A DNA stretch of 64,000 nucleotides. It comes from Caldanaerobacter subterraneus (GTDB lineage: Bacteria > Bacillota > Thermoanaerobacteria > Thermoanaerobacterales > Thermoanaerobacteraceae). Under the pieces are notes generated by a model. That model had not been told where the DNA came from and ran no database searches. It worked only from the letters and a program-made list of their open reading frames with translations. The DNA lies in contig NZ_SLWU01000001.1 of the NCBI RefSeq assembly GCF_004345675.1, forward strand, positions 1-64,000. Direction: 5' to 3'. A program made the position numbers and the translations under genes. Positions 1-64,000 of this stretch are shown here, one piece after another (within the stretch, counting starts at the first letter, position 1; each line of letters opens with the position of its first letter).

Positions 1-576
<576 letters not shown>

Positions 577-608
577 TGAAGGCTTTGTGTAGTTTTGAAG
601 GTCTAAGT

Positions 609-761
609 ATCCGGTGGCGATAGCGGAGGGGAAACACCCGTTCCCATTCCGAACACGGTCCACAAGGGGCCCCCGGACGGTCGCAAGACCGGCTGGGGTG
701 CTAGTTAAGCCCTCCAGCGCCGATGGTACTGCATAAGCGGGAGAGTAGGTCGCTGCCGGGG
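609..761 (+). rRNA. rrf: 5S ribosomal RNA with an internal expansion segment
   Basis: The terminal helix pairs CCGGTGGCGA (611-620) with the TCGCTGCCGGG region (750-760). The internal CCCATTCCGAACACGG and TAGTTAAGC...GATGGTACTGC blocks are typical of 5S rRNA. A usual bacterial 5S is about 117 nt, but this one spans about 153 nt. Roughly 43 extra bases (about 659-701) lie between helix III and the conserved TAGTTAAG. The extra segment folds on itself, with GGTC-GCAA-GACC forming a GNRA-capped hairpin and CCCC/GGGG pairing outside it. It lies about 30 nt after the 23S gene, and no tRNA lies between or after them. Confidence 0.95.
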
Positions 762-786
762 AAATTTTTAAAAAGCCCCCTTTAAC

Positions 787-817
787 AAGCTCCCTTTATG
801 GGAGCTTTATTTTTTTA
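787..817 (+). terminator. Terminator of the rRNA operon
   Basis: An eight-base-pair stem, AAGCTCCC (787-794) with GGGAGCTT (800-807), is followed by a T-rich run on the + strand. It sits just past the 5S gene and touches the stop codon of the convergent TusA-like gene. The reverse strand lacks a U tract, so it mainly serves the rRNA transcript. Confidence 0.85.
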
Positions 818-1025
818 TATATACTTCCCACACACCTTTTAGCACCTCTTTTACTTCCATAGAGCAATTTAATTTAGAAAAATATGTTTCCAAATTGTCT
901 AACGTACACCTGTGATCCACCACAACTTTTAAAATCTCCCCTTCTTTCATTTCTTCGTATTTCTTTTTGGCCTTTAGAAGTGGAAGAGGGCATATTTCTC
1001 CCATGCACATAATCTCATGAACCAT
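807..1025 (-). CDS. TusA/SirA-family sulfur-carrier protein (first copy)
   Basis: A small (72 aa) TusA-fold protein with the family's Cys-Pro-x-Pro motif (ICPLPLLKAK) near the N-terminus. In this family that cysteine carries sulfur as a persulfide. The ATG at 1025 is preferred because AAGGG at 1034-1038 lies eight bases upstream; a GTG at 1034 would extend it by three residues but leaves no room for a ribosome site. It follows the LysR gene with only a short gap and is probably cotranscribed with it, divergently from a second TusA-like gene. An extra cysteine precedes the CPxP motif. A role in sulfane-sulfur handling fits the context, but the partner is inferred. Confidence 0.85.
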   Translation of the reverse strand: MVHEIMCMGEICPLPLLKAKKKYEEMKEGEILKVVVDHRCTLDNLETYFSKLNCSMEVKEVLKGVWEVYIKK

Positions 1026-1036
1026 TTTCAGCACCC

Positions 1037-1930
1037 TTAGCAGAAAAAATCTTTACCGTTATTTTTTATGAAATCGATGAAGTCCATTTTGGACTTTTTG
1101 TAAATTTTTTTGTTGTATATTAAAGAATAACTGTAGTTAAATTCTATGCCTTCTACTTCAACTATGGACAAGGTTTTAGTATATAATTCCTTTTTTATGG
1201 CTATATAAGGCAAAATAGAAAGACCATGTCCTGCAGCCACGGAGGACTTAATTGATTCAATAGAAGGAGATTCCATTTCAATCTTTAACTTTTTTATATC
1301 AATTTCGTGGGCAAGTAAAGTCTCTTCAATTATTTTGCGCAAAGCGCACTTTCTATGTATTATAAAAAAATTATAACGCAATAATTTGTTTTTTGACAAA
1401 CTTTTTTCTTCCCAGTTGCCGCTCGCTACAAAATGCATTTTGAAATCTCCTAAAGGAATGCAAGAAATGTTTTCATCTACATAACAACCTTCTATAAAGC
1501 CTATGTCTATTCCTCCTTCTTTTACGTTGTATATCACTTCAGGTGTAAAATTGTGCTCTACATGCACTGTGATGTTTTTATACCTTCTTTTGAATTCGTG
1601 CAGGGTACAAGGGAGGGCATATTGCCCAATAGTAGGGCAGGCAGAAATTGTTAATCTGTTTATGCAGTTGTTTTCACAGCACTCTAAGTCTTTTACCATG
1701 TTGTCGTACAAATTCAATATCCTTTCTGCATATTGATAAACTAATTCTCCGGCTGGTGTAGGAAAGACTCCTCTATTGGTGCGCTTTAAAAGAGTTGCTT
1801 TCAAGTCTTTTTCTAATGCTTTTATTTGTTGACTTATGGTTGGCTGAGAGAGGTACAACTCTCTTGCCGCTGAAGAAATGCTTTTGTAATATACAGTTTT
1901 ATAAAATGCCCTTAAGTTTTCAATATTCAT
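1037..1930 (-). CDS. LysR-family transcriptional regulator
   Basis: A 297-aa LysR-type regulator. The N-terminal winged helix-turn-helix is clear (SAARELYLSQPTISQQIKAL, residues ~20-39), followed by the usual linker helix and a periplasmic-binding-like effector domain. It is transcribed away from the tusA-yeeE-dsr cluster, the usual arrangement of a LysR protein and the operon it controls, and it is followed by a TusA-like gene. Family knowledge (CysB, CysL, YeiE types) makes a sulfur-related inducer plausible, but the ligand cannot be read from sequence. The 180-bp gap to the divergent operon contains a long inverted repeat that may be its operator. Confidence 0.9.
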   Translation of the reverse strand: MNIENLRAFYKTVYYKSISSAARELYLSQPTISQQIKALEKDLKATLLKRTNRGVFPTPAGELVYQYAERILNLYDNMVKDLECCENNCINRLTISACPTIGQYALPCTLHEFKRRYKNITVHVEHNFTPEVIYNVKEGGIDIGFIEGCYVDENISCIPLGDFKMHFVASGNWEEKSLSKNKLLRYNFFIIHRKCALRKIIEETLLAHEIDIKKLKIEMESPSIESIKSSVAAGHGLSILPYIAIKKELYTKTLSIVEVEGIEFNYSYSLIYNKKIYKKSKMDFIDFIKNNGKDFFC

Positions 1931-1961
1931 AAAAACTCCCCCTGTTTGTTAAAAAGCTATC

Positions 1962-2021
1962 GCAATATAACGTTTAGTTTTATTATACTACAAAGTTTGT
2001 TATAAGTAAAACTAATATTGC
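1962..2021. promoter_or_regulatory. Imperfect inverted repeat between the LysR gene and the sulfur operon
   Basis: The arms GCAATAT (1962-1968) and TTAGTTTTA (1974-1982) are mirrored by TAAAACTAA (2007-2015) and ATATTGC (2015-2021). The left arm carries about six extra bases, so the two arm pairs are slightly offset. The position, midway between two divergent genes, suits a LysR-type binding region. That it is bound by this LysR protein is inference. Confidence 0.5.
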
Positions 2022-2110
2022 ATAAGAATTTCAAATGATAAATGGAGAAAATTTTATAGTAAAATGAAACTAGAATGTTAAAATGATAACAAAATAAGGA
2101 GGAATGTAAA

Positions 2111-2353
2111 ATGAGTAATGAAGTAAAGCCTACCTATACTTTAGATGAAAGAGGAGAGGTATGCCCTGTTCCAGATGTGGACACCAGAAGAAAACTCAAA
2201 GAGATGAAATCAGGTGAAATACTGGAAGTACTTATTGATTACGCTCTTTCTAAAGAAAGGATTCCAGCAGGAGTAAAGGAAGTAGGAGGAGAGGTAATAT
2301 CCATTGAAGAAATAGGGCCAAGCGAGTGGCGAATTCTCATTAAAAAGCTTTGA
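2111..2353 (+). CDS. TusA-family sulfur-carrier protein (second copy, next to YeeE/YedE)
   Basis: An 80-aa TusA-like protein with the persulfide-carrying motif in RGEVCPVPDVDT (Cys at about residue 18). It starts behind a strong AAGGAGG site. Its stop is followed 20 bases later by the YeeE/YedE transporter gene. Such pairs are known as TsuB/TsuA, in which the TusA-like protein is thought to receive sulfur from thiosulfate entering through the channel. It is the first gene of the divergent operon opposite the LysR gene, so it is a likely target of that regulator. Confidence 0.88.
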   Translation: MSNEVKPTYTLDERGEVCPVPDVDTRRKLKEMKSGEILEVLIDYALSKERIPAGVKEVGGEVISIEEIGPSEWRILIKKL

Positions 2354-2373
2354 TGAGTCAAGGGGGAGATTTT

Positions 2374-3390
2374 ATGGATCCGAGATTACAGGGGCTTTTG
2401 GTAGGTATACTTTTTGGCATAGTTTTACAAAGAGGAAGGATTTGTTTTAACTCAGCGATCAGAGATGTGAAGATGACAAAAGACAATTACCTGATGAAGT
2501 TAGCTTTGCTTGCAATACTGGTGGAGACGATTGGCTTTCATCTGGCGGCGCAACTGGGTTGGATTAAATTAAATCCAAAACCTTTGATTCCTCTTGCTCA
2601 GATCATAGGCGGTTTCTTATTTGGTATGGGTATGGTTCTAGCAGGTGGTTGTGCCAGCGGTGTTACTTATAGGATAGGTGAAGGTTATATAACAGCATTT
2701 ATTGCAGCAGTCTTCTATGGAATCACTGCAGCAGCTGTAAAAGGTGGTCCTTTATCTTTTGTAAATAGGTGGATGGGTAAGCCCATAACTACTACTAATA
2801 ACCCGGGAGGATTTTACGCTGCAAAAGATGGAGCTGTCAATTTAACTCTGGCAAATCTTTTAAATATTAATCCATGGATTGTAGCAATTATTTTTGCTTT
2901 GTTACTTCTCATAGTACTGGTATTTTGGAAGACTACTGAAAGAAAAGTTTCAGGGCTTAACTGGATAACAGGCGGTATTGCTTTAGGACTTGTAGGAGTT
3001 ATAGCATATCTTTCTCAAAAGACTTATCCCCTTGGCATCACAGGAGGTTGGGTGAATCTTTTCAGAACTACTACTGCAAATTTAGACCTCACTCAGCCTA
3101 TTCCGTACAACTGGGAAGGAATGGAAATAGTAGGGATCATAATTGGTGCGTATTTAGCAGCACTTTTTGCAAAAGAATTCAGATTAAGAGTTCCAAAGGA
3201 CCCTAAGACTTTTGTCCAGGTAGCAGTAGGCGGTATTTTAATGGGATTTGGTGCAGGAAGTGCTGGAGGATGCAATATAGGGCACATTCTTTCGGGACTT
3301 CCCCATTTAGCTATAAGTTCAATAGTGTTTACAATCTTTGCAGTGTTGGGAAACTGGTTTATGGTTTGGTACCTTTTTGAGAGAAAATAA
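2374..3390 (+). CDS. YeeE/YedE (TsuA-type) thiosulfate uptake membrane protein
   Basis: A 338-aa polytopic membrane protein of the YeeE/YedE family. The ATG at 2374 is chosen because GGGGGAG lies seven bases upstream; an earlier in-frame start overlaps the preceding stop and has no ribosome site. Three cysteines sit in the conserved family contexts: C24 (RICFNSA), C93 (AGGCASG) and C300 (GGCNIGH). In characterised TsuA, three such cysteines line the thiosulfate path. Many hydrophobic helices fill the rest. The adjacent TusA-like gene supports thiosulfate import; selenium or other sulfur compounds remain possible. Confidence 0.88.
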   Translation: MDPRLQGLLVGILFGIVLQRGRICFNSAIRDVKMTKDNYLMKLALLAILVETIGFHLAAQLGWIKLNPKPLIPLAQIIGGFLFGMGMVLAGGCASGVTYRIGEGYITAFIAAVFYGITAAAVKGGPLSFVNRWMGKPITTTNNPGGFYAAKDGAVNLTLANLLNINPWIVAIIFALLLLIVLVFWKTTERKVSGLNWITGGIALGLVGVIAYLSQKTYPLGITGGWVNLFRTTTANLDLTQPIPYNWEGMEIVGIIIGAYLAALFAKEFRLRVPKDPKTFVQVAVGGILMGFGAGSAGGCNIGHILSGLPHLAISSIVFTIFAVLGNWFMVWYLFERK

Positions 3391-3443
3391 GTGGGAGGGC
3401 GGCTTTGCCCTTCCCACAAAATTTTAAGAGGAGGGATAGATGT

Positions 3444-3797
3444 ATGCATGTAACAATACAGGTAAATGTACCCCCTTATACAAATGAGGATATGGATACT
3501 GCAATCCATCTCGCAGAAGCTCTTTTGAAAAGGGGACATAAGGTTTCAATATTTTTATTTGCTGATTCTGTACTTGCCGCAAACAAACTTGTTAAACCTA
3601 TGAAGGTTGATAGAAATATTCCTTCAAAACTTCGTGAGCTTTCTGAAAAAGGTGTGGAAGTTCACATTTGCGGCCTTTGTGCTCAGTACAGAGGGATTGG
3701 CGAGGATATGAAAATTGAAGGCTCAGATTTTTCTGGAGTGCCAGAGATGGCAGCGCTTATATACAATTCCGATAGGTACATCAATTTACTGCCTTAG
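3444..3797 (+). CDS. DsrE/DsrF-like sulfur-relay protein
   Basis: A 117-aa protein of the DsrE/DsrF (TusD/TusC) fold. The ATG at 3444 lies behind AAGAGGAGGG; the longer reading frame upstream has no ribosome site. The sequence shows the family's beta-alpha start (VTIQVNVPPYTNEDMDTAIH) and, near residue 77, a CxxC pair in HICGLCAQYRG where DsrE relatives carry the sulfur-binding cysteine. It opens a run of three small Dsr-like genes. Its role is inferred as accepting persulfide sulfur from TusA. Confidence 0.82.
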   Translation: MHVTIQVNVPPYTNEDMDTAIHLAEALLKRGHKVSIFLFADSVLAANKLVKPMKVDRNIPSKLRELSEKGVEVHICGLCAQYRGIGEDMKIEGSDFSGVPEMAALIYNSDRYINLLP

Positions 3798-3809
3798 GGG
3801 GTGTAAAAA

Positions 3810-4169
3810 GTGAAAAAAGTTTTATTTGCAGTGTATACTTCTCCTGTAGGAAGTATTTGGATAAATGAGGCTTTCAGAAGTGCGTTTGGAATGTACGGAG
3901 AAGACCTTGAACCTGCGGTGCTCTTTGTTGAGGAGGCTGTTTTGGCTGTTAGGTCTTCCTGTAAGCCAGAGCTGATTGGGTGTCTGCCTTTGGCGATGAC
4001 TTTTAAGTATATTGAGAAGTATCAGACGCCTGTTTATGCGGTAAAGGAAGATTTAGATAAGTTCAATATAAAAGAAGATGAAATTGCTCCTCAGTGGAAT
4101 TTAAAAATTGTGTCAAAAGATGAGCTGCCGGAATTTGTCCATTCTTTTGATAAAGTAGTGATTTTCTAG
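3810..4169 (+). CDS. DsrE/F-family protein (TusC-like position)
   Basis: A 119-aa protein that begins with GTG 12 bases after the previous gene, behind a G-rich ribosome site. The opening KKVLFAVYTSPVGS and overall length fit the DsrE/DsrF-like superfamily. Two cysteines (RSSCKPE and IGCLPL) are the candidate sulfur carriers. Together with its neighbours it copies the three-gene TusDCB/DsrEFH arrangement, whose products form a hexamer in other bacteria. The assignment rests on order, size and a loose motif match, so the exact subfamily is less certain. Confidence 0.72.
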   Translation: MKKVLFAVYTSPVGSIWINEAFRSAFGMYGEDLEPAVLFVEEAVLAVRSSCKPELIGCLPLAMTFKYIEKYQTPVYAVKEDLDKFNIKEDEIAPQWNLKIVSKDELPEFVHSFDKVVIF

Positions 4170-4180
4170 GAGGTGAAAGT

Positions 4181-4459
4181 ATGGCCTTGATAATAGTAAA
4201 GAAAAGTCCTTCTGAAAAAATTTCCGAATTTTTATTAAACCTTGCTCTGCCTCAGGATAAGGTTTTATTTGTGCAGGACGGCGTAATTTTTGCTGCTTGT
4301 AAAAATGTGAAGAATCTTGTGAAAGAGGGAGTTGAACTTTTTGCTCTAAAAGAAGATTTTATTGCAAGGGGATTTGATGAAAAGGATAGCGAAGTGACTT
4401 TGGTGGATTATGATGGATGGGCGGAACTTATCGAGAAGGAGGAAAAAGTGATTTCTTAA
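4181..4459 (+). CDS. DsrH/TusB-like protein
   Basis: A 92-aa product beginning MALIIVKKSP behind an AGGAGG site. Size, the hydrophobic strand LFVQDGVIFA and a single cysteine (AACKNVK) match the DsrH/TusB family, the smallest partner of the DsrEFH/TusBCD hexamer. It follows the previous gene by 11 bases and precedes the lipoamide dehydrogenase gene by 30, so all appear to share one transcript. Confidence 0.75.
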   Translation: MALIIVKKSPSEKISEFLLNLALPQDKVLFVQDGVIFAACKNVKNLVKEGVELFALKEDFIARGFDEKDSEVTLVDYDGWAELIEKEEKVIS

Positions 4460-4489
4460 TTTACAAAATTTATATTGGAGGTAGAGTAA

Positions 4490-5875
4490 ATGGAAAACCT
4501 TCATACCGGAGAATATGACTTGGCTGTCATAGGCGGAGGGCCTGGAGGGTATGTGGCGGCTATCAAAGCTGCTAAAAAAGGGGCAAAAGTAGCTCTGTTT
4601 GAAAAGGATAAATTAGGGGGCACATGTCTTAATAGAGGTTGTATACCTACAAAGGCTTATGCAAGAGCTGCTGAGGTCTATGGAATTTTAAAAAAGGCAA
4701 AAGAGTTTGGCTTTGATATTCAAATAAATTATTTTGATTATGCGCAAGTAGTGAAGAGAAAGGATACCATTGTAGGGGAACTTGTTGAAGGCATTAAGGC
4801 TTTGCTTAAAGCCAATAAAATAGAGGTCTTCAATAAAGAAGCGAAGGTAGACAAAGAGAAGAATGTAATTTTTGAGGGAGAAAAAATCAAAGCGAAAAAC
4901 ATTATAATTGCTACTGGTTCATCTCCTGCAGAGCTTCCAATTGAAGGCATTGATTCGAAAAATGTTCTAAATAGCGATACAATTTTGGAGATAACGTCTT
5001 TACCCAAAAGTTTATGCATTATAGGTGGCGGAGTAATAGGGATGGAATTTGCTTTTATAATGAACCAATTTGGAGTAGAAGTGTATGTGGTTGAAATGAT
5101 GCCTAATATCCTCCCTTCCCTTGATAAAAAAGTAAGTTCTGCTGTTAAATTTGCTGCTCAGAAGAGAGGCATTAAGATTTATACTTCTTCTACTGTGGAA
5201 AAAGTAGAGGAGGAGGGAGAAAACTCTGTAGTTACGATTAGAAGAGGTGATGATATTAAGAAAATATCTGTTGATAAAGTGTTTGTTTCTATTGGAAGAA
5301 AGTTAAATACAAGTATAGGGCCAATTGTAGATTTGCTTGAATTTGATAAGAAAGCGATTAAAGTCGATGAGCACATGAGGACAAACATAGAGGGTGTTTG
5401 GGCTGTAGGAGATGTGACAGGTAAAATGATGCTGGCCCATGTAGCTTCTTCACAGGGAGAAGTGGCAGTTGACAATATTTTTGGAAAGTCGAGAACTTTG
5501 GATTACTACAAGATACCTGCAGCTGTTTTTACAGAACCAGAAATTGGATATTTCGGGTATACAGAAGAGGAGGCCAAAGAAAAATTTGGAGAAATTAAAG
5601 TAGGAAGATTTGACTTTAAAAATAACGGGAGAGCCAAAACTTATGGTGAGACAGAAGGATTTGCCAAGATAATTTCAACTGAAGATGGAGAAGTAGTTGG
5701 GGCATGGGTAGTAGGTAGTGGTGCATCAGAGCTTGTGCACATAATTTCAACGGCTTGTCAGAGCGGAGCAAAAGCGGAAGAATTGAAAGATGTGGTCTAT
5801 GCCCATCCTACAAAGAGCGAAACTATTATGGAGGCTTTTAAAGATATTTTCAAAGAGGCAATCCACAAAATTTAA
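4490..5875 (+). CDS. lpdA: Dihydrolipoamide dehydrogenase (E3-type flavoprotein)
   Basis: A 461-aa pyridine-nucleotide disulfide oxidoreductase. The FAD-binding GGGPGG is at residues ~15-20. The redox disulfide is C46/C51 in [13 protein letters not shown]. The NAD-binding GGGVIGME lies mid-protein, and the C-terminal catalytic HPTKSE is present. All hallmarks of active E3 (dihydrolipoamide + NAD+ to lipoamide + NADH, reversible) are intact. It lies between the Dsr-like genes and a GcvH-like lipoyl protein gene, with no dehydrogenase E1/E2 or glycine-cleavage P/T genes in the window. The natural partner is therefore probably the downstream lipoyl protein, within sulfur metabolism. Confidence 0.95.
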
Positions 5876-5900
5876 ATTATTAAAAATTGGAGGGACAAAA

Positions 5901-6278
5901 ATGAAAGTTTTGGAAGATTTGTATTACTCAAAGGACCATGTATGGGTAAAAGTAGAAGGGAATAAAGCTTATATTGGCATAACTGATTATGCCCAGGACT
6001 CTTTAGGGGATGCGGAGTACATTGAACTTCCTGAAGTTGGAACAGAGTTTACAGCTGGAGATGTGCTTGGAGTTATAGAATCTGCAAAAGCGGCTTCTGA
6101 CGTTTATATACCTGTAGACGGAGAAGTAATTGAAGTGAACAATGCTGTAGCTGAAGACCCTTCTTTGGTAAATAGCGATCCCTATGGAAGCTGGCTTGTT
6201 GCTGTAAGGTTGAAAGATAAAGCTCAAGTTGAAAAGCTTATGAAGGCAGAAGAGTACAAAAAATTTTTGGAAGAGTAA
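5901..6278 (+). CDS. GcvH-like lipoyl-carrier protein
   Basis: A 125-aa lipoyl-domain protein of the glycine-cleavage H type, starting at ATG 5901 behind GGAGGG. The lipoylation site is K63 in [16 protein letters not shown], and the C-terminal region ([12 protein letters not shown]) is H-protein-like. It ends the sulfur cluster and is followed by a terminator. No gcvT or gcvP gene lies in this window. In sulfur oxidisers, GcvH-like lipoate-binding proteins (LbpA) work with TusA and DsrE, so a sulfur role is an attractive inference. Service in an ordinary glycine cleavage system encoded elsewhere is the main alternative. Confidence 0.9.
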
Positions 6279-6280
6279 TA

Positions 6281-6306
6281 AAGGGCCCTTTACGGGGCCT
6301 TTTTTA
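6281..6306 (+). terminator. Terminator of the sulfur cluster
   Basis: An AAGGGCCC/GGGGCCTT hairpin with one G-G mismatch and a TTTAC loop, followed by TTTTTTAG. It lies two bases after the GcvH-like stop codon. Confidence 0.85.
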
Positions 6307-6307
6307 G

Positions 6308-6336
6308 TTTATTGAAATTTTCAGTAGTGGTATAAT
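6308..6336 (+). promoter_or_regulatory. Extended -10 promoter before the ROK kinase gene
   Basis: TGGTATAAT (6328-6336) is an extended -10 element; the -35 region (TTTATT) is poor. It lies 36 bases before the kinase start and just past a terminator. Confidence 0.55.
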
Positions 6337-6372
6337 TAGCTTAAAAGGCTTTTAGTGAAGGAGGCGGTATAG

Positions 6373-7320
6373 TTGAAGAAGTTTCTCTGTGGAGTTGATT
6401 TGGGAGGCACAAAGATAAGCACAGGCATTGTTGATGAAAATGGCAACATAATAAAGAGCATAAAAATTCCAACAATGGCTGAGAAAGGACCAGACGTGGT
6501 GATTGAAAGGATTGAAGAGAGCATATATCAGGTTTTAAAAGATACAGGGCTTGAAATGAGCAATTTAAAAGGTATCGGGATAGGGTCTCCTGGGCCTTTG
6601 AATGCCAAAAAGGGGATTGTGATAAGCCCTCCAAATTTGCCTCACTGGAGTAACGTCCCTATAGTGGAAATTTTGTCGAAAAGGCTTGGCATAGAGGTTA
6701 GACTGGAAAATGACGCAAATGCGGCTGCAATAGGAGAACACCTTTTTGGATCAGGTAGAGGAGTAGATAATTTTGTGTACATAACAGTCAGCACTGGAAT
6801 TGGCGGAGGAGTCATAATTGAAGGGAAATTATATAGTGGAGAGAATTCGAATGCTGCAGAGATTGGACATCACACCATAAACTTTGATGGGCCGAGGTGC
6901 AACTGCGGAAATTACGGATGCTTTGAAGCTTACGCTTCTGGAACGGCGATTGCCAGATTTGCAAGGGAAGGGATTGAAAAAGGGATAAAGACGAAAATAA
7001 AGGAACTGGCGGGAGAAGGAGAAGTAAGAGCAGAGCACGTGTTCGAAGCTGCAAAACTGGGAGATGAATTCGCAAAAGAATTGGTAGAAAAGGAGGCTTT
7101 TTACTTGGGAGTGGGAATTGCCAACATAATGGCTTTTTACAATCCCAGAAAGATCGCCATAGGGGGAGGAGTTTCTGCTCAGTGGGATATGTTGTATGGG
7201 AAAATGATGGAAACTGTAAGAAAAAAGGCATTAAAACCCAATGCAGAAGTATGTGAAGTGGTAAAGGCTCAGCTGGGAGAAAATATAGGAGTTTTGGGGG
7301 CTGCTGCATTGCTCTTGTGA
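6373..7320 (+). CDS. glcK: ROK-family glucokinase
   Basis: A 315-aa ROK-family sugar kinase, starting with TTG behind AAGGAGGCGG. The N-terminal phosphate-binding DLGGTKISTG, the middle ENDANAAAIGE, and the ROK zinc site HHTINFDG...CNCGNYGCFE (the C-x-C-G-x-x-G-C-x-E signature) are all present. It phosphorylates glucose or a related hexose with ATP to feed glycolysis. Substrate choice cannot be settled by sequence alone, but the overall match to Firmicute glucokinases is strong. The tag gene follows after 10 bases and may share the transcript. Confidence 0.9.
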   Translation: MKKFLCGVDLGGTKISTGIVDENGNIIKSIKIPTMAEKGPDVVIERIEESIYQVLKDTGLEMSNLKGIGIGSPGPLNAKKGIVISPPNLPHWSNVPIVEILSKRLGIEVRLENDANAAAIGEHLFGSGRGVDNFVYITVSTGIGGGVIIEGKLYSGENSNAAEIGHHTINFDGPRCNCGNYGCFEAYASGTAIARFAREGIEKGIKTKIKELAGEGEVRAEHVFEAAKLGDEFAKELVEKEAFYLGVGIANIMAFYNPRKIAIGGGVSAQWDMLYGKMMETVRKKALKPNAEVCEVVKAQLGENIGVLGAAALLL

Positions 7321-7330
7321 GGGGATGAAT

Positions 7331-7891
7331 ATGCAAAGATGCCCTTGGTGCCTCGTGGATCCGATTTATATAAAGTATCACGATGAGGAATGGGGAGTGC
7401 CTGTCCACGACGATAGGAAGCATTTTGAGTTTTTGATTTTGGAATCTTTCCAAGCTGGTCTCAGCTGGCTTACCATACTAAAAAAGAGGGAAAATTTTAG
7501 ACGAGCTTATAGTGGTTTTGACCCTCATATGGTTTCTCAATACGATGAAGAAAAAATAAGAGAATTATTGGAGAACAAGGGCATTGTGCGCAATAGAAAG
7601 AAGATAGAGGCTTCCATTCACAATGCGAAGAAGTTTATAGAAATTCAAAAAGAATTTGGTAGTTTTGATGAATACATATGGAGATTTGTGAATTACAAAC
7701 CTATAATAAATAGTTGGGAGAAAGTGGAGGATATTCCATCCCGCACGGAATTATCTGATATGATAAGTGAAGACCTTAAAAGGAGAGGTTTTGTCTTTAT
7801 AGGCTCTACCATAGTGTACTCTTATATGCAGGCTGTAGGGCTTGTTAATGACCATCTGATTAGCTGTTTTAGATATAAAGAATTATCATAA
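7331..7891 (+). CDS. tag: DNA-3-methyladenine glycosylase I
   Basis: A 186-aa Tag-type glycosylase that removes 3-methyladenine from alkylated DNA. The zinc ligands of the family are visible: the N-terminal RCPWC with the following YHDEEWG, and the C-terminal NDHLISCF. The hallmark FLILESFQAGLSWLTILKKR is intact. The ATG at 7331 is preferred over one six bases earlier because GAGGGG then has proper spacing. Confidence 0.95.
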   Translation: MQRCPWCLVDPIYIKYHDEEWGVPVHDDRKHFEFLILESFQAGLSWLTILKKRENFRRAYSGFDPHMVSQYDEEKIRELLENKGIVRNRKKIEASIHNAKKFIEIQKEFGSFDEYIWRFVNYKPIINSWEKVEDIPSRTELSDMISEDLKRRGFVFIGSTIVYSYMQAVGLVNDHLISCFRYKELS

Positions 7892-7895
7892 AGTA

Positions 7896-7924
7896 GAATA
7901 TTTTTCAAGAAATAGGGAATAATT
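7896..7924 (+). promoter_or_regulatory. Possible forespore-type (sigma-F/G) promoter of gin
   Basis: GAATA (7896-7900) and GGGAATAATT (7915-7924), 14 bases apart, resemble the -35 and -10 boxes used by forespore sigma factors. In B. subtilis, csfB (gin) is read from such a promoter. The match is by eye and the spacing is one or two bases short of the usual. Confidence 0.4.
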
Positions 7925-7956
7925 CTATTAGGATAATATTGAAAGTGGTGTGCCAG

Positions 7957-8169
7957 ATGGAGAGTGTCACGATAAAAAGAAAATGTTTTATATGCGATAA
8001 AAAGGTACAAGATGGCATAGATGTATTAGGAAAATTTATATGCGAAGAGTGTCAGAAGAGATTGATAAATTTGTCTCCCTTCGATAAGAACTATGACTTC
8101 TACAGGCAAAAGATGATTGATATATGGGAGGATTATATGAAAGACGTCGGGTATGAAAACTGGGTGTAA
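7957..8169 (+). CDS. csfB: Gin/CsfB, anti-sigma-G factor
   Basis: A 70-aa zinc-finger protein with two CxxC pairs: CFICDKKV and, after about 15 residues, FICEECQKRL. This is the Gin architecture. Gin binds sigma-G and keeps it silent until forespore engulfment is complete. It lies at the start of a block ordered as in B. subtilis (csfB, yaaO, tmk ...), which supports the call. The start is uncertain: ATG 7957 is taken, with in-frame GTG codons at 7945 and 7948 possible. Confidence 0.85.
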   Translation: MESVTIKRKCFICDKKVQDGIDVLGKFICEECQKRLINLSPFDKNYDFYRQKMIDIWEDYMKDVGYENWV

Positions 8170-8187
8170 ATCCAGTTTTCTTTTTTT
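8155..8187 (+). terminator. Terminator overlapping the 3' end of gin
   Basis: A nine-base-pair stem, GAAAACTGG (8155-8163) with CCAGTTTTC (8172-8180), is followed by seven T. The gin stop codon is in the loop. The extended -10 element TGGTATAAT (8189-8197) right after it is a likely promoter for the decarboxylase operon. Confidence 0.85.
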
Positions 8188-8228
8188 GTGGTATAATGAA
8201 AATGAAAAATGTTTTGTGGAGGTATTTT

Positions 8229-9647
8229 ATGTCAACCCCTTTGTACGACGCTCTCATGGAATACGTGAAAAAGGAAACTGTACCTTTTCACATGCCCGGC
8301 CATAAACAAGGAAGAGTATTGCCAAAAGAGTACATTGAAAATTTAGCAAAAATTGATTTGACAGAGGTGCCAGGACTTGACAACCTTCACAATCCCGATG
8401 GTCCAATCCTTGAAGCTGAGAAGCTTGCAGCAAAGGCCTTTGGGTCAAAACAAGCTTTCTTTTTGGTAAATGGCAGTACTGCTGGAATATATGCGGCCAT
8501 GTATGCAGTGCTAAACCCTACGGATAAAGTGCTTGTGATGAGGAATTCTCATAAATCTGTTTACAACGGAGTTGTGCTTACTCAATCGATTCCCGTGTAT
8601 TTGCTGCCCGAGATAGACTATGAAAATGGAATTGCGATGGGAATTGATGTAGAAAAGCTAGAGGAGGTTTTGCAAAAAGAAAGAGATGTAAAAGCTGTAG
8701 TAGTGACATACCCTAATTATTACGGTTTTTGCAGTGATATTGAAAAAATTGTGGATATTGTGCATAAGTACGGTAAAATTTTAATTGTAGATGAAGCTCA
8801 TGGGGCTCACTTTCCTTTTTCAAACAATTTGCCTAAGTCCTCCATAAAAGCAGGAGCAGATATTGTAGTACAGAGCCTGCACAAGACTCTTACTTCTTTT
8901 ACTCAAACTTCTATACTCCATTTAAATTCTGATAGGGTAGATGTGGATCGGTTAAAATATTCTTTAAGCCTTTTTCAATCTACATCCCCTTCTTATATTC
9001 TCATGTCTTCAATTGACATGGCGAGAGAATACATGGAGAAAGAGGGCAAAAAAAGATTAGAGGAAATTATTCAATTATCCCTATATGCTAGAAGAGAAAT
9101 TGGTAAAATAGAAGAAATGAAATGTCTGGGAGAAGATGTCGTTGGACGGTACGGCATTGTGGATTTTGATGTTACAAAGCTCACTATAAGTGTAAAGAAT
9201 TTGGGAATTGAAGGGCCTGAAGCAGAGGATTTTTTGAGGAGAGAATGCAATATACAAGTTGAAATGTCTGATGTTTACAATATATTAGCGATGGTTACTG
9301 TAGGGGATGATGAAAAAAGGGTAAAAATGCTTTTAGAAGGTTTAAAAAAGCTTTCAAAAAACAGGAAGAGGGTTAAATTTGGGGATAGAATTCTTTTTCC
9401 TTCTTTGCCTGAAATGGTGTTGACTCCTTCGGAAGCTGTGAGGAAAAAGAAGGTGAGGGTACCCTTTGAAAAGGCAGAAGGGGCGATTTCTGCAGATTTT
9501 GTGACACCTTATCCGCCAGGAGTTCCTCTCATATGTCCAGGAGAGAGGATTGAAAAAGATATGGTAAAATATATAGAAGTATTGTATAATAAAGGTATTA
9601 AGGTTTTGGGTATACAGGATAATTTACTGTCGGTGTGTGAGATATGA
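8229..9647 (+). CDS. Arg/Lys/Orn decarboxylase family protein (YaaO-type)
   Basis: A 472-aa fold-type I PLP decarboxylase. Its N-terminus has PFHMPGHKQGR, typical of the family. The PLP-binding lysine is in VQSLHKTLTSFTQ, and the Asp/His pair is in VDEAHGAHFPF. Products are agmatine, cadaverine or putrescine depending on substrate, which cannot be told here. Thermophiles often use such enzymes for polyamines. The ATG at 8229 is chosen for its TGGAGGT site; an upstream in-frame ATG overlaps the promoter. Its stop overlaps the tmk start by four bases, and the order copies B. subtilis yaaO-tmk. Confidence 0.88.
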   Translation: MSTPLYDALMEYVKKETVPFHMPGHKQGRVLPKEYIENLAKIDLTEVPGLDNLHNPDGPILEAEKLAAKAFGSKQAFFLVNGSTAGIYAAMYAVLNPTDKVLVMRNSHKSVYNGVVLTQSIPVYLLPEIDYENGIAMGIDVEKLEEVLQKERDVKAVVVTYPNYYGFCSDIEKIVDIVHKYGKILIVDEAHGAHFPFSNNLPKSSIKAGADIVVQSLHKTLTSFTQTSILHLNSDRVDVDRLKYSLSLFQSTSPSYILMSSIDMAREYMEKEGKKRLEEIIQLSLYARREIGKIEEMKCLGEDVVGRYGIVDFDVTKLTISVKNLGIEGPEAEDFLRRECNIQVEMSDVYNILAMVTVGDDEKRVKMLLEGLKKLSKNRKRVKFGDRILFPSLPEMVLTPSEAVRKKKVRVPFEKAEGAISADFVTPYPPGVPLICPGERIEKDMVKYIEVLYNKGIKVLGIQDNLLSVCEI

Positions 9648-10270
9648 GAGGGAAATTTATAAGTTTCGAAGGCATAGACGGATGTGGGAAGACCACACAG
9701 GTTAAGCTTTTGGAAGAACATCTTAAAAAAGAGGGTTATGACCTACTTGTCTTAAGGGAGCCGGGTGGGACGAGAGTAGGAGAGAAAGTCCGCGAAATTT
9801 TGCTTGACAGAGAAAATCTCATCTTCCCGGTGACAGAAATGCTCCTTTACGCTTCCTCTAGGGCGCAACTGGTGGAAGAGAAGATTTTACCCGCTCTTTC
9901 TAAAGGTCAAATGGTAATAGTTGACAGGTTTGTAGATAGTTCTTATGTATATCAGGGATATGCTAGGGGATTGGGACTGGAAAAAGTTAAAATTGTAAAT
10001 GAAATAGCAACTAAAGGTTTGTTTCCGGATATTACAGTATATATAGACATTACACCGGAGGAAGCCATAAAAAGGCGACAGGGTAAAAAAGCCGACAGGC
10101 TCGAAGGGGAGGACTATGAATTTCACAAAAAAGTGAGGGAAGGTTATCTTAGACTGGTGAAGGATTTTCCGGAGAGGTTTGTTTTGATAGACGGTATGCA
10201 GGAGGTACTGGCGGTTCATAAAATGGTGGTAAAGGCAGTAGAAGAATATTTGAAGGGGGCGAAAGTATGA
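9644..10270 (+). CDS. tmk: Thymidylate kinase
   Basis: A 208-aa dTMP kinase (dTMP + ATP to dTDP + ADP) needed for dTTP synthesis. The P-loop FEGIDGCGKTTQ, the DRF(V)DSS motif and the lid region KRRQGKKADRLE are present. It overlaps the upstream decarboxylase (ATGA) and the downstream darA, showing a tightly packed operon. Confidence 0.97.
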   Translation: MRGKFISFEGIDGCGKTTQVKLLEEHLKKEGYDLLVLREPGGTRVGEKVREILLDRENLIFPVTEMLLYASSRAQLVEEKILPALSKGQMVIVDRFVDSSYVYQGYARGLGLEKVKIVNEIATKGLFPDITVYIDITPEEAIKRRQGKKADRLEGEDYEFHKKVREGYLRLVKDFPERFVLIDGMQEVLAVHKMVVKAVEEYLKGAKV

Positions 10271-10596
10271 AGTTAGTTCTTGCGATCGTACAGGATGAAG
10301 ATGTCAGAAGGTTGATGGATGGGCTTACGGAGGGAGGATTCAGCTTTACAAGGATTGCTTCTACAGGTGGTTTTTTGAGGTCTGGCAATACCACCTTGAT
10401 AATAGGAGTGGAAGATGATAAATTGGACGATGTCATAAGCATAATAGAAAAGAAGTGCAAAACCCGTGATAGAATAATAACTTCACCTACTCCAATGGGA
10501 GGGGCTACAGATATCTTCCTTCCGCAGGCTGTTGAAGTGACAATTGGCGGTGCTACAGTGTTTGTGCTCGATGTAGAAAAATTCTTTAGGATATAA
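10267..10596 (+). CDS. darA: DarA (YaaQ), PII-like cyclic-di-AMP receptor
   Basis: A 109-aa protein of the DarA/PstA family, a PII-like trimer that binds c-di-AMP. Characteristic parts are VQDEDVRRLMDGL, the binding stretch TRIASTGGFLRSGNTTL and GVEDDKLDDVI. No catalytic residues are expected. It sits between tmk and yaaR as in B. subtilis. Its downstream target is unknown in most species. Confidence 0.95.
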   Translation: MKLVLAIVQDEDVRRLMDGLTEGGFSFTRIASTGGFLRSGNTTLIIGVEDDKLDDVISIIEKKCKTRDRIITSPTPMGGATDIFLPQAVEVTIGGATVFVLDVEKFFRI

Positions 10597-10610
10597 AAAG
10601 GGTGTTTGCT

Positions 10611-11051
10611 ATGAGGGTTAATGAAGTCAGGCTTTCAAAAGTGGTTAGTGAAATGAAAAGCGAGATTTCAAGAACGTATAAAGTGGAGAAAAAATTTGGA
10701 GAAACTTTTGAAAAAGAGTTAGACAGAGTTTATAAAGATAAATTGTCAGAAATTTTGTCAGAAATAGATGAAGCGGCTGACAAATTAAAAGAAAGTTTGA
10801 ATTTACAAGACCTTCTCAAGTATAAGAAGCTTGTAAAGAAGTTTTTGCAAGAAGCCACAGAAAACATGCTCAAATACACTAAAAAAGAACATGTAGATTT
10901 AAGAGGAAGAAGGAGAATATATTCTCTAGTGGAAAAGGTGGACAAAGAGCTGGAAAAGCTTACAGAGGAGTTTCTAAAAGAGTCTAAAAAGTTAGAACTG
11001 CTAAAAATGATTGATGATATAAGAGGTTTGTTAATAGACATTTACTCGTAA
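10611..11051 (+). CDS. YaaR-family protein (DUF327)
   Basis: A 146-aa, strongly charged, mostly helical protein in the position of yaaR, between darA and holB. The start at 10611 is chosen because AAAAAGGG lies eight bases before it. Motifs such as LQDLLKYKKLVKKFLQEA and LRGRRRIYSLVEKVD fit the family. The function is unknown. Confidence 0.85.
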   Translation: MRVNEVRLSKVVSEMKSEISRTYKVEKKFGETFEKELDRVYKDKLSEILSEIDEAADKLKESLNLQDLLKYKKLVKKFLQEATENMLKYTKKEHVDLRGRRRIYSLVEKVDKELEKLTEEFLKESKKLELLKMIDDIRGLLIDIYS

Positions 11052-11055
11052 GGTG

Positions 11056-12033
11056 ATGAAGTTGCTTAGGGTGTATGGCCACGAAGAGATTCTAAAAGTA
11101 TTTCGCAATATAATAAATCAGAATAAAATTTCTAATGCCTACTTATTTGTTGGGGAAGAAGGTTTAGGAAAGAGATTTTTGGCTGAATATTTTGCAATGA
11201 TGGTAAACTGCAAAGGTACTGATAAGCCTTGTTTTAAGTGTAGCTCTTGTGTAAAAATGCTTAAGAAAAGTCATCCAGATGTGTTTATAATAGAACCAGA
11301 GGGAGATTCTATAAAAGTAGAAACTGTAAGGTATATAAACGCTGAAATAAATATAAAGCCTTATGAGTCTTTTAAAAAGGTATTTATAATTGACAGGGCT
11401 GATAAAATGACTCCTGCAGCTCAGAACGCTTTTCTTAAAACCTTAGAAGAACCGCCTTTATACGGCCTTTTCATACTAATCTCACCTCAAATAGAAGCTC
11501 TTTTGCCTACAGTAGTATCTCGCTGCAATGTGGTAAGATTTAAAAGAGAAAGAAAAGAAGTGATTAAAGAATACCTGATTGGTGAAAAAGGCGTCAGCGA
11601 AGAAGAGGCAGAAGTTCTGGCACATCTCGCGGATGGCAATTTTGGTGAGGCGGACAAATTGGTGGACGAAAATTATAAAAAGCTTCGCAGCAATGTGCTT
11701 TCTGAGATTGAGAAAATTTTTGAGAAAAAAGGTTTTGAAGTGCTTAATGAGTACAGCTTTTTTGAGGAAAATAAGGAACAGATTGAGGAGGTTTTAAAAA
11801 TATTCCTCTCTTATTTAAGAGATGTGTTGGTCTTTAAAACAACCAAAAATTTGAAATTTATAAAGAATGTGGATTATATAGATTCTATAGAAAAATTGGA
11901 ATCTAAGTTGACCTTTAAGAGATTAAATAATATAATCAATAGAATAGAGCAGTTTAATTCCCAGCTTAAAAGCAATGTAAACTATCAGTTGGCTGTAGAG
12001 AATTTACTTTTAGATATTTTAGGGGGTCAATAA
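11056..12033 (+). CDS. holB: DNA polymerase III delta' subunit
   Basis: A clamp-loader subunit of about 325 aa. It has AYLFVGEEGLGKRFLAEYF at the degenerate P-loop, a zinc-binding cysteine cluster (C-KGTDKP-CFKCSSC) and sensor-like NAFLKTLEEPP. HolB works with HolA and DnaX to load the sliding clamp. The start is ambiguous: GTG 11053, ATG 11056 and TTG 11062 are in frame, and the AAGGTG site would best serve the TTG. Confidence 0.93.
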   Translation: MKLLRVYGHEEILKVFRNIINQNKISNAYLFVGEEGLGKRFLAEYFAMMVNCKGTDKPCFKCSSCVKMLKKSHPDVFIIEPEGDSIKVETVRYINAEINIKPYESFKKVFIIDRADKMTPAAQNAFLKTLEEPPLYGLFILISPQIEALLPTVVSRCNVVRFKRERKEVIKEYLIGEKGVSEEEAEVLAHLADGNFGEADKLVDENYKKLRSNVLSEIEKIFEKKGFEVLNEYSFFEENKEQIEEVLKIFLSYLRDVLVFKTTKNLKFIKNVDYIDSIEKLESKLTFKRLNNIINRIEQFNSQLKSNVNYQLAVENLLLDILGGQ

Positions 12034-12035
12034 CG

Positions 12036-12917
12036 TTGGTTACAGTCGTAGGAGTTAGATTTAAGAAGGCAGGCAAGATATACTATTTTGACCCGGGAGA
12101 TTTGCCTATAAAAGTTGGCGATAAGGTGATTGTAGAGACTATAAGAGGGATAGAGGTTGGAGAAGTTGTAGTTGGAATTAAGGAAGTCCCTGAAGAAGAG
12201 ATTGTAGCGCCTTTAAAGAAAGTTATACGTATTGCTACAGAAGAAGACATTGAACATTATTATGAAAACAAGAAAAAAGAGGCGCAAGCCTTTGAGATAT
12301 GCCTTAAGAAAATAGAAGAACACGGGCTTGAGATGAACCTCGTAGATGTGGAATACACTTTTGACAACACCAAAGTTATATTTTACTTCACTGCAGAAGG
12401 CAGAGTAGACTTTAGAGAGTTGGTAAAAGACTTGGCATCTGTTTTTAGAATAAGGATAGAGTTAAGGCAGATAGGTGTAAGGGATGAGGCCAAAATAATT
12501 GGAGGGTTAGGGCCCTGTGGAAGACCACTTTGCTGCACCACTTTTTTGGGAGAATTTGAACCTGTTTCAATAAAGATGGCAAAGGACCAAAATCTCTCTT
12601 TAAACCCTGCTAAAATATCGGGGCTTTGCGGGCGCTTGATGTGCTGCTTGAAATATGAGCAGGAAATGTATGAAAAATTGAGGGCTGAACTTCCCAAAGT
12701 GGGCAGCATCATAAGAGTGGGAGATAAGGAGATGAAGATAACAGAAGTAGATGTAATAAGGCGCAAACTCAAAGTAAAAATGAAAAATCTGGAAGGCATA
12801 GAGATAATAAAAGAATATGACCCTGAAGAGGTAGAAGTAATAGAAGAAAGAGAAGAGATAGAAAAAATGTGTGAAGAAGAGATGTTTAAAGAAGATTTAG
12901 AAAAAATAGAGGAGTAA
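12036..12917 (+). CDS. ricT: RicT (YaaT), PSP1-domain protein
   Basis: A 293-aa PSP1-domain protein beginning with TTG behind AGGGGG. The cysteine-rich core is intact: GGLGPCGRPLCCTTFL and SGLCGRLMCCLKYE. In B. subtilis, RicT joins RicA and RicF in a complex that binds iron-sulfur clusters and promotes RNase Y processing, sporulation and competence. The C-terminus is an acidic tail. Synteny (holB-yaaT) agrees. In B. subtilis yabA follows; here it is missing and an inverted gene unit lies instead. Confidence 0.95.
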   Translation: MVTVVGVRFKKAGKIYYFDPGDLPIKVGDKVIVETIRGIEVGEVVVGIKEVPEEEIVAPLKKVIRIATEEDIEHYYENKKKEAQAFEICLKKIEEHGLEMNLVDVEYTFDNTKVIFYFTAEGRVDFRELVKDLASVFRIRIELRQIGVRDEAKIIGGLGPCGRPLCCTTFLGEFEPVSIKMAKDQNLSLNPAKISGLCGRLMCCLKYEQEMYEKLRAELPKVGSIIRVGDKEMKITEVDVIRRKLKVKMKNLEGIEIIKEYDPEEVEVIEEREEIEKMCEEEMFKEDLEKIEE

Positions 12918-12932
12918 TTCCTCTATTTTTTT
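12901..12932. terminator. Bidirectional terminator between ricT and the convergent membrane genes
   Basis: AATAGAGGA (12905-12913) pairs with TCCTCTATT (12919-12927). The stem is flanked by six A on one side and seven T on the other, so it ends with a U tract on both strands. Confidence 0.88.
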
Positions 12933-12935
12933 ATT

Positions 12936-13166
12936 CTACTTTATAGTAGTATTCTTAAGGTGCTGCATTATTTTTGTGCCCAATGTTGCTCTTAATAGCA
13001 CTCCCAATGCTACTGGTCCTGCAATAGCCATGACCTTAAAAATGCCTCTTTTTATTCCTAATAACAAAGTCAGGGCAAGAATTACAATTACTCCTTCTCC
13101 TAGTTTTAAAAGAGTGCCAAAAATTCTTGCTATATATTTTAGAGTGCTTTTGATGCAATTGTGCAA
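12936..13166 (-). CDS. Small hydrophobic protein, likely two membrane helices
   Basis: A reading frame of up to 76 codons that starts (TTG) four bases after the stop of the large membrane protein gene and runs up to the shared terminator. The stretches VIVILALTLLLGI and VMAIAGPVALGVLL look like membrane helices around a short basic loop (KRG). No good ribosome site precedes the TTG, so it may rely on translational coupling or start further in. I do not recognise the family. It fills the space between gene and terminator exactly, which favours a real gene. Confidence 0.45.
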   Translation of the reverse strand: MHNCIKSTLKYIARIFGTLLKLGEGVIVILALTLLLGIKRGIFKVMAIAGPVALGVLLRATLGTKIMQHLKNTTIK

Positions 13167-13170
13167 GAGG

Positions 13171-15357
13171 TCATAAGTTTATATCAGCTACCTTTTTTTG
13201 AAGGAGTAGCAAAATGGGGGGGATGGTATATATACATATTGTAGCGGCTGCTACAATGCCTGCATCATTGAATCCCAATGCAAAGAGCATCCCAATAATG
13301 CTACCAAAAAATCCAAAGTAAACATATTTGTGGTTTTTAAAGATGTCTTGTAAAACTCCTGTTGGCTTATAAGAAATTATAAATAGCACTACGATAGAGA
13401 TTACGAGAACCCACGACCATATCGTGTATCTCATGAGTTTAAGTTCCATTTGAAGTTTTCTTGTAAAAATTTGCAGTAGAGAATTGATGCCTTCAGTTTT
13501 TACAATGATAGCTGTTTGAGCCATATGAGTTGTTGTTCCCCAAAACATTGAAGCTACAAACATTAAGAATAACAATGCTACCATCGAAAAAAACATGATT
13601 AAGAAATTTTTTTTATTCATTTTTATTCCCGAGAACATCAAAATTGTAGTGCCAAAAGCCATAAACCCTGTTATAAATCCTCCTACTTTTGCCCCAAATT
13701 GAGGCAACACCATTAGTACGAAGGCGACAGTAAAGAAGATGAAAGCGACTATTTTTGTGGTTTTTCTCTGGTATTTTTCTATCAATAGACTTATTCCCAT
13801 TATTGAGGAACCTATTAGTACCCCCATGTATTCGTTTCCTATTCCATAATATCTTGCACCGCTTATCACATCATATCCTAAGATAGAATTTTTCATTAGA
13901 GGAGAATTAAGCAGCAAATCTATTATTATAGTCAGCGACGTTATTAAACTTATTGCCATTAATCTGTCAAGGGCATTTTTTGTGATAAGCATTATTATCG
14001 CATCAATAACAAAGGTTATTAATATAATTGCAAATACATTCCAATAAAGAGACAAAGGGCCAAATAAAGGCAGTACTAAAAAGGTGAGAGGAACAGTCAT
14101 TACTCCTAATAAGAGAGGAGTCAAATATTTTAAATAGTCTTTTTTCAAAAATAATAGGCCTATATAGAGTACAAGGAGAGTAATAAAAACTAAAACATAC
14201 CCTTTTAGTATAGGAGGTCTTGCATTGTGCACAGATACTATCATAGTGTTGGCTTTTAAAAGTTTATGCAAAACATTGCTGTTGGGAATAGTTTCAATGG
14301 GATGACCTAACATTTCTACTGGAGGCTTTATATTAAAATACGTCAAAATTGTAGGCGCTATGTCTAAGTTTGCAATAATTCCTTCTCTCTTTGTTGTATT
14401 AGAAGTAGCAAATCCCTTGGAAAAAGATGGACCCGCTACTATTACAGGCGTTATTAAATTCTTATTTTGTATATCTTGATTAGAAGGATAAGGAGTAACT
14501 GCTATAAACAGGTCTTTAGATAAGTCTAAATTTGCAAGGATTTTTCCTATCAATCTATCTGATTCCTGTAAGGCTTTTTCTCTATATAAATGAGCTAAAG
14601 AAGGGGAAGCATATTTAGAAAACACATCTGCCCTCAAGATATCTCCTGGATCTATGATGATAAGCCCGCCATCCTTACTTGCTTCTAAAAATTTTTCGTA
14701 AAGTTTTTCATAATCAGCTCTCACCATGTAAGGGCTGTTTTCATCCCTTACAAGTAAGTCCTCACTTACATCCCCTTGAACTAATCCGTTTTTATCCATT
14801 CCAATTAGAGGGGCATATCTATTATAAAAGGTACCAGAAGGGGTTTTTACATCAGCATTACCAAAGACATATACATTTATTCCATTTTCTTTTAGAAGCT
14901 GGCCTAATAGTCCAGGGGTGACGGTATAATTTAAAGTTGAAGCTTGATTTATTAAATCTTGTATTCCTATGTTTACTATATCGCTTTTTCCTACTTCCTT
15001 TCCTGTGTACAAATGATAAAGCTTTTCTGCAGAAATGTAGCCATACACTTCGGTTTTATTAAGGCATAGTCCTCCTATTTCTCCTGCAGCTGCTCTTGTT
15101 CCAGTTCCTATTGTTAGGTAAGCAGCGGCTTCAGAATAACTTCCTGCTGTTTTTGTATTCATAAGTGCTAAAGAACCGATGTCTAACAATTTTTTTATGT
15201 TGGGCAGTTCATACTTATTAAGGTCTTTAATACTCATTCTGTTTAAGATAAAAAGGACTGCAGTTTTATTTTGTTTTGATGAAGCAAAGGCGCTGGCAGG
15301 AGAAACTGCCAGAAAAACAAGTATGAGACATAAAAAAACAGTTGCAAATTTTTTCAT
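13171..15357 (-). CDS. Exported alkaline-phosphatase-fold domain plus polytopic membrane domain, unknown function
   Basis: A 728-aa protein in three parts. There is a signal peptide (residues ~1-25, ending near SPASAFA). A soluble domain of about 340 residues has features of the alkaline phosphatase/phosphomutase superfamily (GTGTRAAAGE, IIIDPGDILRAD, LDIAPTILTYF). About ten hydrophobic helices run from ~residue 375 to the end. The soluble domain should face outward. I cannot name the substrate; relatives modify lipids or polymers, and the classic metal-binding nucleophile motif is not obvious. It lies on the minus strand inside an otherwise forward block, with a small hydrophobic gene behind it. 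It looks like an insertion into the conserved ricT-trmN6 region. Confidence 0.7.
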   Translation of the reverse strand: MKKFATVFLCLILVFLAVSPASAFASSKQNKTAVLFILNRMSIKDLNKYELPNIKKLLDIGSLALMNTKTAGSYSEAAAYLTIGTGTRAAAGEIGGLCLNKTEVYGYISAEKLYHLYTGKEVGKSDIVNIGIQDLINQASTLNYTVTPGLLGQLLKENGINVYVFGNADVKTPSGTFYNRYAPLIGMDKNGLVQGDVSEDLLVRDENSPYMVRADYEKLYEKFLEASKDGGLIIIDPGDILRADVFSKYASPSLAHLYREKALQESDRLIGKILANLDLSKDLFIAVTPYPSNQDIQNKNLITPVIVAGPSFSKGFATSNTTKREGIIANLDIAPTILTYFNIKPPVEMLGHPIETIPNSNVLHKLLKANTMIVSVHNARPPILKGYVLVFITLLVLYIGLLFLKKDYLKYLTPLLLGVMTVPLTFLVLPLFGPLSLYWNVFAIILITFVIDAIIMLITKNALDRLMAISLITSLTIIIDLLLNSPLMKNSILGYDVISGARYYGIGNEYMGVLIGSSIMGISLLIEKYQRKTTKIVAFIFFTVAFVLMVLPQFGAKVGGFITGFMAFGTTILMFSGIKMNKKNFLIMFFSMVALLFLMFVASMFWGTTTHMAQTAIIVKTEGINSLLQIFTRKLQMELKLMRYTIWSWVLVISIVVLFIISYKPTGVLQDIFKNHKYVYFGFFGSIIGMLFALGFNDAGIVAAATICIYTIPPILLLLQKKVADINL

Positions 15358-15441
15358 ATGACATTCCTTCCTTAATTTTTTAGTTATGTTCTGTGCACGA
15401 CTTCTTATTATACCATAAAATTGTTAAAGAATTATTAATAG

Positions 15442-15480
15442 AAAAAATAAAAGTCCCCTTTTTAAAAAAGAGGACTTTTT
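15442..15480 (-). terminator. Terminator of the arginine deiminase gene
   Basis: AAAAGTCC (15449-15456) pairs with GGACTTTT (15472-15479). Read on the minus strand, the hairpin follows the arcA stop and runs into a T-rich tract. It separates arcA from the membrane protein gene. Confidence 0.8.
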
Positions 15481-15487
15481 ATTTAAC

Positions 15488-16711
15488 TTATTCTCTTAAA
15501 AGAGGCATTGTCATGCAACGAGGGCCTCCTCTTCCTCTTGACAGCTCAGACCCTTCAATCGGGATCACTTTTATCCCTTCTTTTTCCAAAATTTTATTTG
15601 ATATTTCATTTCTCGAATAAGTTACAATTACGCCCGGAGCTATGGCAAGAGTGTTAGTGCTGTCATTCCATTGTTCTCTTGCAGAAGTTATGGCGTTTAA
15701 TCCTCCAGTTGGAATTATGTCTATTGTATAGAGGTTTAGGGCATTTTTTAGGGCTGTTTGTAAGTCTTTTTCCCTGTGTATTGAAAAACCTTTTTCTTCT
15801 TTTATGAGGCTAAAAATTTTTAGCTCATTTTTTATGCCCGGGTAGAAGACAAATCTGTTGGTATCCACCATGGTAAATACAGTGTCTAAGTGCATGTAAG
15901 ACCTTTTTGGAGGGATTTGTACTACCAGTATTTTTTCAACAGAGGACCCTTTTTCAAATAGATTGTGAGCAAGCTGTTCTATTGCCTGTGGGGATGTTCT
16001 TTCGCTACAGCCGACCGCTATTACTTTTTCATTTAAGACTAAAATGTCTCCGCCTTCTATAGAATGAGGATAAGTGTTGTCATAAAAAAGGGGGACTTCG
16101 TTGTCTTTGAAGAGAGGATGATAATTATACAGGTACTTAAATATCAGGGTTTCTGGCTTTCTCGCAGCAGCTTTCATTGAGCTTATCATGAGTCCTCTGT
16201 CGATTACAGCGGATGGATCCCTTGTGAAATAGAGGTTTGGCAATGGCTTGATGTAGTAATAGTCTTCTTCGTATATGTGTTCTGCCAGGCCCATCAAGGA
16301 CCTTTTTACTTTTGCTTCATACAATGAAAGTCCAGATATAGATATTTCTACCAGTTCATCTACGGGTTTTTCTCTTAAAAGTCCAAACAAAAAGTTTAAT
16401 ATTTTGGGAGAGGTGATACCATTTAATTGGAGGAGGTCTTCGATAAATTCCTCTTTTACCTCTTCATCTTGTAGTATTTCAGACAGCAATCTTTCTATAT
16501 ACAGCACTTCTACTCCGTTTTCTTTCAGTACCTTTGCAAATTCATCGTGCTCTTCTTGAATTTTTCGCACCCAGGGTATGTCATCAAAGAGAAGTTCAGA
16601 AAGGTTTTGAGGAGTTAAGCGCTCCAGTTCTCTTCCTGGTCTATGTAGTATCACAGCTTTTAACGGATTTATTTCAGAGGTTATTCTAGGGACGATACCT
16701 GTTTTTATCAA
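15488..16711 (-). CDS. arcA: Arginine deiminase
   Basis: A protein of about 407 aa that hydrolyses arginine to citrulline and ammonia. Family motifs are all present: PLKAVILHRPGRELERL near the N-terminus, NLYFTRDPSAVI, HSIEGGDILV, HLDTVFTMVD and the catalytic cysteine in GRGGPRCMTMPL. GGAGG lies directly against an ATG at 16720, too close to use. The TTG three codons later (16711) has correct spacing and is taken as start. No arcB, arcC or arcD accompanies it, and it has its own terminator. It may supply ammonia or citrulline, or feed a pathway whose other genes lie elsewhere. Confidence 0.93.
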   Translation of the reverse strand: MIKTGIVPRITSEINPLKAVILHRPGRELERLTPQNLSELLFDDIPWVRKIQEEHDEFAKVLKENGVEVLYIERLLSEILQDEEVKEEFIEDLLQLNGITSPKILNFLFGLLREKPVDELVEISISGLSLYEAKVKRSLMGLAEHIYEEDYYYIKPLPNLYFTRDPSAVIDRGLMISSMKAAARKPETLIFKYLYNYHPLFKDNEVPLFYDNTYPHSIEGGDILVLNEKVIAVGCSERTSPQAIEQLAHNLFEKGSSVEKILVVQIPPKRSYMHLDTVFTMVDTNRFVFYPGIKNELKIFSLIKEEKGFSIHREKDLQTALKNALNLYTIDIIPTGGLNAITSAREQWNDSTNTLAIAPGVIVTYSRNEISNKILEKEGIKVIPIEGSELSRGRGGPRCMTMPLLRE

Positions 16712-16841
16712 ATTTTTCATCCTCCCGCGTATAAATTCCTTATATAGTATACTGTTCAATGAGGTGATTTTCAATACGCTGGATGAGGTTTTTGTTGAAA
16801 AAAGGCAGGTTGAAAGGTAGAATATAGAAGAGGTGAGAAAA

Positions 16842-17588
16842 GTGTTGAAAGAGGGAGAAAGATTGGATGAGTTAAACATAAAAAATATGGCCATAATTCA
16901 ACACAAGGACAAATTCAGATTTGGGATAGATGCAGTTTTGCTTGCAAATTTCGTCACTGCAAGAAGAGGAGATAGGATTGTGGATTTGGGATGCGGCAAT
17001 GGGATAATTCCTATTTTGATTGCAGCAAAAACAAAAGATACTTTTATTTATGGGGTCGAAATTCAGGAAGAGATGGTTGACATGGCGATAAGGAGCGTGG
17101 CAATTAACAGTCTGGAAAACAGAATAAAGATAATACACGGGGATGTAAGAGAAGTAGAGAAATTATTGGGTTACGAAAAATTTGACGTGGTAACTTCTAA
17201 TCCTCCTTACATGCCCCTTTATACAGGTTTTGAAAAAAAGGAGGAGGCAGAGAATATCGCGCGATATGAAGTTTACGGAGGACTTGAGGATTTTGTAAAA
17301 GCAGCTTTTAAGCTTTTAAAATTTGGCGGAAAATTTTTTATGGTTCACCGTCCGGACAGGTTAGTAGATGTCATGTACTTTTTGAGGAAGTACAATTTGG
17401 AGCCTAAAAAGCTTAGGTTTGTTCATCCCTACGTTAACAGCAAGCCCAATTTATTGCTTTTGGAAGCAAAAAAGGGAGCGCAGCCCTCTTTGACTGTACT
17501 TCCGCCCCTTTATGTGTATGAAAGGACTGGTGAGTATACAGAAGAGGTGAAATCCATATATTCAAAGGAAAGTTTGGAGGAGGAATAA
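16842..17588 (+). CDS. trmN6: tRNA1(Val) (adenine37-N6)-methyltransferase-like protein (YabB)
   Basis: A protein of about 248 aa with a class I SAM-dependent methyltransferase fold. The SAM motif VDLGCGNGIIPILIA and the adenine-methylase motif SNPPYMPL are clear. The GTG at 16842 is favoured since AGAGGTGA lies six bases before it; a GTG at 16833 and a TTG at 16845 are also in frame. It stands just before rsmI, as in B. subtilis yabB-yabC. The exact methylated position is inferred from the family. Confidence 0.87.
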   Translation: MLKEGERLDELNIKNMAIIQHKDKFRFGIDAVLLANFVTARRGDRIVDLGCGNGIIPILIAAKTKDTFIYGVEIQEEMVDMAIRSVAINSLENRIKIIHGDVREVEKLLGYEKFDVVTSNPPYMPLYTGFEKKEEAENIARYEVYGGLEDFVKAAFKLLKFGGKFFMVHRPDRLVDVMYFLRKYNLEPKKLRFVHPYVNSKPNLLLLEAKKGAQPSLTVLPPLYVYERTGEYTEEVKSIYSKESLEEE

Positions 17589-17590
17589 AA

Positions 17591-18418
17591 ATGGAAGAGT
17601 ATGGGACATTGTATTTGTGCCCCACACCTATTGGCAATTTGGAAGATATAACTCTTAGGGTTTTGAGGGTTTTAAGTGAGGTGGACCTTATTGCAGCAGA
17701 AGATACCAGACAGACACTGAAGTTGTTAAATCACTACGAAATAAAAAAATCCCTTGTAAGTTACCATGAACATAATAAAGTAACGATGGGACCCAAGCTA
17801 ATAGAAAAATTGAAAAGTGGAAAATCTATTGCACTGGTGACTGATGCGGGTACCCCTTCGATTTCAGATCCCGGGGAAGAATTAGTTAGGCTCTGCATAC
17901 AGGAAGGCATAAAGATAGTGCCTCTTCCAGGGCCAACAGCAGCCATCACAGCGCTTATTGCCTCAGGACTTGATACTTCTTCTTTTGTATTTGAAGGTTT
18001 TCTGCCAAAGAAAAGCAAAGAGAGAAGGGAAAAACTAGAGAGGATTTCAAGAGAAGAGAGGACTACAATACTTTATGAATCTCCTTACCGATTGAAGGAA
18101 ACTTTAAAGGAACTAAAAGAATACATAGGGGAAAGAAAAGTTGTGGTGGCAAGGGAGCTTACAAAAATTCACGAAGAGTTTATAAGAGGGACGGTAGAAG
18201 AAGTTTTAGAAAAGTTAGGAGAGGAAGTAAAAGGAGAGATTGTAATAGTAATAGAAGGAGCTAAAATTAGTCCTTTACAAAAAGACCCTAAAGAATTGCT
18301 ATATAAATACTTAAAACTAGGGATGGATAAAAAAGAAGCTGTGAAAAAGGTTGCAGAAGAACTGAAGGTTTCAAAAAGAGAAGTTTATAAGCTTGCCATG
18401 GAAGAGGATATCAATTGA
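17591..18418 (+). CDS. rsmI: 16S rRNA (cytidine1402-2'-O)-methyltransferase
   Basis: A 275-aa protein of the tetrapyrrole-methylase fold. RsmI motifs are LYLCPTPIGNLEDITLRVL, AAEDTRQTLKLL, ALVTDAGTPSISDPG and LPGPTAAITALIASG. It modifies C1402 in the decoding centre of 16S rRNA. It lies two bases after trmN6 and shares its transcript. Confidence 0.95.
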   Translation: MEEYGTLYLCPTPIGNLEDITLRVLRVLSEVDLIAAEDTRQTLKLLNHYEIKKSLVSYHEHNKVTMGPKLIEKLKSGKSIALVTDAGTPSISDPGEELVRLCIQEGIKIVPLPGPTAAITALIASGLDTSSFVFEGFLPKKSKERREKLERISREERTTILYESPYRLKETLKELKEYIGERKVVVARELTKIHEEFIRGTVEEVLEKLGEEVKGEIVIVIEGAKISPLQKDPKELLYKYLKLGMDKKEAVKKVAEELKVSKREVYKLAMEEDIN

Positions 18419-18522
18419 AGTTGATTTTCAATACCTTTTGTGTAAAATATTTGCATATTTTTGGCCCATGAACTGTAATATATACAAGTGACAATTTCAA
18501 TTGATAATGTGTGGAGGTTGCC

Positions 18523-18985
18523 ATGAATAGAGAAAAAGCGGCTCTTTTGTCTCTTGTTTCTAACAGCTTTTTGATCACAGCAAAATTGGTGGCAGGAATT
18601 TTGATGCATTCTATAGGTGTAATTTCTGAGGCAATTCATTCCTCAATTGATTTAATTGCAAGTATAATTGCCTTTTTTCCATAAGAAAAGCGGCAAAGCC
18701 TGCTGATGAGGACCATCTCTTTGGCCACGGGAGAAAATGTGTCTGGTCTGTTGACCTTACAAAAGAAGCTTTAAAAAACCTGACGGATACAACTCTTCCG
18801 GAGGAAAAATTGAAAGAAATAGAGGAGATAATCAAGTCAAATCCTGAAATTACAAGTTTTCACAAATTGAGGACTAGGAAATTACCCATGAACTTTCCCA
18901 TAGGGTTTCAAAGCAAATTATTGATAGATTCCCAGGAGCCAATGTCACAGTTCACATAGAGTCAGAAGAAAAAAGGAGGAAAAAT
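18523..18985 (+). pseudogene. Cation diffusion facilitator (CDF) transporter, broken
   Basis: Translation from ATG 18523 (behind GGAGG) gives a CDF N-terminus (LVAGILMHSIGVISEAIHSS) that stops at codon 53. One extra base in the T6 run near 18670 would restore the next stretch, KAAKPADEDHLFGHGRK, also typical of CDF proteins. The sequence then jumps straight to a cytoplasmic-domain piece (LTDTTLPEEKLKEIEEII), so the middle membrane helices are deleted. A second shift is needed to read the C-terminal HRVSKQIIDRFPGANVTVHI. At least three lesions make this a decayed gene and not one sequencing slip. Confidence 0.88.
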
Positions 18986-19013
18986 AATGGGAGGATTTTC
19001 CTCCCATTATTTT
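18981..19013. terminator. Bidirectional terminator between the CDF remnant and abrB
   Basis: A long hairpin whose arms, AAAATAATGGGAGGA and TCCTCCCATTATTTT, are perfectly complementary around a short T-rich loop. A T run or A run on each side allows use by both convergent transcripts. Confidence 0.88.
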
Positions 19014-19021
19014 TCCTGCGA

Positions 19022-19276
19022 TTATTCTAATGGAGTTTTCTTAAGCTCTTCCAAGCAGTTTTTGCAGATGTTTTTCCCTTTGTAGTTTATGACATTTTCA
19101 GCGTTGCCGCAGAAAATGCATGCTGGTTCGTACTTTTTGAGGACTATCTGCTCTCCATCTACATAGATTTCTAATGCGTCTCTTTCTGCGATGTTTAATG
19201 TCCTCCTGAGCTCAATTGGTATTACTACCCTTCCCAGCTCATCTACTTTTCTCACAATACCCGTGGATTTCAACAT
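19022..19276 (-). CDS. abrB: AbrB-family transition-state regulator with C-terminal zinc-knuckle-like tail
   Basis: An 84-aa protein. Residues 1-50 carry the AbrB swapped-hairpin DNA-binding domain (STGIVRKVDELGRVVIPIEL, RRTLNIAERDALEIY). The C-terminal part differs from B. subtilis AbrB and shows CIFCGNAENV and ICKNCLEEL, a four-cysteine likely zinc site. The start is ATG 19276 behind AGGAGGGG. It is read opposite to its neighbours and is placed after rsmI as in B. subtilis. In Bacillus it represses stationary-phase genes; the same role here is inferred. Confidence 0.93.
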   Translation of the reverse strand: MLKSTGIVRKVDELGRVVIPIELRRTLNIAERDALEIYVDGEQIVLKKYEPACIFCGNAENVINYKGKNICKNCLEELKKTPLE

Positions 19277-19455
19277 ATTTCTCCCCTCCTGAGTTACAAA
19301 TTTCGACAGTTGTACTTCACTTATAATAATACCAAGTTTTGAAAAATAAGTCAACACCTTTTTTGGAATTTTTTTAGGATAATAACATAAATTTTATTAC
19401 ATAAGAAGAAAAAGCGAAAAATAGTAGGATTTTTGGCAATGCAGGAGGTTTTTTT

Positions 19456-20040
19456 ATGATGAACTACATATGGTTTTTTATGATCGCTGTGGGAATATTT
19501 GTTGGAATGGCAAATGGAAAAATGTCGGAGGTATCAAAGGCGATAATTGATTCCGCTCAAAGTGCAGTGACGATTTCAATAGGCCTTCTAGGAGTTATGG
19601 CTCTCTGGCTCGGAATAATGAAAATTGCTGAAAAATCAGGGCTTATGGATATTGTAGCAAAAGTGCTAAAACCTGTGATAACAAAAATTTTTCCTGAGAT
19701 TCCTAAGGACCATCCAGCTGTTTCTGCAATGATTATGAATATCTCAGCTAATATGCTGGGGCTTGGCAATGCCGCTACTCCTTTTGGAATTAAGGCTATG
19801 GAGTACCTTCAAGAGCTCAACAGAAAAGAGAATCCCTCAAATGCCATGTGCCGATTTTTAGTTATAAATACTGCTTCAATTCAACTTATTCCAGCTGTTA
19901 TGATAGGCCTTAGAGCATCCCTTGGAGCGCAAAACCCGGCGGATTTTGTAATTGTGAGCATTTTTTCTACGGCCACAGCTCTTACGGCAGGGTTAATTTT
20001 CAACAACTTTATTGAAAAAATGTCAATATTTAGGGAGTGA
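19456..20040 (+). CDS. spmA: Spore maturation protein A
   Basis: A 194-aa membrane protein of the nucleoside-recognition (Gate) domain family. The sequence MNISANMLGLGNAATPFGIKAM is the SpmA hallmark, with several hydrophobic helices. SpmA and SpmB are needed for proper spore core dehydration in Bacillus. Two ATG codons in tandem begin the frame behind GGAGG, and either may be used. spmB follows at once. Confidence 0.93.
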   Translation: MMNYIWFFMIAVGIFVGMANGKMSEVSKAIIDSAQSAVTISIGLLGVMALWLGIMKIAEKSGLMDIVAKVLKPVITKIFPEIPKDHPAVSAMIMNISANMLGLGNAATPFGIKAMEYLQELNRKENPSNAMCRFLVINTASIQLIPAVMIGLRASLGAQNPADFVIVSIFSTATALTAGLIFNNFIEKMSIFRE

Positions 20041-20045
20041 TGTGT

Positions 20046-20567
20046 GTGGTAGAAATTTTTTCTGAATGGCTTGTCCCTGTTCTTCTTATAATTATACCTT
20101 TTTACGGTCTTGTAAAAAAGGCCAAAGTTTATGAGATTTTTATAGAGGGCGCAAAAGAGGGACTAGATGTGGTTGTAAGGATTTTTCCTTCTCTTTTAGC
20201 TATGCTGGTGGCTATAGGAGTTTTGAGGGCTTCTGGGGCTTTGAATTTGCTTGCCCAGATTTTGATGCCTTTCACTCAAAAGATAGGTATGCCTGAAGAG
20301 CTTGTTCCCCTTGCTTTGATAAGGCCTCTTTCAGGGAGCGGAGCTTTAGGGATTGCCACAGAACTTATGAAAACTTATGGTGCTGATTCTTTCATTGGCA
20401 AGATGGCTTCTGCTATGTACGGTTCTACAGAGACTACTTTTTATGTGCTTGCAGTTTACTTTGGAGCCGTAGGAATAAAGAATATAAGGCATTCAATCGT
20501 TTCTGGAATTTTTGCTGATATAGTGGCTATTATCTCTTGCGTTTTTTACAGCCGCATATTTTTTTAG
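20046..20567 (+). CDS. spmB: Spore maturation protein B
   Basis: A 173-aa partner of SpmA with the same Gate-type fold. Typical pieces are IFPSLLAMLVAIGVLRASGA, IRPLSGSGALG and YGSTETTFYVLAVYFG. The GTG at 20046 is chosen because AGGGAG sits eight bases before it; upstream GTG and ATG codons overlap the spmA stop. The two genes are translationally linked and are probably expressed only during sporulation. Confidence 0.93.
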   Translation: MVEIFSEWLVPVLLIIIPFYGLVKKAKVYEIFIEGAKEGLDVVVRIFPSLLAMLVAIGVLRASGALNLLAQILMPFTQKIGMPEELVPLALIRPLSGSGALGIATELMKTYGADSFIGKMASAMYGSTETTFYVLAVYFGAVGIKNIRHSIVSGIFADIVAIISCVFYSRIFF

Positions 20568-20570
20568 GCC

Positions 20571-20598
20571 TTGTATACTTTTTCCCTTTTGTTATACT
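20571..20598 (+). promoter_or_regulatory. Sigma-A-like promoter before the tRNA nucleotidyltransferase gene
   Basis: TTGTAT (20571-20576) and TATACT (20593-20598) are 16 bases apart, just after spmB and 44 bases before the next start. Confidence 0.6.
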
Positions 20599-20641
20599 TA
20601 TTATTGGTAGGCAATTTACCTTTTTGAAAGGAAGGATCTTC

Positions 20642-22042
20642 GTGGCTACAGTACCCAGGCTCATAAGGAAATTAGGAAGAGAAGCCTATAACGTTTACAT
20701 TGTCGGCGGCTACATAAGGGACAGGGTATTGAACAAAGAAGCAAAGGACTACGATTTTGTAGTTAAAGGCAATGCAGAAGAAATCGCAAAATTGGCAGCT
20801 GAGAAAATGGGAGGCAGTTTTGTACCTTTTATGGCAGAAAAAGGAACATATAGAATAGTGGTTGGAGGTGAAATACTGGATTTCACTAATTTAAGAGGGA
20901 AAGACATATACGAAGATCTGGTCCACAGGGACTTTACAATAAATGCCATGGCTATTAGACTCACTGACCACTTTGAATTTGAATACATAATAGACCCTTT
21001 TGGAGGATTAAAGGATATAAAAAACAGAAAAATAAGACATGTGGCAGACTATACCTTTCGGGAAGACCCTTTGAGGGCTTTGAGGGCTGTGAGATTTGCT
21101 GCCACTTATAAATTTGATATAGATGAGGCGACAAAAGCCAAAATAAAGGAAGAAGCCCATTTATTAAAAAATGTTGCCCCTGAGAGGATAATGAATGAAA
21201 TTTTTATGATAATAAGAGAAAAAGATTCGCATAAGTATTTGAGGTTGATGGAAGAGCTAAGTTTGATGGAAAATATTTTTGAAGAGGTAGCTAAACTCAA
21301 AGAGGTGGGTAAATGCTACTATCAGCTTATAAACGCGTGGATACATTCTATAAGGGCAGTGGAGGAGTATGAAAACATCATAAGCGCTATGAGATTTCCC
21401 AAGGATGTAGAAGACCTTGTGAGTGAATACCTAGAAAAACCCATGTCTTCGGGAAATAAAGTTAAAGATATAATAAAACTGGGAATTTTGTTTCACGACA
21501 TAGGCAAAGCTGATTCCATATACATCGACGTAGAAAACCGCCTCCACTTTTACAATCACGAGATAAAAGGTGCTGAGATAATAAAGAAAATGGCCTCCCG
21601 CATGAGAATTCCCAAAAAAGAGACAAACCTCCTGAAAAAACTTGTGCTTTACCATAAAAAGCCCCTCGATTACTACATTGAAGGGGTAAATAACAAGACA
21701 CTTTTCAGGTTTTTCTATCATCTAAAAGATAACGCTATAGGTATTCTGCTAGCCTCTTTGGCAGATTACACTGCCAGCCGGTTAAGCTTTGGGAAAGAAG
21801 AGGACATACCCCGTTATGAGAATTTTATAATCAGACTTTTAAGACGATATGTAGAGTTTAAAGAGACGGAAAAACCGCTGCTTTCTCCTCTAGACATAAT
21901 ATTAAATTTTGATGTGAAAGATGGCAAAAAGCTCGGGCAGATACTGTATGAGATAAGGAAAAACAGGTTTTACGGCGAAATAAAGACAAAAGAAGATGCC
22001 GTTGAGTTTATAAAAGAGAGAATGAGAGTGGAGAAAATATGA
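20642..22042 (+). CDS. tRNA nucleotidyltransferase / poly(A) polymerase family protein with HD domain
   Basis: A 466-aa class II nucleotidyltransferase. The head domain has YIVGGYIRDRVLN, the catalytic Asp pair in KDYDFVVKG and LVHRDFTINAMAI. The RNA-binding region RAVRFAATYKFDID follows. A C-terminal HD domain contains FHDIGKAD. GTG 20642 behind AAAGGAAGG is the start; the longer frame runs back into spmB. It either adds CCA to tRNA 3' ends or acts as one half of a split CC/A-adding pair, which sequence alone does not decide. Confidence 0.9.
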   Translation: MATVPRLIRKLGREAYNVYIVGGYIRDRVLNKEAKDYDFVVKGNAEEIAKLAAEKMGGSFVPFMAEKGTYRIVVGGEILDFTNLRGKDIYEDLVHRDFTINAMAIRLTDHFEFEYIIDPFGGLKDIKNRKIRHVADYTFREDPLRALRAVRFAATYKFDIDEATKAKIKEEAHLLKNVAPERIMNEIFMIIREKDSHKYLRLMEELSLMENIFEEVAKLKEVGKCYYQLINAWIHSIRAVEEYENIISAMRFPKDVEDLVSEYLEKPMSSGNKVKDIIKLGILFHDIGKADSIYIDVENRLHFYNHEIKGAEIIKKMASRMRIPKKETNLLKKLVLYHKKPLDYYIEGVNNKTLFRFFYHLKDNAIGILLASLADYTASRLSFGKEEDIPRYENFIIRLLRRYVEFKETEKPLLSPLDIILNFDVKDGKKLGQILYEIRKNRFYGEIKTKEDAVEFIKERMRVEKI

Positions 22043-22066
22043 GGAGTTGAATAATAAAAAAGGGAG

Positions 22067-22095
22067 TTGACAATACTCATTATAAAGGGTATATT
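22067..22095 (+). promoter_or_regulatory. Sigma-A promoter of the metG T-box transcript
   Basis: TTGACA (22067-22072) and TATATT (22090-22095) with a 17-base spacer. Transcription should start near 22102, just before the T-box leader. Confidence 0.85.
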
Positions 22096-22101
22096 TAAGG
22101 A

Positions 22102-22371
22102 TAAATAGAATATTGGAAAAGGCGATGAAGGAAAGAGTAGGAAGACTAGAACTTTTACAGAGAGTCGGGCAAGGTGAGAGCCGATAAAGTTCTAGCTTTT
22201 GAAGATGGCTCCGGAGCCGTACTGTCGAAGGCTAGTAGGCTTTACCGGGGACTCCCGTTACAGAGTAGGAGTGTGTTTGCACTCTGTGAGGCATGAGCCG
22301 CGAGGTTCATGCGAAGAAGGGTGGTACCGCGAAAATCTCGCCCCTTGCCGGAGGCGAGTTTTTTATTTAAT
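22102..22371 (+). ncRNA. T-box riboswitch (methionine) controlling metG
   Basis: A complete T-box leader. It has a long stem I with the GA motif around GAAAGAGTAGGAAG. The specifier context GAAG-ATG-GCTCCGG has the ATG (Met) codon at 22205-22207. The conserved T-box sequence AGGGTGGTACCGCG lies near 22317-22330. The terminator hairpin pairs CTCGCC (22337-22342) with GGCGAG (22353-22358), followed by a T run. Uncharged tRNA-Met should stabilise the antiterminator and allow metG transcription. The specifier agrees with the downstream gene. Confidence 0.95.
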
Positions 22372-22401
22372 TACTATAAAAAACTTGAGGAGGAGGTCAA
22401 A

Positions 22402-24318
22402 ATGAAAAAGACTTTTTACATCACCACCCCTATATATTACCCCAGTGACAAGCTACATATTGGCCATTCTTACACTACTGTGGCTGCTGACGCAATGGCA
22501 AGGTTCAAAAGATTGACAGGGTATGACGTGATGTTTTTGACAGGCACGGACGAGCACGGGCAGAAAATTCAGAGGATAGCCAGAGAAAAAGGCATGTCTC
22601 CAAAAGAATATGTGGACGGCATTGTGGAATGGATAAAAGATTTATGGAAAACAATGGATATAAGTTATGACCATTTTATTAGGACAACTGATGCCTATCA
22701 CGAAGAAATAGTGCAAAAAATATTCACGAAGTTGTACGAGCAGGGGGATATATATAAGGGAGAATACGAGGGATGGTATTGCACTCCTTGCGAGTCTTTC
22801 TGGACAGAAAGCCAGCTTGTGGATGGAAAATGTCCTGACTGCGGAAGGCCCGTTGAAAGGGTTACAGAGGAAGGGTATTTCTTCAGACTTTCAGCTTATG
22901 GAGATAAGCTTTTGAAGTACTATGAGGAGCATCCAGATTTTATACAGCCAGAGTCCAGGCGAAATGAAATGATAAACTTTATAAAGGCTGGATTGGAGGA
23001 CTTATTTGTCTCAAGGAGCACTTTTGACTGGGGAATAAAAGTGCCTTTTGACCCTAAGCACGTCATATACGTTTGGATAGATGCTCTTTCTAACTATATC
23101 ACTGCATTAGGATATATGACAGAAAATGATGAGAAATTTAAAAAGTATTGGCCTGCAGATGTGCATCTCGTTGGTAAGGAAATTGTGAGGTTCCACACGA
23201 TAATATGGCCTGCTATGCTCATGGCTTTAGGACTTCCTCTTCCTAAAAAGGTGTTTGGGCATGGATGGTTGATTTTAGAAGGAGGTAAAATGTCAAAATC
23301 CAAAGGGAATGTAGTGGACCCCAAGGAACTAGTGGACAGGTACGGAGTAGATGCTGTAAGGTATTTCCTCTTAAGAGAAGTTCCCTTTGGTGCTGACGGC
23401 GTATTTTCAAACGAAGCTTTAATAAACAGGATAAATTCCGATTTGGCAAATGATTTGGGCAATCTTTTAAGTAGAACTGTCACAATGATTGAGAAATACT
23501 TTGATGGAGTGTTGCCTAAACCTTCTTCTCAAGAAGAAATAGATGAAGACCTCATAAATGTAGCGCAAAATTTACCACAGAAAGTAGAAGAATACATGGA
23601 CAAGTTGCAATTCTCCAACGCCTTAATAGAGATATGGAAATTAGTGTCAAGAGCTAATAAGTACATTGATGAGACTATGCCGTGGGTGCTAGCAAAAGAT
23701 GAATCTAAAAGAGGCAGACTGGGTACAGTTTTATACAATTTGGCAGAATCTTTAAGGTTCATAGGAATTTTGATATCTCCTTTTATGCCCAATACTCCTA
23801 AAAAGATGTTTGAACAATTAGGGATTACGGAAGATTTGACTACATGGGAAAGCTTAAAATTTGGGCTTTTGAAGGAAGGCACAAGGGTGAAGAGAGGAGA
23901 AATCCTGTTCCCCAGAATAGATGTTGAGAAAGAACTGGCATCTCTTGAAAAGAAAACTGAAGAAAAGACAAAAGAAACAAAAGAAGAGAAGATAGATTAT
24001 ATCACGATAGAAGATTTTTCAAAAGTTCAACTGAGAGTTGCTGAAATTTTAGAAGCTGAGAAAGTAGAAGGTTCAGACAAGCTCATTAAAATGAAGCTTA
24101 AAGTCGGGGAAGAGATAAGGCAGATTGTAGGAGGAATTGGCAAATATTACAGTCCAGAAGAGTTAATAGGCAAGAAGATAATAATTGTATATAATTTACA
24201 GCCGAGAAAACTCATGGGGATTGAATCCCAGGGGATGCTATTGGCGGCCACTAATGAAGGGAAAATGGCGCTTCTCACGGTAGACAAAGACATAGAAAGC
24301 GGTTCTAAAATAAGCTGA
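22402..24318 (+). CDS. metG: Methionyl-tRNA synthetase
   Basis: A 638-aa class I synthetase. It shows the HIGH-type motif (KLHIGHSY), a zinc knuckle with two CxxC pairs (WYCTPCES and KCPDCGRP), the KMSKS loop (GGKMSKSKGNVVDP) and a C-terminal Trbp111-like tRNA-binding domain (FSKVQLRVAEILEAEKV onward). The ATG at 22402 behind GGAGGAGG follows the T-box terminator. It charges tRNA-Met with methionine. Confidence 0.98.
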   Translation: MKKTFYITTPIYYPSDKLHIGHSYTTVAADAMARFKRLTGYDVMFLTGTDEHGQKIQRIAREKGMSPKEYVDGIVEWIKDLWKTMDISYDHFIRTTDAYHEEIVQKIFTKLYEQGDIYKGEYEGWYCTPCESFWTESQLVDGKCPDCGRPVERVTEEGYFFRLSAYGDKLLKYYEEHPDFIQPESRRNEMINFIKAGLEDLFVSRSTFDWGIKVPFDPKHVIYVWIDALSNYITALGYMTENDEKFKKYWPADVHLVGKEIVRFHTIIWPAMLMALGLPLPKKVFGHGWLILEGGKMSKSKGNVVDPKELVDRYGVDAVRYFLLREVPFGADGVFSNEALINRINSDLANDLGNLLSRTVTMIEKYFDGVLPKPSSQEEIDEDLINVAQNLPQKVEEYMDKLQFSNALIEIWKLVSRANKYIDETMPWVLAKDESKRGRLGTVLYNLAESLRFIGILISPFMPNTPKKMFEQLGITEDLTTWESLKFGLLKEGTRVKRGEILFPRIDVEKELASLEKKTEEKTKETKEEKIDYITIEDFSKVQLRVAEILEAEKVEGSDKLIKMKLKVGEEIRQIVGGIGKYYSPEELIGKKIIIVYNLQPRKLMGIESQGMLLAATNEGKMALLTVDKDIESGSKIS

Positions 24319-24328
24319 GGTGATAAAA

Positions 24329-25099
24329 TTGCTTATAGACTCTCACGCTCATCTTGAGGATGAGAAATACAATGAAGACAGGGAAAAAGTGATTGAGGAG
24401 TGCAAAAAGGACCTCACATTTTTAATAAATGTGGGGTCCAATATATTGACTTCTAAAAAGACCATTGAACTTGCCCACAAATACGATTTTATATACGCAA
24501 CTGTAGGCATTCACCCTCATGATGCAGAAAGAGAAAAAGACAAGATAGAGGAAATAGAGAAGTTGGCTCTTGAGGATAAAGTGGTGGCTATAGGAGAAAT
24601 TGGCTTGGATTATTATTACGGTGACCCTCCTAAAGAATTTCAAATTGAGGCTTTTGTGAAGCAGATAAGGTTCGCAAAAAAGCTTAAACTTCCCATTGTA
24701 ATTCACGACAGAGTCGCCCATGAGGATATCTTAAAAATACTGAAAAAAGAATGGACACAGGATTTAAAAGGGGTATTTCACAGTTATTCTGGTGATCTCG
24801 AGATGATAAAAGAAGTGATAGGTATGAATTTTTACATCTCTCTTTCAGGAACTGTCACTTTCAAAAACGCTAAAAAAGTTAAGGAGGTTGCAAAAGAAGT
24901 TCCTCTTGAGTGGCTTTTAATTGAGACAGATAGTCCCTATTTGACTCCTGAGCCCTACAGAGGTAAGAGAAACAAGCCCACATATGTTAAATTTGTAGCA
25001 CAAAAAATTGCTGAAATAAAAGGCATAAGTTTTGAAGAAGTTTGTGAAACAACCTCGCAAAATGCCATAAAGCTTTTCAATTTGCCCTCCTGTTTTTGA
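24329..25099 (+). CDS. tatD: TatD-family metal-dependent hydrolase (YabD)
   Basis: A 256-aa TIM-barrel deoxyribonuclease-like hydrolase. The metal-binding residues appear in DSHAHLEDE, AIGEIGLDYY, PIVIHDR, VFHSYSG and LIETDSPYL. The TTG at 24329 is preferred since GAGGTGAT precedes it at good distance; a GTG three codons earlier is in frame but overlaps that site. It follows metG as in B. subtilis metS-yabD. The natural substrate is uncertain; family members degrade DNA 3' ends or D-aminoacyl-tRNA. Confidence 0.92.
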   Translation: MLIDSHAHLEDEKYNEDREKVIEECKKDLTFLINVGSNILTSKKTIELAHKYDFIYATVGIHPHDAEREKDKIEEIEKLALEDKVVAIGEIGLDYYYGDPPKEFQIEAFVKQIRFAKKLKLPIVIHDRVAHEDILKILKKEWTQDLKGVFHSYSGDLEMIKEVIGMNFYISLSGTVTFKNAKKVKEVAKEVPLEWLLIETDSPYLTPEPYRGKRNKPTYVKFVAQKIAEIKGISFEEVCETTSQNAIKLFNLPSCF

Positions 25100-25163
25100 T
25101 AGGTATCAAAAGTGTGAAAATTGCGTATAATACTTACATAACTGAAAAATTGTGTATAAAAAT

Positions 25164-25192
25164 TTGACAAATTAATTTAATTGCATTAAAAT
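25164..25192 (+). promoter_or_regulatory. Sigma-A promoter of the yabE-like gene
   Basis: TTGACA (25164-25169) and TAAAAT (25187-25192), spaced by 17 bases, 46 bases before the start codon. Confidence 0.8.
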
Positions 25193-25237
25193 TACTTACG
25201 ACTCCCCTAAACCAAATTTTTAACAGGAGGGTATGGG

Positions 25238-26254
25238 ATGGATACAGATGACCTTAGAAGGCGACTAAAACCGGTTGTCCTTGTAACACTGGTAGCAGTC
25301 GCTTGTGGGGCCATTGGCCTTTTGGCTTATGTGAATTTGAGAAAGGAAATAACCCTTCAGGATGGAAATAAAAAAATAGTGATAACTACCTTTGCATCCA
25401 CAGTAGGAGATTTGCTAAAGGAAAGAGGCATTGAACTAAGGCAGGAAGATGTGGTCAAACCCTCTCTTAATGCGCGACTTAAAAATGGCATGACGATAAC
25501 CATCAAAAGAGCAGTGCCTGTTACACTAAATGTAGGAGGGAAAGTAGAAAATATATACTCAGCAGCTTCTACTATAAAAGACCTGCTTTCTGAAAGAGGG
25601 ATAGCTTTGGGGCCACAGGACAAAATCAACATGACTTTGGATACGCCTATATTTGCTTACATGTACATCGACATCACAAAGGTGACGGAGAAGATTATAA
25701 CTGAAGAAATAGATATACCGTATCAGACAGAGACAGTAAAGGACTATACGATGGAAAGGGGTCAGACTAGAATAGCCCGACAAGGGGAAATGGGGAAAAA
25801 AGTAAAAGTTATAAAAGTCACTTATGAGAATGGGAAAGAAGTAGCGCGAAACGTAATTGAAGAAAAAGTGATTAAAAACCCCGTTCCCCAGATCGTACGA
25901 GTTGGGACTTTAGGGGTTTTTACTACTTCTAGAGGAGAAATCGTAAGATACAGAGAAGTGAAGACAATGCTAGCTACAGCTTATGACAGCAGTGAAGAGA
26001 GCACAGGTAAAAAGCCTGGAGACCCCGACTACGGTATTACTGCGAGTGGAATGGTGGTAAGAAGGGGAGTAGTTGCTGTGGACCCCAGAGTTATACCGCT
26101 AGGAACGAGGCTGTATGTAGAAGGATACGGCTTTTGCATTGCAGCTGATACTGGAGGGGCTATAAAGGGCAATCGAATTGACGTGTATTTTCCTACCAGA
26201 GAAGAGGCCAGAAACTGGGGGAGAAGATACGTCAAAGTGTACATTCTTCAGTAG
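25238..26254 (+). CDS. YabE-type cell-wall protein (DUF348, G5 and 3D domains)
   Basis: A 338-aa exported or membrane-anchored protein. An N-terminal hydrophobic segment (VVLVTLVAVACGAIGLLAYV) is followed by two DUF348 repeats (TVGDLLKERGIEL, TIKDLLSERGIAL), a G5 domain (residues ~140-215) and a C-terminal 3D domain. The 3D domain's three aspartates are in VAVDPRVIP, AADTGGAI and GNRIDVYF. The 3D fold is a lytic transglycosylase-like peptidoglycan-cleaving domain, so a spore or cell-wall remodelling role (as for Sps/YabE) is likely. It sits between tatD and ksgA; rnmV, which separates them in B. subtilis, is absent. Confidence 0.92.
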   Translation: MDTDDLRRRLKPVVLVTLVAVACGAIGLLAYVNLRKEITLQDGNKKIVITTFASTVGDLLKERGIELRQEDVVKPSLNARLKNGMTITIKRAVPVTLNVGGKVENIYSAASTIKDLLSERGIALGPQDKINMTLDTPIFAYMYIDITKVTEKIITEEIDIPYQTETVKDYTMERGQTRIARQGEMGKKVKVIKVTYENGKEVARNVIEEKVIKNPVPQIVRVGTLGVFTTSRGEIVRYREVKTMLATAYDSSEESTGKKPGDPDYGITASGMVVRRGVVAVDPRVIPLGTRLYVEGYGFCIAADTGGAIKGNRIDVYFPTREEARNWGRRYVKVYILQ

Positions 26255-26280
26255 GGCAGGGGCTTCCCTGCCTGATTTTT
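26255..26280 (+). terminator. Terminator after the yabE-like gene
   Basis: GGCAGG (26255-26260) pairs with CCTGCC (26267-26272), followed by GATTTTTT. The stop codon is just upstream. Confidence 0.8.
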
Positions 26281-26292
26281 TGAGGTGAAGAT

Positions 26293-27099
26293 ATGAAGGC
26301 GAAAAAGAAATGGGGTCAAAATTTCATATTTGACAAAAATCTCCTTTCAAAAATTGTGAGAGCTTCAGGAGTAGGAGAAGAAGATTTCGTATTAGAAGTG
26401 GGTACAGGGCATGGAGGCTTAACAGAAGAACTTGCCAAAAAGGTTAAAAAAGTTGTATCCTTTGAAATAGATAAAGAGCTTTTTGAGATGAGTAGAGAAA
26501 AATTAAAAATCTATAAAAATGTGGTCATCATAAATGAAGACATACTAGAAGTTGACCTTTTAGAAATTGCTCAGGAGCATTTTGACGGAAATTCCTTTAA
26601 AGTCGTAGCCAATCTTCCCTATTACATAACTTCACCTATAATAATGAAAATGCTTAACTGCAAATTGGTAAAAGAGATGACAGTGCTTGTTCAAAAAGAA
26701 GTTGCTGAGAGAATATGCGCTTTACCAGGCACAAAGGACTACGGTATGCTTACTGTTTTTGTAAATTTCAAAGCAAAACCGGAAATACTCTTTAACCTTC
26801 CTTCGAAGGTGTTTGTGCCTCCTCCGAAAGTGGAGTCTTCTCTTTTGAAATTGAAAGTTTACGATAAGCCTTTAGTAGAAGTTAAAGACGAAAAGCTCTT
26901 TTCTGAAGTTGTAAGAGCAGCCTTTGGACAAAGGAGAAAAGTTTTATTAAACTCCTTAAAAGTTCTCGGCTTTTCAAAAGAAGTTTTACATGAAACTCTT
27001 TTAAAAGTTGGAATTTCCCCTCAGGCAAGGGGGGAAACCCTTTCAATAGATCAGTTTGCGAATTTGGCAAATGCACTTTATCTTCTCATAAAAAAGTAA
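26293..27099 (+). CDS. ksgA: 16S rRNA dimethyladenosine transferase
   Basis: A 268-aa KsgA/RsmA enzyme that dimethylates A1518 and A1519 of 16S rRNA in late ribosome assembly. Motifs are KKKWGQNFIFDKNLL, VLEVGTGHGGLTEELA, and the catalytic NLPYYITSPIIM. The C-terminal AFGQRRKVLLNSLK is typical. The start has a GAGGTGA site. Confidence 0.97.
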   Translation: MKAKKKWGQNFIFDKNLLSKIVRASGVGEEDFVLEVGTGHGGLTEELAKKVKKVVSFEIDKELFEMSREKLKIYKNVVIINEDILEVDLLEIAQEHFDGNSFKVVANLPYYITSPIIMKMLNCKLVKEMTVLVQKEVAERICALPGTKDYGMLTVFVNFKAKPEILFNLPSKVFVPPPKVESSLLKLKVYDKPLVEVKDEKLFSEVVRAAFGQRRKVLLNSLKVLGFSKEVLHETLLKVGISPQARGETLSIDQFANLANALYLLIKK

Positions 27100-27107
27100 T
27101 AATATTT

Positions 27108-27160
27108 CCCCTCATTTCATAATATGTAGTGCGGCAATGGATTTTTAGTGAAATGAGGGG
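27108..27160 (+). promoter_or_regulatory. Hairpin hiding the ribosome site of the next gene
   Basis: CCCCTCATTTCA (27108-27119) is perfectly complementary to TGAAATGAGGGG (27149-27160), around a 29-base loop. The right arm contains most of the GAGGGGGA ribosome site of the gene starting at 27171. No U tract follows, so it is not a normal terminator. It may act as a translational thermosensor or switch; that is inference. Confidence 0.6.
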
Positions 27161-27170
27161 GATTAAGCAA

Positions 27171-28139
27171 ATGCCAGTGAATATATACAAGCGTTCTTAT
27201 ATAGTATTAAATCCAGAGGACAAAGGATGTTCTTTTGAAGGGAAGGAAGTCTCAGGATATCTAAAATTAGAATTTAGAGGGAATAGAGGCAGAATAACTG
27301 CTGCCCTTCAAAACCTTAATCCTGATTATTCCTATAACTTGAAGCTTTTGAAATCGAACGGGGATATAGTTGTGGTGGATTTTGGAGCCTTGAAAGTGGA
27401 TGACAAGGGAAGAGGTGGAGGAGAGTGGACTTTTGATTTGGAGGATGTAAAGGGTTCAGGTCTTAAATGGGAGGAATTTGCTGTTATTTTAGTAGAAGCG
27501 CATGACGGAGAGAAGTTTTTGGTGCCTCTTGTTTCTCAAATGAACAAAAAAAGCTCAAATTGGAAGAGCGCTTACAGAAAATATTTAATTAAAAGGGAGA
27601 GCGAAGAAAGTGAAACCCATAAAGAAGAAACAGTTGAAGAGAAGAAAGTTGAGGTTTCACCAGCTCCGGAAACTGTCTATGAGAAGATTGAACCTGAGGA
27701 AGATGCACTAAAAGAAAATTTAGAAAAAGAAGACAGTAACAATAAAGAAGAAGCAGACTATATAAAGTATTTGAAAGAATATGTCAACAACATAGTAAAC
27801 TTTTTGGAGGAAGTGCAGCCTTTTGAAAAGAACTTGGAAGGCTACAGGTGGTGGAAAGTAAAGACTGGATACAGAGAGGGAAGTTTTGACCATTACCTTG
27901 TGGGTTTTGTGAAGGACGAGAAAGGGGATTTAAAGTATATCGTCTATGGGATGCCAGGATTTTTCACCCTTTCAGATCAGCCTTTTGCAGGTATGACGGG
28001 CTTTGTGGTTTGGAAACCTGTAAGAGAAGGTTTCAGGGGGCCGAGAGATGAGGGGTATTGGCTTATGCACATAGATGCAAAAACAGGGCAGATTGCGGTG
28101 CCTATAGAGCCCACTCCTCCGCCTATAATACAAAATTAA
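27171..28139 (+). CDS. Conserved-type protein of unknown function, two folded ends with an acidic linker
   Basis: A 322-aa protein without signal peptide or membrane helices. Residues ~1-125 form a beta-rich domain (GRITAALQNLNPDYSYNLKL looks like a domain that handles small-molecule or CotE-type repeats). Residues ~140-205 are a Glu/Lys-rich linker. The last ~130 residues are aromatic-rich (YRWWKVKTGYREGS, YGMPGFFTLSDQPFAGMTGF, GYWLMHID). The ATG at 27171 is used with GAGGGGGA. I do not recognise the family. Its partly hidden ribosome site suggests controlled translation, and a spore-coat-like role is possible but unproven. Confidence 0.72.
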   Translation: MPVNIYKRSYIVLNPEDKGCSFEGKEVSGYLKLEFRGNRGRITAALQNLNPDYSYNLKLLKSNGDIVVVDFGALKVDDKGRGGGEWTFDLEDVKGSGLKWEEFAVILVEAHDGEKFLVPLVSQMNKKSSNWKSAYRKYLIKRESEESETHKEETVEEKKVEVSPAPETVYEKIEPEEDALKENLEKEDSNNKEEADYIKYLKEYVNNIVNFLEEVQPFEKNLEGYRWWKVKTGYREGSFDHYLVGFVKDEKGDLKYIVYGMPGFFTLSDQPFAGMTGFVVWKPVREGFRGPRDEGYWLMHIDAKTGQIAVPIEPTPPPIIQN

Positions 28140-28161
28140 AAAGGGGCAATAAAGCCCCTTT
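28140..28161 (+). repeat. Left copy of a duplicated terminator flanking repeat element 1
   Basis: The 22 bases are identical to 28414-28435. They form an AAAGGGGC/GCCCCTTT hairpin right behind the preceding stop codon, so this was the native terminator before the element arrived. It reads as a long target-site duplication. Confidence 0.8.
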
Positions 28162-28413
28162 CAGACTGTTGACAAAGTTTAAAAGTGGCATTTTGTGTGT
28201 AAATGCGACTTGTTGTCAAAGCGGTAACTAAACTTGGCGAACTTGAGGGGCGAAGGCGGGGCGAGCGAAGCGAGCGACCACCTGAGCCCGAAGGGCGAAT
28301 TGGTCGGGACCCCGCCGGAGCCCGAAAAGTGAGCCTTAGTTTAGTCGCTTTGCAACTCCGGAGCATTAACACAAAATGCCACTTAAATTAATATGGGTTT
28401 TGTCAACAAACTG
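28162..28413. repeat. Structured foldback element, copy 1 (252 bp)
   Basis: The element starts CAGACTGTTGACAAA and ends TTTGTCAACAAACTG, an imperfect inverted repeat. Inner arms AAGTGGCATTTTGTGT and ACACAAAATGCCACTT (16 bp perfect) and CAAAGCGG/AGTCGCTTTG extend the foldback. The GC-rich centre forms nested stems, such as CGACCA (28275-28280) with TGGTCG (28301-28306) around GCCC-GAA-GGGC. A diverged second copy lies at 57190-57437 and keeps the pairings by paired base changes. It has no protein-coding frame worth calling. It is probably a small non-autonomous mobile element or structured RNA. Confidence 0.85.
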
Positions 28414-28435
28414 AAAGGGGCAATAAAGCCCCTTT
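28414..28435 (+). repeat. Right copy of the duplicated terminator
   Basis: Identical to 28140-28161 and followed by AATTTTG. It overlaps by two bases the 3' end of the convergent HPr-like gene, for which it also serves as terminator. Confidence 0.8.
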
Positions 28436-28676
28436 AATTTTGTGCTGCAAATTCTTTTAAATCTTCTTCTAGTTTTTTCATCTCTTCTTCATTGTCAGTG
28501 TGAGCCACAACTGTAAGCACATTTTCTAAATTTAAGCTGAAAAGTCCCATTATAGACTTTGCGTCAATCACGTATCTTCCAGATACTACGTCAATCTCAA
28601 ATGGGTATTTTGAAGTTTTTTCTACAAAGCGCTTTACACTTTCAATGGTGCTTAATTTTACTTTTATTTCTTTCAT
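28434..28676 (-). CDS. HPr-like protein lacking the phosphorylated histidine
   Basis: An 80-aa protein of HPr fold. The stretch around the regulatory serine is well kept (DAKSIMGLFSL, compare KSIMGVMSL in HPr). The usual N-terminal histidine motif (HARPA) is replaced by TIESVK, so phosphate relay from PEP is not possible. B. subtilis Crh likewise lost its histidine but kept the serine. A regulatory role in catabolite control is therefore one option, but this protein is more divergent. A GGGGAGG site precedes the ATG. Confidence 0.82.
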   Translation of the reverse strand: MKEIKVKLSTIESVKRFVEKTSKYPFEIDVVSGRYVIDAKSIMGLFSLNLENVLTVVAHTDNEEEMKKLEEDLKEFAAQN

Positions 28677-28762
28677 ATGTATTTTCCTCCCCTTGCAATC
28701 TAGTAACTATAGTACATCAATTAAACGATTTAATCAATTGACCGTTTTCACAAAATTTTTGG

Positions 28763-28790
28763 CAAAAATTTAGCCCCTTTCTAAGGGGCT
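28763..28790 (-). terminator. Terminator of the SLH-protein transcript
   Basis: AGCCCCT (28772-28778) pairs with AGGGGCT (28784-28790). On the minus strand it is followed by AAATTTTT. The stop codon of the SLH gene (28781-28783) lies in the loop. Confidence 0.75.
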
Positions 28791-30010
28791 ACACTGTACT
28801 TGTAAAGGATTTTTATGTCGTCAATTTTTCCGTCATATTTAAACATTTTTACATCATAAGGGTAGGTTATTGCCTGAGTTACTATAGCATTTTCTGATGG
28901 GTTTTGATATTTTATTTCCACTTCGAGGGTGGTCTTATTTGCACTTTTTATTATTTGGGCTTTCTCTATGCTTACACTGTATCCTCCTGTCCGCATCATT
29001 CCGCGTGTGGCAATAATGTAGTAAGTTCCATTTTCTTCAACTAGCTTTACGTTTTGTGTCTCTTTTAAGCTTTCAACAAGATTTAAGACATTTTGGGGAA
29101 GGCTTATGGCCTTTTCTAATTGAATAGGAATCACTTCCTCACTGTTTTTATTTAAAACTTCTACAAATATTATATTGTTTTTGCCATCTAATATCAATCT
29201 CACTGTATAGCCTTTCTTTAAAGAGTCTATTTTAAGATAATCATTTCCATCAAATACAGGGACATTTTTAATCACTGGGAAAGTTTTCAATAAGTTGCCG
29301 ACCTTTACTGTAATAGAGCTTTCATCTGCTTGATATACTGTTCCTATTACTTCTTTTCCAGATGATATGGCATTTCCTATTTTTTCATCTAGCCTTTCTA
29401 GTATTACAGCCATTTCAATTCTTTTGACAGGTTCGTTCGGTTTCAAATTTTTACCGTCACCTACTATGAGCCCTTCTTTAACTGCCACATACATGTATCC
29501 TTTCGAATCTTTGGGGACGGCTTTCCAGTCCTTGTAGGATAGTTCCTGATTCATATTGAGCTTTGCTTCTTTTTCCAGTCCCAAAGCTCTCACTAAGTAT
29601 TTTGCTATTTCGTATCTTTTTGCATCTTTATTAGGGTTGAATGTTTTTAGTTCTTCCGAAGTTACAAGCCCTTTTTCATACGCTAAGCCTATGAATTCTT
29701 TCCCCCATGCAGGGACTTCTCCCCTGTATTCTTTGGGAAGTTCGGAAGTTTCTTCGTATCCCAAAGTGCGCAAAATTAGGGCAAGTGCTTCTAAATGGGT
29801 GACAGGTTTTGATGGAGCAAATTTTTTATCACCTACCCCTTTTATTATCCCTTTTGCATGCATTTTTTCAACAGCTTTTATCGCCCATTTGTACTCTTTT
29901 ATATCATCAAAAGAGTAATAGGTTTGTGCTTTTGCAAAAGTTACTGTAAAAGAAAGGAGAGAAAAGATTATAATTGTAAAAATGAATGATTTTAGGTATT
30001 TATACATCAC
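28781..30010 (-). CDS. S-layer-homology protein with C-terminal PrcB-like domain
   Basis: A 409-aa exported protein. After a signal peptide (to about residue 28) come three SLH repeats (about 30-85, 90-145 and 155-215), with motifs such as WAIKAVEKMHAKGIIKG and PSKPVTHLEALALILRTLG. These anchor proteins to wall polymers. A beta domain follows, and the last ~100 residues resemble the PrcB/BsuPI-type domain (ATRGMMRTGGYSVSIEKAQI). It lies 15 bases behind rsgI and is probably cotranscribed with sigI-rsgI, so it may be part of the envelope response that SigI controls. Confidence 0.88.
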   Translation of the reverse strand: MMYKYLKSFIFTIIIFSLLSFTVTFAKAQTYYSFDDIKEYKWAIKAVEKMHAKGIIKGVGDKKFAPSKPVTHLEALALILRTLGYEETSELPKEYRGEVPAWGKEFIGLAYEKGLVTSEELKTFNPNKDAKRYEIAKYLVRALGLEKEAKLNMNQELSYKDWKAVPKDSKGYMYVAVKEGLIVGDGKNLKPNEPVKRIEMAVILERLDEKIGNAISSGKEVIGTVYQADESSITVKVGNLLKTFPVIKNVPVFDGNDYLKIDSLKKGYTVRLILDGKNNIIFVEVLNKNSEEVIPIQLEKAISLPQNVLNLVESLKETQNVKLVEENGTYYIIATRGMMRTGGYSVSIEKAQIIKSANKTTLEVEIKYQNPSENAIVTQAITYPYDVKMFKYDGKIDDIKILYKYSVAP

Positions 30011-30025
30011 TTTTTCACCTCTTTC

Positions 30026-30904
30026 TTAATTTTTATTATCCCTTTCACCTTTCTCATTTTTGCCATTTTTACTGTCATTATCCTTCATTTCACTTTTTTC
30101 CTGTTTTTCACTATTTTCTTCTTTAGGTTTTTCGGTAGTTTCTTTTTGTACTTCTTTATCAGGCTTTGTTATTTTTACAGGTACCTCTACTTTTATCTTT
30201 TGTTTTTCTTGTTTATCTTTTGTAACTTCATTTTTAGGCTCTGTATTAGTTATTTTGACAGGAGGTGCTGTTTTTAACTTTTTATCCTGTTTTTTGTCAT
30301 TTTCTTTGTCGTCCGTCGGTTCTTTTAAATTTTTTTTCTCTGTTTTTTGTATTTTTTCTTCTTTTGCGTTAACTTCAAATTTTAAGGCTGATTTGGATTT
30401 TTTTATATTTTCAACTGCTTCTTGTACTTTTTCTTCGACTATTTTCGATTTTTTCAAAGGTATAGTGGTTATTATGACTTCGCCATCTTTTCTTAAAAAC
30501 CCCATTTTTTCAGATTCTTCAACAGTTTTAACTATAAAAGTCGAAATGTCCAAGCCTTTGTAAGGTATTTTTTCTAAAATTTTCTTAGCCTCTTCATTCA
30601 TGGAAATGGCAGAAACAACTTTTCCATTTTTGTCGACAGCCGCTTTTATACTGGGATTTATCTCTATGTAGACATAAGCGTATACTTCAGGAGCTCTGAA
30701 AGTTAATACAGAAACTAAAAGAGCAATTATTACGGAGGCGGCTATTAAAATTTTTGCTGCGGGATGTGAAAAGAAATTTTTGTGCAAGATTTCGACAGTT
30801 TCACCTATTTCTGCATCTTTAAATTTTTTTGAGGCTATAAACTGCCCGTCTGCTGTTAAAAGGTATGCTTTGTCTTTTTCTTTTTTAATTACTACGGCTT
30901 TCAT
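30026..30904 (-). CDS. rsgI: RsgI-type anti-sigma-I factor
   Basis: A 292-aa single-pass membrane protein. The N-terminal ~50 residues form the RsgI anti-sigma domain. One membrane helix follows (ILIAASVIIALLVSVLTF), then the conserved VYAYVYIEINPSIKAAVDKNGKV segment just outside the membrane. The last ~120 residues are a Lys/Glu/Thr-rich tail without a recognisable sensor domain, unlike cellulolytic clostridia whose RsgI tails bind polysaccharide. It overlaps sigI by four bases. Confidence 0.93.
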   Translation of the reverse strand: MKAVVIKKEKDKAYLLTADGQFIASKKFKDAEIGETVEILHKNFFSHPAAKILIAASVIIALLVSVLTFRAPEVYAYVYIEINPSIKAAVDKNGKVVSAISMNEEAKKILEKIPYKGLDISTFIVKTVEESEKMGFLRKDGEVIITTIPLKKSKIVEEKVQEAVENIKKSKSALKFEVNAKEEKIQKTEKKNLKEPTDDKENDKKQDKKLKTAPPVKITNTEPKNEVTKDKQEKQKIKVEVPVKITKPDKEVQKETTEKPKEENSEKQEKSEMKDNDSKNGKNEKGERDNKN

Positions 30905-31566
30905 GTTTTTGCCACCTCACTTTCAAAGTTTATGTACTCTTTGAGAATAGGAAGGTCTTCGGAGAGTATTATCACGAGGGCGATTATGTATTTTCTGTAT
31001 TTTTCAATGGATTTTCGACTTATTCTTAAAAGTTCAATTAATTCTTTTACAGGTAGGGTTTTTGTCTTTTTAAGGTAAGAAAGCAAGTGTTCATTTTCAC
31101 ATATTGTGCGAGCTATTTTTAAGGCCAATTTTCTGGTTTCCCTGTGTTTAGGAGATTGTCTTACAAGGTCTTCTATTTCAATGCCGTAAAGGCTTAGCAG
31201 ATTCACAAAGGAGAGCATCTCAAGCCTTCTATTTTCAATCTCATAGTCAGATTCTCTTTCTGGGTATACATCAAGAGGATAAGCTAGGTCCTGATTTTGA
31301 CGCAAGAAATCTATTATGCGCCTTTTTATAATTAAACTGGAAAAATTCAAAAAGGAGCCTTTTGTGATGTCAAAGCTGTCTATCGCCTCGTTGAAGGCTA
31401 TTAAACCTATGCTTAGTTCATCGCTGTTTTGTTCGTCAATGTATTTATTGGCAAAGTGAGAAACTTGTTTTATTATGAAAGGGGTATATTCTTCTATCAG
31501 TTTTTCTCTTTCAGAGGGGTCTTTTTTGGCTATGTACACTCTTTCGTTTATGTCCAAATCAACCAC
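30901..31566 (-). CDS. sigI: RNA polymerase sigma factor SigI
   Basis: A 221-aa sigma-70-like factor of the SigI group. Region 2 is clear (DELSIGLIAFNEAIDSFD, FLNFSSLIIKRRIIDFLRQN) and the C-terminal helix region (LPVKELIELLRISRKSIEKY) binds the -35 box. In Bacillus, SigI responds to heat; in clostridia, to envelope or polysaccharide signals. The start is taken as GTG 31566; TTG 31557 is an alternative with a better-spaced GGGGTGG site. It is divergent from the Mrp gene. Confidence 0.92.
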   Translation of the reverse strand: MVDLDINERVYIAKKDPSEREKLIEEYTPFIIKQVSHFANKYIDEQNSDELSIGLIAFNEAIDSFDITKGSFLNFSSLIIKRRIIDFLRQNQDLAYPLDVYPERESDYEIENRRLEMLSFVNLLSLYGIEIEDLVRQSPKHRETRKLALKIARTICENEHLLSYLKKTKTLPVKELIELLRISRKSIEKYRKYIIALVIILSEDLPILKEYINFESEVAKT

Positions 31567-31674
31567 CCCACTATATTATTCGAATTGAAGAAAATTTTTA
31601 GGGGTATTCTATTAGTAATGATTATATATTATAATATAGTTGTCAACAAAAAAGTACCAATAGGGGGTATAAAA

Positions 31675-32751
31675 TTGATTACAAAAGAACAGATATTATC
31701 GGCACTAAAAAAGGTGTATGACCCAGAGCTTAGAAGAAATGTAGTAGATTTGGGGATGGTTAAAAATATTGAGATAGAAGGGGATAAGGTTACAGTTGAC
31801 ATAAATTTGACTGTAAAAGGCTGTCCTCTTCGCAACCAGATAAAAAACAATGCTATCAAAGAAATATCAAAAATAGAAGGAATTTCAGAAATTGTGGTAA
31901 ACATTGGGGCCATGACGGAAGAGGAAAGGCAGGATTTAGCAAGAAGGCTCAAGGAGGAGAAGAAAAACCTTTTCGATAATACCAGAGTTATAGTGGTAGG
32001 AAGCGGCAAGGGTGGTGTAGGCAAATCCACTGTTGCAGTAAATTTGGCTGTTGCTCTTTCAAGGTTAGGCTTTGAAGTAGGACTTTTGGATGCGGATATT
32101 TTGGGTTCTAGTGTGCCAAGGCTTTTGGGCATTGTAGGAGAAAAGCCTTACGCTTTGGACGAACACACTGTCTTGCCTATTGAAAGATTTGGCCTGAAAA
32201 TTATATCTATGGGAAATTTTGTCGATGAAGATACGCCTTTGATATGGAGAGGGCCCCTTTTGACAGGAGTAATAGACCAGTTTTTTAATGAGGTTTTATG
32301 GGGAGATTTGGATTACTTGATATTAGATTTGCCGCCAGGTACGGGAGACATACCCCTTACTGTAATGCAAAGGCTGCCTGAGGCAAAATTTATTCTTGTT
32401 ACTACTCCTCAAGCATCTGCCTCCCACGTTGCAGGAAGAGTGGGACATATGGCGAAAAAGGTCAATGTAGAGGTTATAGGGATTGTAGAAAACATGTCTT
32501 ATTTTGTGTGTCCAAAGTGTGGCGAGAGGTACAATATCTTCGGAGAAGGAGAGACTGAAAAGCTGGCAGAAGCTTTGCAGACAGAAATACTGGCGAGAAT
32601 CCCAATAGTGGTGAAGATAAGGGAGTTAAGCGATGAAGGCATTCCACCTGCTCTTGATGACACTGAAGAAGGAGCAATCTATGTTGAATTAGCTGAGAAA
32701 ATTGTAGAAAAAGTAAGGCCTTTAAGGCATGAAAAAGAGCCTCTAAAATAA
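31675..32751 (+). CDS. Mrp/ApbC-family iron-sulfur carrier ATPase
   Basis: A 358-aa P-loop ATPase. Residues ~1-85 are a MIP18 (DUF59) domain (ALKKVYDPELRRNVVDLGMV). The deviant Walker A is GSGKGGVGKST, followed by LDADILGSSVPRLLG and DLPPGTGDIPLTVMQ. A CxxC pair (FVCPKCGERYN) carries the shared iron-sulfur cluster. TTG 31675 behind AGGGGGT is used as start; the upstream extension has no ribosome site. It is thought to deliver Fe-S clusters to target enzymes, which fits the nearby Rnf operon. Confidence 0.92.
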   Translation: MITKEQILSALKKVYDPELRRNVVDLGMVKNIEIEGDKVTVDINLTVKGCPLRNQIKNNAIKEISKIEGISEIVVNIGAMTEEERQDLARRLKEEKKNLFDNTRVIVVGSGKGGVGKSTVAVNLAVALSRLGFEVGLLDADILGSSVPRLLGIVGEKPYALDEHTVLPIERFGLKIISMGNFVDEDTPLIWRGPLLTGVIDQFFNEVLWGDLDYLILDLPPGTGDIPLTVMQRLPEAKFILVTTPQASASHVAGRVGHMAKKVNVEVIGIVENMSYFVCPKCGERYNIFGEGETEKLAEALQTEILARIPIVVKIRELSDEGIPPALDDTEEGAIYVELAEKIVEKVRPLRHEKEPLK

Positions 32752-32764
32752 GGGGGCTCTTTTT
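32736..32764 (+). terminator. Terminator of the Mrp gene
   Basis: AGAGCCTC (32736-32743) pairs with GGGGCTCT (32753-32760), with one G-T pair, followed by TTTT. The stop codon lies in the loop. Confidence 0.8.
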
Positions 32765-32770
32765 AAAATA

Positions 32771-33132
32771 TCATTTTCTGTTGTAAAGTTCATCTTCAGG
32801 TATAGTATCTGTCAATTTTTTTAAATGAGAAGATAAATCTTTGATGACTTCTTCGTAAGGCATGCTTTCTTTGAGCCTTATAAATTTTAAGCTCTTCTGC
32901 CTTGCTTTTCCATAGGAGATGCTGCAAAAAGCTTCCGGCACAGTTACCACTACATCTACATTTTTTCAAAGAGAAAATCTACTACAGCACTTCGCCTGTT
33001 TTCTTTCAAGCGATATCCTGGATTGTCGTATTTTTCTGTTTGATTTTTTTCTGTGTCAAAAATGACTATATGAGGTCCATCTGGCAATTTTTCAATATAT
33101 CCTTTTTCCGTAATTGTAGCAGCTATTCTCAT
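32771..33132 (-). pseudogene. NifX/NifB-like (dinitrogenase Fe-Mo cofactor) domain protein with one frameshift
   Basis: From ATG 33132 (GAGGTGA site) the minus strand reads MRIAATITEKGYIEKLPDGP and continues as this family does to codon 58. There a stop follows a run of six A (T6 on the + strand, 32961-32966). Adding one A restores the reading frame (NVDVVVTVPEAFCSISYGKA...) to a proper stop at 32771, giving about 120 aa. Such small proteins are often beside Mrp-type ATPases. A single lesion in a homopolymer could be a recent mutation, slippage-controlled expression or a sequencing error. Confidence 0.85.
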
Positions 33133-33190
33133 AACAAAATCACCTCTTTCCTATTATAGCGCTTTTTCCAAAAAAATGATAGAGGAAATT

Positions 33191-33250
33191 TTCATAGTGT
33201 AAAATTATCGTGGGACTTTTTGAGTGAAAAAACAAGAGACAGCCCCTGTG
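33191..33250. repeat. IS-end-like repeat, copy A
   Basis: About 60 bases nearly identical (roughly 55 of 60) to 39050-39110. On the minus strand it starts GGGCTGTCTCTTG, a style of terminus common in insertion sequences. No transposase gene is attached, so it looks like a solo IS end or a small remnant. Confidence 0.75.
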
Positions 33251-33578
33251 CTAAAATAGAACTTGGAAACAAAACATCACAGAAAAAGGAACTCATAGGG
33301 TTATTCTAACCCGTGCAAAAGTTATATCTTTAGCTTTTAGAAATTTTGTGATATAATTGATGAGAAAGCATTCAGGATAAGTATGCTATTTTTTATAGGG
33401 GATTTTTATCCTCCAGCATTTTTATTTTATAGTATCTGATTTTGTGAAATTTATTTTCTTGCTATATTAAGTAAAATGTTATAAAATATGAGCCGAATAA
33501 TACTCATTTTCATTTTTAAATACGAATTTATTCATATATCAGTTACACAAAAGGAGAATAAAAAAGAGGTGAAAAAAG
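33251..33578. other. Intergenic region upstream of rnfC
   Basis: 328 bases with no convincing gene. There is a small perfect hairpin, GGGTTA-TTC-TAACCC, near 33298-33312. A TATAAT lies near 33351. A weak GGATAA/TTATCC foldback follows near 33374-33413. A poor promoter (TTGCTA / TATAAA) lies near 33460-33487. A promoter for the Rnf operon must be here. I recognise no known riboswitch. Confidence 0.5.
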
Positions 33579-34913
33579 GTGAAGTTAGAAAATCTCACTT
33601 TCAAGGGTGGAGTAAATGTACCACATCATAAGGAGTTAACTGAGGGGCTTCCAATAGAAAGGGCAAGGGAACCGGAAGTAGTTTATATTCCATTGCTTCA
33701 ACATGTTGGAGCACCTTGTGAACCTTTAGTGAAAATAGGAGATACTGTAAAAGTAGGTCAAAAAATTGGGCAATCGGATGCATTTGTATCTGCTCCAGTA
33801 CATTCATCTGTATCAGGCATAGTTAAAGACATTACGCCTATGTTTATACCTACTGGTCAAAGGGTTAAATGTGTAGTTATAGAATCGGATGGAAAGAATG
33901 AGCTAGACGAGTCTGTAAAACCAAAAGGAAAGCTGGAGGACTTATCTCCTAAAGAAATTATTGAGATAATTAAAGAGGCTGGCATCACAGGTATGGGAGG
34001 AGCTGGATTCCCAACTCATGTCAAATTATCGCCTCCTTCTGACAAAAAAATCGATACTATTCTTGTAAATGGGGCAGAGTGTGAACCTTATTTAACAACT
34101 GACCATAGATTAATGGTCGAATATCCTGAAAAGATAATATTTGGTTTAAAAGCAATCATGAAAGCAGTAGGAGTAGAAAGAGGAATTATTGGAGTAGAAA
34201 AAAACAAACCTGATGCCATATTGGCTTTAAGAGAAGCGAGCAAAAATGAGAAAAACATCCAAATAGCAACTTTGAAAGTTAAATATCCTCAGGGGGATGA
34301 AAAAAGATTAATTAATGCTATATTAGGACGAATTGTGCCATCTGGCGGATTGCCAATGGACGTAGGAGTGATAGTAGTCAATGCTGCTACTACTAAAGCG
34401 GTAGCTGATGCGATATTAGAAGGTAAACCTTTATATGAAAGAGTAACTACGATTACAGGCCATGGAATTAAACAACCAAAAAATCTCCTTGTTAAAATAG
34501 GAACGCCTCTTAAAGATTTGATAGAACAGTGTGGGGGATTTACTGAAGACTCACCAGGCAAGATTATCAGTGGTGGGCCTATGATGGGAATAGCTCAGCA
34601 TTCTCTAGATGTACCAATTATAAAGGGAACTGGTGGAATATTGATATTGACAAAAAAGGAAGCAAGACCCCCACAAGTACAACCATGTATTAAATGTGGT
34701 AAATGTGTTGAAGTATGTCCTGTAAACTTACTACCATTGTATATAAGTAGTTATTCTCTCAAGAAAAACTTTGATAAGGCAGAAGAATACAATGCTCTTG
34801 ACTGTGTGGAATGTGGCTCATGCTCTTATATATGTCCAGCTAAAAGGCCTTTGGTAGAATCCATAAGGCTAGCAAAAAGAGAAATACTCGCTAAAAAAAG
34901 AAAATCTAAATAG
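33579..34913 (+). CDS. rnfC: Rnf complex subunit C
   Basis: A 444-aa peripheral subunit that accepts or donates electrons to NAD. The nucleotide/FMN-binding part has AGITGMGGAGFPTHVK and NGAECEPYLTTDHRLM. Two 4Fe-4S motifs close the protein (CIKCGKCVEVCP and CVECGSCSYICP). It starts with GTG behind GAGGTGA. It is first in an rnfCDGEAB operon, the order seen in acetogens. The operon uses more AT-rich codons than its surroundings, by eye. Confidence 0.96.
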   Translation: MKLENLTFKGGVNVPHHKELTEGLPIERAREPEVVYIPLLQHVGAPCEPLVKIGDTVKVGQKIGQSDAFVSAPVHSSVSGIVKDITPMFIPTGQRVKCVVIESDGKNELDESVKPKGKLEDLSPKEIIEIIKEAGITGMGGAGFPTHVKLSPPSDKKIDTILVNGAECEPYLTTDHRLMVEYPEKIIFGLKAIMKAVGVERGIIGVEKNKPDAILALREASKNEKNIQIATLKVKYPQGDEKRLINAILGRIVPSGGLPMDVGVIVVNAATTKAVADAILEGKPLYERVTTITGHGIKQPKNLLVKIGTPLKDLIEQCGGFTEDSPGKIISGGPMMGIAQHSLDVPIIKGTGGILILTKKEARPPQVQPCIKCGKCVEVCPVNLLPLYISSYSLKKNFDKAEEYNALDCVECGSCSYICPAKRPLVESIRLAKREILAKKRKSK

Positions 34914-34928
34914 GTAGGAGGATATGAA

Positions 34929-35888
34929 ATGGCGTCTAAAGTGCAAGAGGTTGCTTTACAAGATAAATTGTTAGTTTCTTCATCTCCTCATATAAGATCT
35001 AATGAAACTGTCCAGAGGATAATGTTAGATGTAGTAATAGCTCTTACGCCGGCTATGATAGGAAGTGTATACTTCTTTGGTTTAAATGCTTTAAAATTAA
35101 TATTAATTTCAGTAGCTTCATCTGTGTTATTCGAAGCACTAATTCAGAAATTGTTTAAAAAACCTATAACTATAACAGATTTTTCTGCTGTAATAACTGG
35201 TATATTAATCGCGTTTAATTTACCAGCCAGTGCTCCTTGGTGGTTACCAGTAATAGGTTCTGCTTTTGCCATCATAGTTGTAAAACAACTTTTTGGTGGT
35301 TTGGGTGCGAATTTTATGAATCCAGCATTGGCAGCGAGAGCAATGTTGATGGCTTCATGGCCAGTTCACATGACAAACTATACTGGCACTAGACCGGACG
35401 TAGTCACATCAGCTACACCATTATCCATAATGAAGTACGGTACAGGAGCTGAACTTCCAACATTGAGGGATATGTTTATAGGTAATATTCCAGGAGTTAT
35501 TGGAGAAACTTCTGCCTTGTTATTGTTAATAGGTGCTGCATATTTGATAATAAGGAAAGTTATAGATTGGAAGATACCAGTATTTTACATAGGAACAACT
35601 TTTATCATGTTACTATTATTAGGAGTTGAACCTAAATTATTGCCATATCATATATTAGGCGGTGGATTGATACTTGGTGCTTTTTATATGGCTACAGATT
35701 ATTCTTCCTCGCCAGTAACTCCTTTAGGTAGAATTATATTTGCAGTTGGAGCAGGGATACTAACAGCAATAATTAGAGTTAAAGGAGCTTATCCAGAAGG
35801 AGTATCTTATTCAATACTATTGATGAATGTTGCAACTCCGTTAATTGAGAAATTTACTAAACCTAAGGTATTTGGGAAGGTGAAATAG
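34929..35888 (+). CDS. rnfD: Rnf complex subunit D
   Basis: A 319-aa integral membrane subunit with about nine helices. The covalent FMN site is the threonine in TSATPLSIM (family motif S-A-T-P/ GATPLS). It forms part of the ion-translocating core with RnfA, E and G. Its start follows AGGAGGAT, and its stop abuts the rnfG start. Confidence 0.95.
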   Translation: MASKVQEVALQDKLLVSSSPHIRSNETVQRIMLDVVIALTPAMIGSVYFFGLNALKLILISVASSVLFEALIQKLFKKPITITDFSAVITGILIAFNLPASAPWWLPVIGSAFAIIVVKQLFGGLGANFMNPALAARAMLMASWPVHMTNYTGTRPDVVTSATPLSIMKYGTGAELPTLRDMFIGNIPGVIGETSALLLLIGAAYLIIRKVIDWKIPVFYIGTTFIMLLLLGVEPKLLPYHILGGGLILGAFYMATDYSSSPVTPLGRIIFAVGAGILTAIIRVKGAYPEGVSYSILLMNVATPLIEKFTKPKVFGKVK

Positions 35889-36470
35889 ATGAAGGAAACA
35901 GTAAAAGTAGGTTTAATTTTATTTTTGATAACTGCTGTTGCTGGAGTAATATTAGGAGTTTCAAATGCAGTTACTTCAGAAAAGATAGCGGAAATGGAGG
36001 AGATTGCTAATAATACCGCAAAACAAGAGGTATTAAAAGAAGCAAAAAGTTTTGTTACATTAGATGAAAAGCGATTAAAAGAGATTGCTGGTTCTAATCA
36101 AAATGTATTAGAAATTAGTGAAGGTTATGACGCAAATTCATCTCTTGTGGGATATGTATTTAAAATTACTTCTAATGGTTATGGTGGAGAAATTCAATTT
36201 ATGGTTGGTATATCTAAAAAAGGATATATTACAGGTATCAAAATCTTAAATCATAAAGAAACTCCAGGACTTGGAGCAAATGCAACTAAGAGCTTCTTCA
36301 CCGATTCTTTTAAAGGCAAATCTGTAGCTGATAAATTAGTTGTTGTTAAGCATCCTCCTAAAGCTGATAATGAAATACAAGCTCTTACTGGTGCAACTAT
36401 AACGAGTAATGCAATAGTCAACGGCGTAAATATGGTTCGGGAAATATATAATTCAAAATTGGCTAATTAG
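35889..36470 (+). CDS. rnfG: Rnf complex subunit G
   Basis: A 193-aa protein with one N-terminal membrane helix and an extracytoplasmic FMN-binding domain. The flavin is attached to the last threonine of LTGATIT in the family. The stretch HKETPGLGANATKSFF is also conserved. It begins directly after rnfD. Attachment of FMN needs ApbE, which is not encoded in this window. Confidence 0.95.
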   Translation: MKETVKVGLILFLITAVAGVILGVSNAVTSEKIAEMEEIANNTAKQEVLKEAKSFVTLDEKRLKEIAGSNQNVLEISEGYDANSSLVGYVFKITSNGYGGEIQFMVGISKKGYITGIKILNHKETPGLGANATKSFFTDSFKGKSVADKLVVVKHPPKADNEIQALTGATITSNAIVNGVNMVREIYNSKLAN

Positions 36471-36492
36471 TTAAATCGTGGAGGTGTAAAAA

Positions 36493-37143
36493 ATGAAGTT
36501 CTCCAAAGTTTTTTATAATGGTCTAGTGAAGGAGAACCCCATATTTGTCCAGGCACTAGGTATGTGTTCAGTTTTAGCTGTAACTACTTCAGCAATTAAC
36601 GGCTTGGCTATGGGATTAGCTGTAACGGCTGTATTAGTTAGTTCAAATTTAGTTGTTTCCTTATTAAGAAAAGTTATACCAGATAAAATTCGCATTCCAG
36701 CTTTTATTGTAGTTATTGCAACTTTTGTTACTATTGTGGAAATGTTTATGAAGGCTTATACCCGTGATCTGTATAACGCACTGGGAATTTTTATTCCTTT
36801 AATAGTCGTTAACTGTATAATTTTAGGTAGAGCAGAAGCTTTTGCTTCCAAAAATAGTTTGTTGCCCTCCATAGTGGATGGTTTAGGTATGGGAGCAGGA
36901 TATACTTTAGCAGTAGTAATATTAGGAAGCATAAGAGAAATATTAGGTTCAGGTAGTTTGTTTGGGATACAGTTGTTTGGAGCAAGTTTTGAACCAGCAC
37001 TAATTTTTATAATGCCACCAGGAGCGTTCATTGTACTTGGGATATTGATTGGGATTTTTAATTATGTTAGAAAGAGAAAAGAAGCTTCTGAGACTGGTGT
37101 AAGGGAGGAAGTTTTAGATGAATATATTTATAATATTGATTAA
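36493..37143 (+). CDS. rnfE: Rnf complex subunit E
   Basis: A 216-aa, six-helix membrane subunit. Family signatures are NPIFVQALGMCSVLAV and NCIILGRAEAFA with the membrane cysteines. RnfA and RnfE are paralogues that bind a shared iron-sulfur centre in the membrane. Its 3' end overlaps rnfA by 26 bases. Confidence 0.95.
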   Translation: MKFSKVFYNGLVKENPIFVQALGMCSVLAVTTSAINGLAMGLAVTAVLVSSNLVVSLLRKVIPDKIRIPAFIVVIATFVTIVEMFMKAYTRDLYNALGIFIPLIVVNCIILGRAEAFASKNSLLPSIVDGLGMGAGYTLAVVILGSIREILGSGSLFGIQLFGASFEPALIFIMPPGAFIVLGILIGIFNYVRKRKEASETGVREEVLDEYIYNID

Positions 37144-37690
37144 TACGATATTTGTCAACAATTATGTTTTTGCCCGTTTTTTGGGGATATGTCCCTACTT
37201 AGGTGTATCTAATAAAACAGAAACAGCTACTGGAATGGGGATGGCTGTAACTTTTGTAATTACACTATCGTCAGTGATAACTTATATAATACATCATGCT
37301 ATATTAGCTCCACTAAATTTAGAATATTTGCAAACTATAGCTTTTATACTTGTAATAGCTTCTTTAGTACAATTTGTTGAGATATTTCTTAAAAAAACTA
37401 GTCCCAATCTTTATGGTGCATTAGGTATATATCTTCCATTGATAACCACTAATTGTATAGTACTAGGAGTTGCCATATTAAATATTCAAGAAGGATATAC
37501 TTTAATTGAAACGATTTTTAATGCCCTAGGAGCATCTATTGGTTTTGCTATTGCATTGTTGCTTATGGCTGGAATAAGAGAGAAGCTTGAAATAATAGAT
37601 GTTCCAAAGGCTTTAGAAGGCGTTCCAATCACATTAATAATTGCAGGTCTTATATCCATAGCATTTTTAGGATTTAATGGGCTTGTTTAG
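37118..37690 (+). CDS. rnfA: Rnf complex subunit A
   Basis: A 190-aa, six-helix membrane subunit with [17 protein letters not shown] and [12 protein letters not shown], typical RnfA motifs. The ATG lies inside the end of rnfE, behind GGGAGG, suggesting translational coupling. Confidence 0.95.
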
Positions 37691-37701
37691 GAGGTAATAA
37701 C

Positions 37702-38517
37702 ATGAGTGGAATATTGTATCCAATAGTAGTATTAGGCGGTTTAGGATTTTTATTTGGGTCAAGTCTTTCTTTAGCATCTAAAATTTTTGCTGTGGAGATA
37801 AATCCAAAAGTAAAAAAGATAAGAGAAGTTTTACCAGGTGCAAACTGTGGGGCTTGTGGATATCCCGGTTGTGATGCCTATGCTAATGCAATTGTAAAGG
37901 GTGAAGCTCCAGTAAATGCTTGTAGTGTTGGGGGAAATTCTGTAGCAAAAAAAATTGCGGAGATAATGGGAGTCGACGCAGTGGAAGTGGAAAGAAAAGT
38001 AGCAACTGTATTATGCCAAGGGGATCGTAATAAAGCAAAAAATAAATATCTCTATTATGGTATAAGAGATTGTAGGGCTCAAAATATATTAGCTGGAGGA
38101 AGCAAATCTTGCTCATATGGCTGTTTAGGTTGTGGTACATGTGTGGATGTTTGTAATTATGGTGCAATTCAAGTTATTAATGGAGTTGCTGTTATAGATA
38201 AAGAAAAATGTGTGGCTTGCAAAGCTTGTATAGAAGTTTGTCCTAAAGGAATAATTGAGCTTGTACCCTATGACCAAGAAGTGATAATAAAATGTAAGAG
38301 TAATGATCCGGGTAAGGTAGTTAGAAGCAATTGTAGCGTTGGATGTATTGGATGTCAAATGTGTGTTAAAAGTTGCCCTGAAAATGCAATTACTTTTGAA
38401 AATTATCTAGCAAAGATTGACTATGAAAAATGTACCAATTGCGGAATTTGTGTCAAAAAATGTCCTACAGGTGCCATATTTTCAAGTTTAGAATTGATTG
38501 GTGAGAATGTACAATAA
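37702..38517 (+). CDS. rnfB: Rnf complex subunit B
   Basis: A 271-aa ferredoxin-accepting subunit. An N-terminal membrane helix is followed by the RnfB-type cluster motif ([16 protein letters not shown]). Ferredoxin-type clusters come next, in [33 protein letters not shown] and [11 protein letters not shown]. Electrons from reduced ferredoxin enter here, and the complex moves them to NAD+ while pumping Na+ or H+. Last gene of the operon. Confidence 0.96.
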
Positions 38518-38518
38518 T

Positions 38519-38547
38519 TTAGAGCCTTTAATTAGGCTCTTTTTTAT
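38519..38547 (+). terminator. Terminator of the rnf operon
   Basis: AGAGCCT (38521-38527) pairs with AGGCTCT (38534-38540), followed by TTTTTATT. Confidence 0.88.
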
Positions 38548-38637
38548 TCTTTTATAATTATTTTGTAAATAAAAGATATAAATGGTAAACTAAGCATGAC
38601 GTTTGTAGAAATAAACTTGTTTCAAGGAGTGAAAAAA

Positions 38638-39018
38638 GTGACAAAAGGTGACAAATTTTTAATAATTACTATTGTGATTATCAGTGTTATATCACTAATA
38701 TTTATAAATAAATCAGTTTCTAGTTACGAAGAAAAGTATATAAGTATACAAGTAGATGGGAAAGAGGTAAAGAGAATAAAATTTGATAGTAGTTTAGTGG
38801 GAAAAACAATACCAATAAAGACAGAATATGGTTATAATTTACTTGAAATTGGAGAGGATAAAGTGAGAGTAATTGAGGCGGATTGTCCTGATCAATTGTG
38901 TGTTAAACAAGGCTATATTTCACGAGTTGGAGAGGCTATTGTATGTTTGCCCAATAGATTAGTTGTTGAAATAAAAGGAGGGGAGAAGGAAATAGAAATA
39001 GATGGTATCAGTTACTAG
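38638..39018 (+). CDS. NusG domain II (NusG_II) membrane-anchored protein
   Basis: A 126-aa protein with one N-terminal membrane helix (FLIITIVIISVISLIFI) and a NusG_II-like beta domain. The hallmark is ADCPDQLCVKQGYI...GEAIVCLPNRLVVEI. The start is GTG 38638 behind AAGGAG. This family is regularly found beside rnf operons and FMN-transfer genes in clostridia, so it may help assemble or maintain the complex; its precise role is unknown. Confidence 0.88.
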   Translation: MTKGDKFLIITIVIISVISLIFINKSVSSYEEKYISIQVDGKEVKRIKFDSSLVGKTIPIKTEYGYNLLEIGEDKVRVIEADCPDQLCVKQGYISRVGEAIVCLPNRLVVEIKGGEKEIEIDGISY

Positions 39019-39049
39019 AATGGAACGAATAAAAATATTGCATCTATTC

Positions 39050-39110
39050 CTCATAGTGTAAAATTATCGTTGGATTTTTTGAGTGAAAAAAATAAGAGAC
39101 AGCCCTTGTG
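39050..39110. repeat. IS-end-like repeat, copy B
   Basis: The partner of 33191-33250, in the same orientation, with five to six differences. The two copies bracket the rnf operon and the NusG_II gene. Confidence 0.75.
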
Positions 39111-39364
39111 ATGAGGCTTGTCAAGAATTTTGTGTCTGAGAGAAGTAGCGTAACTGGAAAAGTTGTTGAATATCATAAATGGAGCTTTTATGATGAGAGG
39201 ATGAGGTTTTTGCAATTTTTTATAGAAATTTGTTGATTTTTATGATATTATAAAGTCAAAGCAAAAAATTTTTAAATTGAGAGAGGAATATTAATTTTTG
39301 TGTAGAATATTATTTACTGTATGTGTGTGTTTTGTAAAAGGTAAGTGCTTAAAAGGTGACAGGA
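39111..39364. other. Intergenic region before the spo0F-like gene
   Basis: Together with copy B this is about 345 bases without a gene. TTGTCAAGAATTTTGTGTC (39119-39137) looks like an end of an IS256-type element, but no transposase is present. A perfect ATCATAAA/TTTATGAT hairpin lies at about 39172-39194. A possible promoter with TATTATAA is near 39246. Otherwise it is AT-rich and unassigned. Confidence 0.45.
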
Positions 39365-39715
39365 ATGAGCAAGATTTTAGTGGTAGACGATAATAAAGGA
39401 ATTTGCAACTTAATAGAGGAGATTTTTCGAATAGATGGGCATGAAGTGAGAAGTTATACTGACATATCTCACTTTATGGAGGAGATTGAAGATTTTGTCC
39501 CTGATGTGGGCATTTTTGACCTCAGCATGGCAAAGGATATGGTAAAAATTATAAATAAAGTAAAAAGAATTCATCCTAATATGAAGGGAATAGTCATGTC
39601 TGCTGACGAACCTGCTGAGCCTTTGAAAAATCTTCCTTTTATTGCTAAGCCTTTTGACATACTTGAGCTAAAAAAATTAGTTTATGAAAATCTAAAACAG
39701 GAAATGGCGGTATAA
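39365..39715 (+). CDS. spo0F: Stand-alone response-regulator receiver (Spo0F-like)
   Basis: A 116-aa single receiver domain. The acidic pair is D8/D9 (LVVDDNK), the phosphorylated aspartate is D52 in GIFDLSMA, and the conserved lysine is in FIAKPFDI. The ATG at 39365 has AAAAGGTGA before it. There is no output domain. As in B. subtilis, it lies directly upstream of the class II fructose-bisphosphate aldolase gene, which supports a Spo0F role in the sporulation phosphorelay. The loop after D52 (SMAKDMVK) departs from the usual MPxMDG, so partner choice may differ. Confidence 0.82.
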   Translation: MSKILVVDDNKGICNLIEEIFRIDGHEVRSYTDISHFMEEIEDFVPDVGIFDLSMAKDMVKIINKVKRIHPNMKGIVMSADEPAEPLKNLPFIAKPFDILELKKLVYENLKQEMAV

Positions 39716-39749
39716 ATACAAATTTTATAGACTGAAGGAGTTGTTGAAG

Positions 39750-40601
39750 ATGTTAGTTACAGGGATTGAAATACTTGAGAAGGCTCACAAAGAAGGGTAT
39801 GCGGTCGGAGCTTTTAACACCAGCAACCTGGAAATTACACAGGCTATTGTAGAGGCTGCAGAAGAGACCAGGTCTCCTGTGATAATTCAGGTGAGTGAAG
39901 GGGGCCTTAAGTACGCTGGCATTGAGGCGATTTCAGCTATTGTAAGGACACTGGCTGAAAAAGCTACAGTTCCCATTGCTCTTCACTTGGATCACGGTAC
40001 AGATTTTAACACCATAATGAAGTGCTTAAGGAATGGTTGGACTTCTGTTATGATTGACGCTTCTAAATTTCCTTTAGAGGAAAACATACAAAGGACCAGG
40101 AAAATTGTTGAGATTGCCCACAGCATGGGAGTTTCAGTCGAGGCAGAAATAGGTAAAATTGGCGGAACGGAAGACCACATTACAGTTGATGAAAGGGAAG
40201 CTTCAATGACTGACCCTGAAGAAGCTCTGCGCTTTGCCAAGGAGACAGGAGTTGATTATTTGGCAATAGCAATTGGCACGGCCCATGGGCCATACAAAGG
40301 AGAGCCTAAACTTGATTTTGAGAGGTTAAAGAGAATAAAAGAGCTTTTAAACATGCCTTTAGTTTTGCATGGAGCTTCAGGGGTACCTGAGGAAGCGATA
40401 AAAAAAGCTGTAAGTCTTGGGATTAACAAGATAAACATAGATACGGATGTAAGACAGGCTTTTACAGCGAGGTTAAGAAGGCTCCTTGAAGAAGATAAAG
40501 AAGTCTATGACCCGAGAAAGATTTTAGGCCCCTGCAAAGAAGCGATGAAAGAGGTCATAAAGCAGAAAATGATTTTATTTGGCTCATCTTTAAAGGCGTA
40601 A
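39750..40601 (+). CDS. fba: Class II fructose-bisphosphate aldolase
   Basis: A 283-aa zinc-dependent aldolase of glycolysis and gluconeogenesis. Zinc and substrate residues appear in HLDHGTDF, IGTAHGPYKGEPKLDF and VLHGASGVPEE, plus NKINIDTDVRQAF. The ATG at 39750 has AAGGAG nine bases before it; two TTG codons upstream are in frame. Confidence 0.95.
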   Translation: MLVTGIEILEKAHKEGYAVGAFNTSNLEITQAIVEAAEETRSPVIIQVSEGGLKYAGIEAISAIVRTLAEKATVPIALHLDHGTDFNTIMKCLRNGWTSVMIDASKFPLEENIQRTRKIVEIAHSMGVSVEAEIGKIGGTEDHITVDEREASMTDPEEALRFAKETGVDYLAIAIGTAHGPYKGEPKLDFERLKRIKELLNMPLVLHGASGVPEEAIKKAVSLGINKINIDTDVRQAFTARLRRLLEEDKEVYDPRKILGPCKEAMKEVIKQKMILFGSSLKA

Positions 40602-40629
40602 AGCGGGTTTTACCCGCTTTAAATTTTAT
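40600..40629 (+). terminator. Terminator of fba
   Basis: AAAGCGGG pairs with CCCGCTTT around a TTTTA loop; AAATTTTA follows. Confidence 0.85.
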
Positions 40630-40683
40630 GTATAAATTTTTGCAAAATGGCAAAAATATCAATGAACTTGTTAAAAAAGGCAC

Positions 40684-40712
40684 TTGACATGTTGATAAAA
40701 TAACAATAAAAT
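40684..40712 (+). promoter_or_regulatory. Sigma-A promoter of rho
   Basis: TTGACA (40684-40689), a 17-base spacer and TAAAAT (40707-40712). The leader to the rho start is about 115 bases, pyrimidine-rich and weakly structured, which would suit Rho binding to its own transcript (inference). Confidence 0.8.
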
Positions 40713-40835
40713 AGAAGAAGATTATACGTATTCATTTCTCAGCTTTTGTTTTTCTTCGTGCGGTTTGTCCGTTCTCATTTATCCCCAGTTTAGAATGGAA
40801 ATTTTTTAAAAATCTATATTTTGGGAGGTGCGCTT

Positions 40836-42302
40836 TTGGAGTTTGATATTAATAATCTGGAAAATTTAGGTTTAATGGAATTGAGGGAAATTGCGAAAGA
40901 GCTGGGCATCAAGAGTATTACGAAATACAGAAAGCAGCAGTTGAGAGAAAAAATTATTGAAAAAGTAAAAGAAAAAGAGGAAGAAAAGCTTAAGCAAGAA
41001 GAAAAAATTCCAGAGGAGAATAAAGAGAATAAAGAAGAAAATAAAGAAGAGGGCGAAGAGGAAAAGGTTCAATCTGTGGCTCTTAGCAATAACGGCCTCC
41101 AATCTCAGCAGGCTTTCTTAAAAGAGAACTTACCTATGGTGAAGGACCTTTCTGACCCTTTGAAAGAGCTTATACAGACGCAGGGAGACGTAGTAGCAGA
41201 AGGGATTTTGGATATTCTGCCTGATGGGTTTGGATTTTTAAGAGTAGAAAATTTTACACAGGGGCCAAAGGACATATATATTTCTCAGTCTCAGATAAGA
41301 AGATTTGGACTTAAAGTGGGAGACAAGGTCAGAGGAATCACTCGAATTCCGAGAGAAGGAGAAAAGTATTCTGCTATTTTGTACGTTGAGGCTATAAATG
41401 ATGAAGACCCAGAAAAGGCCAAAAAGAGAATTCCTTTTGATGAACTTACCCCTATTTTCCCTAATCAAAAGTTAAGGCTTGAGACATCCCCTCGTGAGTT
41501 TTCTATGAGGCTGGTGGACCTAATAGCGCCTATAGGCAAAGGTCAGAGGGGAATGATTGTCGCTCCTCCTAAAGCCGGTAAGACGACTTTGTTAAAGCAG
41601 ATCGCCAATAGCATTTCTCAAAACCATCCCGAAGTAGTTTTAATAGTCCTTTTGATCGATGAGAGGCCTGAAGAAGTAACTGATATGAAGAGGTCTATAA
41701 AAGGGGAAGTAGTGTATTCTACTTTTGACGAACTGCCAGAGCACCACATCAAAGTTGCAGAGATGGTCTTAGAGCATGCCAAAAGATTGGTAGAATACAA
41801 AAGAGATGTGGTTATTTTATTGGACAGCATTACAAGATTAGCAAGGGCATACAATTTGGTGACACCACCTTCAGGAAGGACTCTATCAGGTGGAATTGAC
41901 CCTGCTGCTTTGCATCCGCCGAAGAGATTTTTTGGGGCAGCAAGGAACATTGAAGAAGGCGGAAGCCTCACGATTTTGGCGACTGCCTTAGTTGAGACGG
42001 GAAGCCGTATGGATGAAGTGATATTTGAAGAGTTTAAAGGGACGGGCAATATGGAGCTGCACTTAGATAGAAAGCTTCAGGAAAGAAGGATATTCCCTGC
42101 CATTGACATATATAAATCCGGTACGAGGAAAGAAGAGCTGCTGCTCACGCAGGAGGAGATGGAAGCCATGTGGATTTTGAGAAAAGCCATGTCAAATCTT
42201 CCTCCTCAAGAAGTTACAGAAATGATAATTGAGAAATTGATAAGGACGAAGTCAAATGCTGAGTTTGTAAATATGATAAGGTCCCAATTTTATAAATCTT
42301 GA
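40836..42302 (+). CDS. rho: Transcription termination factor Rho
   Basis: A 488-aa RNA helicase-type terminator. The N-terminal Rho-N helix bundle ([20 protein letters not shown]) is followed by a Lys/Glu-rich insertion at residues ~45-75. Then come the cold-shock-type RNA-binding domain ([14 protein letters not shown]) and the ATPase with [26 protein letters not shown] and [12 protein letters not shown]. The TTG at 40836 behind GGGAGGTG is the likely start. Synteny fba-rho-rpmE is as in Bacillus. Confidence 0.96.
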
Positions 42303-42327
42303 TATTGTCCACAACTTGTGTTATAAT
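42299..42327 (+). promoter_or_regulatory. Sigma-A promoter of rpmE
   Basis: TTGATA (42299-42304), overlapping the rho stop, a 17-base spacer and TATAAT (42322-42327). Confidence 0.8.
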
Positions 42328-42367
42328 TTCACCGTATGAGTTTGGGCTTGAGTGAGGTGAGATAGCG

Positions 42368-42577
42368 ATGAAACCAGGTATACATCCCACCTATTATCAC
42401 GATGCTGTTGTGAAATGTGCTTGTGGAAATACCTTTATAACCGGTTCTACAAAGAAAGAAATTAGAGTAGAGATATGTTCAAAATGCCATCCTTTCTTCA
42501 CAGGTCAACAGAAGATTGTAGATACAGGTGGAAGAGTCGAGAGATTCAGAAAGAGATTTAATTTAGAGGAAAAATAA
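42368..42577 (+). CDS. rpmE: Ribosomal protein L31 (zinc form)
   Basis: A 69-aa L31 with [20 protein letters not shown] and [13 protein letters not shown]. The four cysteine positions of the zinc-binding (C+) form are kept. Its own promoter and a terminator bracket it. Confidence 0.97.
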
Positions 42578-42583
42578 TTTGGG

Positions 42584-42617
42584 GGTTAGAGTGTAAAAGA
42601 CTCTAACCTTTTGTTTT
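42584..42617 (+). terminator. Terminator of rpmE
   Basis: GGTTAGAGT (42584-42592) pairs perfectly with ACTCTAACC (42600-42608), followed by TTTTGTTTTT. Confidence 0.9.
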
Positions 42618-42647
42618 TAATTTGACATTAAAAGAAAGGTGGTTTTT

Positions 42648-43229
42648 ATGATATACGGTTCACTGGACCACGGTTTTATAGAGGTTATAGTAGGTCCTAT
42701 GTTCAGTGGAAAAAGCGAAGAGCTGATAAGAAGAATTAGGAGAGCCCAGATAGCAAAGCAAAAAGTACAGGTCTTTAAGCCTGCCATTGATGACAGGTAT
42801 TCTATTGACAAAGTGGTATCTCATAACGGAAGCAGTATAAATGCCATCTCTGTCACAAAGGCATCAGAGATATTGGACCTTTTAGAAGAAGATACACAGG
42901 TGGTGGCAATAGATGAGATTCAATTTTTTGACCATTCTCTTGTTGATGTGGTAAGAGAAATAGCTGATATGGGGAAAAGGGTTATATGTGCGGGACTGGA
43001 TATGGATTTTAGGGGAGAGCCTTTTGGAGTTACTCCAGATATAATGGCGATTGCTGAGTCTGTAGATAAATTAACTGCTATTTGTGTTAAATGTGGCAAT
43101 CCTGCAACGAGAACACAAAGACTTATAAATGGTAAACCTGCTAAATATGATGATCCAATTATTTTAGTAGGAGCCCATGAGACTTACGAAGCAAGGTGCA
43201 GAAAGTGCCACGAAGTTCCGCGTACATAA
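42648..43229 (+). CDS. tdk: Thymidine kinase
   Basis: A 193-aa type II thymidine kinase. The P-loop is [16 protein letters not shown], the Asp/Glu pair is in [10 protein letters not shown], and zinc cysteines are in CVKCGNP and RCRKCHE. It salvages thymidine to dTMP, feeding the Tmk encoded earlier in the window. The ATG at 42648 follows AAAGGTGG. Confidence 0.96.
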
Positions 43230-43245
43230 AGATGGGGGTGCAGTG

Positions 43246-44172
43246 ATGAAGAAAACTGATATAGGCGGGCAGGCAGTAATTGAAGGAGTTATGATGAGGG
43301 GACATAAAAGCTATGCTATAGCTTTGAGAAGAGGGGAAGAAATAATAATAAAAAAAGAGTATGCTGTCCCTCTCACCAGAAAAAACAAATTTTTTTCTCT
43401 TCCCTTTATAAGGGGTACTTTTGCCTTAATTGATTCGCTTGTCATAGGGATAAAAAGCCTTACTTATTCGGCAGAGGTTTTTGAAGAGGAAGAGAGTATA
43501 GAACCAACAAGATTTGATGTTTTTTTACAAAGAATTTTTGGCGAAAAACTAGAAGACATATTAATGTATTTTTCTGTAATAATTTCTTTGATTTTATCCA
43601 TTGTGATATTTTTCATAGGACCGACATATGTCGCAGATTACGCAAGACTTTTTACAAAAAATACTATAGTAATAAATTTTGTCGAAGGCGCCTTAAGGAT
43701 CTTAATTTTTATACTTTATCTTCTTCTCATTGCTCAAATGAAGGACATAAAGAGGATATTTGAATACCACGGAGCAGAACATAAAGCTATACACTGTTTG
43801 GAACATGAAGAGGAATTGACAGTTGAAAATGCCAGGAAATACACTACTTTGCATCCCAGATGCGGCACAAATTTTCTCTTTATAGTTATGATTATATCAA
43901 TAATAGTCTTTTCTTTTTTAAAATGGCCTTCTCTTTATGTGAGGATATTGAGTAGAATTTTTTTATTGCCAGTAGTTGCAGGCATTTCGTATGAAGTGAT
44001 AAAATTAGCTGGCAGGAGTAACAACAAAATACTAGCTTTGTTTGTGTATCCGGGATTGCTTTTGCAGAAGATCACCACTAAAGAGCCAGATGATAAGCAA
44101 CTGGAGGTAGCAATTGCCTCTTTAAAAAGCGTGCTTCAGGATGAAGGGGGGCGGGAGTTTGAAAGTATATGA
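43246..44172 (+). CDS. DUF1385 (YqhQ-type) membrane protein
   Basis: A 308-aa protein with the DUF1385 hallmark IGGQAVIEGVMMRGHKSYAIA at its start. It has several membrane helices and the conserved GAEHKAIHCLEH and LHPRCGTNFLFIV regions. The ATG at 43246 sits behind GGGGGTG; the longer frame overlaps tdk. The function is unknown. It is commonly found just before prmC-prfA in clostridia, suggesting a link to translation or its regulation. Confidence 0.9.
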   Translation: MKKTDIGGQAVIEGVMMRGHKSYAIALRRGEEIIIKKEYAVPLTRKNKFFSLPFIRGTFALIDSLVIGIKSLTYSAEVFEEEESIEPTRFDVFLQRIFGEKLEDILMYFSVIISLILSIVIFFIGPTYVADYARLFTKNTIVINFVEGALRILIFILYLLLIAQMKDIKRIFEYHGAEHKAIHCLEHEEELTVENARKYTTLHPRCGTNFLFIVMIISIIVFSFLKWPSLYVRILSRIFLLPVVAGISYEVIKLAGRSNNKILALFVYPGLLLQKITTKEPDDKQLEVAIASLKSVLQDEGGREFESI

Positions 44173-44998
44173 GGCAATAGCTCTGGGGGCTAAAGAGCTT
44201 GAAAGCGTCTGTCCAAATCCTCGACTTGAATCTGAGCTTTTGCTTTCTCATTCTCTTAGGATTGACAGAGTTAAACTTGCAATTAAAAGAGATGAGGTTT
44301 TGAAAGAAGAGGAATTGGAGAGGTTTTTAAAGTATATAGAAAAAAGAAAATCCCGCATACCCTATCAGTATATTGTAAAAAAACAGCATTTCATGGGATT
44401 TGAGTTTTATGTGGATGAAAGGGTATTGATTCCAAGACCTGAAACAGAAATTCTTGTGGAAGAAGCGTTAAAGAGGATGAAAAGTGGAGATTTGATACTT
44501 GATATAGGTACAGGAAGTGGCGCCATAGCTATAAGCATAGCCAAACTTTTTCCTGATTGTAAGGTGTACGCTGTAGATGTGAGCGAAGAAGCTTTAGAGG
44601 TTGCCAAGTATAATGCAGAAAAACTTGGCGTGGCTGAAAAAATTATATTTATAAAAAGCGATGTTTTTTCCAATATACCTCAAGATGTAAAATTTGATTT
44701 AATTGTCTCCAACCCCCCTTATATAAAAAAAGCAGAACTTGAGAATTTACAAGAAGAAGTTAAAAAAGAGCCTATTTTAGCACTTGACGGAGGAGAAGAT
44801 GGGCTTTTTTTCTACAAAAGAATCATACCGGATTGTAAATTTTATTTGAAAAAGGGAGGAAGGGGTTTGTTTGAAATAGGCTACGGCCAAAGAGAAGAGG
44901 TGGAAAAAATCTTTTTGGAGAATGGTTTTGATGAAATTGAAGTGATAAAAGATTTAGCTCATATAGATAGAGTTATAATCGGTAGATATAACTTGTAG
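44159..44998 (+). CDS. prmC: Release-factor glutamine methyltransferase
   Basis: A 279-aa enzyme that methylates the glutamine of the GGQ motif in release factors. It has an N-terminal helical domain, the SAM motif LDIGTGSGAIAISIA and the catalytic SNPPYIKKAEL. TTG 44159 is preferred as start because the GGGGGGCGGGAG stretch precedes it; the gene then overlaps the DUF1385 stop by 14 bases. It is followed by its substrate's gene, prfA. Confidence 0.94.
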   Translation: MKVYEAIALGAKELESVCPNPRLESELLLSHSLRIDRVKLAIKRDEVLKEEELERFLKYIEKRKSRIPYQYIVKKQHFMGFEFYVDERVLIPRPETEILVEEALKRMKSGDLILDIGTGSGAIAISIAKLFPDCKVYAVDVSEEALEVAKYNAEKLGVAEKIIFIKSDVFSNIPQDVKFDLIVSNPPYIKKAELENLQEEVKKEPILALDGGEDGLFFYKRIIPDCKFYLKKGGRGLFEIGYGQREEVEKIFLENGFDEIEVIKDLAHIDRVIIGRYNL

Positions 44999-45046
44999 TT
45001 TTCACTTTTTTTATCATGTGATATAATGTTTTTCTGAGGTGAGATA

Positions 45047-46117
45047 ATGATTGAAAAGTTGCAGGCAATAGAGGATAGGTATGTAGAATTAAGTCAAAAG
45101 ATAAGCGACCCTAATGTCATTTCCAATGTAGAAGAATGGAGAAAATACGTAAAAGAACACGCAGCTATTGAAGACATCGTTTTAAAGTATAGGGAGTATA
45201 AAAAGGTTTTGGAAGAAATAAAAGCGACAGAAGAGCTTTTGTCCTCTCAGGATGAGGAACTTAAAGAGATGGCGGAAGAAGAGCTCTCTCAACTGGAAGA
45301 AAAAAAAGAAAAACTGATGGAAGAGATAAAGATTTTGCTGCTCCCAAAAGACCCTAATGATGAGAAAAACGTCATAATGGAGATAAGAGCCGGAGCAGGA
45401 GGAGAGGAAGCTGCCCTTTTTGCCTATGACCTTTTCAGGATGTACACGATGTATGCGGAGAAAAAAGGCTGGAAAGTTGAGATAATGAGCGCCAACAAGA
45501 CAGATATTGGAGGTTTTAAGGAAGTAATTTTTAGCATTTCTGGAAAAGGAGCCTATAGCAGGCTTAAATATGAAAGCGGCGTTCACAGGGTTCAGAGGAT
45601 TCCTACTACTGAGGCAGGAGGAAGAATTCATACTTCTACTGCCACAGTAGCAGTTCTGCCAGAAGCCGAAGAGGTGGATGTTGAGATAAATCCAAATGAT
45701 ATAAAAATAGATGTTTTCAGGTCAAGTGGGCATGGCGGGCAGAGCGTGAATACTACGGATTCAGCAGTAAGAGTTACCCACATTCCTACAGGGATTGTGG
45801 TAACCTGTCAAGATGAAAGGTCTCAGATTCAAAATAGGGAGAGAGCTTTAAAGATTTTAAGGGCAAAGCTTTATGAGATGGCTCTAAAGGAACAGCAGAG
45901 GGAAATAGCCGAAGCTAGAAAGTCTCAGGTTGGCACAGGGGAGAGAAGTGAGAGGATAAGGACTTACAATTTTCCTCAGGGAAGAGTTACAGACCACAGG
46001 ATAGGACTTACTCTTTACAAGCTCCAAGAGGTTTTGGATGGGGAGCTGGACGAAATCATAGATGCGTTGATTTTAAATGACCAGGCGGAAAAACTTAAGA
46101 ATATGACTCTTAACTGA
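45047..46117 (+). CDS. prfA: Peptide chain release factor 1
   Basis: A 356-aa RF1 that reads UAA and UAG stops. The GGQ loop is in [17 protein letters not shown], and the codon-reading PxT motif is in [25 protein letters not shown] site precedes ATG 45047. A TATAAT lies at 45022-45027, but its -35 box is weak. Confidence 0.97.
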
Positions 46118-46133
46118 TTTTCTCTGTTACCAC

Positions 46134-46162
46134 TTGACTAAATTGCTTTTATAAAGTATAAT
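46134..46162 (+). promoter_or_regulatory. Strong sigma-A promoter before the ZIP leader
   Basis: TTGACT (46134-46139), a 17-base spacer and a perfect TATAAT (46157-46162). Confidence 0.88.
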
Positions 46163-46168
46163 TTATTA

Positions 46169-46275
46169 AAAATGCTTCATCACAATAAATCAAAAAATTA
46201 GCCCCCCAGCTGTCCTCTATAGAGGACACTTTAATCGCTCGATGGTCCTCCTACCGTCGAGCGAGTTTTTTATTT
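46169..46275 (+). ncRNA. Attenuator-like leader RNA upstream of the ZIP transporter gene
   Basis: A short transcript unit of about 107 nt from the promoter to a strong terminator. The terminator stem TCGCTCGATGG (46235-46245) pairs with CCGTCGAGCGA (46254-46264), followed by GTTTTTTATTTT. GTCCTC occurs twice (46212-46217 and 46245-46250). Each copy can pair with the single GAGGAC (46222-46227), so two exclusive folds are possible, one of which would disturb the terminator loop. I know no riboswitch class that matches. It could also be a free-standing small RNA. Confidence 0.65.
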
Positions 46276-46344
46276 TGCATAACTTTATGAGAAGTTTAAT
46301 AAAGTAAAATTGAGATTGTTTGATAAATTCAAGGGGATGTTTTT

Positions 46345-47064
46345 ATGTCAAATTTTGAGATATTGATGATAGGGGCTTTTGCAGGAGTAGCGGGGACAGG
46401 GCTGGGAGGGGTTTTTGCTTATTTTTTTAAAAATCCAAGCCCCAAATTTTTTAGTGGAATAATGGGGATTACAGCGGGACTCATGCTTTCTGTAGTGATG
46501 TTTGACCTGTTGCCCCATTCTTTTGAGATATCGGGGATGCCTGTAGGTGTCATTGGAGTCATTATCGGTGCTTTTCTTATTTCTCTTTTTGATTCCCATA
46601 TAGAAAAGACAAAATTTAATAAAGGATTTATTAGAGAAGGCTTGCTTCTAGGGATTGCAATAGCTTTGCACAATTTTCCGGAAGGGCTTGCCGTAGGGTC
46701 TGGATTTATGGTATCTTCTTCTTTGGGCATTGATATTGCTTTGGTGATTGCGCTACACGATTTCCCAGAAGGGGTAGCGGTGGCGGTGCCCCTTTCTGCA
46801 GGAGGGGTTTCCCCCTGCAAAGTTTTGTTGTATACCTTTCTGACGGGGTTGCCGACTGCCCTTGGCACTTTTATAGGTATTTTGAGCGGTGGCATATCCA
46901 ATACTTTTATTGGACTTAATCTTGCTCTGGCAGGAGGAGCGATGCTTTATGTGACCTGCGGTGAGATAATACCGGAGGCCAGGGATATTTACAGGGGGAA
47001 AATTTCTATTTTGGGGATGATATTGGGGGTCATAGGTGGTATAATAATAACAAGATATTTGTAA
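46345..47064 (+). CDS. ZIP-family metal transporter
   Basis: A 239-aa transporter with about eight helices of the GufA/ZupT branch. The paired metal-site motifs HNFPEGLAVG and HDFPEGVAVA lie in helices 4 and 5. Zinc or iron uptake is the likely task. The leader RNA in front and strong promoter suggest metal-dependent expression (inference). Confidence 0.9.
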   Translation: MSNFEILMIGAFAGVAGTGLGGVFAYFFKNPSPKFFSGIMGITAGLMLSVVMFDLLPHSFEISGMPVGVIGVIIGAFLISLFDSHIEKTKFNKGFIREGLLLGIAIALHNFPEGLAVGSGFMVSSSLGIDIALVIALHDFPEGVAVAVPLSAGGVSPCKVLLYTFLTGLPTALGTFIGILSGGISNTFIGLNLALAGGAMLYVTCGEIIPEARDIYRGKISILGMILGVIGGIIITRYL

Positions 47065-47091
47065 ATCCTTATTTTGCGAGGAGTGCCTTTG

Positions 47092-48156
47092 ATGACAAAG
47101 GTAATAAAAATTGACAAAGATAATCCCGAAATTGAGCTTATAGATTACGCTGCAGAGGTTATAAAAAAAGGAGGGCTTGTGGCTTTTCCCACAGAGACAG
47201 TCTACGGGATAGGTGCAAATTCTTTTGACGAGGAAGCTGTAAAAAGGATTTTTATTGCAAAGGGAAGGCCCCAGGACAATCCTTTGATTTTACACATAGC
47301 TTTGATGGATCAGGTTTATGAACTGGCGGCGGAGTTTCCTGAAAAGGCCAAAAAGCTCGCTCATAGATTCTGGCCAGGTCCTCTTACTATCGTTTTAAAA
47401 AAATCTGATAAAGTACCGTATGTAAACACTGCTGGCATGAATACTGTTGCCATAAGAATGCCTTCAAATCCAATAGCTCATCTTCTCATAAAGAGGGCAG
47501 GAGTCCCCATATCTGCTCCCAGCGCCAATGTGTCTGGAAAGCCTAGTCCTACAGATGCTTCTCATGTCATTGAGGACCTTTACGGCAAAGTGGACGTCAT
47601 AATAGATGGAGGAAAGTGTGACGTGGGGTTGGAATCGACTGTGGTAGACCTTACTGAGGAAGTACCGGTTATTTTAAGGCCTGGGGCAGTTACTTTAGAG
47701 ATGTTAAAAGAGGTATTGGGGGAAGTAAAATTAGACCCTTCTCTTTTGACAAGGCCGGATGAGAATATAAAGCCTAAATCTCCCGGAATGAAGTACAAGC
47801 ATTATTCTCCCAAGGCTGAAGTTTACATTGTAAAAGGACCTCTTGATAAAGTTGTAAAAAAGATTCAGCAATTGGCAAAAAACCAATTGAAAAATGGCAA
47901 AAAAGTTGGTATAATGGCGACAGTGCAAACTTCGACACAATATAAAGAGGGAGAGATAATTGTCGTCGGTGATAGAGACAAACCAGAGACCATTGCGAAA
48001 AATTTGTTTGAGACTTTACGAGAGTTCGACAGAAGAGGAGTAGAAGTGGTATTTGCTGAAAGCTTCAGTTATGATGACATTGGACTTGCCATAATGAACA
48101 GGTTGGAAAAAGCTGCGGGGTATAAGGAAATAAAGGCTGAAGGGGAGTTGACATGA
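47092..48156 (+). CDS. L-threonylcarbamoyladenylate synthase (Sua5/YwlC)
   Basis: A 354-aa long-form Sua5. The catalytic domain has GGLVAFPTETVYGIGANSF, KGRPQDNPLILHI and APSANVSGKPSPTDA. A linker with SPGMKYKHYSPKA leads to the C-terminal Sua5 domain. It makes threonylcarbamoyl-AMP for the t6A37 modification of tRNA. The ATG at 47092 follows GAGGAG. Its stop overlaps the next gene by four bases. Confidence 0.94.
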   Translation: MTKVIKIDKDNPEIELIDYAAEVIKKGGLVAFPTETVYGIGANSFDEEAVKRIFIAKGRPQDNPLILHIALMDQVYELAAEFPEKAKKLAHRFWPGPLTIVLKKSDKVPYVNTAGMNTVAIRMPSNPIAHLLIKRAGVPISAPSANVSGKPSPTDASHVIEDLYGKVDVIIDGGKCDVGLESTVVDLTEEVPVILRPGAVTLEMLKEVLGEVKLDPSLLTRPDENIKPKSPGMKYKHYSPKAEVYIVKGPLDKVVKKIQQLAKNQLKNGKKVGIMATVQTSTQYKEGEIIVVGDRDKPETIAKNLFETLREFDRRGVEVVFAESFSYDDIGLAIMNRLEKAAGYKEIKAEGELT

Positions 48157-49061
48157 GAGTTTTATTTGTGTGTACAGGGAATACCTGTAGAAGCCCTATG
48201 GCTGAAGGGATTTTTAATGCTAAGTCAAAAGCTTTGGGCAAGGATTGGGAAGCAAAATCTGCGGGAGTATTTGCTCCTGAAGGATTTCCAGCCTCAAGCG
48301 AGGCAGTAGAAGTGTTAAAGAAAGAGTACAGGATAGATATTTCAGACCACAGGGCAAAAAGTTTGAGGGAAGAAGATTTAAAAGGTGCTGATTTAGTCCT
48401 TGCCATGGCTTTTTCCCACAAAAGAAGCTTGGTATCTCAATACCCTGAATATGCCGACAAAATTTTCACCATAAAAGAATTTGTTGGACTTGAAGGGGAT
48501 GTAGAAGACCCTTACGGGATGCCTTTGGAGGTTTACAAAAAGACGGCAGAGGAGCTTTCCGGTTTGATAGATAAGCTCATCGAAAAACTCTCTGAGGAAA
48601 GGAAGGTAGATCGAATGATCGCTTTGGGTTCTGACCACGCAGGATATGAACTTAAAGAAGTGATAAAAAAATATTTAGAAGAGAAAGGGATACCCTACAA
48701 GGACTTTGGCACTTTTAATGAAGAGTCAGTGGACTATCCCGACTATGCTCTTAAAGTAGCTGAAGCTGTGGCGTCTGGAGAGTGCACAGAAGGAATTTTA
48801 GTGTGCGGGACTGGCATAGGCATGTCAATTACGGCAAATAAAGTGCCAGGAATTAGAGCTGCCCACGTAGAGGACGTGTTTTCAGCAAGGGCTGCCAAAG
48901 AACATAACAATGCCAATATCCTGTGCATGGGGGGAAGAGTTACAGGACCTGGACTTGCTATCATGATGGTAGAGGAGTGGCTAAATGCCACTTTCCAAGG
49001 AGGAAGGCATCAGAAGAGGATTGACAAAATAACAGAAATCGAAAAAAAGTACATGAAATGA
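48153..49061 (+). CDS. Fusion: low-molecular-weight protein-arginine/tyrosine phosphatase (YwlE-like) with ribose-5-phosphate isomerase B
   Basis: A 302-aa reading frame. Residues 1-~150 are a YwlE-type phosphatase: P-loop CTGNTCRS with C7, R13 and the threonine T11 that favours phospho-arginine in YwlE, and the general acid in VEDPYG. Residues 155-302 are a complete RpiB ([41 protein letters not shown]). In B. subtilis ywlE and rpiB (ywlF) are separate neighbours. Here no stop separates them. An internal ATG at 48615 with GGAAGG eight bases upstream could also give RpiB alone (148 aa, its normal length). Confidence 0.92.
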
Positions 49062-49083
49062 TAAACAGGAGGGTTTTTATTTT

Positions 49084-49716
49084 ATGTATGAGAATGTCTT
49101 TGTTATAGATCATCCTCTTATACAGCATAAAATAAGTCTCATAAGAGATGAAAACACGGGTTCCAAGGAATTTAGAGAGCTGGTTGGAGAAATAGCCATG
49201 CTAATGGCCTATGAGGTGACAAGAGACCTGCCTCTGGAAGAGATAGAAGTAAAAACTCCCATTGCTGTTGCGAAAACAAAAGTCATTGCAGGCAAAAAGT
49301 TGGGCATCATTCCTATTTTAAGGGCCGGGCTGGTGATGGCAGATGGGATGCTTAAACTAATTCCCACTGCAAAAGTAGGGCATATAGGTATATACAGAGA
49401 TCCTGAAACTCTGAAACCTGTTGAATATTACTGCAAGCTTCCTTCTGACATTGCAGAAAGAGACCTCATAGTAGTAGATCCAATGCTGGCTACAGGAGGT
49501 TCTGCATCGGCTGCAATCCATTTCTTAAAAGAAAGAGGAGCTCAAAGCATAAAGCTTGTGAATTTAATAGCTGCCCCTGAAGGGATAAAGGCTGTTCACA
49601 AAGACCATCCAGAGGTGCCTATTTATGTGGCTAGCATAGACCAGGGGCTTAATGAGCACGGCTACATTGTTCCAGGGTTGGGGGATGCTGGAGATAGATT
49701 GTTTGGAACTAAGTGA
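49084..49716 (+). CDS. upp: Uracil phosphoribosyltransferase
   Basis: A 210-aa enzyme that converts uracil and PRPP to UMP. The PRPP-binding motif is [16 protein letters not shown] and the uracil-binding end is [24 protein letters not shown] site precedes it. Its order after rpiB fits the Bacillus ywl-upp region; glyA, which lies between them there, is absent. Confidence 0.97.
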
Positions 49717-49729
49717 GGAGAGGATAAAA

Positions 49730-50173
49730 ATGAGGCCCTCGTGGGATGAATATTTTATGCAGATTGTGGACGTGGTGAAGACCAGGTCTACTTGCATAAG
49801 AAGACAGGTAGGAGCTATTTTAGTGGTGGACAAACACATAATTTCTACCGGCTACAACGGGCCTCCGACCGGATTACCCCATTGTGAGGAGACAGGTTGC
49901 CTAAGAGACCAACTGGGCATACCTCCAGGAGAAAGGCCTGAGCTTTGCAGAGGGGTTCATGCAGAACAGAATGCCATAATACAGGCGGCTTTGCATGGAG
50001 TGAGTACAAAAGGGGCTACTCTTTATGTGAGCGCAAGCCCCTGCGTCATATGCGCTAAAATGCTTATAAACGCTGGGGTAAAGAGAATTGTGTACGAAGA
50101 AGAATATCCAGATGAATTGGCTTTTCAACTTTTAAAGGAAGCAGGTATTGAATTAGTAAAGTTTAAAAGGTAA
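49730..50173 (+). CDS. comEB: dCMP deaminase
   Basis: A 147-aa zinc deaminase that makes dUMP from dCMP. The zinc and catalytic residues are in GVHAEQNAI (H and E) and SPCVICAKM (PCxxC). The ATG at 49730 is behind GAGGAGAGG; a longer frame reaches back into upp. It adds to the pyrimidine theme with upp, tdk and tmk. Confidence 0.95.
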
Positions 50174-50225
50174 AATAATTATTGGTAATAGCAAAAGAGG
50201 GGTACCCTCCAAAGGAGTGTCAAAA

Positions 50226-51266
50226 ATGAAGATATACTTTTTATCTTTTATACTGGCTTTTGCGATGTCATTTGTAACTACGCCCTTGGTGAAAAAATTA
50301 GCTTTTGCAATAGGAGCAATTGACGTTCCTGACGATAAAAGGCGCATACATACAAAGCCGATACCGCGATTAGGGGGACTGGCCATTTTTGCCGGCACTA
50401 TGGCAAGCTTGTTGCTTCTTTTGCCAAAGTCCCATGAGACTATAGGAATAATATTGGGCTCTTTAGTTATCGTGCTTCTAGGGGTGTTAGATGATAAATA
50501 CACTTTAAGTGCAAAGGTGAAGCTTGTAGGGCAGATTGCAGCTGCCTTGATACTCATACTGAGCGGAATCAGAATAGATTGGATTTCTAATCCATTTGGC
50601 AGCGGAGTGATATATTTAAAGAGCTGGGTGGCAATTTCTCTTACTCTTCTTTGGGTTGTAGGCGTGACAAACACTATAAATTTGATTGATGGGTTGGACG
50701 GTTTAGCAGCTGGAATTGCCTTTATTTCCTCTACTTCTCTTTTCATAATTTCACTCTTAAATGGCAGATACGCAACTGCTGTCATATCAATTGCAATTGC
50801 AGGAGCAAGCTTAGGATTTTTGCCCTATAATTTTAATCCAGCGAAAATTTTTATGGGAGATACTGGGGCGATGTTTTTAGGATTTTTGCTTTCAGCCATT
50901 TCCATACAAGGAGCAATAAAGTCAGCTACTGCAATTGCCATCGTGGTGCCAGTTCTAGTGCTTGGCGTGCCGATATTTGATACTCTTTTTGCGATTATAA
51001 GAAGGATTTTAAACAAAAGACCTATCATGGAGGCGGATAGAGGGCATCTGCACCACCGGCTTTTGGACAAAGGGTTAAACCAGAAGCAAGTAGTTTTTAT
51101 ACTTTACGGTGTAAGCTTGGTACTGGGTGTGAGCGCTATACTGATATCTTTTACTAGCGAACTGAAAAGCCTTGTTATTCTTGCTGTATCCCTCCTCTTT
51201 ATACTCTGGGGAGCAAATAAAATAGAATTGCTAAGAAGCAATAAAAAAGGGACGCAAACCCGCTGA
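50226..51266 (+). CDS. Undecaprenyl-phosphate GlcNAc-1-phosphate transferase (TagO/WecA family)
   Basis: A 346-aa polytopic enzyme of the MraY/WecA family. Motifs are DVPDDKRRIHTKPIPRLGG, VLGVLDDKYTLSAK, NLIDGLDGLAAG and FMGDTGAMFLGF, which form the metal- and lipid-binding site. It starts wall-polymer synthesis by moving GlcNAc-1-P to the lipid carrier. The ATG at 50226 follows AAAGGAG. mnaA directly downstream supports wall-polymer (teichoic or secondary polymer) synthesis, which may also anchor the SLH protein. Confidence 0.93.
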   Translation: MKIYFLSFILAFAMSFVTTPLVKKLAFAIGAIDVPDDKRRIHTKPIPRLGGLAIFAGTMASLLLLLPKSHETIGIILGSLVIVLLGVLDDKYTLSAKVKLVGQIAAALILILSGIRIDWISNPFGSGVIYLKSWVAISLTLLWVVGVTNTINLIDGLDGLAAGIAFISSTSLFIISLLNGRYATAVISIAIAGASLGFLPYNFNPAKIFMGDTGAMFLGFLLSAISIQGAIKSATAIAIVVPVLVLGVPIFDTLFAIIRRILNKRPIMEADRGHLHHRLLDKGLNQKQVVFILYGVSLVLGVSAILISFTSELKSLVILAVSLLFILWGANKIELLRSNKKGTQTR

Positions 51267-51289
51267 TTTTATTAAGGAGTGCAAGACTG

Positions 51290-52447
51290 ATGGGTATAAA
51301 AATTATGGCTGTATTTGGGACAAGACCTGAAGCAATTAAAATGGCTCCACTTATTAAGGCTCTGGAGAAAGAAAAAGAGTTTGACACTCTAGTAGCTGTT
51401 ACAGCCCAGCACCGTGAAATGCTTGACCAGGTGCTGAGGCTTTTTAATATTGTGCCTCAATACGACCTTAACATAATGAGAGAGAGGCAGACTTTATCTG
51501 ACATTACTACTGCTGCTATAGACGGCCTTGATAGAGTGTTTCTTAAAGAAAAACCGGACCTTGTTTTGGTTCACGGGGATACTACTACTACATTTGCGGC
51601 GGCGCTGGTGGCTTTTTATCACAAAATAAAAGTGGGGCACGTGGAAGCAGGTTTGAGGTCTTTTAACAAATGGTTCCCTTATCCTGAGGAGATAAACAGA
51701 AAATTGACAGGGGTGCTGGCAGACCTGCATTTTGCTCCTACAAAAAGGGCTAAATTAAATCTTTTAAATGAAGGAGTAGAGGAAGAAAGCATTTTTGTTA
51801 CAGGAAATACAGTAATTGACGCTATGTCCTATACAGTAAAGAAAGATTACACTTTCAGGGAGGAAAGATTAAATAGGATTGATTATAAAAACAAAAAGGT
51901 CATAGTAGTCACAGCCCATAGGAGGGAGAACTGGGGAGCACCTCTAGAGAACATATGCAACGCTATTAAAGATATAGCAAAAAGCTACAAAGAAGAAGTG
52001 TACTTTATATACCCTGTTCATATGAATCCAGTGGTGAAAAATACGGCCCATAAAATTTTAGGAGGGCTTGACAATGTGCTTCTTTTAGACCCTCTTGAGA
52101 CGGATGAGATGCATAACCTTTTAGCCAGATGCTATATGGTTATGACAGATTCAGGAGGGCTTCAGGAGGAAGTGCCATCACTGGGCAAACCAGTTCTGGT
52201 TTTGAGGGATGTGACAGAAAGGCCTGAGGCAAAAGAGGCAGGAACTGTGAAGTTGGTTGGGACGGATTATGAAAGGATTTTTAAAGAGGCAAAGCTTCTC
52301 ATAGAGGACGAAAATGAGTATAAAAAAATGGCCAATGCGGTAAATCCCTATGGCGATGGGAAAGCATCGGTGAGAATAGTTGGAGCGATAAAATACTTTT
52401 TTGGGCTATCAAAAGAAAAGCCGGAAGAATACGAAGGAGGGGGATAA
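51290..52447 (+). CDS. mnaA: UDP-N-acetylglucosamine 2-epimerase
   Basis: A 385-aa epimerase that makes UDP-ManNAc from UDP-GlcNAc. Family motifs are GTRPEAIKMAPLIKAL, VHGDTTTTFAAAL, GHVEAGLRSFNKWFPYPEE, VTAHRRENWG and TDSGGLQEEVPSLGKP. It ends in a short acidic tail next to a strong hairpin. Confidence 0.96.
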   Translation: MGIKIMAVFGTRPEAIKMAPLIKALEKEKEFDTLVAVTAQHREMLDQVLRLFNIVPQYDLNIMRERQTLSDITTAAIDGLDRVFLKEKPDLVLVHGDTTTTFAAALVAFYHKIKVGHVEAGLRSFNKWFPYPEEINRKLTGVLADLHFAPTKRAKLNLLNEGVEEESIFVTGNTVIDAMSYTVKKDYTFREERLNRIDYKNKKVIVVTAHRRENWGAPLENICNAIKDIAKSYKEEVYFIYPVHMNPVVKNTAHKILGGLDNVLLLDPLETDEMHNLLARCYMVMTDSGGLQEEVPSLGKPVLVLRDVTERPEAKEAGTVKLVGTDYERIFKEAKLLIEDENEYKKMANAVNPYGDGKASVRIVGAIKYFFGLSKEKPEEYEGGG

Positions 52448-52459
52448 AGCCCCCTCCTT
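52434..52459. terminator. Hairpin shared by mnaA and the convergent small gene
   Basis: AAGGAGGGGG (52434-52443) pairs perfectly with CCCCCTCCTT (52450-52459). The mnaA stop codon lies in the loop. The U tract is weak on both sides. Confidence 0.7.
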
Positions 52460-52465
52460 AAATTG

Positions 52466-52762
52466 TTATTTGCTTGCTTCTTGCTTCGTTTGGCTTTTTG
52501 CGATTAAGTACCAGATATATCCAATAACTATTGCTCCGATGAAGCCGCCTATTACGTTGTAATCATAGAGCATCCATCCCCATTTGCCGAGATATGCTCC
52601 TCCTAACCATGCGCCGACTAGGTGAGCGATTAGTGCTGCCCAGTATGTTCCCCATATTTTGTTCAATTTGTCCCAATACCCTTCTCCAGCTTTTGTATTA
52701 AACAATGGATGGAATACAAGACTAGATATGAGTCCTACGATAAGTACCATTAACCAGAACAT
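52466..52762 (-). CDS. Small membrane protein, three helices, unknown function
   Basis: A 98-aa hydrophobic protein with an AGGAGGTG site. Helices are at about residues 2-20 (FWLMVLIVGLISSLVF), 38-60 and 66-87. The last (NVIGGFIGAIVIGYIWYL) is glycine-rich like GlsB/YeaQ-type stress membrane proteins. I cannot assign a function. It is the only minus-strand gene in this stretch, and five phased TGAC boxes lie upstream of it. It stands where B. subtilis has the start of the atp operon. Confidence 0.75.
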   Translation of the reverse strand: MFWLMVLIVGLISSLVFHPLFNTKAGEGYWDKLNKIWGTYWAALIAHLVGAWLGGAYLGKWGWMLYDYNVIGGFIGAIVIGYIWYLIAKSQTKQEASK

Positions 52763-52841
52763 ATGCTACACCTCCTTTTCAGAGGTTTTCCCTTCCACTT
52801 TTAATTATATTCAATATAAAATTTAAAACAAATCTGATTTT

Positions 52842-52887
52842 TGACCTTTTTTGACCAAAAACAGGACTTTTTCTGACTTTATCTGAC
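52842..52887. promoter_or_regulatory. Five phased TGAC-type boxes with T-tracts upstream of the small membrane gene
   Basis: TGAC occurs at 52842, 52852, 52874 and 52884, with GGAC at 52864. The spacings are 10, 12, 10 and 10 bases, each preceded by a T or A tract. One helical turn per repeat puts all boxes on one DNA face, and the tracts should bend the DNA. It looks like a regulator array for the minus-strand gene starting at 52762. With its flanks it makes up the 329-base gap before ywmB. Confidence 0.55.
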
Positions 52888-53007
52888 TTTTTCTCTTTTT
52901 ATCTAAATATTTCTAATACCTGTCCATTTTTCCTCAAATGGCAATGATAAAATTTTTATAGAAAAATGAATAAAACTTTTTAAGGCTGTCAATAATTAAA
53001 AATAGAA

Positions 53008-53068
53008 GGGCGGTGAAAATGAGCGAGTCCATTCTCCCCCTTGTGGATTCGCGAAGTTTTTACCGCCC
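53008..53068 (+). promoter_or_regulatory. Long leader hairpin before the ywmB-like gene
   Basis: GGGCGGTGAAAA (53008-53019) pairs with TTTTTACCGCCC (53057-53068), and the inner GCGAGTCCA pairs with TGGATTCGC. The ribosome site AGGAGG follows eight bases later. The T-rich tail is short (ATTTTAAA), so it may be a terminator, an attenuator or an RNA stability element. Confidence 0.6.
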
Positions 53069-53091
53069 ATTTTAAATAGGAGGTAAGGTGT

Positions 53092-53832
53092 ATGAAGAAA
53101 ACCCTTGCAGGGTTAATTTTGTTTGCGAGCTTCTTTGTAGGGTTTAAAGGAGAGATTTTTTTCCATAACAAGAGTGACGCAGATAGGCTTTATGATGTCT
53201 TTAAAAAAACTCATGCCAGGTATGAGTACTCAAATATAAACGGTTGGGGTAAAATAGGAGAATGTTTCTGTGCTTTGGAGGATTTAGAAAAATATGCGAA
53301 AGATGTAGCAGAGGAAATGAAGGCACTAAAAGGTGCTAAATTGTCTAGGATGGACGAGGGAAATTTAAGGCAGGTTTCATTGGAGTATCTGGATGATAAG
53401 AGAAGTGTGACACTGGTTGTTCAGTCTATAAAAAATGGGGATAAAAAGGAGACATATCTTCTTATTGACAATTATTTGATAAAAGGCAATCAGAATATAT
53501 TGGAAGAAAGAAAAACAGTGGAGAATGCTTTTAGAAAGGTGAAAGTAAAGCCTGTCGTAGCTACTTCAATTGTTGGAAGTTTTGAAGGAAAGTTGAAATT
53601 AGAAGAAGCGAGTAGTATAGTCAAAGAAGTCTTTAAAGAATTAAGAGCAAAGAAGGTCGAAGGGCTGGAAGATGTCCAAGTAGTCAGCATCTCGGGGTAT
53701 ACAAGAAGTTTTGGGGAATACATTGAAGTGGGAGATGAAAAAATAAATTTACAGGTAGCTTTAAGGTACAATTCTTATGACGATAGAACTTATATATGGA
53801 TTGCTAGTCCTTTGATAGCTACAGAATATTAA
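53092..53832 (+). CDS. YwmB-family protein
   Basis: A 246-aa exported protein with an N-terminal hydrophobic segment (TLAGLILFASFFVGF). A two-lobed alpha/beta body of the YwmB (TATA-box-binding-like) fold follows. It directly precedes murA, as B. subtilis ywmB precedes murAA, which is the best support for the call. The function is unknown; a cell-envelope role is suspected from context. Confidence 0.82.
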   Translation: MKKTLAGLILFASFFVGFKGEIFFHNKSDADRLYDVFKKTHARYEYSNINGWGKIGECFCALEDLEKYAKDVAEEMKALKGAKLSRMDEGNLRQVSLEYLDDKRSVTLVVQSIKNGDKKETYLLIDNYLIKGNQNILEERKTVENAFRKVKVKPVVATSIVGSFEGKLKLEEASSIVKEVFKELRAKKVEGLEDVQVVSISGYTRSFGEYIEVGDEKINLQVALRYNSYDDRTYIWIASPLIATEY

Positions 53833-53841
53833 AAGAGGGTG

Positions 53842-55089
53842 ATGAAGACGAAATTTGTTGTTGAAAAAAGCCCGCCCCTTAAAGGAACGGTTAAGATAAG
53901 CGGTGCGAAGAATTCGGTTTTGCCTATAATTGCTGCTTCACTGCTTTCATCTGATGAAGTGATATTAGAAGATATACCCTCTCTGGAAGACGTCAATGTA
54001 ATGATAGAACTCATAAAGAATTTTGGAGCCCTGTGTGAGTTGGACAATGGGAAATTGAAGATAAGGGTAGATATAAAGGACGTAGAAGCGCCTTATGAAC
54101 TTGTTAAAAAGATGAGGGCATCCTTTTTGGTGATGGGACCCATACTGGCAAAGCTGGGACATGCCAAAATTTCCATGCCTGGAGGTTGTGCAATAGGGGC
54201 TCGACCTATAGACCTACATTTAAAGGGGTTTCAAAGTCTGGGAGCTGATATAACTATCGGACACGGATATGTTGAGGCAAGAGCTAAAAAATTGACAGGC
54301 AAAAAGATATACCTTGATTTTCCCAGTGTAGGAGCAACTGAGAATATAATGATGGCTGCAGTTTTTGCCGACGGTGTTACTGTAATTGAAAATGCTGCTG
54401 AGGAGCCTGAAATTGTGGATTTGGCGAATTTTTTGAACAAGATGGGGGCCAATATCAAAGGAGCAGGTACTGACACTATACGAATTGAAGGAGTAAAGGA
54501 ATTGAAAGGAGCAGAACACACTGTCATACCTGATAGAATTGAAGCAGGAACTTTTATGGTGGCAGCGGCCATGACAGGCGGGAATGTGCTCATTGAAAAT
54601 GTGATAGTGGACCATGTGAGGTCTGTAATTGCAAAATTGACAGAATGCGGAGTTAAGATAACGGAAGAAAAGGGAGGCCTCAGGGTAAAAGGGGTAAAAA
54701 ATTACAAGGCTGTTGACATAAAGACCCTCCCATATCCGGGATTTCCAACGGACATGCAAGCGCAGATGATGGCCATGATGACCGTGGCAAAGGGTACCAG
54801 CGTCATAATAGAGACAGTTTTTGAAAACAGATTTATGCATGTGAGCGAATTAAAGAGAATGGGCGCAAATATAAAAATTGAGGGCAGAAGTGCAATGATT
54901 ACAGGTGTAGACCATTTGACAGGAGCCGAAGTGAAAGCTACTGATTTGAGGGCAGGAGCAGCTTTGGTGCTGGCAGGGCTTATAGCAGAGGGGAGAACAG
55001 AGATTAACGATATCTACCATGTAGACAGAGGATATGTGAAGATGGAAGAGAAGCTAAGAGCTTTGGGTGCAAAAATATACAGAAAATAG
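53842..55089 (+). CDS. murA: UDP-N-acetylglucosamine 1-carboxyvinyltransferase
   Basis: A 415-aa MurA, the first committed enzyme of peptidoglycan synthesis. The catalytic cysteine is in [15 protein letters not shown]. Other marks are [34 protein letters not shown] and [17 protein letters not shown]. The cysteine form is fosfomycin-sensitive in other species. The start is ATG 53842; an adjacent GTG is in frame. Confidence 0.97.
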
Positions 55090-55214
55090 ATTAAAAATTT
55101 TTTAGAAGTACTTAGAAGGATTTTTTTAGCTTTTGAAGAATAATAATTATTGTGGCAAATTAAGAGACTTTCTTCTTAAAAAAACGTTTAATCAAGTACA
55201 GAAGGAGGGAAAGT

Positions 55215-57158
55215 ATGGCAAAGGCTAAAGAATCTGACAAGAGGAAGCTTTCTCACGAAGCCTACGGCGGAGTTCACGGAAGTGAGTACATCCCATTTAT
55301 TCCAGCTGATAAGGTACTTCCAGAGCTCACAGCAGTAGCAGTTATAGTAGGAAGCTTATTTGCCATTCTTTTTGCGGCAGCTAATGCTTACCTTGGGTTA
55401 AAGGCGGGAATGACTATAAGTGCAGCTATTCCTGCGGCAGTTTTGGCAACTGCTTTGCTAAAAGGCCTTTTTAAGAGGGACAGCATCCTAGAATCTAACT
55501 TGGTGATGGCCATTGCTGCTACAGGAGAAAGTTTGGCAGGAGGTATTATATTTACTCTTCCGGCAATCGTGCTTTGGGGGCTAAAGGATGAGTTCACATT
55601 AACTCGAATTGTATTTGTAATCCTCATAGGTGGACTTTTGGGAGCGCTCTTTGTGATACCTTTAAGAAGGTATTTGACTGTGGAAGAGCACGGGAAGCTC
55701 ATTTATCCAGAAGGAATGGCAGCCGCGGAAGTGTTAGTTACAAGCAACCAGGGTGGAACAGGGTTCATGACAGTGCTGTCAGGAATGATTGTAGGAGGAA
55801 TTTATAAACTCCTCTCTGGCGGTTTTGGCATGTGGTCTGAAAACCCTTCATGGGTCATTAAGAGGTTTGAGAGCACAGAAGTAGGAGTAAATGTTTTGGC
55901 ATCATTAATGGGTGTTGGATTTATTGTGGGATTGGATGTAGCTATGTACATGTTGGCAGGTAGCGTTTTGGCATGGCTAGGACTAATTCCCCTTATAAAG
56001 TTCTTTGGTGCAGGGCTTACTACACCTATCTGTCCAGCTACTGAGCTAATAAGGGACATGTCCGCCGGGGCTATATGGAGTAAATACATAAGATACATAG
56101 GCGCTGGTGGCGTGTTGGCAGGAGGATTTATAAGCCTTATAAAAGCCCTTCCTACCATCATAAAGGCTTTCAGAGAATCAATAGTAGGGCTTGGAATGAA
56201 AGGCAAAGAATTAAAAAGGACAGATGTGGATGTTTCCCTCACGTGGGTTATATTTGGAGCAGCATTTGTATTCTTTGTAGCCTGGCTTATGCCCTCCCTT
56301 GGAGTGACTGCACTGGGTAGTTTAATGGCAGTATTGTTTGCGTTTTTCTTTGCTGTAGTGTCTGCCAGGATTACAGGACTTGTAGGCGTATCTAACAACC
56401 CAATTTCTGGTATGACTATTGCTACTTTGCTAATAGTGACTTCTGTTTTAAAACTTGCTGGCGTAGTAGGAAATGAGGGTATGATAATTGCCATCACAAT
56501 TGGCGGTATTGTGTGCGTAGCAGCTGCTATAGCAGGAGCTAATGCTCAGTCTTTAAAGACTACTTTCATCATAGGTGGAACGCCTAAATATATCGAGATA
56601 TTCACATATGTAGGAATAGCAGTAGCTTCTATTTTTGCAGGGCTAGTTTTGATACTTCTAAATAATGCTTACGGTTTTGGCACAAAAGATATCCCAGCTC
56701 CTCAAGCTACTATAATGTCAATGGTAGTAAAGGGCATTATGACAGGAGACCTCCCATGGACTTTCATAATTGCTGGAATATTCATGGGCATAATGGCTGA
56801 AATGATGCACGTTCCGGTTCTTCCATTTGCTATAGGGCTTTACCTGCCTTTCGAGTTAAGTGCTGCTATTGCTATTGGTGGGATTATAAGGTGGATTGTA
56901 GACCAGCAGTACAGAAAGGACGAGCAGTTGAGAAAAGAGAAAGTCGAAAAGGGTATACTTGTAGCGTCGGGACTTGTGGCAGGAGATGCGCTTATGGGAC
57001 TTGTAATAGCCATATTCGCAGGAGCAAAAATAAGTATAGACTTTGCCTCCAACTGGGCTACAAACACCTCTTCCTTTGCGCCATGGTTTTCTCTCTTGAT
57101 GTTCCTCTTAGTAGGACTTTTCCTGTATTACTATACTGTTAAAAATGATAAGAAATAA
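55215..57158 (+). CDS. OPT-family oligopeptide transporter
   Basis: A 647-aa membrane protein with roughly 15 helices. OPT features are GLKAGMTISAAIPAAVLATALL, the KLIYPEGMAAAEVLV motif and NPISGMTIATLLI near the middle. It should carry peptides or metal-peptide chelates. A strong AGGAGGG site precedes it. Downstream of its stop lies hairpin-flanked repeat element 2 and then a PqqD-like gene. Confidence 0.93.
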   Translation: MAKAKESDKRKLSHEAYGGVHGSEYIPFIPADKVLPELTAVAVIVGSLFAILFAAANAYLGLKAGMTISAAIPAAVLATALLKGLFKRDSILESNLVMAIAATGESLAGGIIFTLPAIVLWGLKDEFTLTRIVFVILIGGLLGALFVIPLRRYLTVEEHGKLIYPEGMAAAEVLVTSNQGGTGFMTVLSGMIVGGIYKLLSGGFGMWSENPSWVIKRFESTEVGVNVLASLMGVGFIVGLDVAMYMLAGSVLAWLGLIPLIKFFGAGLTTPICPATELIRDMSAGAIWSKYIRYIGAGGVLAGGFISLIKALPTIIKAFRESIVGLGMKGKELKRTDVDVSLTWVIFGAAFVFFVAWLMPSLGVTALGSLMAVLFAFFFAVVSARITGLVGVSNNPISGMTIATLLIVTSVLKLAGVVGNEGMIIAITIGGIVCVAAAIAGANAQSLKTTFIIGGTPKYIEIFTYVGIAVASIFAGLVLILLNNAYGFGTKDIPAPQATIMSMVVKGIMTGDLPWTFIIAGIFMGIMAEMMHVPVLPFAIGLYLPFELSAAIAIGGIIRWIVDQQYRKDEQLRKEKVEKGILVASGLVAGDALMGLVIAIFAGAKISIDFASNWATNTSSFAPWFSLLMFLLVGLFLYYYTVKNDKK

Positions 57159-57161
57159 AAC

Positions 57162-57189
57162 TGGAGCACTCCCACTAACAGGGAGTGCT
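57162..57189 (+). repeat. Left copy of the duplicated gene-end hairpin flanking repeat element 2
   Basis: GAGCACTCCC and GGGAGTGCTC form a perfect hairpin just past the OPT stop codon. A near-identical copy, with three changes, lies at 57438-57468. Confidence 0.75.
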
Positions 57190-57437
57190 CAGACTGTTGA
57201 TAAAATTAGAAAAGTGGCATTTTGTGTGTAAATGCGACTTGTTACAAATCGGTAACAAAACTTGGCAAGCTTGAGAAGCGGAGGCGGGGCGAGCGAAGCG
57301 AGCGGCCACCTGAGCCGTTAGGCGAATTGGCCGGTACTCCGCCGTAGCTCTCAAGCGAGCCTTAGTTTTGTCGCTTTGTAACTCTGGAGCATTAACACAA
57401 AATGCCACTTAATTAAGAAAAGCTTTATCAACAAACT
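57190..57437. repeat. Structured foldback element, copy 2 (248 bp)
   Basis: It starts CAGACTGTTGATAAA and ends with TTTATCAACAAAC. It keeps the AAGTGGCATTTTGTGT/ACACAAAATGCCACTT arms and the central GC-rich stems of copy 1. Differences keep the pairing: GTTGATAAA/TTTATCAAC here versus GTTGACAAA/TTTGTCAAC, and CGGCCA/TGGCCG (57303-57308, 57328-57333) versus CGACCA/TGGTCG. The inner hairpin is shorter here (GCC-GTTA-GGC). Confidence 0.85.
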
Positions 57438-57468
57438 TGGAGCACTCCCACCCACAGGGAGTACTCAG
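57438..57468 (+). repeat. Right copy of the duplicated gene-end hairpin
   Basis: Matches 57162-57192 with three base differences, so this insertion is older than the one at 28162, whose flanks are identical. Confidence 0.75.
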
Positions 57469-57485
57469 TTTAAGAGGGGGTAAAA

Positions 57486-57830
57486 ATGAAAGACAATTTT
57501 TTGCTTTATATTCCTAAAAAAAGCGAAAAAGTCAATTGGGAAAAAAGAGGAGATAAGGTAATGTTTTTGTTTTATCACGACAAATTAATAGAAAAAATGG
57601 TCAGGCTTTTTGTGAAGAAGCCTAGAGTGACCACGTTAGAACTGGATGACATTGGAACAGCAGTGTGGGAGCTTATAGACGGGGAGAAAAATGTCTATGA
57701 AATAGGGCAGCAGTTGAAGGAACGGTTTGGAGAAAGAGTTGAACCTTTATATGAAAGGCTATCTTTATTCATGAGATATTTAAACAGAAGAGGTTGGATA
57801 TATTTTTCAAAAAAGGGGGATACTAAATAA
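57486..57830 (+). CDS. PqqD-like protein (RiPP-recognition-element fold)
   Basis: A 114-aa protein whose residues ~50-105 match the PqqD winged-helix pattern (LDDIGTAVWELIDGEKNVYEIGQQLKERF). In RiPP pathways this fold binds the precursor's leader peptide. No radical-SAM enzyme or precursor gene is in view; its neighbours are an OPT transporter and alanine dehydrogenase. A peptide-binding job tied to OPT uptake is possible but unproven. A GAGGGGG site gives a clear start. Confidence 0.82.
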   Translation: MKDNFLLYIPKKSEKVNWEKRGDKVMFLFYHDKLIEKMVRLFVKKPRVTTLELDDIGTAVWELIDGEKNVYEIGQQLKERFGERVEPLYERLSLFMRYLNRRGWIYFSKKGDTK

Positions 57831-57946
57831 GACCTTATTAAAAATTTTTACTATTTCTATTTTTTGTAGAAGGATTTTTGGCAGCATGTGTAGAATTTAT
57901 ATACTGAAAAGCTTTTGATAAAAAATTGATAAAGGGGAGAGTATTT

Positions 57947-59071
57947 ATGAGAATTGGTGTTCCCAAAGAAATAAAAACTGCAGAGTCCCGTGTAGCCATA
58001 ACGCCTGCAGGAGTAGAGGCTTTTGTCAAGAATGGACATGAAGTGTACATTGAAAAGGACGCAGGATTAGGTAGCGGTATCACAAATGAGGAATATGAAA
58101 AGGCAGGGGCAAAAATACTTCCAACTGCCAAAGAAGTGTACGACATAGCTGACATGATAATGAAGGTAAAAGAGCCACAGCCAAGCGAATACGACTACTT
58201 AAAAGAGGGACAAGTTTTATTTACTTATCTACATTTAGCACCCGATAAACAGCAGACAGAAGCTTTATTAAGACAGAAAGTAGTAGGAATCGCCTATGAG
58301 ACGGTACAGCTTGACAACGGTTCTTTGCCTTTGTTAACACCCATGAGCGAAGTTGCTGGTAGAATGGCTGTCACCATAGGAGCTTACCTTTTGACTAGCA
58401 TAAATCAAGGCAGAGGTATTGTGATGGGCGGGGTTCCTGGAGTAGAGCCAGCAGAAGTAGTCATAATAGGCGGCGGAACAGTGGGCACCAATGCGGCAAA
58501 GGTAGCAGTTGGCATGGGAGCAAGAGTTACTATACTGGATGTAAATCCTGCAAGGCTTGCCTACCTTGACGATATATTTGGAGGAAGAGTGACAACTTTA
58601 ATGTCAAATAGCTTTAATATTGCAGAAAGCGTAAAAAAGGCAGACTTATTGATAGGTGCTGTTCTTATCCCAGGTGCTCGAGCGCCTAAGCTTGTAACGG
58701 AAGAAATGGTCAAGACAATGAAGAAGGGCGCTGTAATTGTGGATGTAGCAATAGACCAGGGTGGATGCGTAGAAACATGTGACAGAACTACTTCCCACAC
58801 AGATCCATATTTCATCAAGCACGGAGTTGTTCACTACTCAGTTCCTAATATACCAGGAGCTGTACCAAGGACTTCAACCTTTGCTCTCACGAATGTCACA
58901 CTTCCTTACGCATTAGAAATTGCTAACAAGGGCTACAAGAGGGCGTTGCTTGAAAATAGAGCACTTCTAAAAGGGCTCAATGTCTACAAAGGCATGGTGA
59001 CATACAAACCTGTGGCAGAAGCGCAAGGATTAGAGTATGTGGATCCCGTTGAAGCTTTGAATAAAGCGTAA
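57947..59071 (+). CDS. ald: Alanine dehydrogenase
   Basis: A 374-aa enzyme that interconverts alanine and pyruvate + ammonia with NAD(H). Motifs are [30 protein letters not shown], the catalytic HLAPD region and the nucleotide-binding [16 protein letters not shown]. The ATG at 57947 lies behind AGGGGAG. In Thermoanaerobacter-type fermenters alanine is a known end product. Confidence 0.96.
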
Positions 59072-59082
59072 GTGTTATTTGG

Positions 59083-59107
59083 CCTCCCACAAATGTGGGA
59101 GGTTTTT
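59083..59107 (+). terminator. Terminator of ald
   Basis: CCTCCCACA-AA-TGTGGGAGG, a near-perfect stem, followed by TTTTT. Confidence 0.9.
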
Positions 59108-59108
59108 G

Positions 59109-59137
59109 TTGTTTATTGAAAAATCTCATGATATAAT
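59109..59137 (+). promoter_or_regulatory. Sigma-A promoter of the PPDK-N protein gene
   Basis: TTGTTT (59109-59114), a 17-base spacer and TATAAT (59132-59137). Confidence 0.65.
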
Positions 59138-59173
59138 TTTTTTAAAATTAAAATGTGTTAGGCGGTGGAGAAA

Positions 59174-60844
59174 ATGTTAGAAATTTTCTCAGGTAAAAAA
59201 TATAAAATTTTTGGGAACGGATCTATTGGGGGCAAAGCTTCCGGGCTTTCTTTTGCCGAGGAAGTTTTAGAAAAATATTATAAAGACTTCAAAGGAACTG
59301 TAAAAATTCCTGAAAGCTTTTTTATAGCCACCGATTACTACGAAATGTTTTTAGAGTATAACCGCCTTGAAGACATAGATGAAAATACCCCTTATGAAGA
59401 GGCTGAAATAAGGTTTAAAGAAGCGGAGTTTCCTCCGGAGTACAAAAAAATGTTAAAAGAAATTTTACAGGTGATGGATTATCCTCTGGCGGTCAGGTCT
59501 TCTTCCTTGCTGGAGGACAATATAAAATATTCTTTTGCTGGTAAATACTACACAACTTTTATATCCAACAGGGGAACAGAGAGGGAAAGGCTAAAACAGC
59601 TGGAAAAAGCCATTAAAGAAGTGTATTTAAGCGTGTACGGACCTGATGCTGTAACTTACAGGAAGAAACACGCATCAGGACAGAGAGAGCTTATGGGAGT
59701 TATAGTGCAGAGGCTGATTGGCAGTCAAAAGGGAATATACTTCTATCCTGACGTGTCAGGAGTGGGATTTTCCAGAAATTATAGAAGGTGGACAGATAGG
59801 ATTAAGATAGAAGACGGAGTGGTGAGACTGGTATTTGGCTTGGGTACAAAGTGTACAGGGAGAGGGTATGCAAGAATATTTTCCCTTACAAATCTTCGCT
59901 TAAGGCCCGAAGGCAATAACCCTCAAGAAATCGCCAAAAATTCACAGGAAGCCTTTGATGTGCTGAATTTGATGACAGGAGAGCTTGAGACTTACGATAT
60001 AAATGACGTTCCTCAGTTTTTAAGCTATCATCCGAGAATAAGCGATATAGCTCAAGTCTACTCGAGAAAAGATAATGCAATTCTTGACCTTAATATGTTA
60101 AGTTCTAAAAGCGGGTTAGAAAAGTACATTTTTACCTTTGAAAATTTTCCGAGAAGGCACAAAGCTTTCTTTAACACGGTTTCGGCTCTATTTAAGTGTT
60201 TGGAAAGTGAGATGAAAGTACCTGTAGATATAGAATTTACTTATGACCTTGAGACTGGAGAGTTCTATCTTGTGCAGGCACGGCCTTTGAGTTCTTATGA
60301 AACTTTCAGAAAAGTTCACATACCTAAGGACATTGACAAAAGATGTGTTTTATTAAAAGGAGATAGAATGCTAACAAATGGGGTTTTGAAAAATATAAAG
60401 TATATTGTATATGTAGACCATGAAGTTTACAGTAATTACAAAGATAAACATGAGATTGCGCGCATAATAGGGCGCATAAATAAAAGCTTAGGGGACAGGT
60501 ATATATTAGTAGGGCCTGGCAGATGGGGTTCTTCCAACCCGTATCTCGGTGTTCCTGTGATTTACAATGAAATATCAAATGCGGCTATGATTGTTGAGCT
60601 TGGGATAAAAAACGGGGATTTTATGCCTGAACTTTCCTATGGAACGCACTTTTTTGCGGATTTGGATGCCGACAACATTTTGTACATGCCTGTTTTTGAT
60701 GGATATGAAAATAACATCTTCAATGAACAGTGGTTCAAAAAAGGCAGCTATATCGACACAGGGGTAAAAATTTTTGAAGGCAGGTTTGATGCTTATTTAG
60801 ACGGTGAGAAAATGGTGGGATATGTGATATCTAATGAAAAATAA
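59174..60844 (+). CDS. Orphan PEP/pyruvate-binding (PPDK N-terminal, ATP-grasp) domain protein
   Basis: A 556-aa protein of the pyruvate phosphate dikinase/PEP synthase N-terminal type. Recognisable parts are FGNGSIGGKASGLSFA, PLAVRSSSLLEDN and DIEFTYDLETGEFYLVQARPLS. The swivelling phosphohistidine domain and the PEP-binding barrel of full PPDK are missing. A further ~170-residue C-terminal part (ILVGPGRWGSSNPYLGVPV) is not part of PPDK. It may transfer phosphate from ATP to an unknown acceptor. The ATG at 59174 follows GGCGGTGG. Confidence 0.85.
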   Translation: MLEIFSGKKYKIFGNGSIGGKASGLSFAEEVLEKYYKDFKGTVKIPESFFIATDYYEMFLEYNRLEDIDENTPYEEAEIRFKEAEFPPEYKKMLKEILQVMDYPLAVRSSSLLEDNIKYSFAGKYYTTFISNRGTERERLKQLEKAIKEVYLSVYGPDAVTYRKKHASGQRELMGVIVQRLIGSQKGIYFYPDVSGVGFSRNYRRWTDRIKIEDGVVRLVFGLGTKCTGRGYARIFSLTNLRLRPEGNNPQEIAKNSQEAFDVLNLMTGELETYDINDVPQFLSYHPRISDIAQVYSRKDNAILDLNMLSSKSGLEKYIFTFENFPRRHKAFFNTVSALFKCLESEMKVPVDIEFTYDLETGEFYLVQARPLSSYETFRKVHIPKDIDKRCVLLKGDRMLTNGVLKNIKYIVYVDHEVYSNYKDKHEIARIIGRINKSLGDRYILVGPGRWGSSNPYLGVPVIYNEISNAAMIVELGIKNGDFMPELSYGTHFFADLDADNILYMPVFDGYENNIFNEQWFKKGSYIDTGVKIFEGRFDAYLDGEKMVGYVISNEK

Positions 60845-60902
60845 GTCGATTTATGTAAAAAAATGAGACATAAGTCCTATTTAAAATGTCAAAATAGTGT
60901 AA

Positions 60903-60998
60903 TATAATCTAAACTGTAAGAATGATTCCCCTTTTCCCCATAAAATTTAATATTCTGCACCCCCAACCCAATGTAGGCTGCTCTAGAGCAGCTATTTT
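60903..60998 (+). promoter_or_regulatory. Possible short transcript or leader before the IPT/TIG protein gene
   Basis: TATAAT (60903-60908, weak -35) is followed by a C-rich stretch (CCCCTTTTCCCC, CACCCCCAACCC). A terminator follows, TAGGCTGCT-CT-AGAGCAGCTA with a run of T (60974-60992). The terminator may end the PPDK-N transcript, or the unit may be an attenuated leader of the big surface-protein gene 90 bases on. Confidence 0.4.
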
Positions 60999-61081
60999 TT
61001 TATCTTGAGCTAAAGTTTAGGTCTTTTAATACCGATAAAATAAAGTGAGCTATCTTGAGAATTGAAGGGAGCAGAAAGGTC

Positions 61082-64000
61082 ATGAGAAGAATTTTAGCGA
61101 TGGTTGTAGCTATTTTAATGCTTTTTTCTCTTTTCCCGGGAAATATGTCGAAAGCTTATGGTGCTTATCCCCCTAATATAACTGCAATTTATTCCTTAAG
61201 ACTTGACGGGACAATGGCTTCACCTGCTAAAGGCCCAGTGGATAAGTATACCGACATAAAAATTACGGGAAGCGGATTTGTAACGTACGATGCCAGTGGC
61301 AATGTCACTGCTTCTGTCGATTATGTCTACATAGATTCTCCTGACACATCGAAAAAGCTTACTATTTTGAGTGTGAATGAAAATACAATTTACGCTAAAG
61401 TTCCTCCTGCTACCTCTATTGGACTTTCTGCAAATATTCCTTACACGATTATAGTTCACAGAAGTGATGGGCAGAGTGCTGCTATATTCAACGGTTTTAC
61501 TTATGTAAATAATCCTTCCATTTCTAAGGTTGCGCTTGACAATTTTATTACTCTAGTGAAAGATTCAAACGGGAACATAGTGGGTAGAACCAGTAAATCT
61601 TACATAAGGATGGAAGGGAGTTATTTTAACGATGTAGGGCTTGTTCAGATAAACGGCGAAACTGCCTCAGTAGTTTCTCAAAGTGGTTCTGTACTCATAA
61701 CTACTATTCCTCAAAATATTTTTATAGACCCTACTTCTACATATACGGTGACTGTTACAAACATATACAGAGGGTCTGATACCAAACAAACTCAAATTTA
61801 TGCTGTAAATCATGACATAACAGGGCTTTCTAAATATGTAGCAATTGTAGGGGATGAAATTACAATATATGGTAGGGGTTTTAATTCTTTAGGAAGCGAT
61901 TTTAAAGTATATATAGGGAATAACCTCGTTAATTCATCTGATATCAATATAAAAAGCGATACAGAGATGACAGTCAAAGTTCCTGCTCCCAAAGATACCA
62001 CTTTGGAGTATCAGAATATAGACATAGTCGCATCAAACGGTTCTACTGCTACTTTAGTAGGAGCATTGAAAATAATACCTACACCTGCCATATTCACAAT
62101 AGATAATATTACTCCTAATGCAGGTTCTGTCTCTGGCGGGACAAAGGTTGTCATTGTTGGGCAGAATTTGAGAGAGGATTTAATCGTGAAATTTGGCGGT
62201 GTAGCTGCAAAAAGTGTTCAGAGTATTACACTACCTGGCCTTACAGAAAATCAAAGGGCTATACAAGTCGTGACACCTCCTTATTCGAAGTCAGGTCCAG
62301 TCGATGTGACGGTTGTAGACCCTGTTACGGGCTATACTGTTACTAAGCAAAATGCCTTTTTCTATTTGGCTGTTGAAGATACTATGGTAGTAATAGATAT
62401 GAACCCAACAGAGGGGTATGAAAGCGGAAATACGCCAGTTACTCTTTGGGGATTTAATTTTCAAAAAAATGATGACCCTTCTACCTATACCTATAACGAA
62501 GATAAGACAGAGATAACTTATGTTAATACAAATTACACCTACAAAGATCCTGTTACTGGAAATTATGTTACGGGTACCAGAGAAAGAAAGCTTTATGTGA
62601 CATTTGGAGGAAATAAGGCGCAAATTGAAAATGTGTATAAACCTGAGACAGGACAGCAGACTTTAAATGTATTATCTCCCAGTGTGACCTTGAATCCTCC
62701 TGGACAAAATATGCCTGTAGATGTAGTCGTCACAGTTGAAACGACAGTCAAGGATACAAACGGGAATGTAGTCATGCAGTATTCTGAACAGAGCTCTCCT
62801 CCTTCCAAATTTACTTATAAGCCTTTGCCGTCAAATCCTGTAATTCTGTCTGTTTCTCCAAATACGGGAAGCCGTGCGGGAGGAGATACAGTAATTATAC
62901 AGGGCTTTGACATAAGGCCTGGAGTAAAAGTATATTTTGGAGATAAACTGGCAACTGTGAAAGACCTTACAACAGGAGGAGATAATAAATCAGTATTGAC
63001 AGTCATCTCACCTCCTTCTACTGCCTTAGGTTATGTGGATGTAAAAGTAGTAAATAAAGATGCTGATTCACAGAGAGGCTTTTATGTGTACGAAAATGGC
63101 TATTATTACTACACTGCTCCTTCTATAAGCAGTATATTTACAAATTTTGGGTCGAAATATGGGGGTAATCTCATTACCATCTACGGGTCAGACTTTTTTG
63201 TAGGGCAAACAGTGGTAGATGGAGTTTATTCTCCTAAATACCCGGATGTCAGAATAGGCAATATACAGCTTAAAGTGATAAGTGTTGAAGATAAGGATGG
63301 GAATTTGATAGATGGGAAAAAGTTTAACATAGGTACAAAGATAAAGGCTTTAATACCGGAGACATCTACTCCATATCCTGTAGGTTGGTACGATGTCACA
63401 ATTAAAAACTACGATGGAATAAACGGGACAATAGGTGGAAGCGTTACTTTGCCAAACGCCTTTGAGATAAAAGATACTCAGAAAAAACCCAGCATTATTT
63501 CTGTAGACCCTAATAAAGGGCCTACAAAAGGGGGAACCCTCATTAAGATTACAGGCAGCAATTTTGAAAAAGGAAGCATTGTGACCATAGACGGAGTGCA
63601 GGCGAGCGTTAAAAAGGTTTCAAGCGGAAACACTGAGATAGAAGCTACCACACCTCCGGGCACTCTGGGCAAAAAAATAGTTCAGGTTGTGAATCCTTCT
63701 GATGGAGGAGTGGCTTCGCTTGTAGATGGATTTGAGTACGTGCTTATTGAGACAAAGCCTCAGATAACAAAGGTAGTTCCAAATTATGGTGGAAAAGGCA
63801 CATTGATTTACATCTTTGGAAGTGACTTTTCTAAAAAAGTAGGGGACAGTGAAGGAGCAAAAGCGTATATAGGCAATACTGTCCTTGAAAATGTGTATGT
63901 GCTGGATGAAAACACTATAATAGGCATTATTCCTGATATGAAGTACACCGGCCTTTATGAAATAAAAGTAGTAAACCCAGACACCGCTACGGCAGTGGCT
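61082..64000 (+). CDS. Giant IPT/TIG-repeat surface protein, 3' end outside the window
   Basis: An open frame of 973 codons runs from ATG 61082 to the window edge. A signal peptide (RRILAMVVAILMLFSLFPG, cleaved near SKAYGA) is followed by at least nine immunoglobulin-like IPT/TIG repeats. They begin with patterns such as PSIISVDPNKGPTKGGTLIK, ILSVSPNTGSRAGGDTVII and PQITKVVPNYGGKGTLI, each ending near a GSDF/GQNL/GSNF turn. Such proteins are exported and often bind polymers or other cells. The ribosome site is weak (AAAGGTC). Its C-terminal anchor, perhaps SLH, cannot be seen. Confidence 0.92.
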   Translation, partial: MRRILAMVVAILMLFSLFPGNMSKAYGAYPPNITAIYSLRLDGTMASPAKGPVDKYTDIKITGSGFVTYDASGNVTASVDYVYIDSPDTSKKLTILSVNENTIYAKVPPATSIGLSANIPYTIIVHRSDGQSAAIFNGFTYVNNPSISKVALDNFITLVKDSNGNIVGRTSKSYIRMEGSYFNDVGLVQINGETASVVSQSGSVLITTIPQNIFIDPTSTYTVTVTNIYRGSDTKQTQIYAVNHDITGLSKYVAIVGDEITIYGRGFNSLGSDFKVYIGNNLVNSSDINIKSDTEMTVKVPAPKDTTLEYQNIDIVASNGSTATLVGALKIIPTPAIFTIDNITPNAGSVSGGTKVVIVGQNLREDLIVKFGGVAAKSVQSITLPGLTENQRAIQVVTPPYSKSGPVDVTVVDPVTGYTVTKQNAFFYLAVEDTMVVIDMNPTEGYESGNTPVTLWGFNFQKNDDPSTYTYNEDKTEITYVNTNYTYKDPVTGNYVTGTRERKLYVTFGGNKAQIENVYKPETGQQTLNVLSPSVTLNPPGQNMPVDVVVTVETTVKDTNGNVVMQYSEQSSPPSKFTYKPLPSNPVILSVSPNTGSRAGGDTVIIQGFDIRPGVKVYFGDKLATVKDLTTGGDNKSVLTVISPPSTALGYVDVKVVNKDADSQRGFYVYENGYYYYTAPSISSIFTNFGSKYGGNLITIYGSDFFVGQTVVDGVYSPKYPDVRIGNIQLKVISVEDKDGNLIDGKKFNIGTKIKALIPETSTPYPVGWYDVTIKNYDGINGTIGGSVTLPNAFEIKDTQKKPSIISVDPNKGPTKGGTLIKITGSNFEKGSIVTIDGVQASVKKVSSGNTEIEATTPPGTLGKKIVQVVNPSDGGVASLVDGFEYVLIETKPQITKVVPNYGGKGTLIYIFGSDFSKKVGDSEGAKAYIGNTVLENVYVLDENTIIGIIPDMKYTGLYEIKVVNPDTATAVA

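Follow-up and report, generated by a model that had tools for sequence, protein, structure and literature searches.

Seven same-strand genes lie at 2111-6278 of the 64-kb stretch of Caldanaerobacter subterraneus DNA analysed here (positions 1 to 64,000 of contig NZ_SLWU01000001.1; hereafter the window), as an earlier note on this DNA had described. The intergenic gaps are 11-53 bp, and each of the seven genes is preceded by a Shine-Dalgarno-like sequence. A single terminator-like stem-loop follows the set; its position fits the end of an operon, and a regional scan for stem-loops gave no enrichment over shuffled sequences. Two upstream genes, a LysR-type regulator and a second TusA gene, are additions to the original gene list. 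The features are as follows:

807..1034, minus strand: TusA2, a second TusA-like sulfur carrier with a CPLP motif (Pfam TusA, 2.3e-20)
1037..1930, minus strand: LysR-type regulator, divergent from the operon (Pfam HTH_1 and LysR_substrate)
2111..2353, plus strand: TusA1, partner sulfur carrier of TsuA, with a CPVP motif containing C18 (Pfam TusA, 5.8e-20)
2374..3390, plus strand: TsuA/YeeE thiosulfate transporter (NCBIfam NF052577 TsuA, 466 bits; cutoff 400)
3444..3797, plus strand: DsrE/TusD-like sulfurtransferase (Pfam DsrE, 1.2e-24)
3810..4169, plus strand: DsrF/TusC-like subunit (Pfam DsrE, 8e-7; TIGR03010 TusC, 4e-7, below cutoff)
4181..4459, plus strand: DsrH/TusB-like subunit (Pfam DsrH, 1.4e-20; TIGR03011 above cutoff)
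4490..5875, plus strand: Lpd, dihydrolipoamide dehydrogenase (E3), with C46/C51 and HPTKSE (TIGR01350, 501 bits; cutoff 408.8)
5901..6278, plus strand: GcvH2, an H-like protein with lipoyl lysine K63 (TIGR00527, 157 bits; cutoff 116)
6280..6303, plus strand: stem-loop resembling an intrinsic terminator, at the end of the operon (stem of 10 pairs, loop of 4 bases, T tail)

LysR is probably the regulator of the operon. Orthologues 76-93% identical to it are divergent from the same operon in seven relatives, and one that is 82% identical stands beside an alternative cassette described below. TusA2 is syntenic with LysR in the relatives and adjoins that cassette as well.

Most of the import and relay proteins carry invariant cysteines. 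TsuA, whose start is most likely the ATG at 2374, combines its equivalog score with three invariant cysteines (C24, C93 and C300; 9/9 sequences, Cryosericum included). TusA1 is 92-98% identical in the relatives, with C18 conserved in 8/8. Both C76 and C79 are invariant in the DsrE-like protein, whose relatives of solved structure are DsrE (2hy5) and TusD (2d1p), as are C51 and C58 in the DsrF/TusC-like subunit; the DsrH/TusB-like subunit has no conserved Cys, and its nearest solved structure is T. maritima TM0979. A selenium role of the YedE/YedF kind was rejected, since TsuA scores above the thiosulfate equivalog cutoff but far below the selenium models. A separate, true YedF is encoded elsewhere in the genome. 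A TusBCDE-like role in tRNA thiolation appears unlikely because of the linkage to TsuA, Lpd and GcvH2 and because DsrH is absent from 3 of 10 members of the genus. The contiguous YeeE, TusA and DsrE/F/H genes match the gene content of a "YTD" or yeeE-tusA-dsrEFH cluster, known as type II in cable bacteria and sulfur disproportionators (PMC13293266), where YeeE/YedE, TusA and three Dsr genes likewise form one unit. In contrast to that cluster, DsrAB, its usual though not universal partner, is missing here, and Lpd and a lipoyl protein are added.

The last gene encodes a protein that falls within the glycine-cleavage H family by HMM score and retains the lipoyl lysine, K63, as first proposed. 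Scanning the whole window recovered no gcvT or gcvP sequence, in agreement with the earlier note. The expectation that these genes would be absent from cluster genomes did not hold, for such genomes have gcv operons; indeed, a complete gcvT-gcvH1-gcvPA-gcvPB operon lies elsewhere in this one. That operon has its own H protein, GcvH1, so the genome contains two, and the combination that the note had named as fatal to its proposal, which required this to be the only H protein, is not what we observed. GcvH2 is 74% identical to GcvH1 and forms a separate clade inside the GcvH of the genus (support 98/99); on this evidence it is a recent, genus-born duplicate of the glycine-cleavage protein. It is under purifying selection (pairwise w 0.06-0.15) and differs from GcvH1 by fixed substitutions at only 7 positions, including E14V and V62A. 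Every one of the order's 19 glycine-cleavage H proteins has Glu14 and Val62, as do five aligned solved structures, whereas V14 is found in 7/7 distinct GcvH2 sequences and A62 takes the place of V62. In the E. coli H protein, Glu12/Glu14 lock the aminomethyl-lipoyl arm (PMC7733448). By alignment, then, GcvH2 has lost Glu14, the residue that locks the glycine intermediate. The operon thus includes, as had been claimed, a lipoyl protein distinct from the H protein of glycine cleavage.

The earlier note had drawn a parallel with LbpA of the sHdr sulfur-oxidation route. The two share the H-protein fold, the lipoyl lysine, a link to TusA/DsrE and the absence of Glu14 and Val62 (PMC6067878), with position 14 being F, S or G and position 62 G in LbpA. 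However, the tree sets LbpA apart by a 100/99 branch, and tree, signature and genome content together rule out an LbpA identity. No hdr-like cluster lies nearby, the genome encodes no CCG protein, and neither sLpl nor LipS1/S2 is present in the cluster. All GcvH2 sequences have 0 Cys where LbpA characteristically has two, a hallmark with exceptions that makes for a weak test, since three Firmicutes LbpA have 0-1. It is accordingly very improbable that the cluster performs LbpA-type sulfur oxidation with no recognised Hdr complex, even though TusA, DsrE, a lipoyl protein and Lpd are combined both in sHdr clusters and in Metallosphaera (PMC4175335); the genus is fermentative, with thiosulfate as an acceptor (PMC5002420). 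Relative to sHdr oxidation, the present system has a separate phylogenetic origin and is presumably reductive. An LplA gene adjoins gcvT on another contig of the same genome.

Among 24 genomes of the order, GcvH2 lies beside DsrEFH in 8/8 DsrH-positive genomes and is absent from the other 16/16 (Fisher p = 1.4e-6, uncorrected for relatedness). Given 8/8 versus 0/16, the linkage is not due to chance. A wider scan of contigs yielded five loci, all in close relatives. In G021, GcvH2 moves together with the cluster, which was probably acquired there by horizontal transfer. These counts, the separate clade and the E14V and V62A changes at otherwise invariant residues all argue for recruitment of GcvH2 to the sulfur operon.

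Lpd is intact, as first stated, with its C46/C51 pair, the HPTKSE motif and an equivalog-level score, but its proposed dedication to the set had to be given up. Three genomes have a deletion of the cluster copy but retain GcvH2 and another Lpd; two genomes retain the cluster copy, and their gcv-locus copy is missing or wrecked. This reciprocal loss makes Lpd look like a shared E3. The two paralogues are distinguishable: the cluster Lpd has no lipoyl domain, and the gcv-linked one in the relatives has an N-terminal lipoyl domain. The reciprocal losses, the lack of an Lpd in the gcv locus of the window genome and the 74% identity of GcvH2 to GcvH1, from which it was born, might also mark GcvH2 and Lpd as spare or relocated components of glycine cleavage that came to lie behind a sulfur operon by chance, the cluster Lpd being the glycine-cleavage E3 here. 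We consider this improbable. GcvH2 is kept in all eight clusters and travels with the cluster in G021, each genome retaining GcvH1; the loss of Glu14 and Val62 is fixed; and a search for a riboswitch at the cluster, including the glycine type, found none. Moreover, although the H and L proteins of glycine cleavage are close paralogues of GcvH2 and Lpd within the genus, GcvH2 no longer has residues that keep the aminomethyl arm in place, and gcvT/P lie elsewhere with their own H protein.

A different clue to function comes from the chromosomal site, which has the common order rRNA - tusA2 - LysR - [cassette] - ROK. In T. pseudethanolicus and in genome G011, the GcvH2/Dsr cassette is absent and the same site is occupied by YeeE-half/TusA/YeeE-half/TrxR-Trx fusion genes, a set also found with LysR and TusA2 in family f3. 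This exchange suggests, by analogy, that the lipoyl/Lpd pair may do a dithiol-reductase job equivalent to that of the thioredoxin-reductase/thioredoxin fusion. T. pseudethanolicus uses thiosulfate (PMC10792681), and for both this species and T. wiegelii it is an electron acceptor (PMC5002420); the GcvH2/Dsr cassette was therefore rejected as the sole thiosulfate route of the genus.

The operon is best read as a lipoyl-dependent variant of the TsuA-TusA-DsrEFH system in which sulfane sulfur would be converted reductively to sulfide. Thiosulfate would be imported by TsuA, as is known for homologues, and its sulfane sulfur would pass to C18 of TusA as a persulfide (or perthiosulfonate), with sulfite leaving. 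Reactivity of TusA-family proteins with thiosulfate is known for homologues. The cysteines of DsrE/F would relay the sulfur, the dihydrolipoyl arm of GcvH2 would attack the persulfide, releasing sulfide and closing to lipoamide, and Lpd would reopen the arm with NADH. As a whole, a LysR-linked operon for thiosulfate import and sulfane-sulfur relay that has recruited the duplicate GcvH2 and the E3 Lpd to release sulfide strikes us as having an even chance of being correct. Somewhat more tentatively, GcvH2 itself could have neofunctionalised into a dihydrolipoyl persulfide reductase: together with Lpd and NADH, it would convert the sulfane sulfur bound to TusA/DsrE to sulfide, and it would be interchangeable at one site with a TrxR/Trx fusion.

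Several reports are consistent with the operon reading. The T. maritima yeeE/dsrE/tusA unit is up 42.6-fold with thiosulfate (PMC9431562), YeeD, the TusA-family partner of TsuA, makes H2S from thiosulfate when a thiol is supplied (PMC11073785), and dihydrolipoate, as reported in PMC6067878, takes up the sulfane sulfur of rhodanese in vitro. Thiosulfate use in T. wiegelii, which has the cluster, also counts in favor, as does genus g3 (probably Thermoanaerobacterium), where 8/9 genomes have neither transporter nor cluster; Thermoanaerobacterium is described as making S0 from thiosulfate (PMC4518999). On the other side stands the loss of the cluster Lpd in three GcvH2 genomes. The reading is further weakened because no reductase for the product sulfite is recognisable in the window genome, and because homologues of DsrEFH and TusA in sulfur oxidisers run the opposite way. 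The standard potential of thiosulfate/sulfide plus sulfite is near -0.40 V. Lipoamide, at -0.29 V (PMC6067878), lies above it, so net reduction by NADH would be unfavorable unless the products were kept low.

The relay can also work with no lipoyl arm, as indicated by TsuA-DsrEFH loci of Caldisericota with no lipoyl partner nearby and by T. maritima, where NSR serves. The latter is a thermophilic, thiosulfate-reducing fermenter that shares TsuA, TusA and Dsr genes with our locus, but a separate flavoprotein using NAD(P)H acts as its reductase and no lipoyl protein is reported in the unit (PMC9431562). The cassette might handle only import and sulfur traffic, the lipoyl protein carrying sulfur to a terminal NSR/CoA-disulfide-reductase-like flavoprotein encoded elsewhere or to another acceptor. 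Such a division of labor seems unlikely to us: T. maritima NSR does reduce thiosulfate with NAD(P)H (PMC9431562), and NSR-like genes are intact in relatives and near the cluster in G021, but the one in the window genome has an in-frame TAG, which may be a sequencing error in the draft, and the alternative cassette has its reductase within the operon.

Profile searches of the window genome gave no match for rhodanese (PF00581), siroheme sulfite reductase, DsrAB type included (PF01077), molybdopterin oxidoreductase (PF00384) or Hdr CCG protein (PF02754). The earlier proposal survives in part: the operon's lipoyl protein and the lack of DsrAB and an Hdr complex stand, while an LbpA identity, a dedicated Lpd and the absence of gcvPT fall. 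Sulfide formation may serve as an electron sink. In a cell with no siroheme reductase, the same machinery might instead supply sulfide from thiosulfate for cysteine and Fe-S synthesis, as suggested by the assimilatory role of TsuA/YeeD in E. coli (PMC11073785) and by a single-copy, LysR-linked operon. We consider this assimilatory reading fairly unlikely, yet a serious rival; Thermoanaerobacter species use thiosulfate as an electron acceptor (PMC5002420), and in T. maritima a 42.6-fold induction of the homologous unit accompanies rising H2S (PMC9431562).

Our literature search found no description of a TusA-TsuA-DsrEFH-Lpd-GcvH2 gene set, and no enzyme assigned to the conversion of thiosulfate to sulfide in Thermoanaerobacter, a classic trait of the genus. 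TsuA/TsuB (YeeE/YeeD) uptake likewise pairs TsuA with a TusA-family protein (PMC11073785); no acceptor downstream of YeeD is known in either E. coli or Spirochaeta, whereas here a DsrEFH-lipoyl-Lpd relay follows. The two interchangeable cassettes are thus named candidates both for the missing thiosulfate enzyme and for the acceptors downstream of the TusA protein that partners TsuA. If the lipoyl-arm reading is true, soluble thiosulfate reduction would require no molybdenum, siroheme, rhodanese or Hdr protein, and lipoic acid would act reductively on inorganic sulfur, beside its known oxidative role in sHdr. An H protein would then have been recruited independently of sHdr, an enzyme carrier changing pathway via a few fixed substitutions.

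The seven genes recognized in the earlier note lie on one strand at 2111-6278, spaced 11-53 bp apart and each preceded by a ribosome-binding sequence, and the terminator claimed after the last of them is a stem-loop and T-run at 6280-6303. The gene names also match family scans of all seven: TusA, Sulf_transp, DsrE, TusC-like DsrE-family, DsrH/TusB, dihydrolipoamide dehydrogenase and GcvH. Matches above cutoff are TsuA thiosulfate transporter (NCBIfam, for the Sulf_transp gene), DsrH/TusB, dihydrolipoamide dehydrogenase and GcvH. Catalytic residues are intact in Lpd (C46/C51 and HPTKSE) and GcvH (K63), as had been noted, and likewise in TusA (C18), TsuA (C24/C93/C300), DsrE (C76/C79) and DsrF (C51/C58); no cysteine is conserved in the DsrH subunit. 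The operon is real, conserved and unusual, a variant of the TsuA-TusA-DsrEFH kind, and we found no published description of this gene set in the literature searched. Two overlooked neighbors travel with it:

807-1034, second TusA gene (TusA2)
1037-1930, divergent LysR gene

Positions 1-761, immediately upstream of TusA2, carry the final portion of a 23S rRNA gene together with a 5S rRNA gene.

The expectation that gcv genes would be absent where the cluster is present fails in this very genome, which carries gcvT-gcvH1-gcvPA-gcvPB, with lplA adjacent, on another contig. This makes the H-like protein of the window, GcvH2, an additional H protein; it shares 74% identity with GcvH1. DsrH occurs in 8 of the 24 genomes of the order, and GcvH2 stands beside it in 8/8, counting G009, where a contig break separates Lpd from GcvH2 and GcvH2 still adjoins the same ROK gene; the remaining 16 genomes are missing GcvH2. 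In the tree, the GcvH2 clade (98/99) is nested in the genus's own GcvH, and the LbpA proteins of sHdr sulfur-oxidation systems are distant (100/99), so GcvH2 is not an LbpA. The copy in G021, a genome of another genus, nests within the GcvH2 group, suggesting that it was acquired horizontally. Pairwise w values of 0.06-0.15 show that purifying selection acts on GcvH2.

Seven positions differ consistently between GcvH2 and the GcvH1 of the genus. GcvH2 is changed at 14 (E to V), 39 (V to E), 62 (V to A, adjoining the lipoyl lysine) and 99 (M to L), where the GcvH1 states are invariant in 19/19 glycine-cleavage H proteins of the order. The HEW and ESVK motifs are found in 5/5 aligned solved H proteins, and in the E. 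coli protein Glu12/Glu14 hold the aminomethyl-lipoyl arm (PMC7733448). Because such conserved residues are altered, GcvH2 looks to have been released from glycine cleavage. LbpA likewise is without these residues (F/S/G at 14, G at 62), and they are also missing from further H-like proteins in G006, G003 and G022 (T at 14, G/A at 62). H-like proteins with HTW and ESGK/ESAK are encoded at loci L070 (8295-8675), L072 (18126-18545) and L074 (174-548); the first, from G006, belongs to a Wood-Ljungdahl operon that includes an Lpd of its own, and the genome of the second (G003) has no gcvP above cutoff.

The earlier note had made Lpd a dedicated part of the operon, and its variable retention among relatives speaks otherwise. 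Relatives encode a second Lpd beside gcv; it carries a lipoyl domain at its N terminus and shares 80-83% identity with the window Lpd. Both copies are present in G004 and G005; G008, G012 and G021 keep the gcv copy, with only a 29-residue remnant (G008, G012) or a transposase (G021) in place of the cluster copy; G006 keeps the cluster copy and its gcv copy is wrecked; of the two, the window genome has only that of the cluster, with none by gcv. A single copy of either kind thus seems sufficient, which weakens the idea of a dedicated reductase and fits a single E3 for both GcvH1 and GcvH2. Contig C8 encodes one more Lpd next to lipA/lipB, with 44% identity.

Few genomes of the phylum have DsrH (11/399). 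In other Firmicutes, sHdr sets occur at L055 and L059, both with LbpA, and at L057, where the analysis picked up no GcvH-like open reading frame; L056 and L058 hold DsrEFH/TusA with no lipoyl gene nearby. Locus L054 (5715-10960) combines an ArsR-TusA fusion with DsrEFH, LbpA, an LplA-like ligase and two radical-SAM genes. Over 14.8 kb it shows no Hdr gene, and the matches elsewhere in its genome include no two-CCG protein the size of HdrB (about 300 aa); L054 may represent a second sulfur system that uses a lipoyl protein without Hdr. The TsuA-DsrEFH of Caldisericota is 60-73% identical and has no GcvH or Lpd nearby. Given these differences, the lipoyl addition appears specific to the window's family, on an older TsuA-DsrEFH core. 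In G006, probably the acetogen T. kivui, DsrF is broken by a partial internal duplication (L012, 6844-7267) in an otherwise complete cluster. DGC-GcvH domain fusions, another lipoyl protein, occur at L071 (7243-8097) and L073 (6929-7780) in an operon that also contains pieces resembling ferredoxin and HdrA.

In G007 and G011, the site between LysR-TusA2 (plus rRNA in G007) and the ROK glucokinase gene holds an alternative cassette, in the order YeeE-half, TusA, YeeE-half and a flavoprotein that has the thioredoxin-reductase fold and a CATC motif and carries a fused thioredoxin-like domain:

L079, 10874-13512, alternative cassette, same chromosomal site
L080, 1373-4093, alternative cassette, same chromosomal site

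The cassette also occurs with LysR and TusA2 in family f3 and, with both, at L083 and L084. Each cassette supplies a pyridine-nucleotide disulfide reductase and a small carrier alongside TusA and an importer of thiosulfate or sulfur, and on that basis we read the two as putative functional equivalents. Thiosulfate is an electron acceptor for T. wiegelii and T. pseudethanolicus (PMC5002420; PMC10792681), which we take G004 and G007 (ATCC 33223) to be.

The central idea, that thiosulfate sulfur passes through TusA and DsrEFH to a dihydrolipoyl arm, gains strength from the divergence of GcvH2 and from the cassette swap, and needs correction as to LbpA, Lpd and gcv absence. Thiosulfate enters through TsuA, whose TusA-family partner YeeD releases H2S from it if a thiol is present (PMC11073785). 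Dihydrolipoate accepts rhodanese sulfane sulfur in vitro (PMC6067878), and DsrE transfers a thiosulfonate group to TusA (PMC4175335). In the proposed scheme, GcvH2 would offer its dihydrolipoyl arm in place of the thiol, and Lpd would restore the arm. Counting against simple extrapolation from known pieces, recombinant TusA and type II DsrEFH of cable bacteria are not persulfidated by thiosulfate (PMC13293266), and Metallosphaera TusA reacts with tetrathionate, not thiosulfate (PMC4175335).

As for other routes, searches of the window genome (100% complete, 79 contigs) gave no match to siroheme sulfite/nitrite reductase, Hdr CCG, rhodanese or molybdopterin oxidoreductase. In genus g3, probably Thermoanaerobacterium, 8/9 genomes are missing both transporter and cluster; Thermoanaerobacterium is described as forming elemental sulfur when it reduces thiosulfate (PMC4518999). 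In T. maritima, the NAD(P)H flavoprotein NSR reduces thiosulfate, which induces the yeeE/dsrE/tusA unit of that organism 42.6-fold (PMC9431562). Compared with its intact counterparts in relatives, the window genome's NSR-like gene is interrupted by one in-frame TAG:

L076, 3480-4820 (G000:C14, about 10480-11817), NSR/CoA-disulfide-reductase-like gene with TAG

A selenium-type YedF gene follows it.

Follow-up and report, generated by a model that had tools for sequence, protein, structure and literature searches.

A MITE of Caldanaerobacter subterraneus flanked by duplicated target hairpins, and an IS1182-family insertion sequence that shares its ends

Comparison of a 64,000-nucleotide stretch of the Caldanaerobacter subterraneus genome (the window; contig NZ_SLWU01000001.1, assembly GCF_004345675.1) with the rest of that genome and with its relatives revealed a family of small mobile elements that has defined ends, a partner insertion sequence (IS), hairpins as targets, a duplication that comprises the entire target hairpin, and empty sites in related genomes. 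Based on these sequence features, the transposase of an IS1182-type IS very probably moves the MITE in trans, choosing its targets by hairpin shape and duplicating the whole hairpin upon insertion.

The window contains two copies of the element. The first is a MITE of 252 bp without a transposase gene (28162–28413, plus strand), and it is bordered on each side by one 22-bp terminator hairpin, AAAGGGGCAATAAAGCCCCTTT, the two being identical at 22/22 positions, as had been noted in the preliminary description. The left hairpin (28140–28161), which has an 8-bp stem, directly follows the stop codon of the ORF at 27129–28139, and the right hairpin occupies 28414–28435. The ends of the element are imperfect inverted repeats of 15 bp, with CAGACTGTTGACAAA on the left (28162–28176, plus strand) and CAGTTTGTTGACAAA on the right (28399–28413, minus strand), and between them lies a long foldback (approximate extent 28182–28389, plus strand), consisting of the stem AAGTGGCATTTTGTG/CACAAAATGCCACTT and inner helices and supported by covariation among 24 copies. 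The second MITE copy (249 bp; 57190–57438, plus strand) follows the ORF at 55215–57158 and is flanked by 27-bp hairpins at 57163–57189 and 57439–57465. It was originally described as having the same design with a different hairpin, which holds true except that its two hairpins are not identical and agree at 24/27 positions; we interpret them as duplicated hairpins that have since diverged. Neither element contains an ORF of at least 80 aa.

Throughout this genome (2.58 Mb in 79 contigs) we identified 12 full copies of the element, 249–253 bp in length, and one partial copy. Eleven of the full copies are flanked by direct repeats of 19–27 bp that are hairpins, the sequence of which is specific to each site, so the other insertion sites anticipated for the element do exist. 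All members carry CAGACTGTTGACAAA at one side and CAGTTTGTTGACAAA at the other, and the two ends are thus asymmetric (ACTG on the left, TTTG on the right). The family resembles bacterial MITEs in general, being a short, geneless unit with terminal inverted repeats that is present in several scattered copies, duplicates its target, has empty sites in relatives, and shares its ends with an autonomous IS of the same genome; it differs from them in that the length of the duplication varies and equals that of the target hairpin, and in that the interior is unrelated to the IS and is kept as a covarying structure. At one further copy (L003, C2:133374–133625) the two flanking hairpins differ in a mirror-wise manner, i.e., the proximal arms are alike and the distal arms are alike, with the loop unchanged.

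Orthologous positions in related genomes were informative for both window copies. The site of the first copy is empty and holds one hairpin (GCGTAGTCTCTACGC or a variant) in eight genomes (G002–G005 and G007–G010), and that of the second copy consists of a single hairpin without the element in seven genomes. The flanks of these empty sites are approximately 71–81% identical to those of the present genome, so that they do not show the exact hairpin that this species had before the insertion. The pattern that would have spoken against insertion, i.e., orthologous sites that are always filled and an element found nowhere else, was not observed. In one additional genome (G006), the terminator corresponding to the first site bears an insertion that begins with the same end sequence and belongs to a 265-bp subfamily, which we regard as an independent event. 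Since hairpins flank every copy, they might be considered terminators carried by the element as its own ends and mistaken for a target duplication. A metagenome-assembled genome (MAG G008; L141, L142 and L197–L213), in which many different MITE copies have one right-hand hairpin in common, would fit such an arrangement, and a captured hairpin was considered for it; however, intact duplications are present farther out, and the pattern more likely reflects misassembly at repeats. Each site also has a hairpin sequence of its own, shared only by the two flanks of that site (a cross-pairing control is given below), and the empty sites retain one hairpin where there is no element. Empty sites and cross-pairing together refute the notion that the hairpins are parts of the element, and we assign it almost no probability.

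To characterize the duplication, we analyzed 71 copies of the MITE and the IS, taken from this genome and its relatives with MAG G008 left out, and counted a duplication as long when it comprised at least 15 bp at no less than 85% identity. Long target duplications of 17–33 bp were detected at 55 of the 71 copies, 39 of them exact, while cross-paired flanks gave such a duplication in only 10 of 4970 combinations. When the hairpin was measured from the left flank alone, as its span plus symmetric unpaired foot bases, this span equaled the length of the duplication in 49/53 cases and was within 2 bases of it in all 53 (r = 0.995), with a mean difference of 0.09 bp compared with a permuted mean of 3.96. 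Dyad symmetry had a sharp maximum where the duplication has its midpoint (0.76) and fell to about 0.3 or less at shifts of 1–8 bases. As some of the 55 sites are orthologous between species, the number of independent sites is estimated to be nearer 50. No clear long duplication was seen at the remaining 16 copies, which include decayed copies, copies with an indel and some that appear to have recombined (L012, L119). One of the 16, a full IS copy (L116, G004:C1:398354–402005), lies at a site that is not a hairpin, with a direct repeat of at most 6 bp.

With classical DDE transposons, the enzyme determines how far apart its two cuts lie, and the duplication therefore has a constant or nearly constant length. 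In the present case, the sequence comparison indicates that the target is a hairpin, mostly a gene terminator, whose structure, and not the enzyme, sets how long the duplication is. The earlier statement that the target is a terminator is borne out insofar as a terminator-like run of A or T (at least 4) is present at 50 of the 55 sites; the target is nevertheless the hairpin, not the terminator as such. These A/T runs, together with the strongly A/T character of the bases at the cut site and with the numerous stems that continue past the cut, would also be compatible with a transposase that recognizes a palindromic duplex or a feature of terminators, such as A/T tracts or a stalled polymerase or transcript, and that measures the palindrome otherwise than by its extrusion. 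We consider this unlikely, although it deserves more weight than the other alternatives, given that the duplication tracks the hairpin span over 17–33 bp without an internal consensus, where a protein binding linear DNA would need a fixed spacing, and that at least one IS copy (L118) duplicated a palindrome lacking an A/T tract. As a point against target choice by hairpin shape, the stem, which ends exactly at the duplication in 24/55 sites, continues 1–8 pairs farther in 31/55, and the cut may therefore coincide with the foot or be displaced by a few pairs into the stem.

The full-length, transposase-bearing relative with the same ends that had been sought is a 1566-bp IS of the IS1182 family, which is present in this genome as well as in complete genomes of the genus. 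In the present assembly, many contig ends carry the same 15-bp termini with the same asymmetry, and these delimit an IS that has a DDE transposase. Full copies, in the relatives G003 and G004, are 1560–1568 bp long and run between CAGACTGTTGACAAA and TTTGTCAACAAACTG, within the unit size of about 1.3–2 kb expected of the IS1182 family. The transposase scored 496.3 bits against the IS1182 model NF033551 (cut-off 270) and contains the Pfam domains DUF772 and DDE_Tnp_1_6. Although the IS is broken by the draft assembly in this genome, all seven pairs of contig ends across it (C8/C20, C9/C13, C19/C32, C24/C51, C3/C43, C60/C21 and C2/C23) agree by their shared hairpin, and in relatives duplications of 19–32 bp flank 11 of 13 full copies.

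The similarity between MITE and IS is confined to about 15 bp at the ends, beyond which the two are unrelated, which leaves mobilization in trans by this particular IS inferred; the MITE is apparently moved by the transposase of the IS1182-family IS. The lack of relatedness past 15 bp, as well as an assembly (G010) that has many MITE copies and no match to the IS, might suggest that a different, unseen enzyme moves the element, or that the element is now immobile and resembles the IS by coincidence or ancestry. This is improbable in our view, as the asymmetric ends, the target rule and the duplication rule are all the same as those of the IS in the same genome. Relatives of the IS with transposases that are 50–52% identical, from one uncultured member of the Bacilli, one genome of the Erysipelotrichaceae and Paenibacillus, likewise show hairpin duplications of 18–23 bp, which makes the rule a property of the IS subgroup that extends beyond this genome. 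Around remoter transposase relatives, a scan of G001 and G011–G018 found no flanking hairpin repeats.

The transposase reading frame has no stop codon within the IS; it continues through the right inverted repeat into the duplicated hairpin and beyond, and terminates in host sequence, as in L117 (1001–2503; G004) and L052 (1258–2238, minus strand; G000 C21). The C-terminus consequently varies by insertion, with open frames of 502–548 aa in full copies. In Thermoanaerobacter wiegelii, several IS copies (L180–L183, L121, L123) carry a group II intron in or near the terminal repeat, following CAGACTGT or CAGTTTGT, and the hairpin duplications of these copies lie outside the enlarged unit.

For DDE enzymes, the duplication is as long as the interval that separates the two strand transfers. 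A duplication that invariably has the length of the hairpin and lacks an internal consensus is what would be expected if the transfers hit the 5′ foot on both strands. We propose that the transposase would recognize its target, a palindromic hairpin that is usually a Rho-independent terminator, from the shape rather than the sequence, and that it would join the 3′ ends of the element to the hairpin's 5′ foot on both strands, placing the two strand transfers exactly one hairpin apart. Gap repair would then copy the entire hairpin to either side, yielding a duplication as long as the hairpin (17–33 bp). We infer that the substrate is a cruciform or a single-strand hairpin, and the strand-transfer chemistry is proposed on the same comparative grounds. 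The terminator of the upstream gene would stay intact, and the second hairpin would constitute a new target. Reuse of a second hairpin is seen at C2:146743–147028, where a MITE and an IS have the middle hairpin in common, and tandem arrangements with hairpin reuse are present in G004 and G009 (L148, L146).

The interior of the element was analyzed for its structure. The whole window element folds as one long foldback, much more stably than shuffled sequence (z of −9.6 as RNA and −9.8 as DNA). Across 24 divergent copies, standard pairs were found in 97.3% of pair cells, and two-sided changes affected 25 of 69 pairs, i.e., 147 cells, compared with 49.5 in shuffles and at most 30 in slid structures. 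This strong covariation indicates that the fold is maintained, and the long inverted repeat could be conserved for reasons of DNA or RNA. The window copy had no match in Rfam at an E-value of 1. A search with RF01731, the TwoAYGGAY RNA, gave one match in G000 (E 7.2), and the window's own subfamily, which differs from TwoAYGGAY in being without AYGGAY loops, had none. Full-length matches were obtained for the 265-bp MITE subfamily of other Thermoanaerobacter and for single-copy relatives in a further genus (g3), with best scores of 30–43 bits; relatives reach 42.7 bits, just below the gathering score of 43 bits, and control genomes gave almost no matches. In genus g3 (L065, L066, L067, L070), the single-copy relative of the MITE interior has a constant place, lacks CAG ends and adjoins a putative glycerate kinase gene.

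One member of another family of the same order (G036) harbors about 20 dispersed RF01731 copies above the threshold. The TwoAYGGAY copies of G035 and G036 (L287–L306), many of which exceed the Rfam cut-off, have ends other than those of the MITE; 6 of the 13 copies with settable ends show repeats of 8–13 bases near these ends (1.9% in cross-pairs), and no hairpin duplications were seen at the 13 copies of the above-threshold family in these two genomes. Given these other ends and shorter repeats, the TwoAYGGAY family is not simply this MITE, and it may represent the core of mobile elements that have more than one type of end. TwoAYGGAY, an orphan structured RNA, has been listed as cis-regulatory or proposed to be a CsrA-binding RNA (RF01731; PMC2864571, PMC4333381).

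Several known systems are comparable in part. Direct repeats that vary widely are listed for the IS1182 family in ISfinder and in its review chapter, and this makes a duplication of variable length less novel. Group IIC introns likewise insert beside terminator hairpins recognized by structure; they differ in being retrotransposing ribozymes that have no terminal inverted repeats and are not known to duplicate the hairpin. The closest likeness is to IS1272 and TnSha1, which share with the present elements an IS1182-family transposase, the choice of hairpins, including terminators, by structure, and a varied hairpin length. In those systems the hairpin is wholly or partly removed and there is no target duplication, whereas here it is duplicated entire, with both sides keeping the whole hairpin in 55 of the 71 copies. 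For the staphylococcal IS1272, the proposed pathway, as given in the available portion of Wan et al., loses the hairpin, and duplication of the whole stem-loop is drawn there hypothetically, as an alternative pathway b, with no example in that portion (PMC5678879). Furi et al. report that IS1272 and TnSha1 target hairpins with deletion and without duplication (PMC4923244). Palindrome-targeting IS1182 members, which have the same transposase family and palindromic targets as here, were mentioned by Siguier et al. in 2015, as cited in PMC5678879 and PMC4923244; according to PMC5678879 no detailed data accompanied them, and the available papers yielded neither a relation of length to hairpin nor a MITE partner. 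Our search of the available papers returned no report on Thermoanaerobacter MITEs or on whole-hairpin duplication by IS1182 elements.

As a wider and more tentative proposal, to which we give slightly less than even chances as a whole, a widespread IS1182 subgroup and its MITEs would make hairpin-dictated duplications by transfer to the 5′ foot of an extruded hairpin, and TwoAYGGAY would be the core of dispersed mobile elements, at least in the Thermoanaerobacterales. If this is true, the subgroup leaves the terminators at which it inserts undestroyed and creates a new target each time. About fifty natural sites whose spacing is set by structure make a strong comparative case for structure-directed target capture, and the branch of the IS1272 model that had been drawn and left unproven becomes testable. 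In ecological terms, insertion is presumed to be harmless to the host: with a complete terminator remaining on either side, the element should do it little harm.
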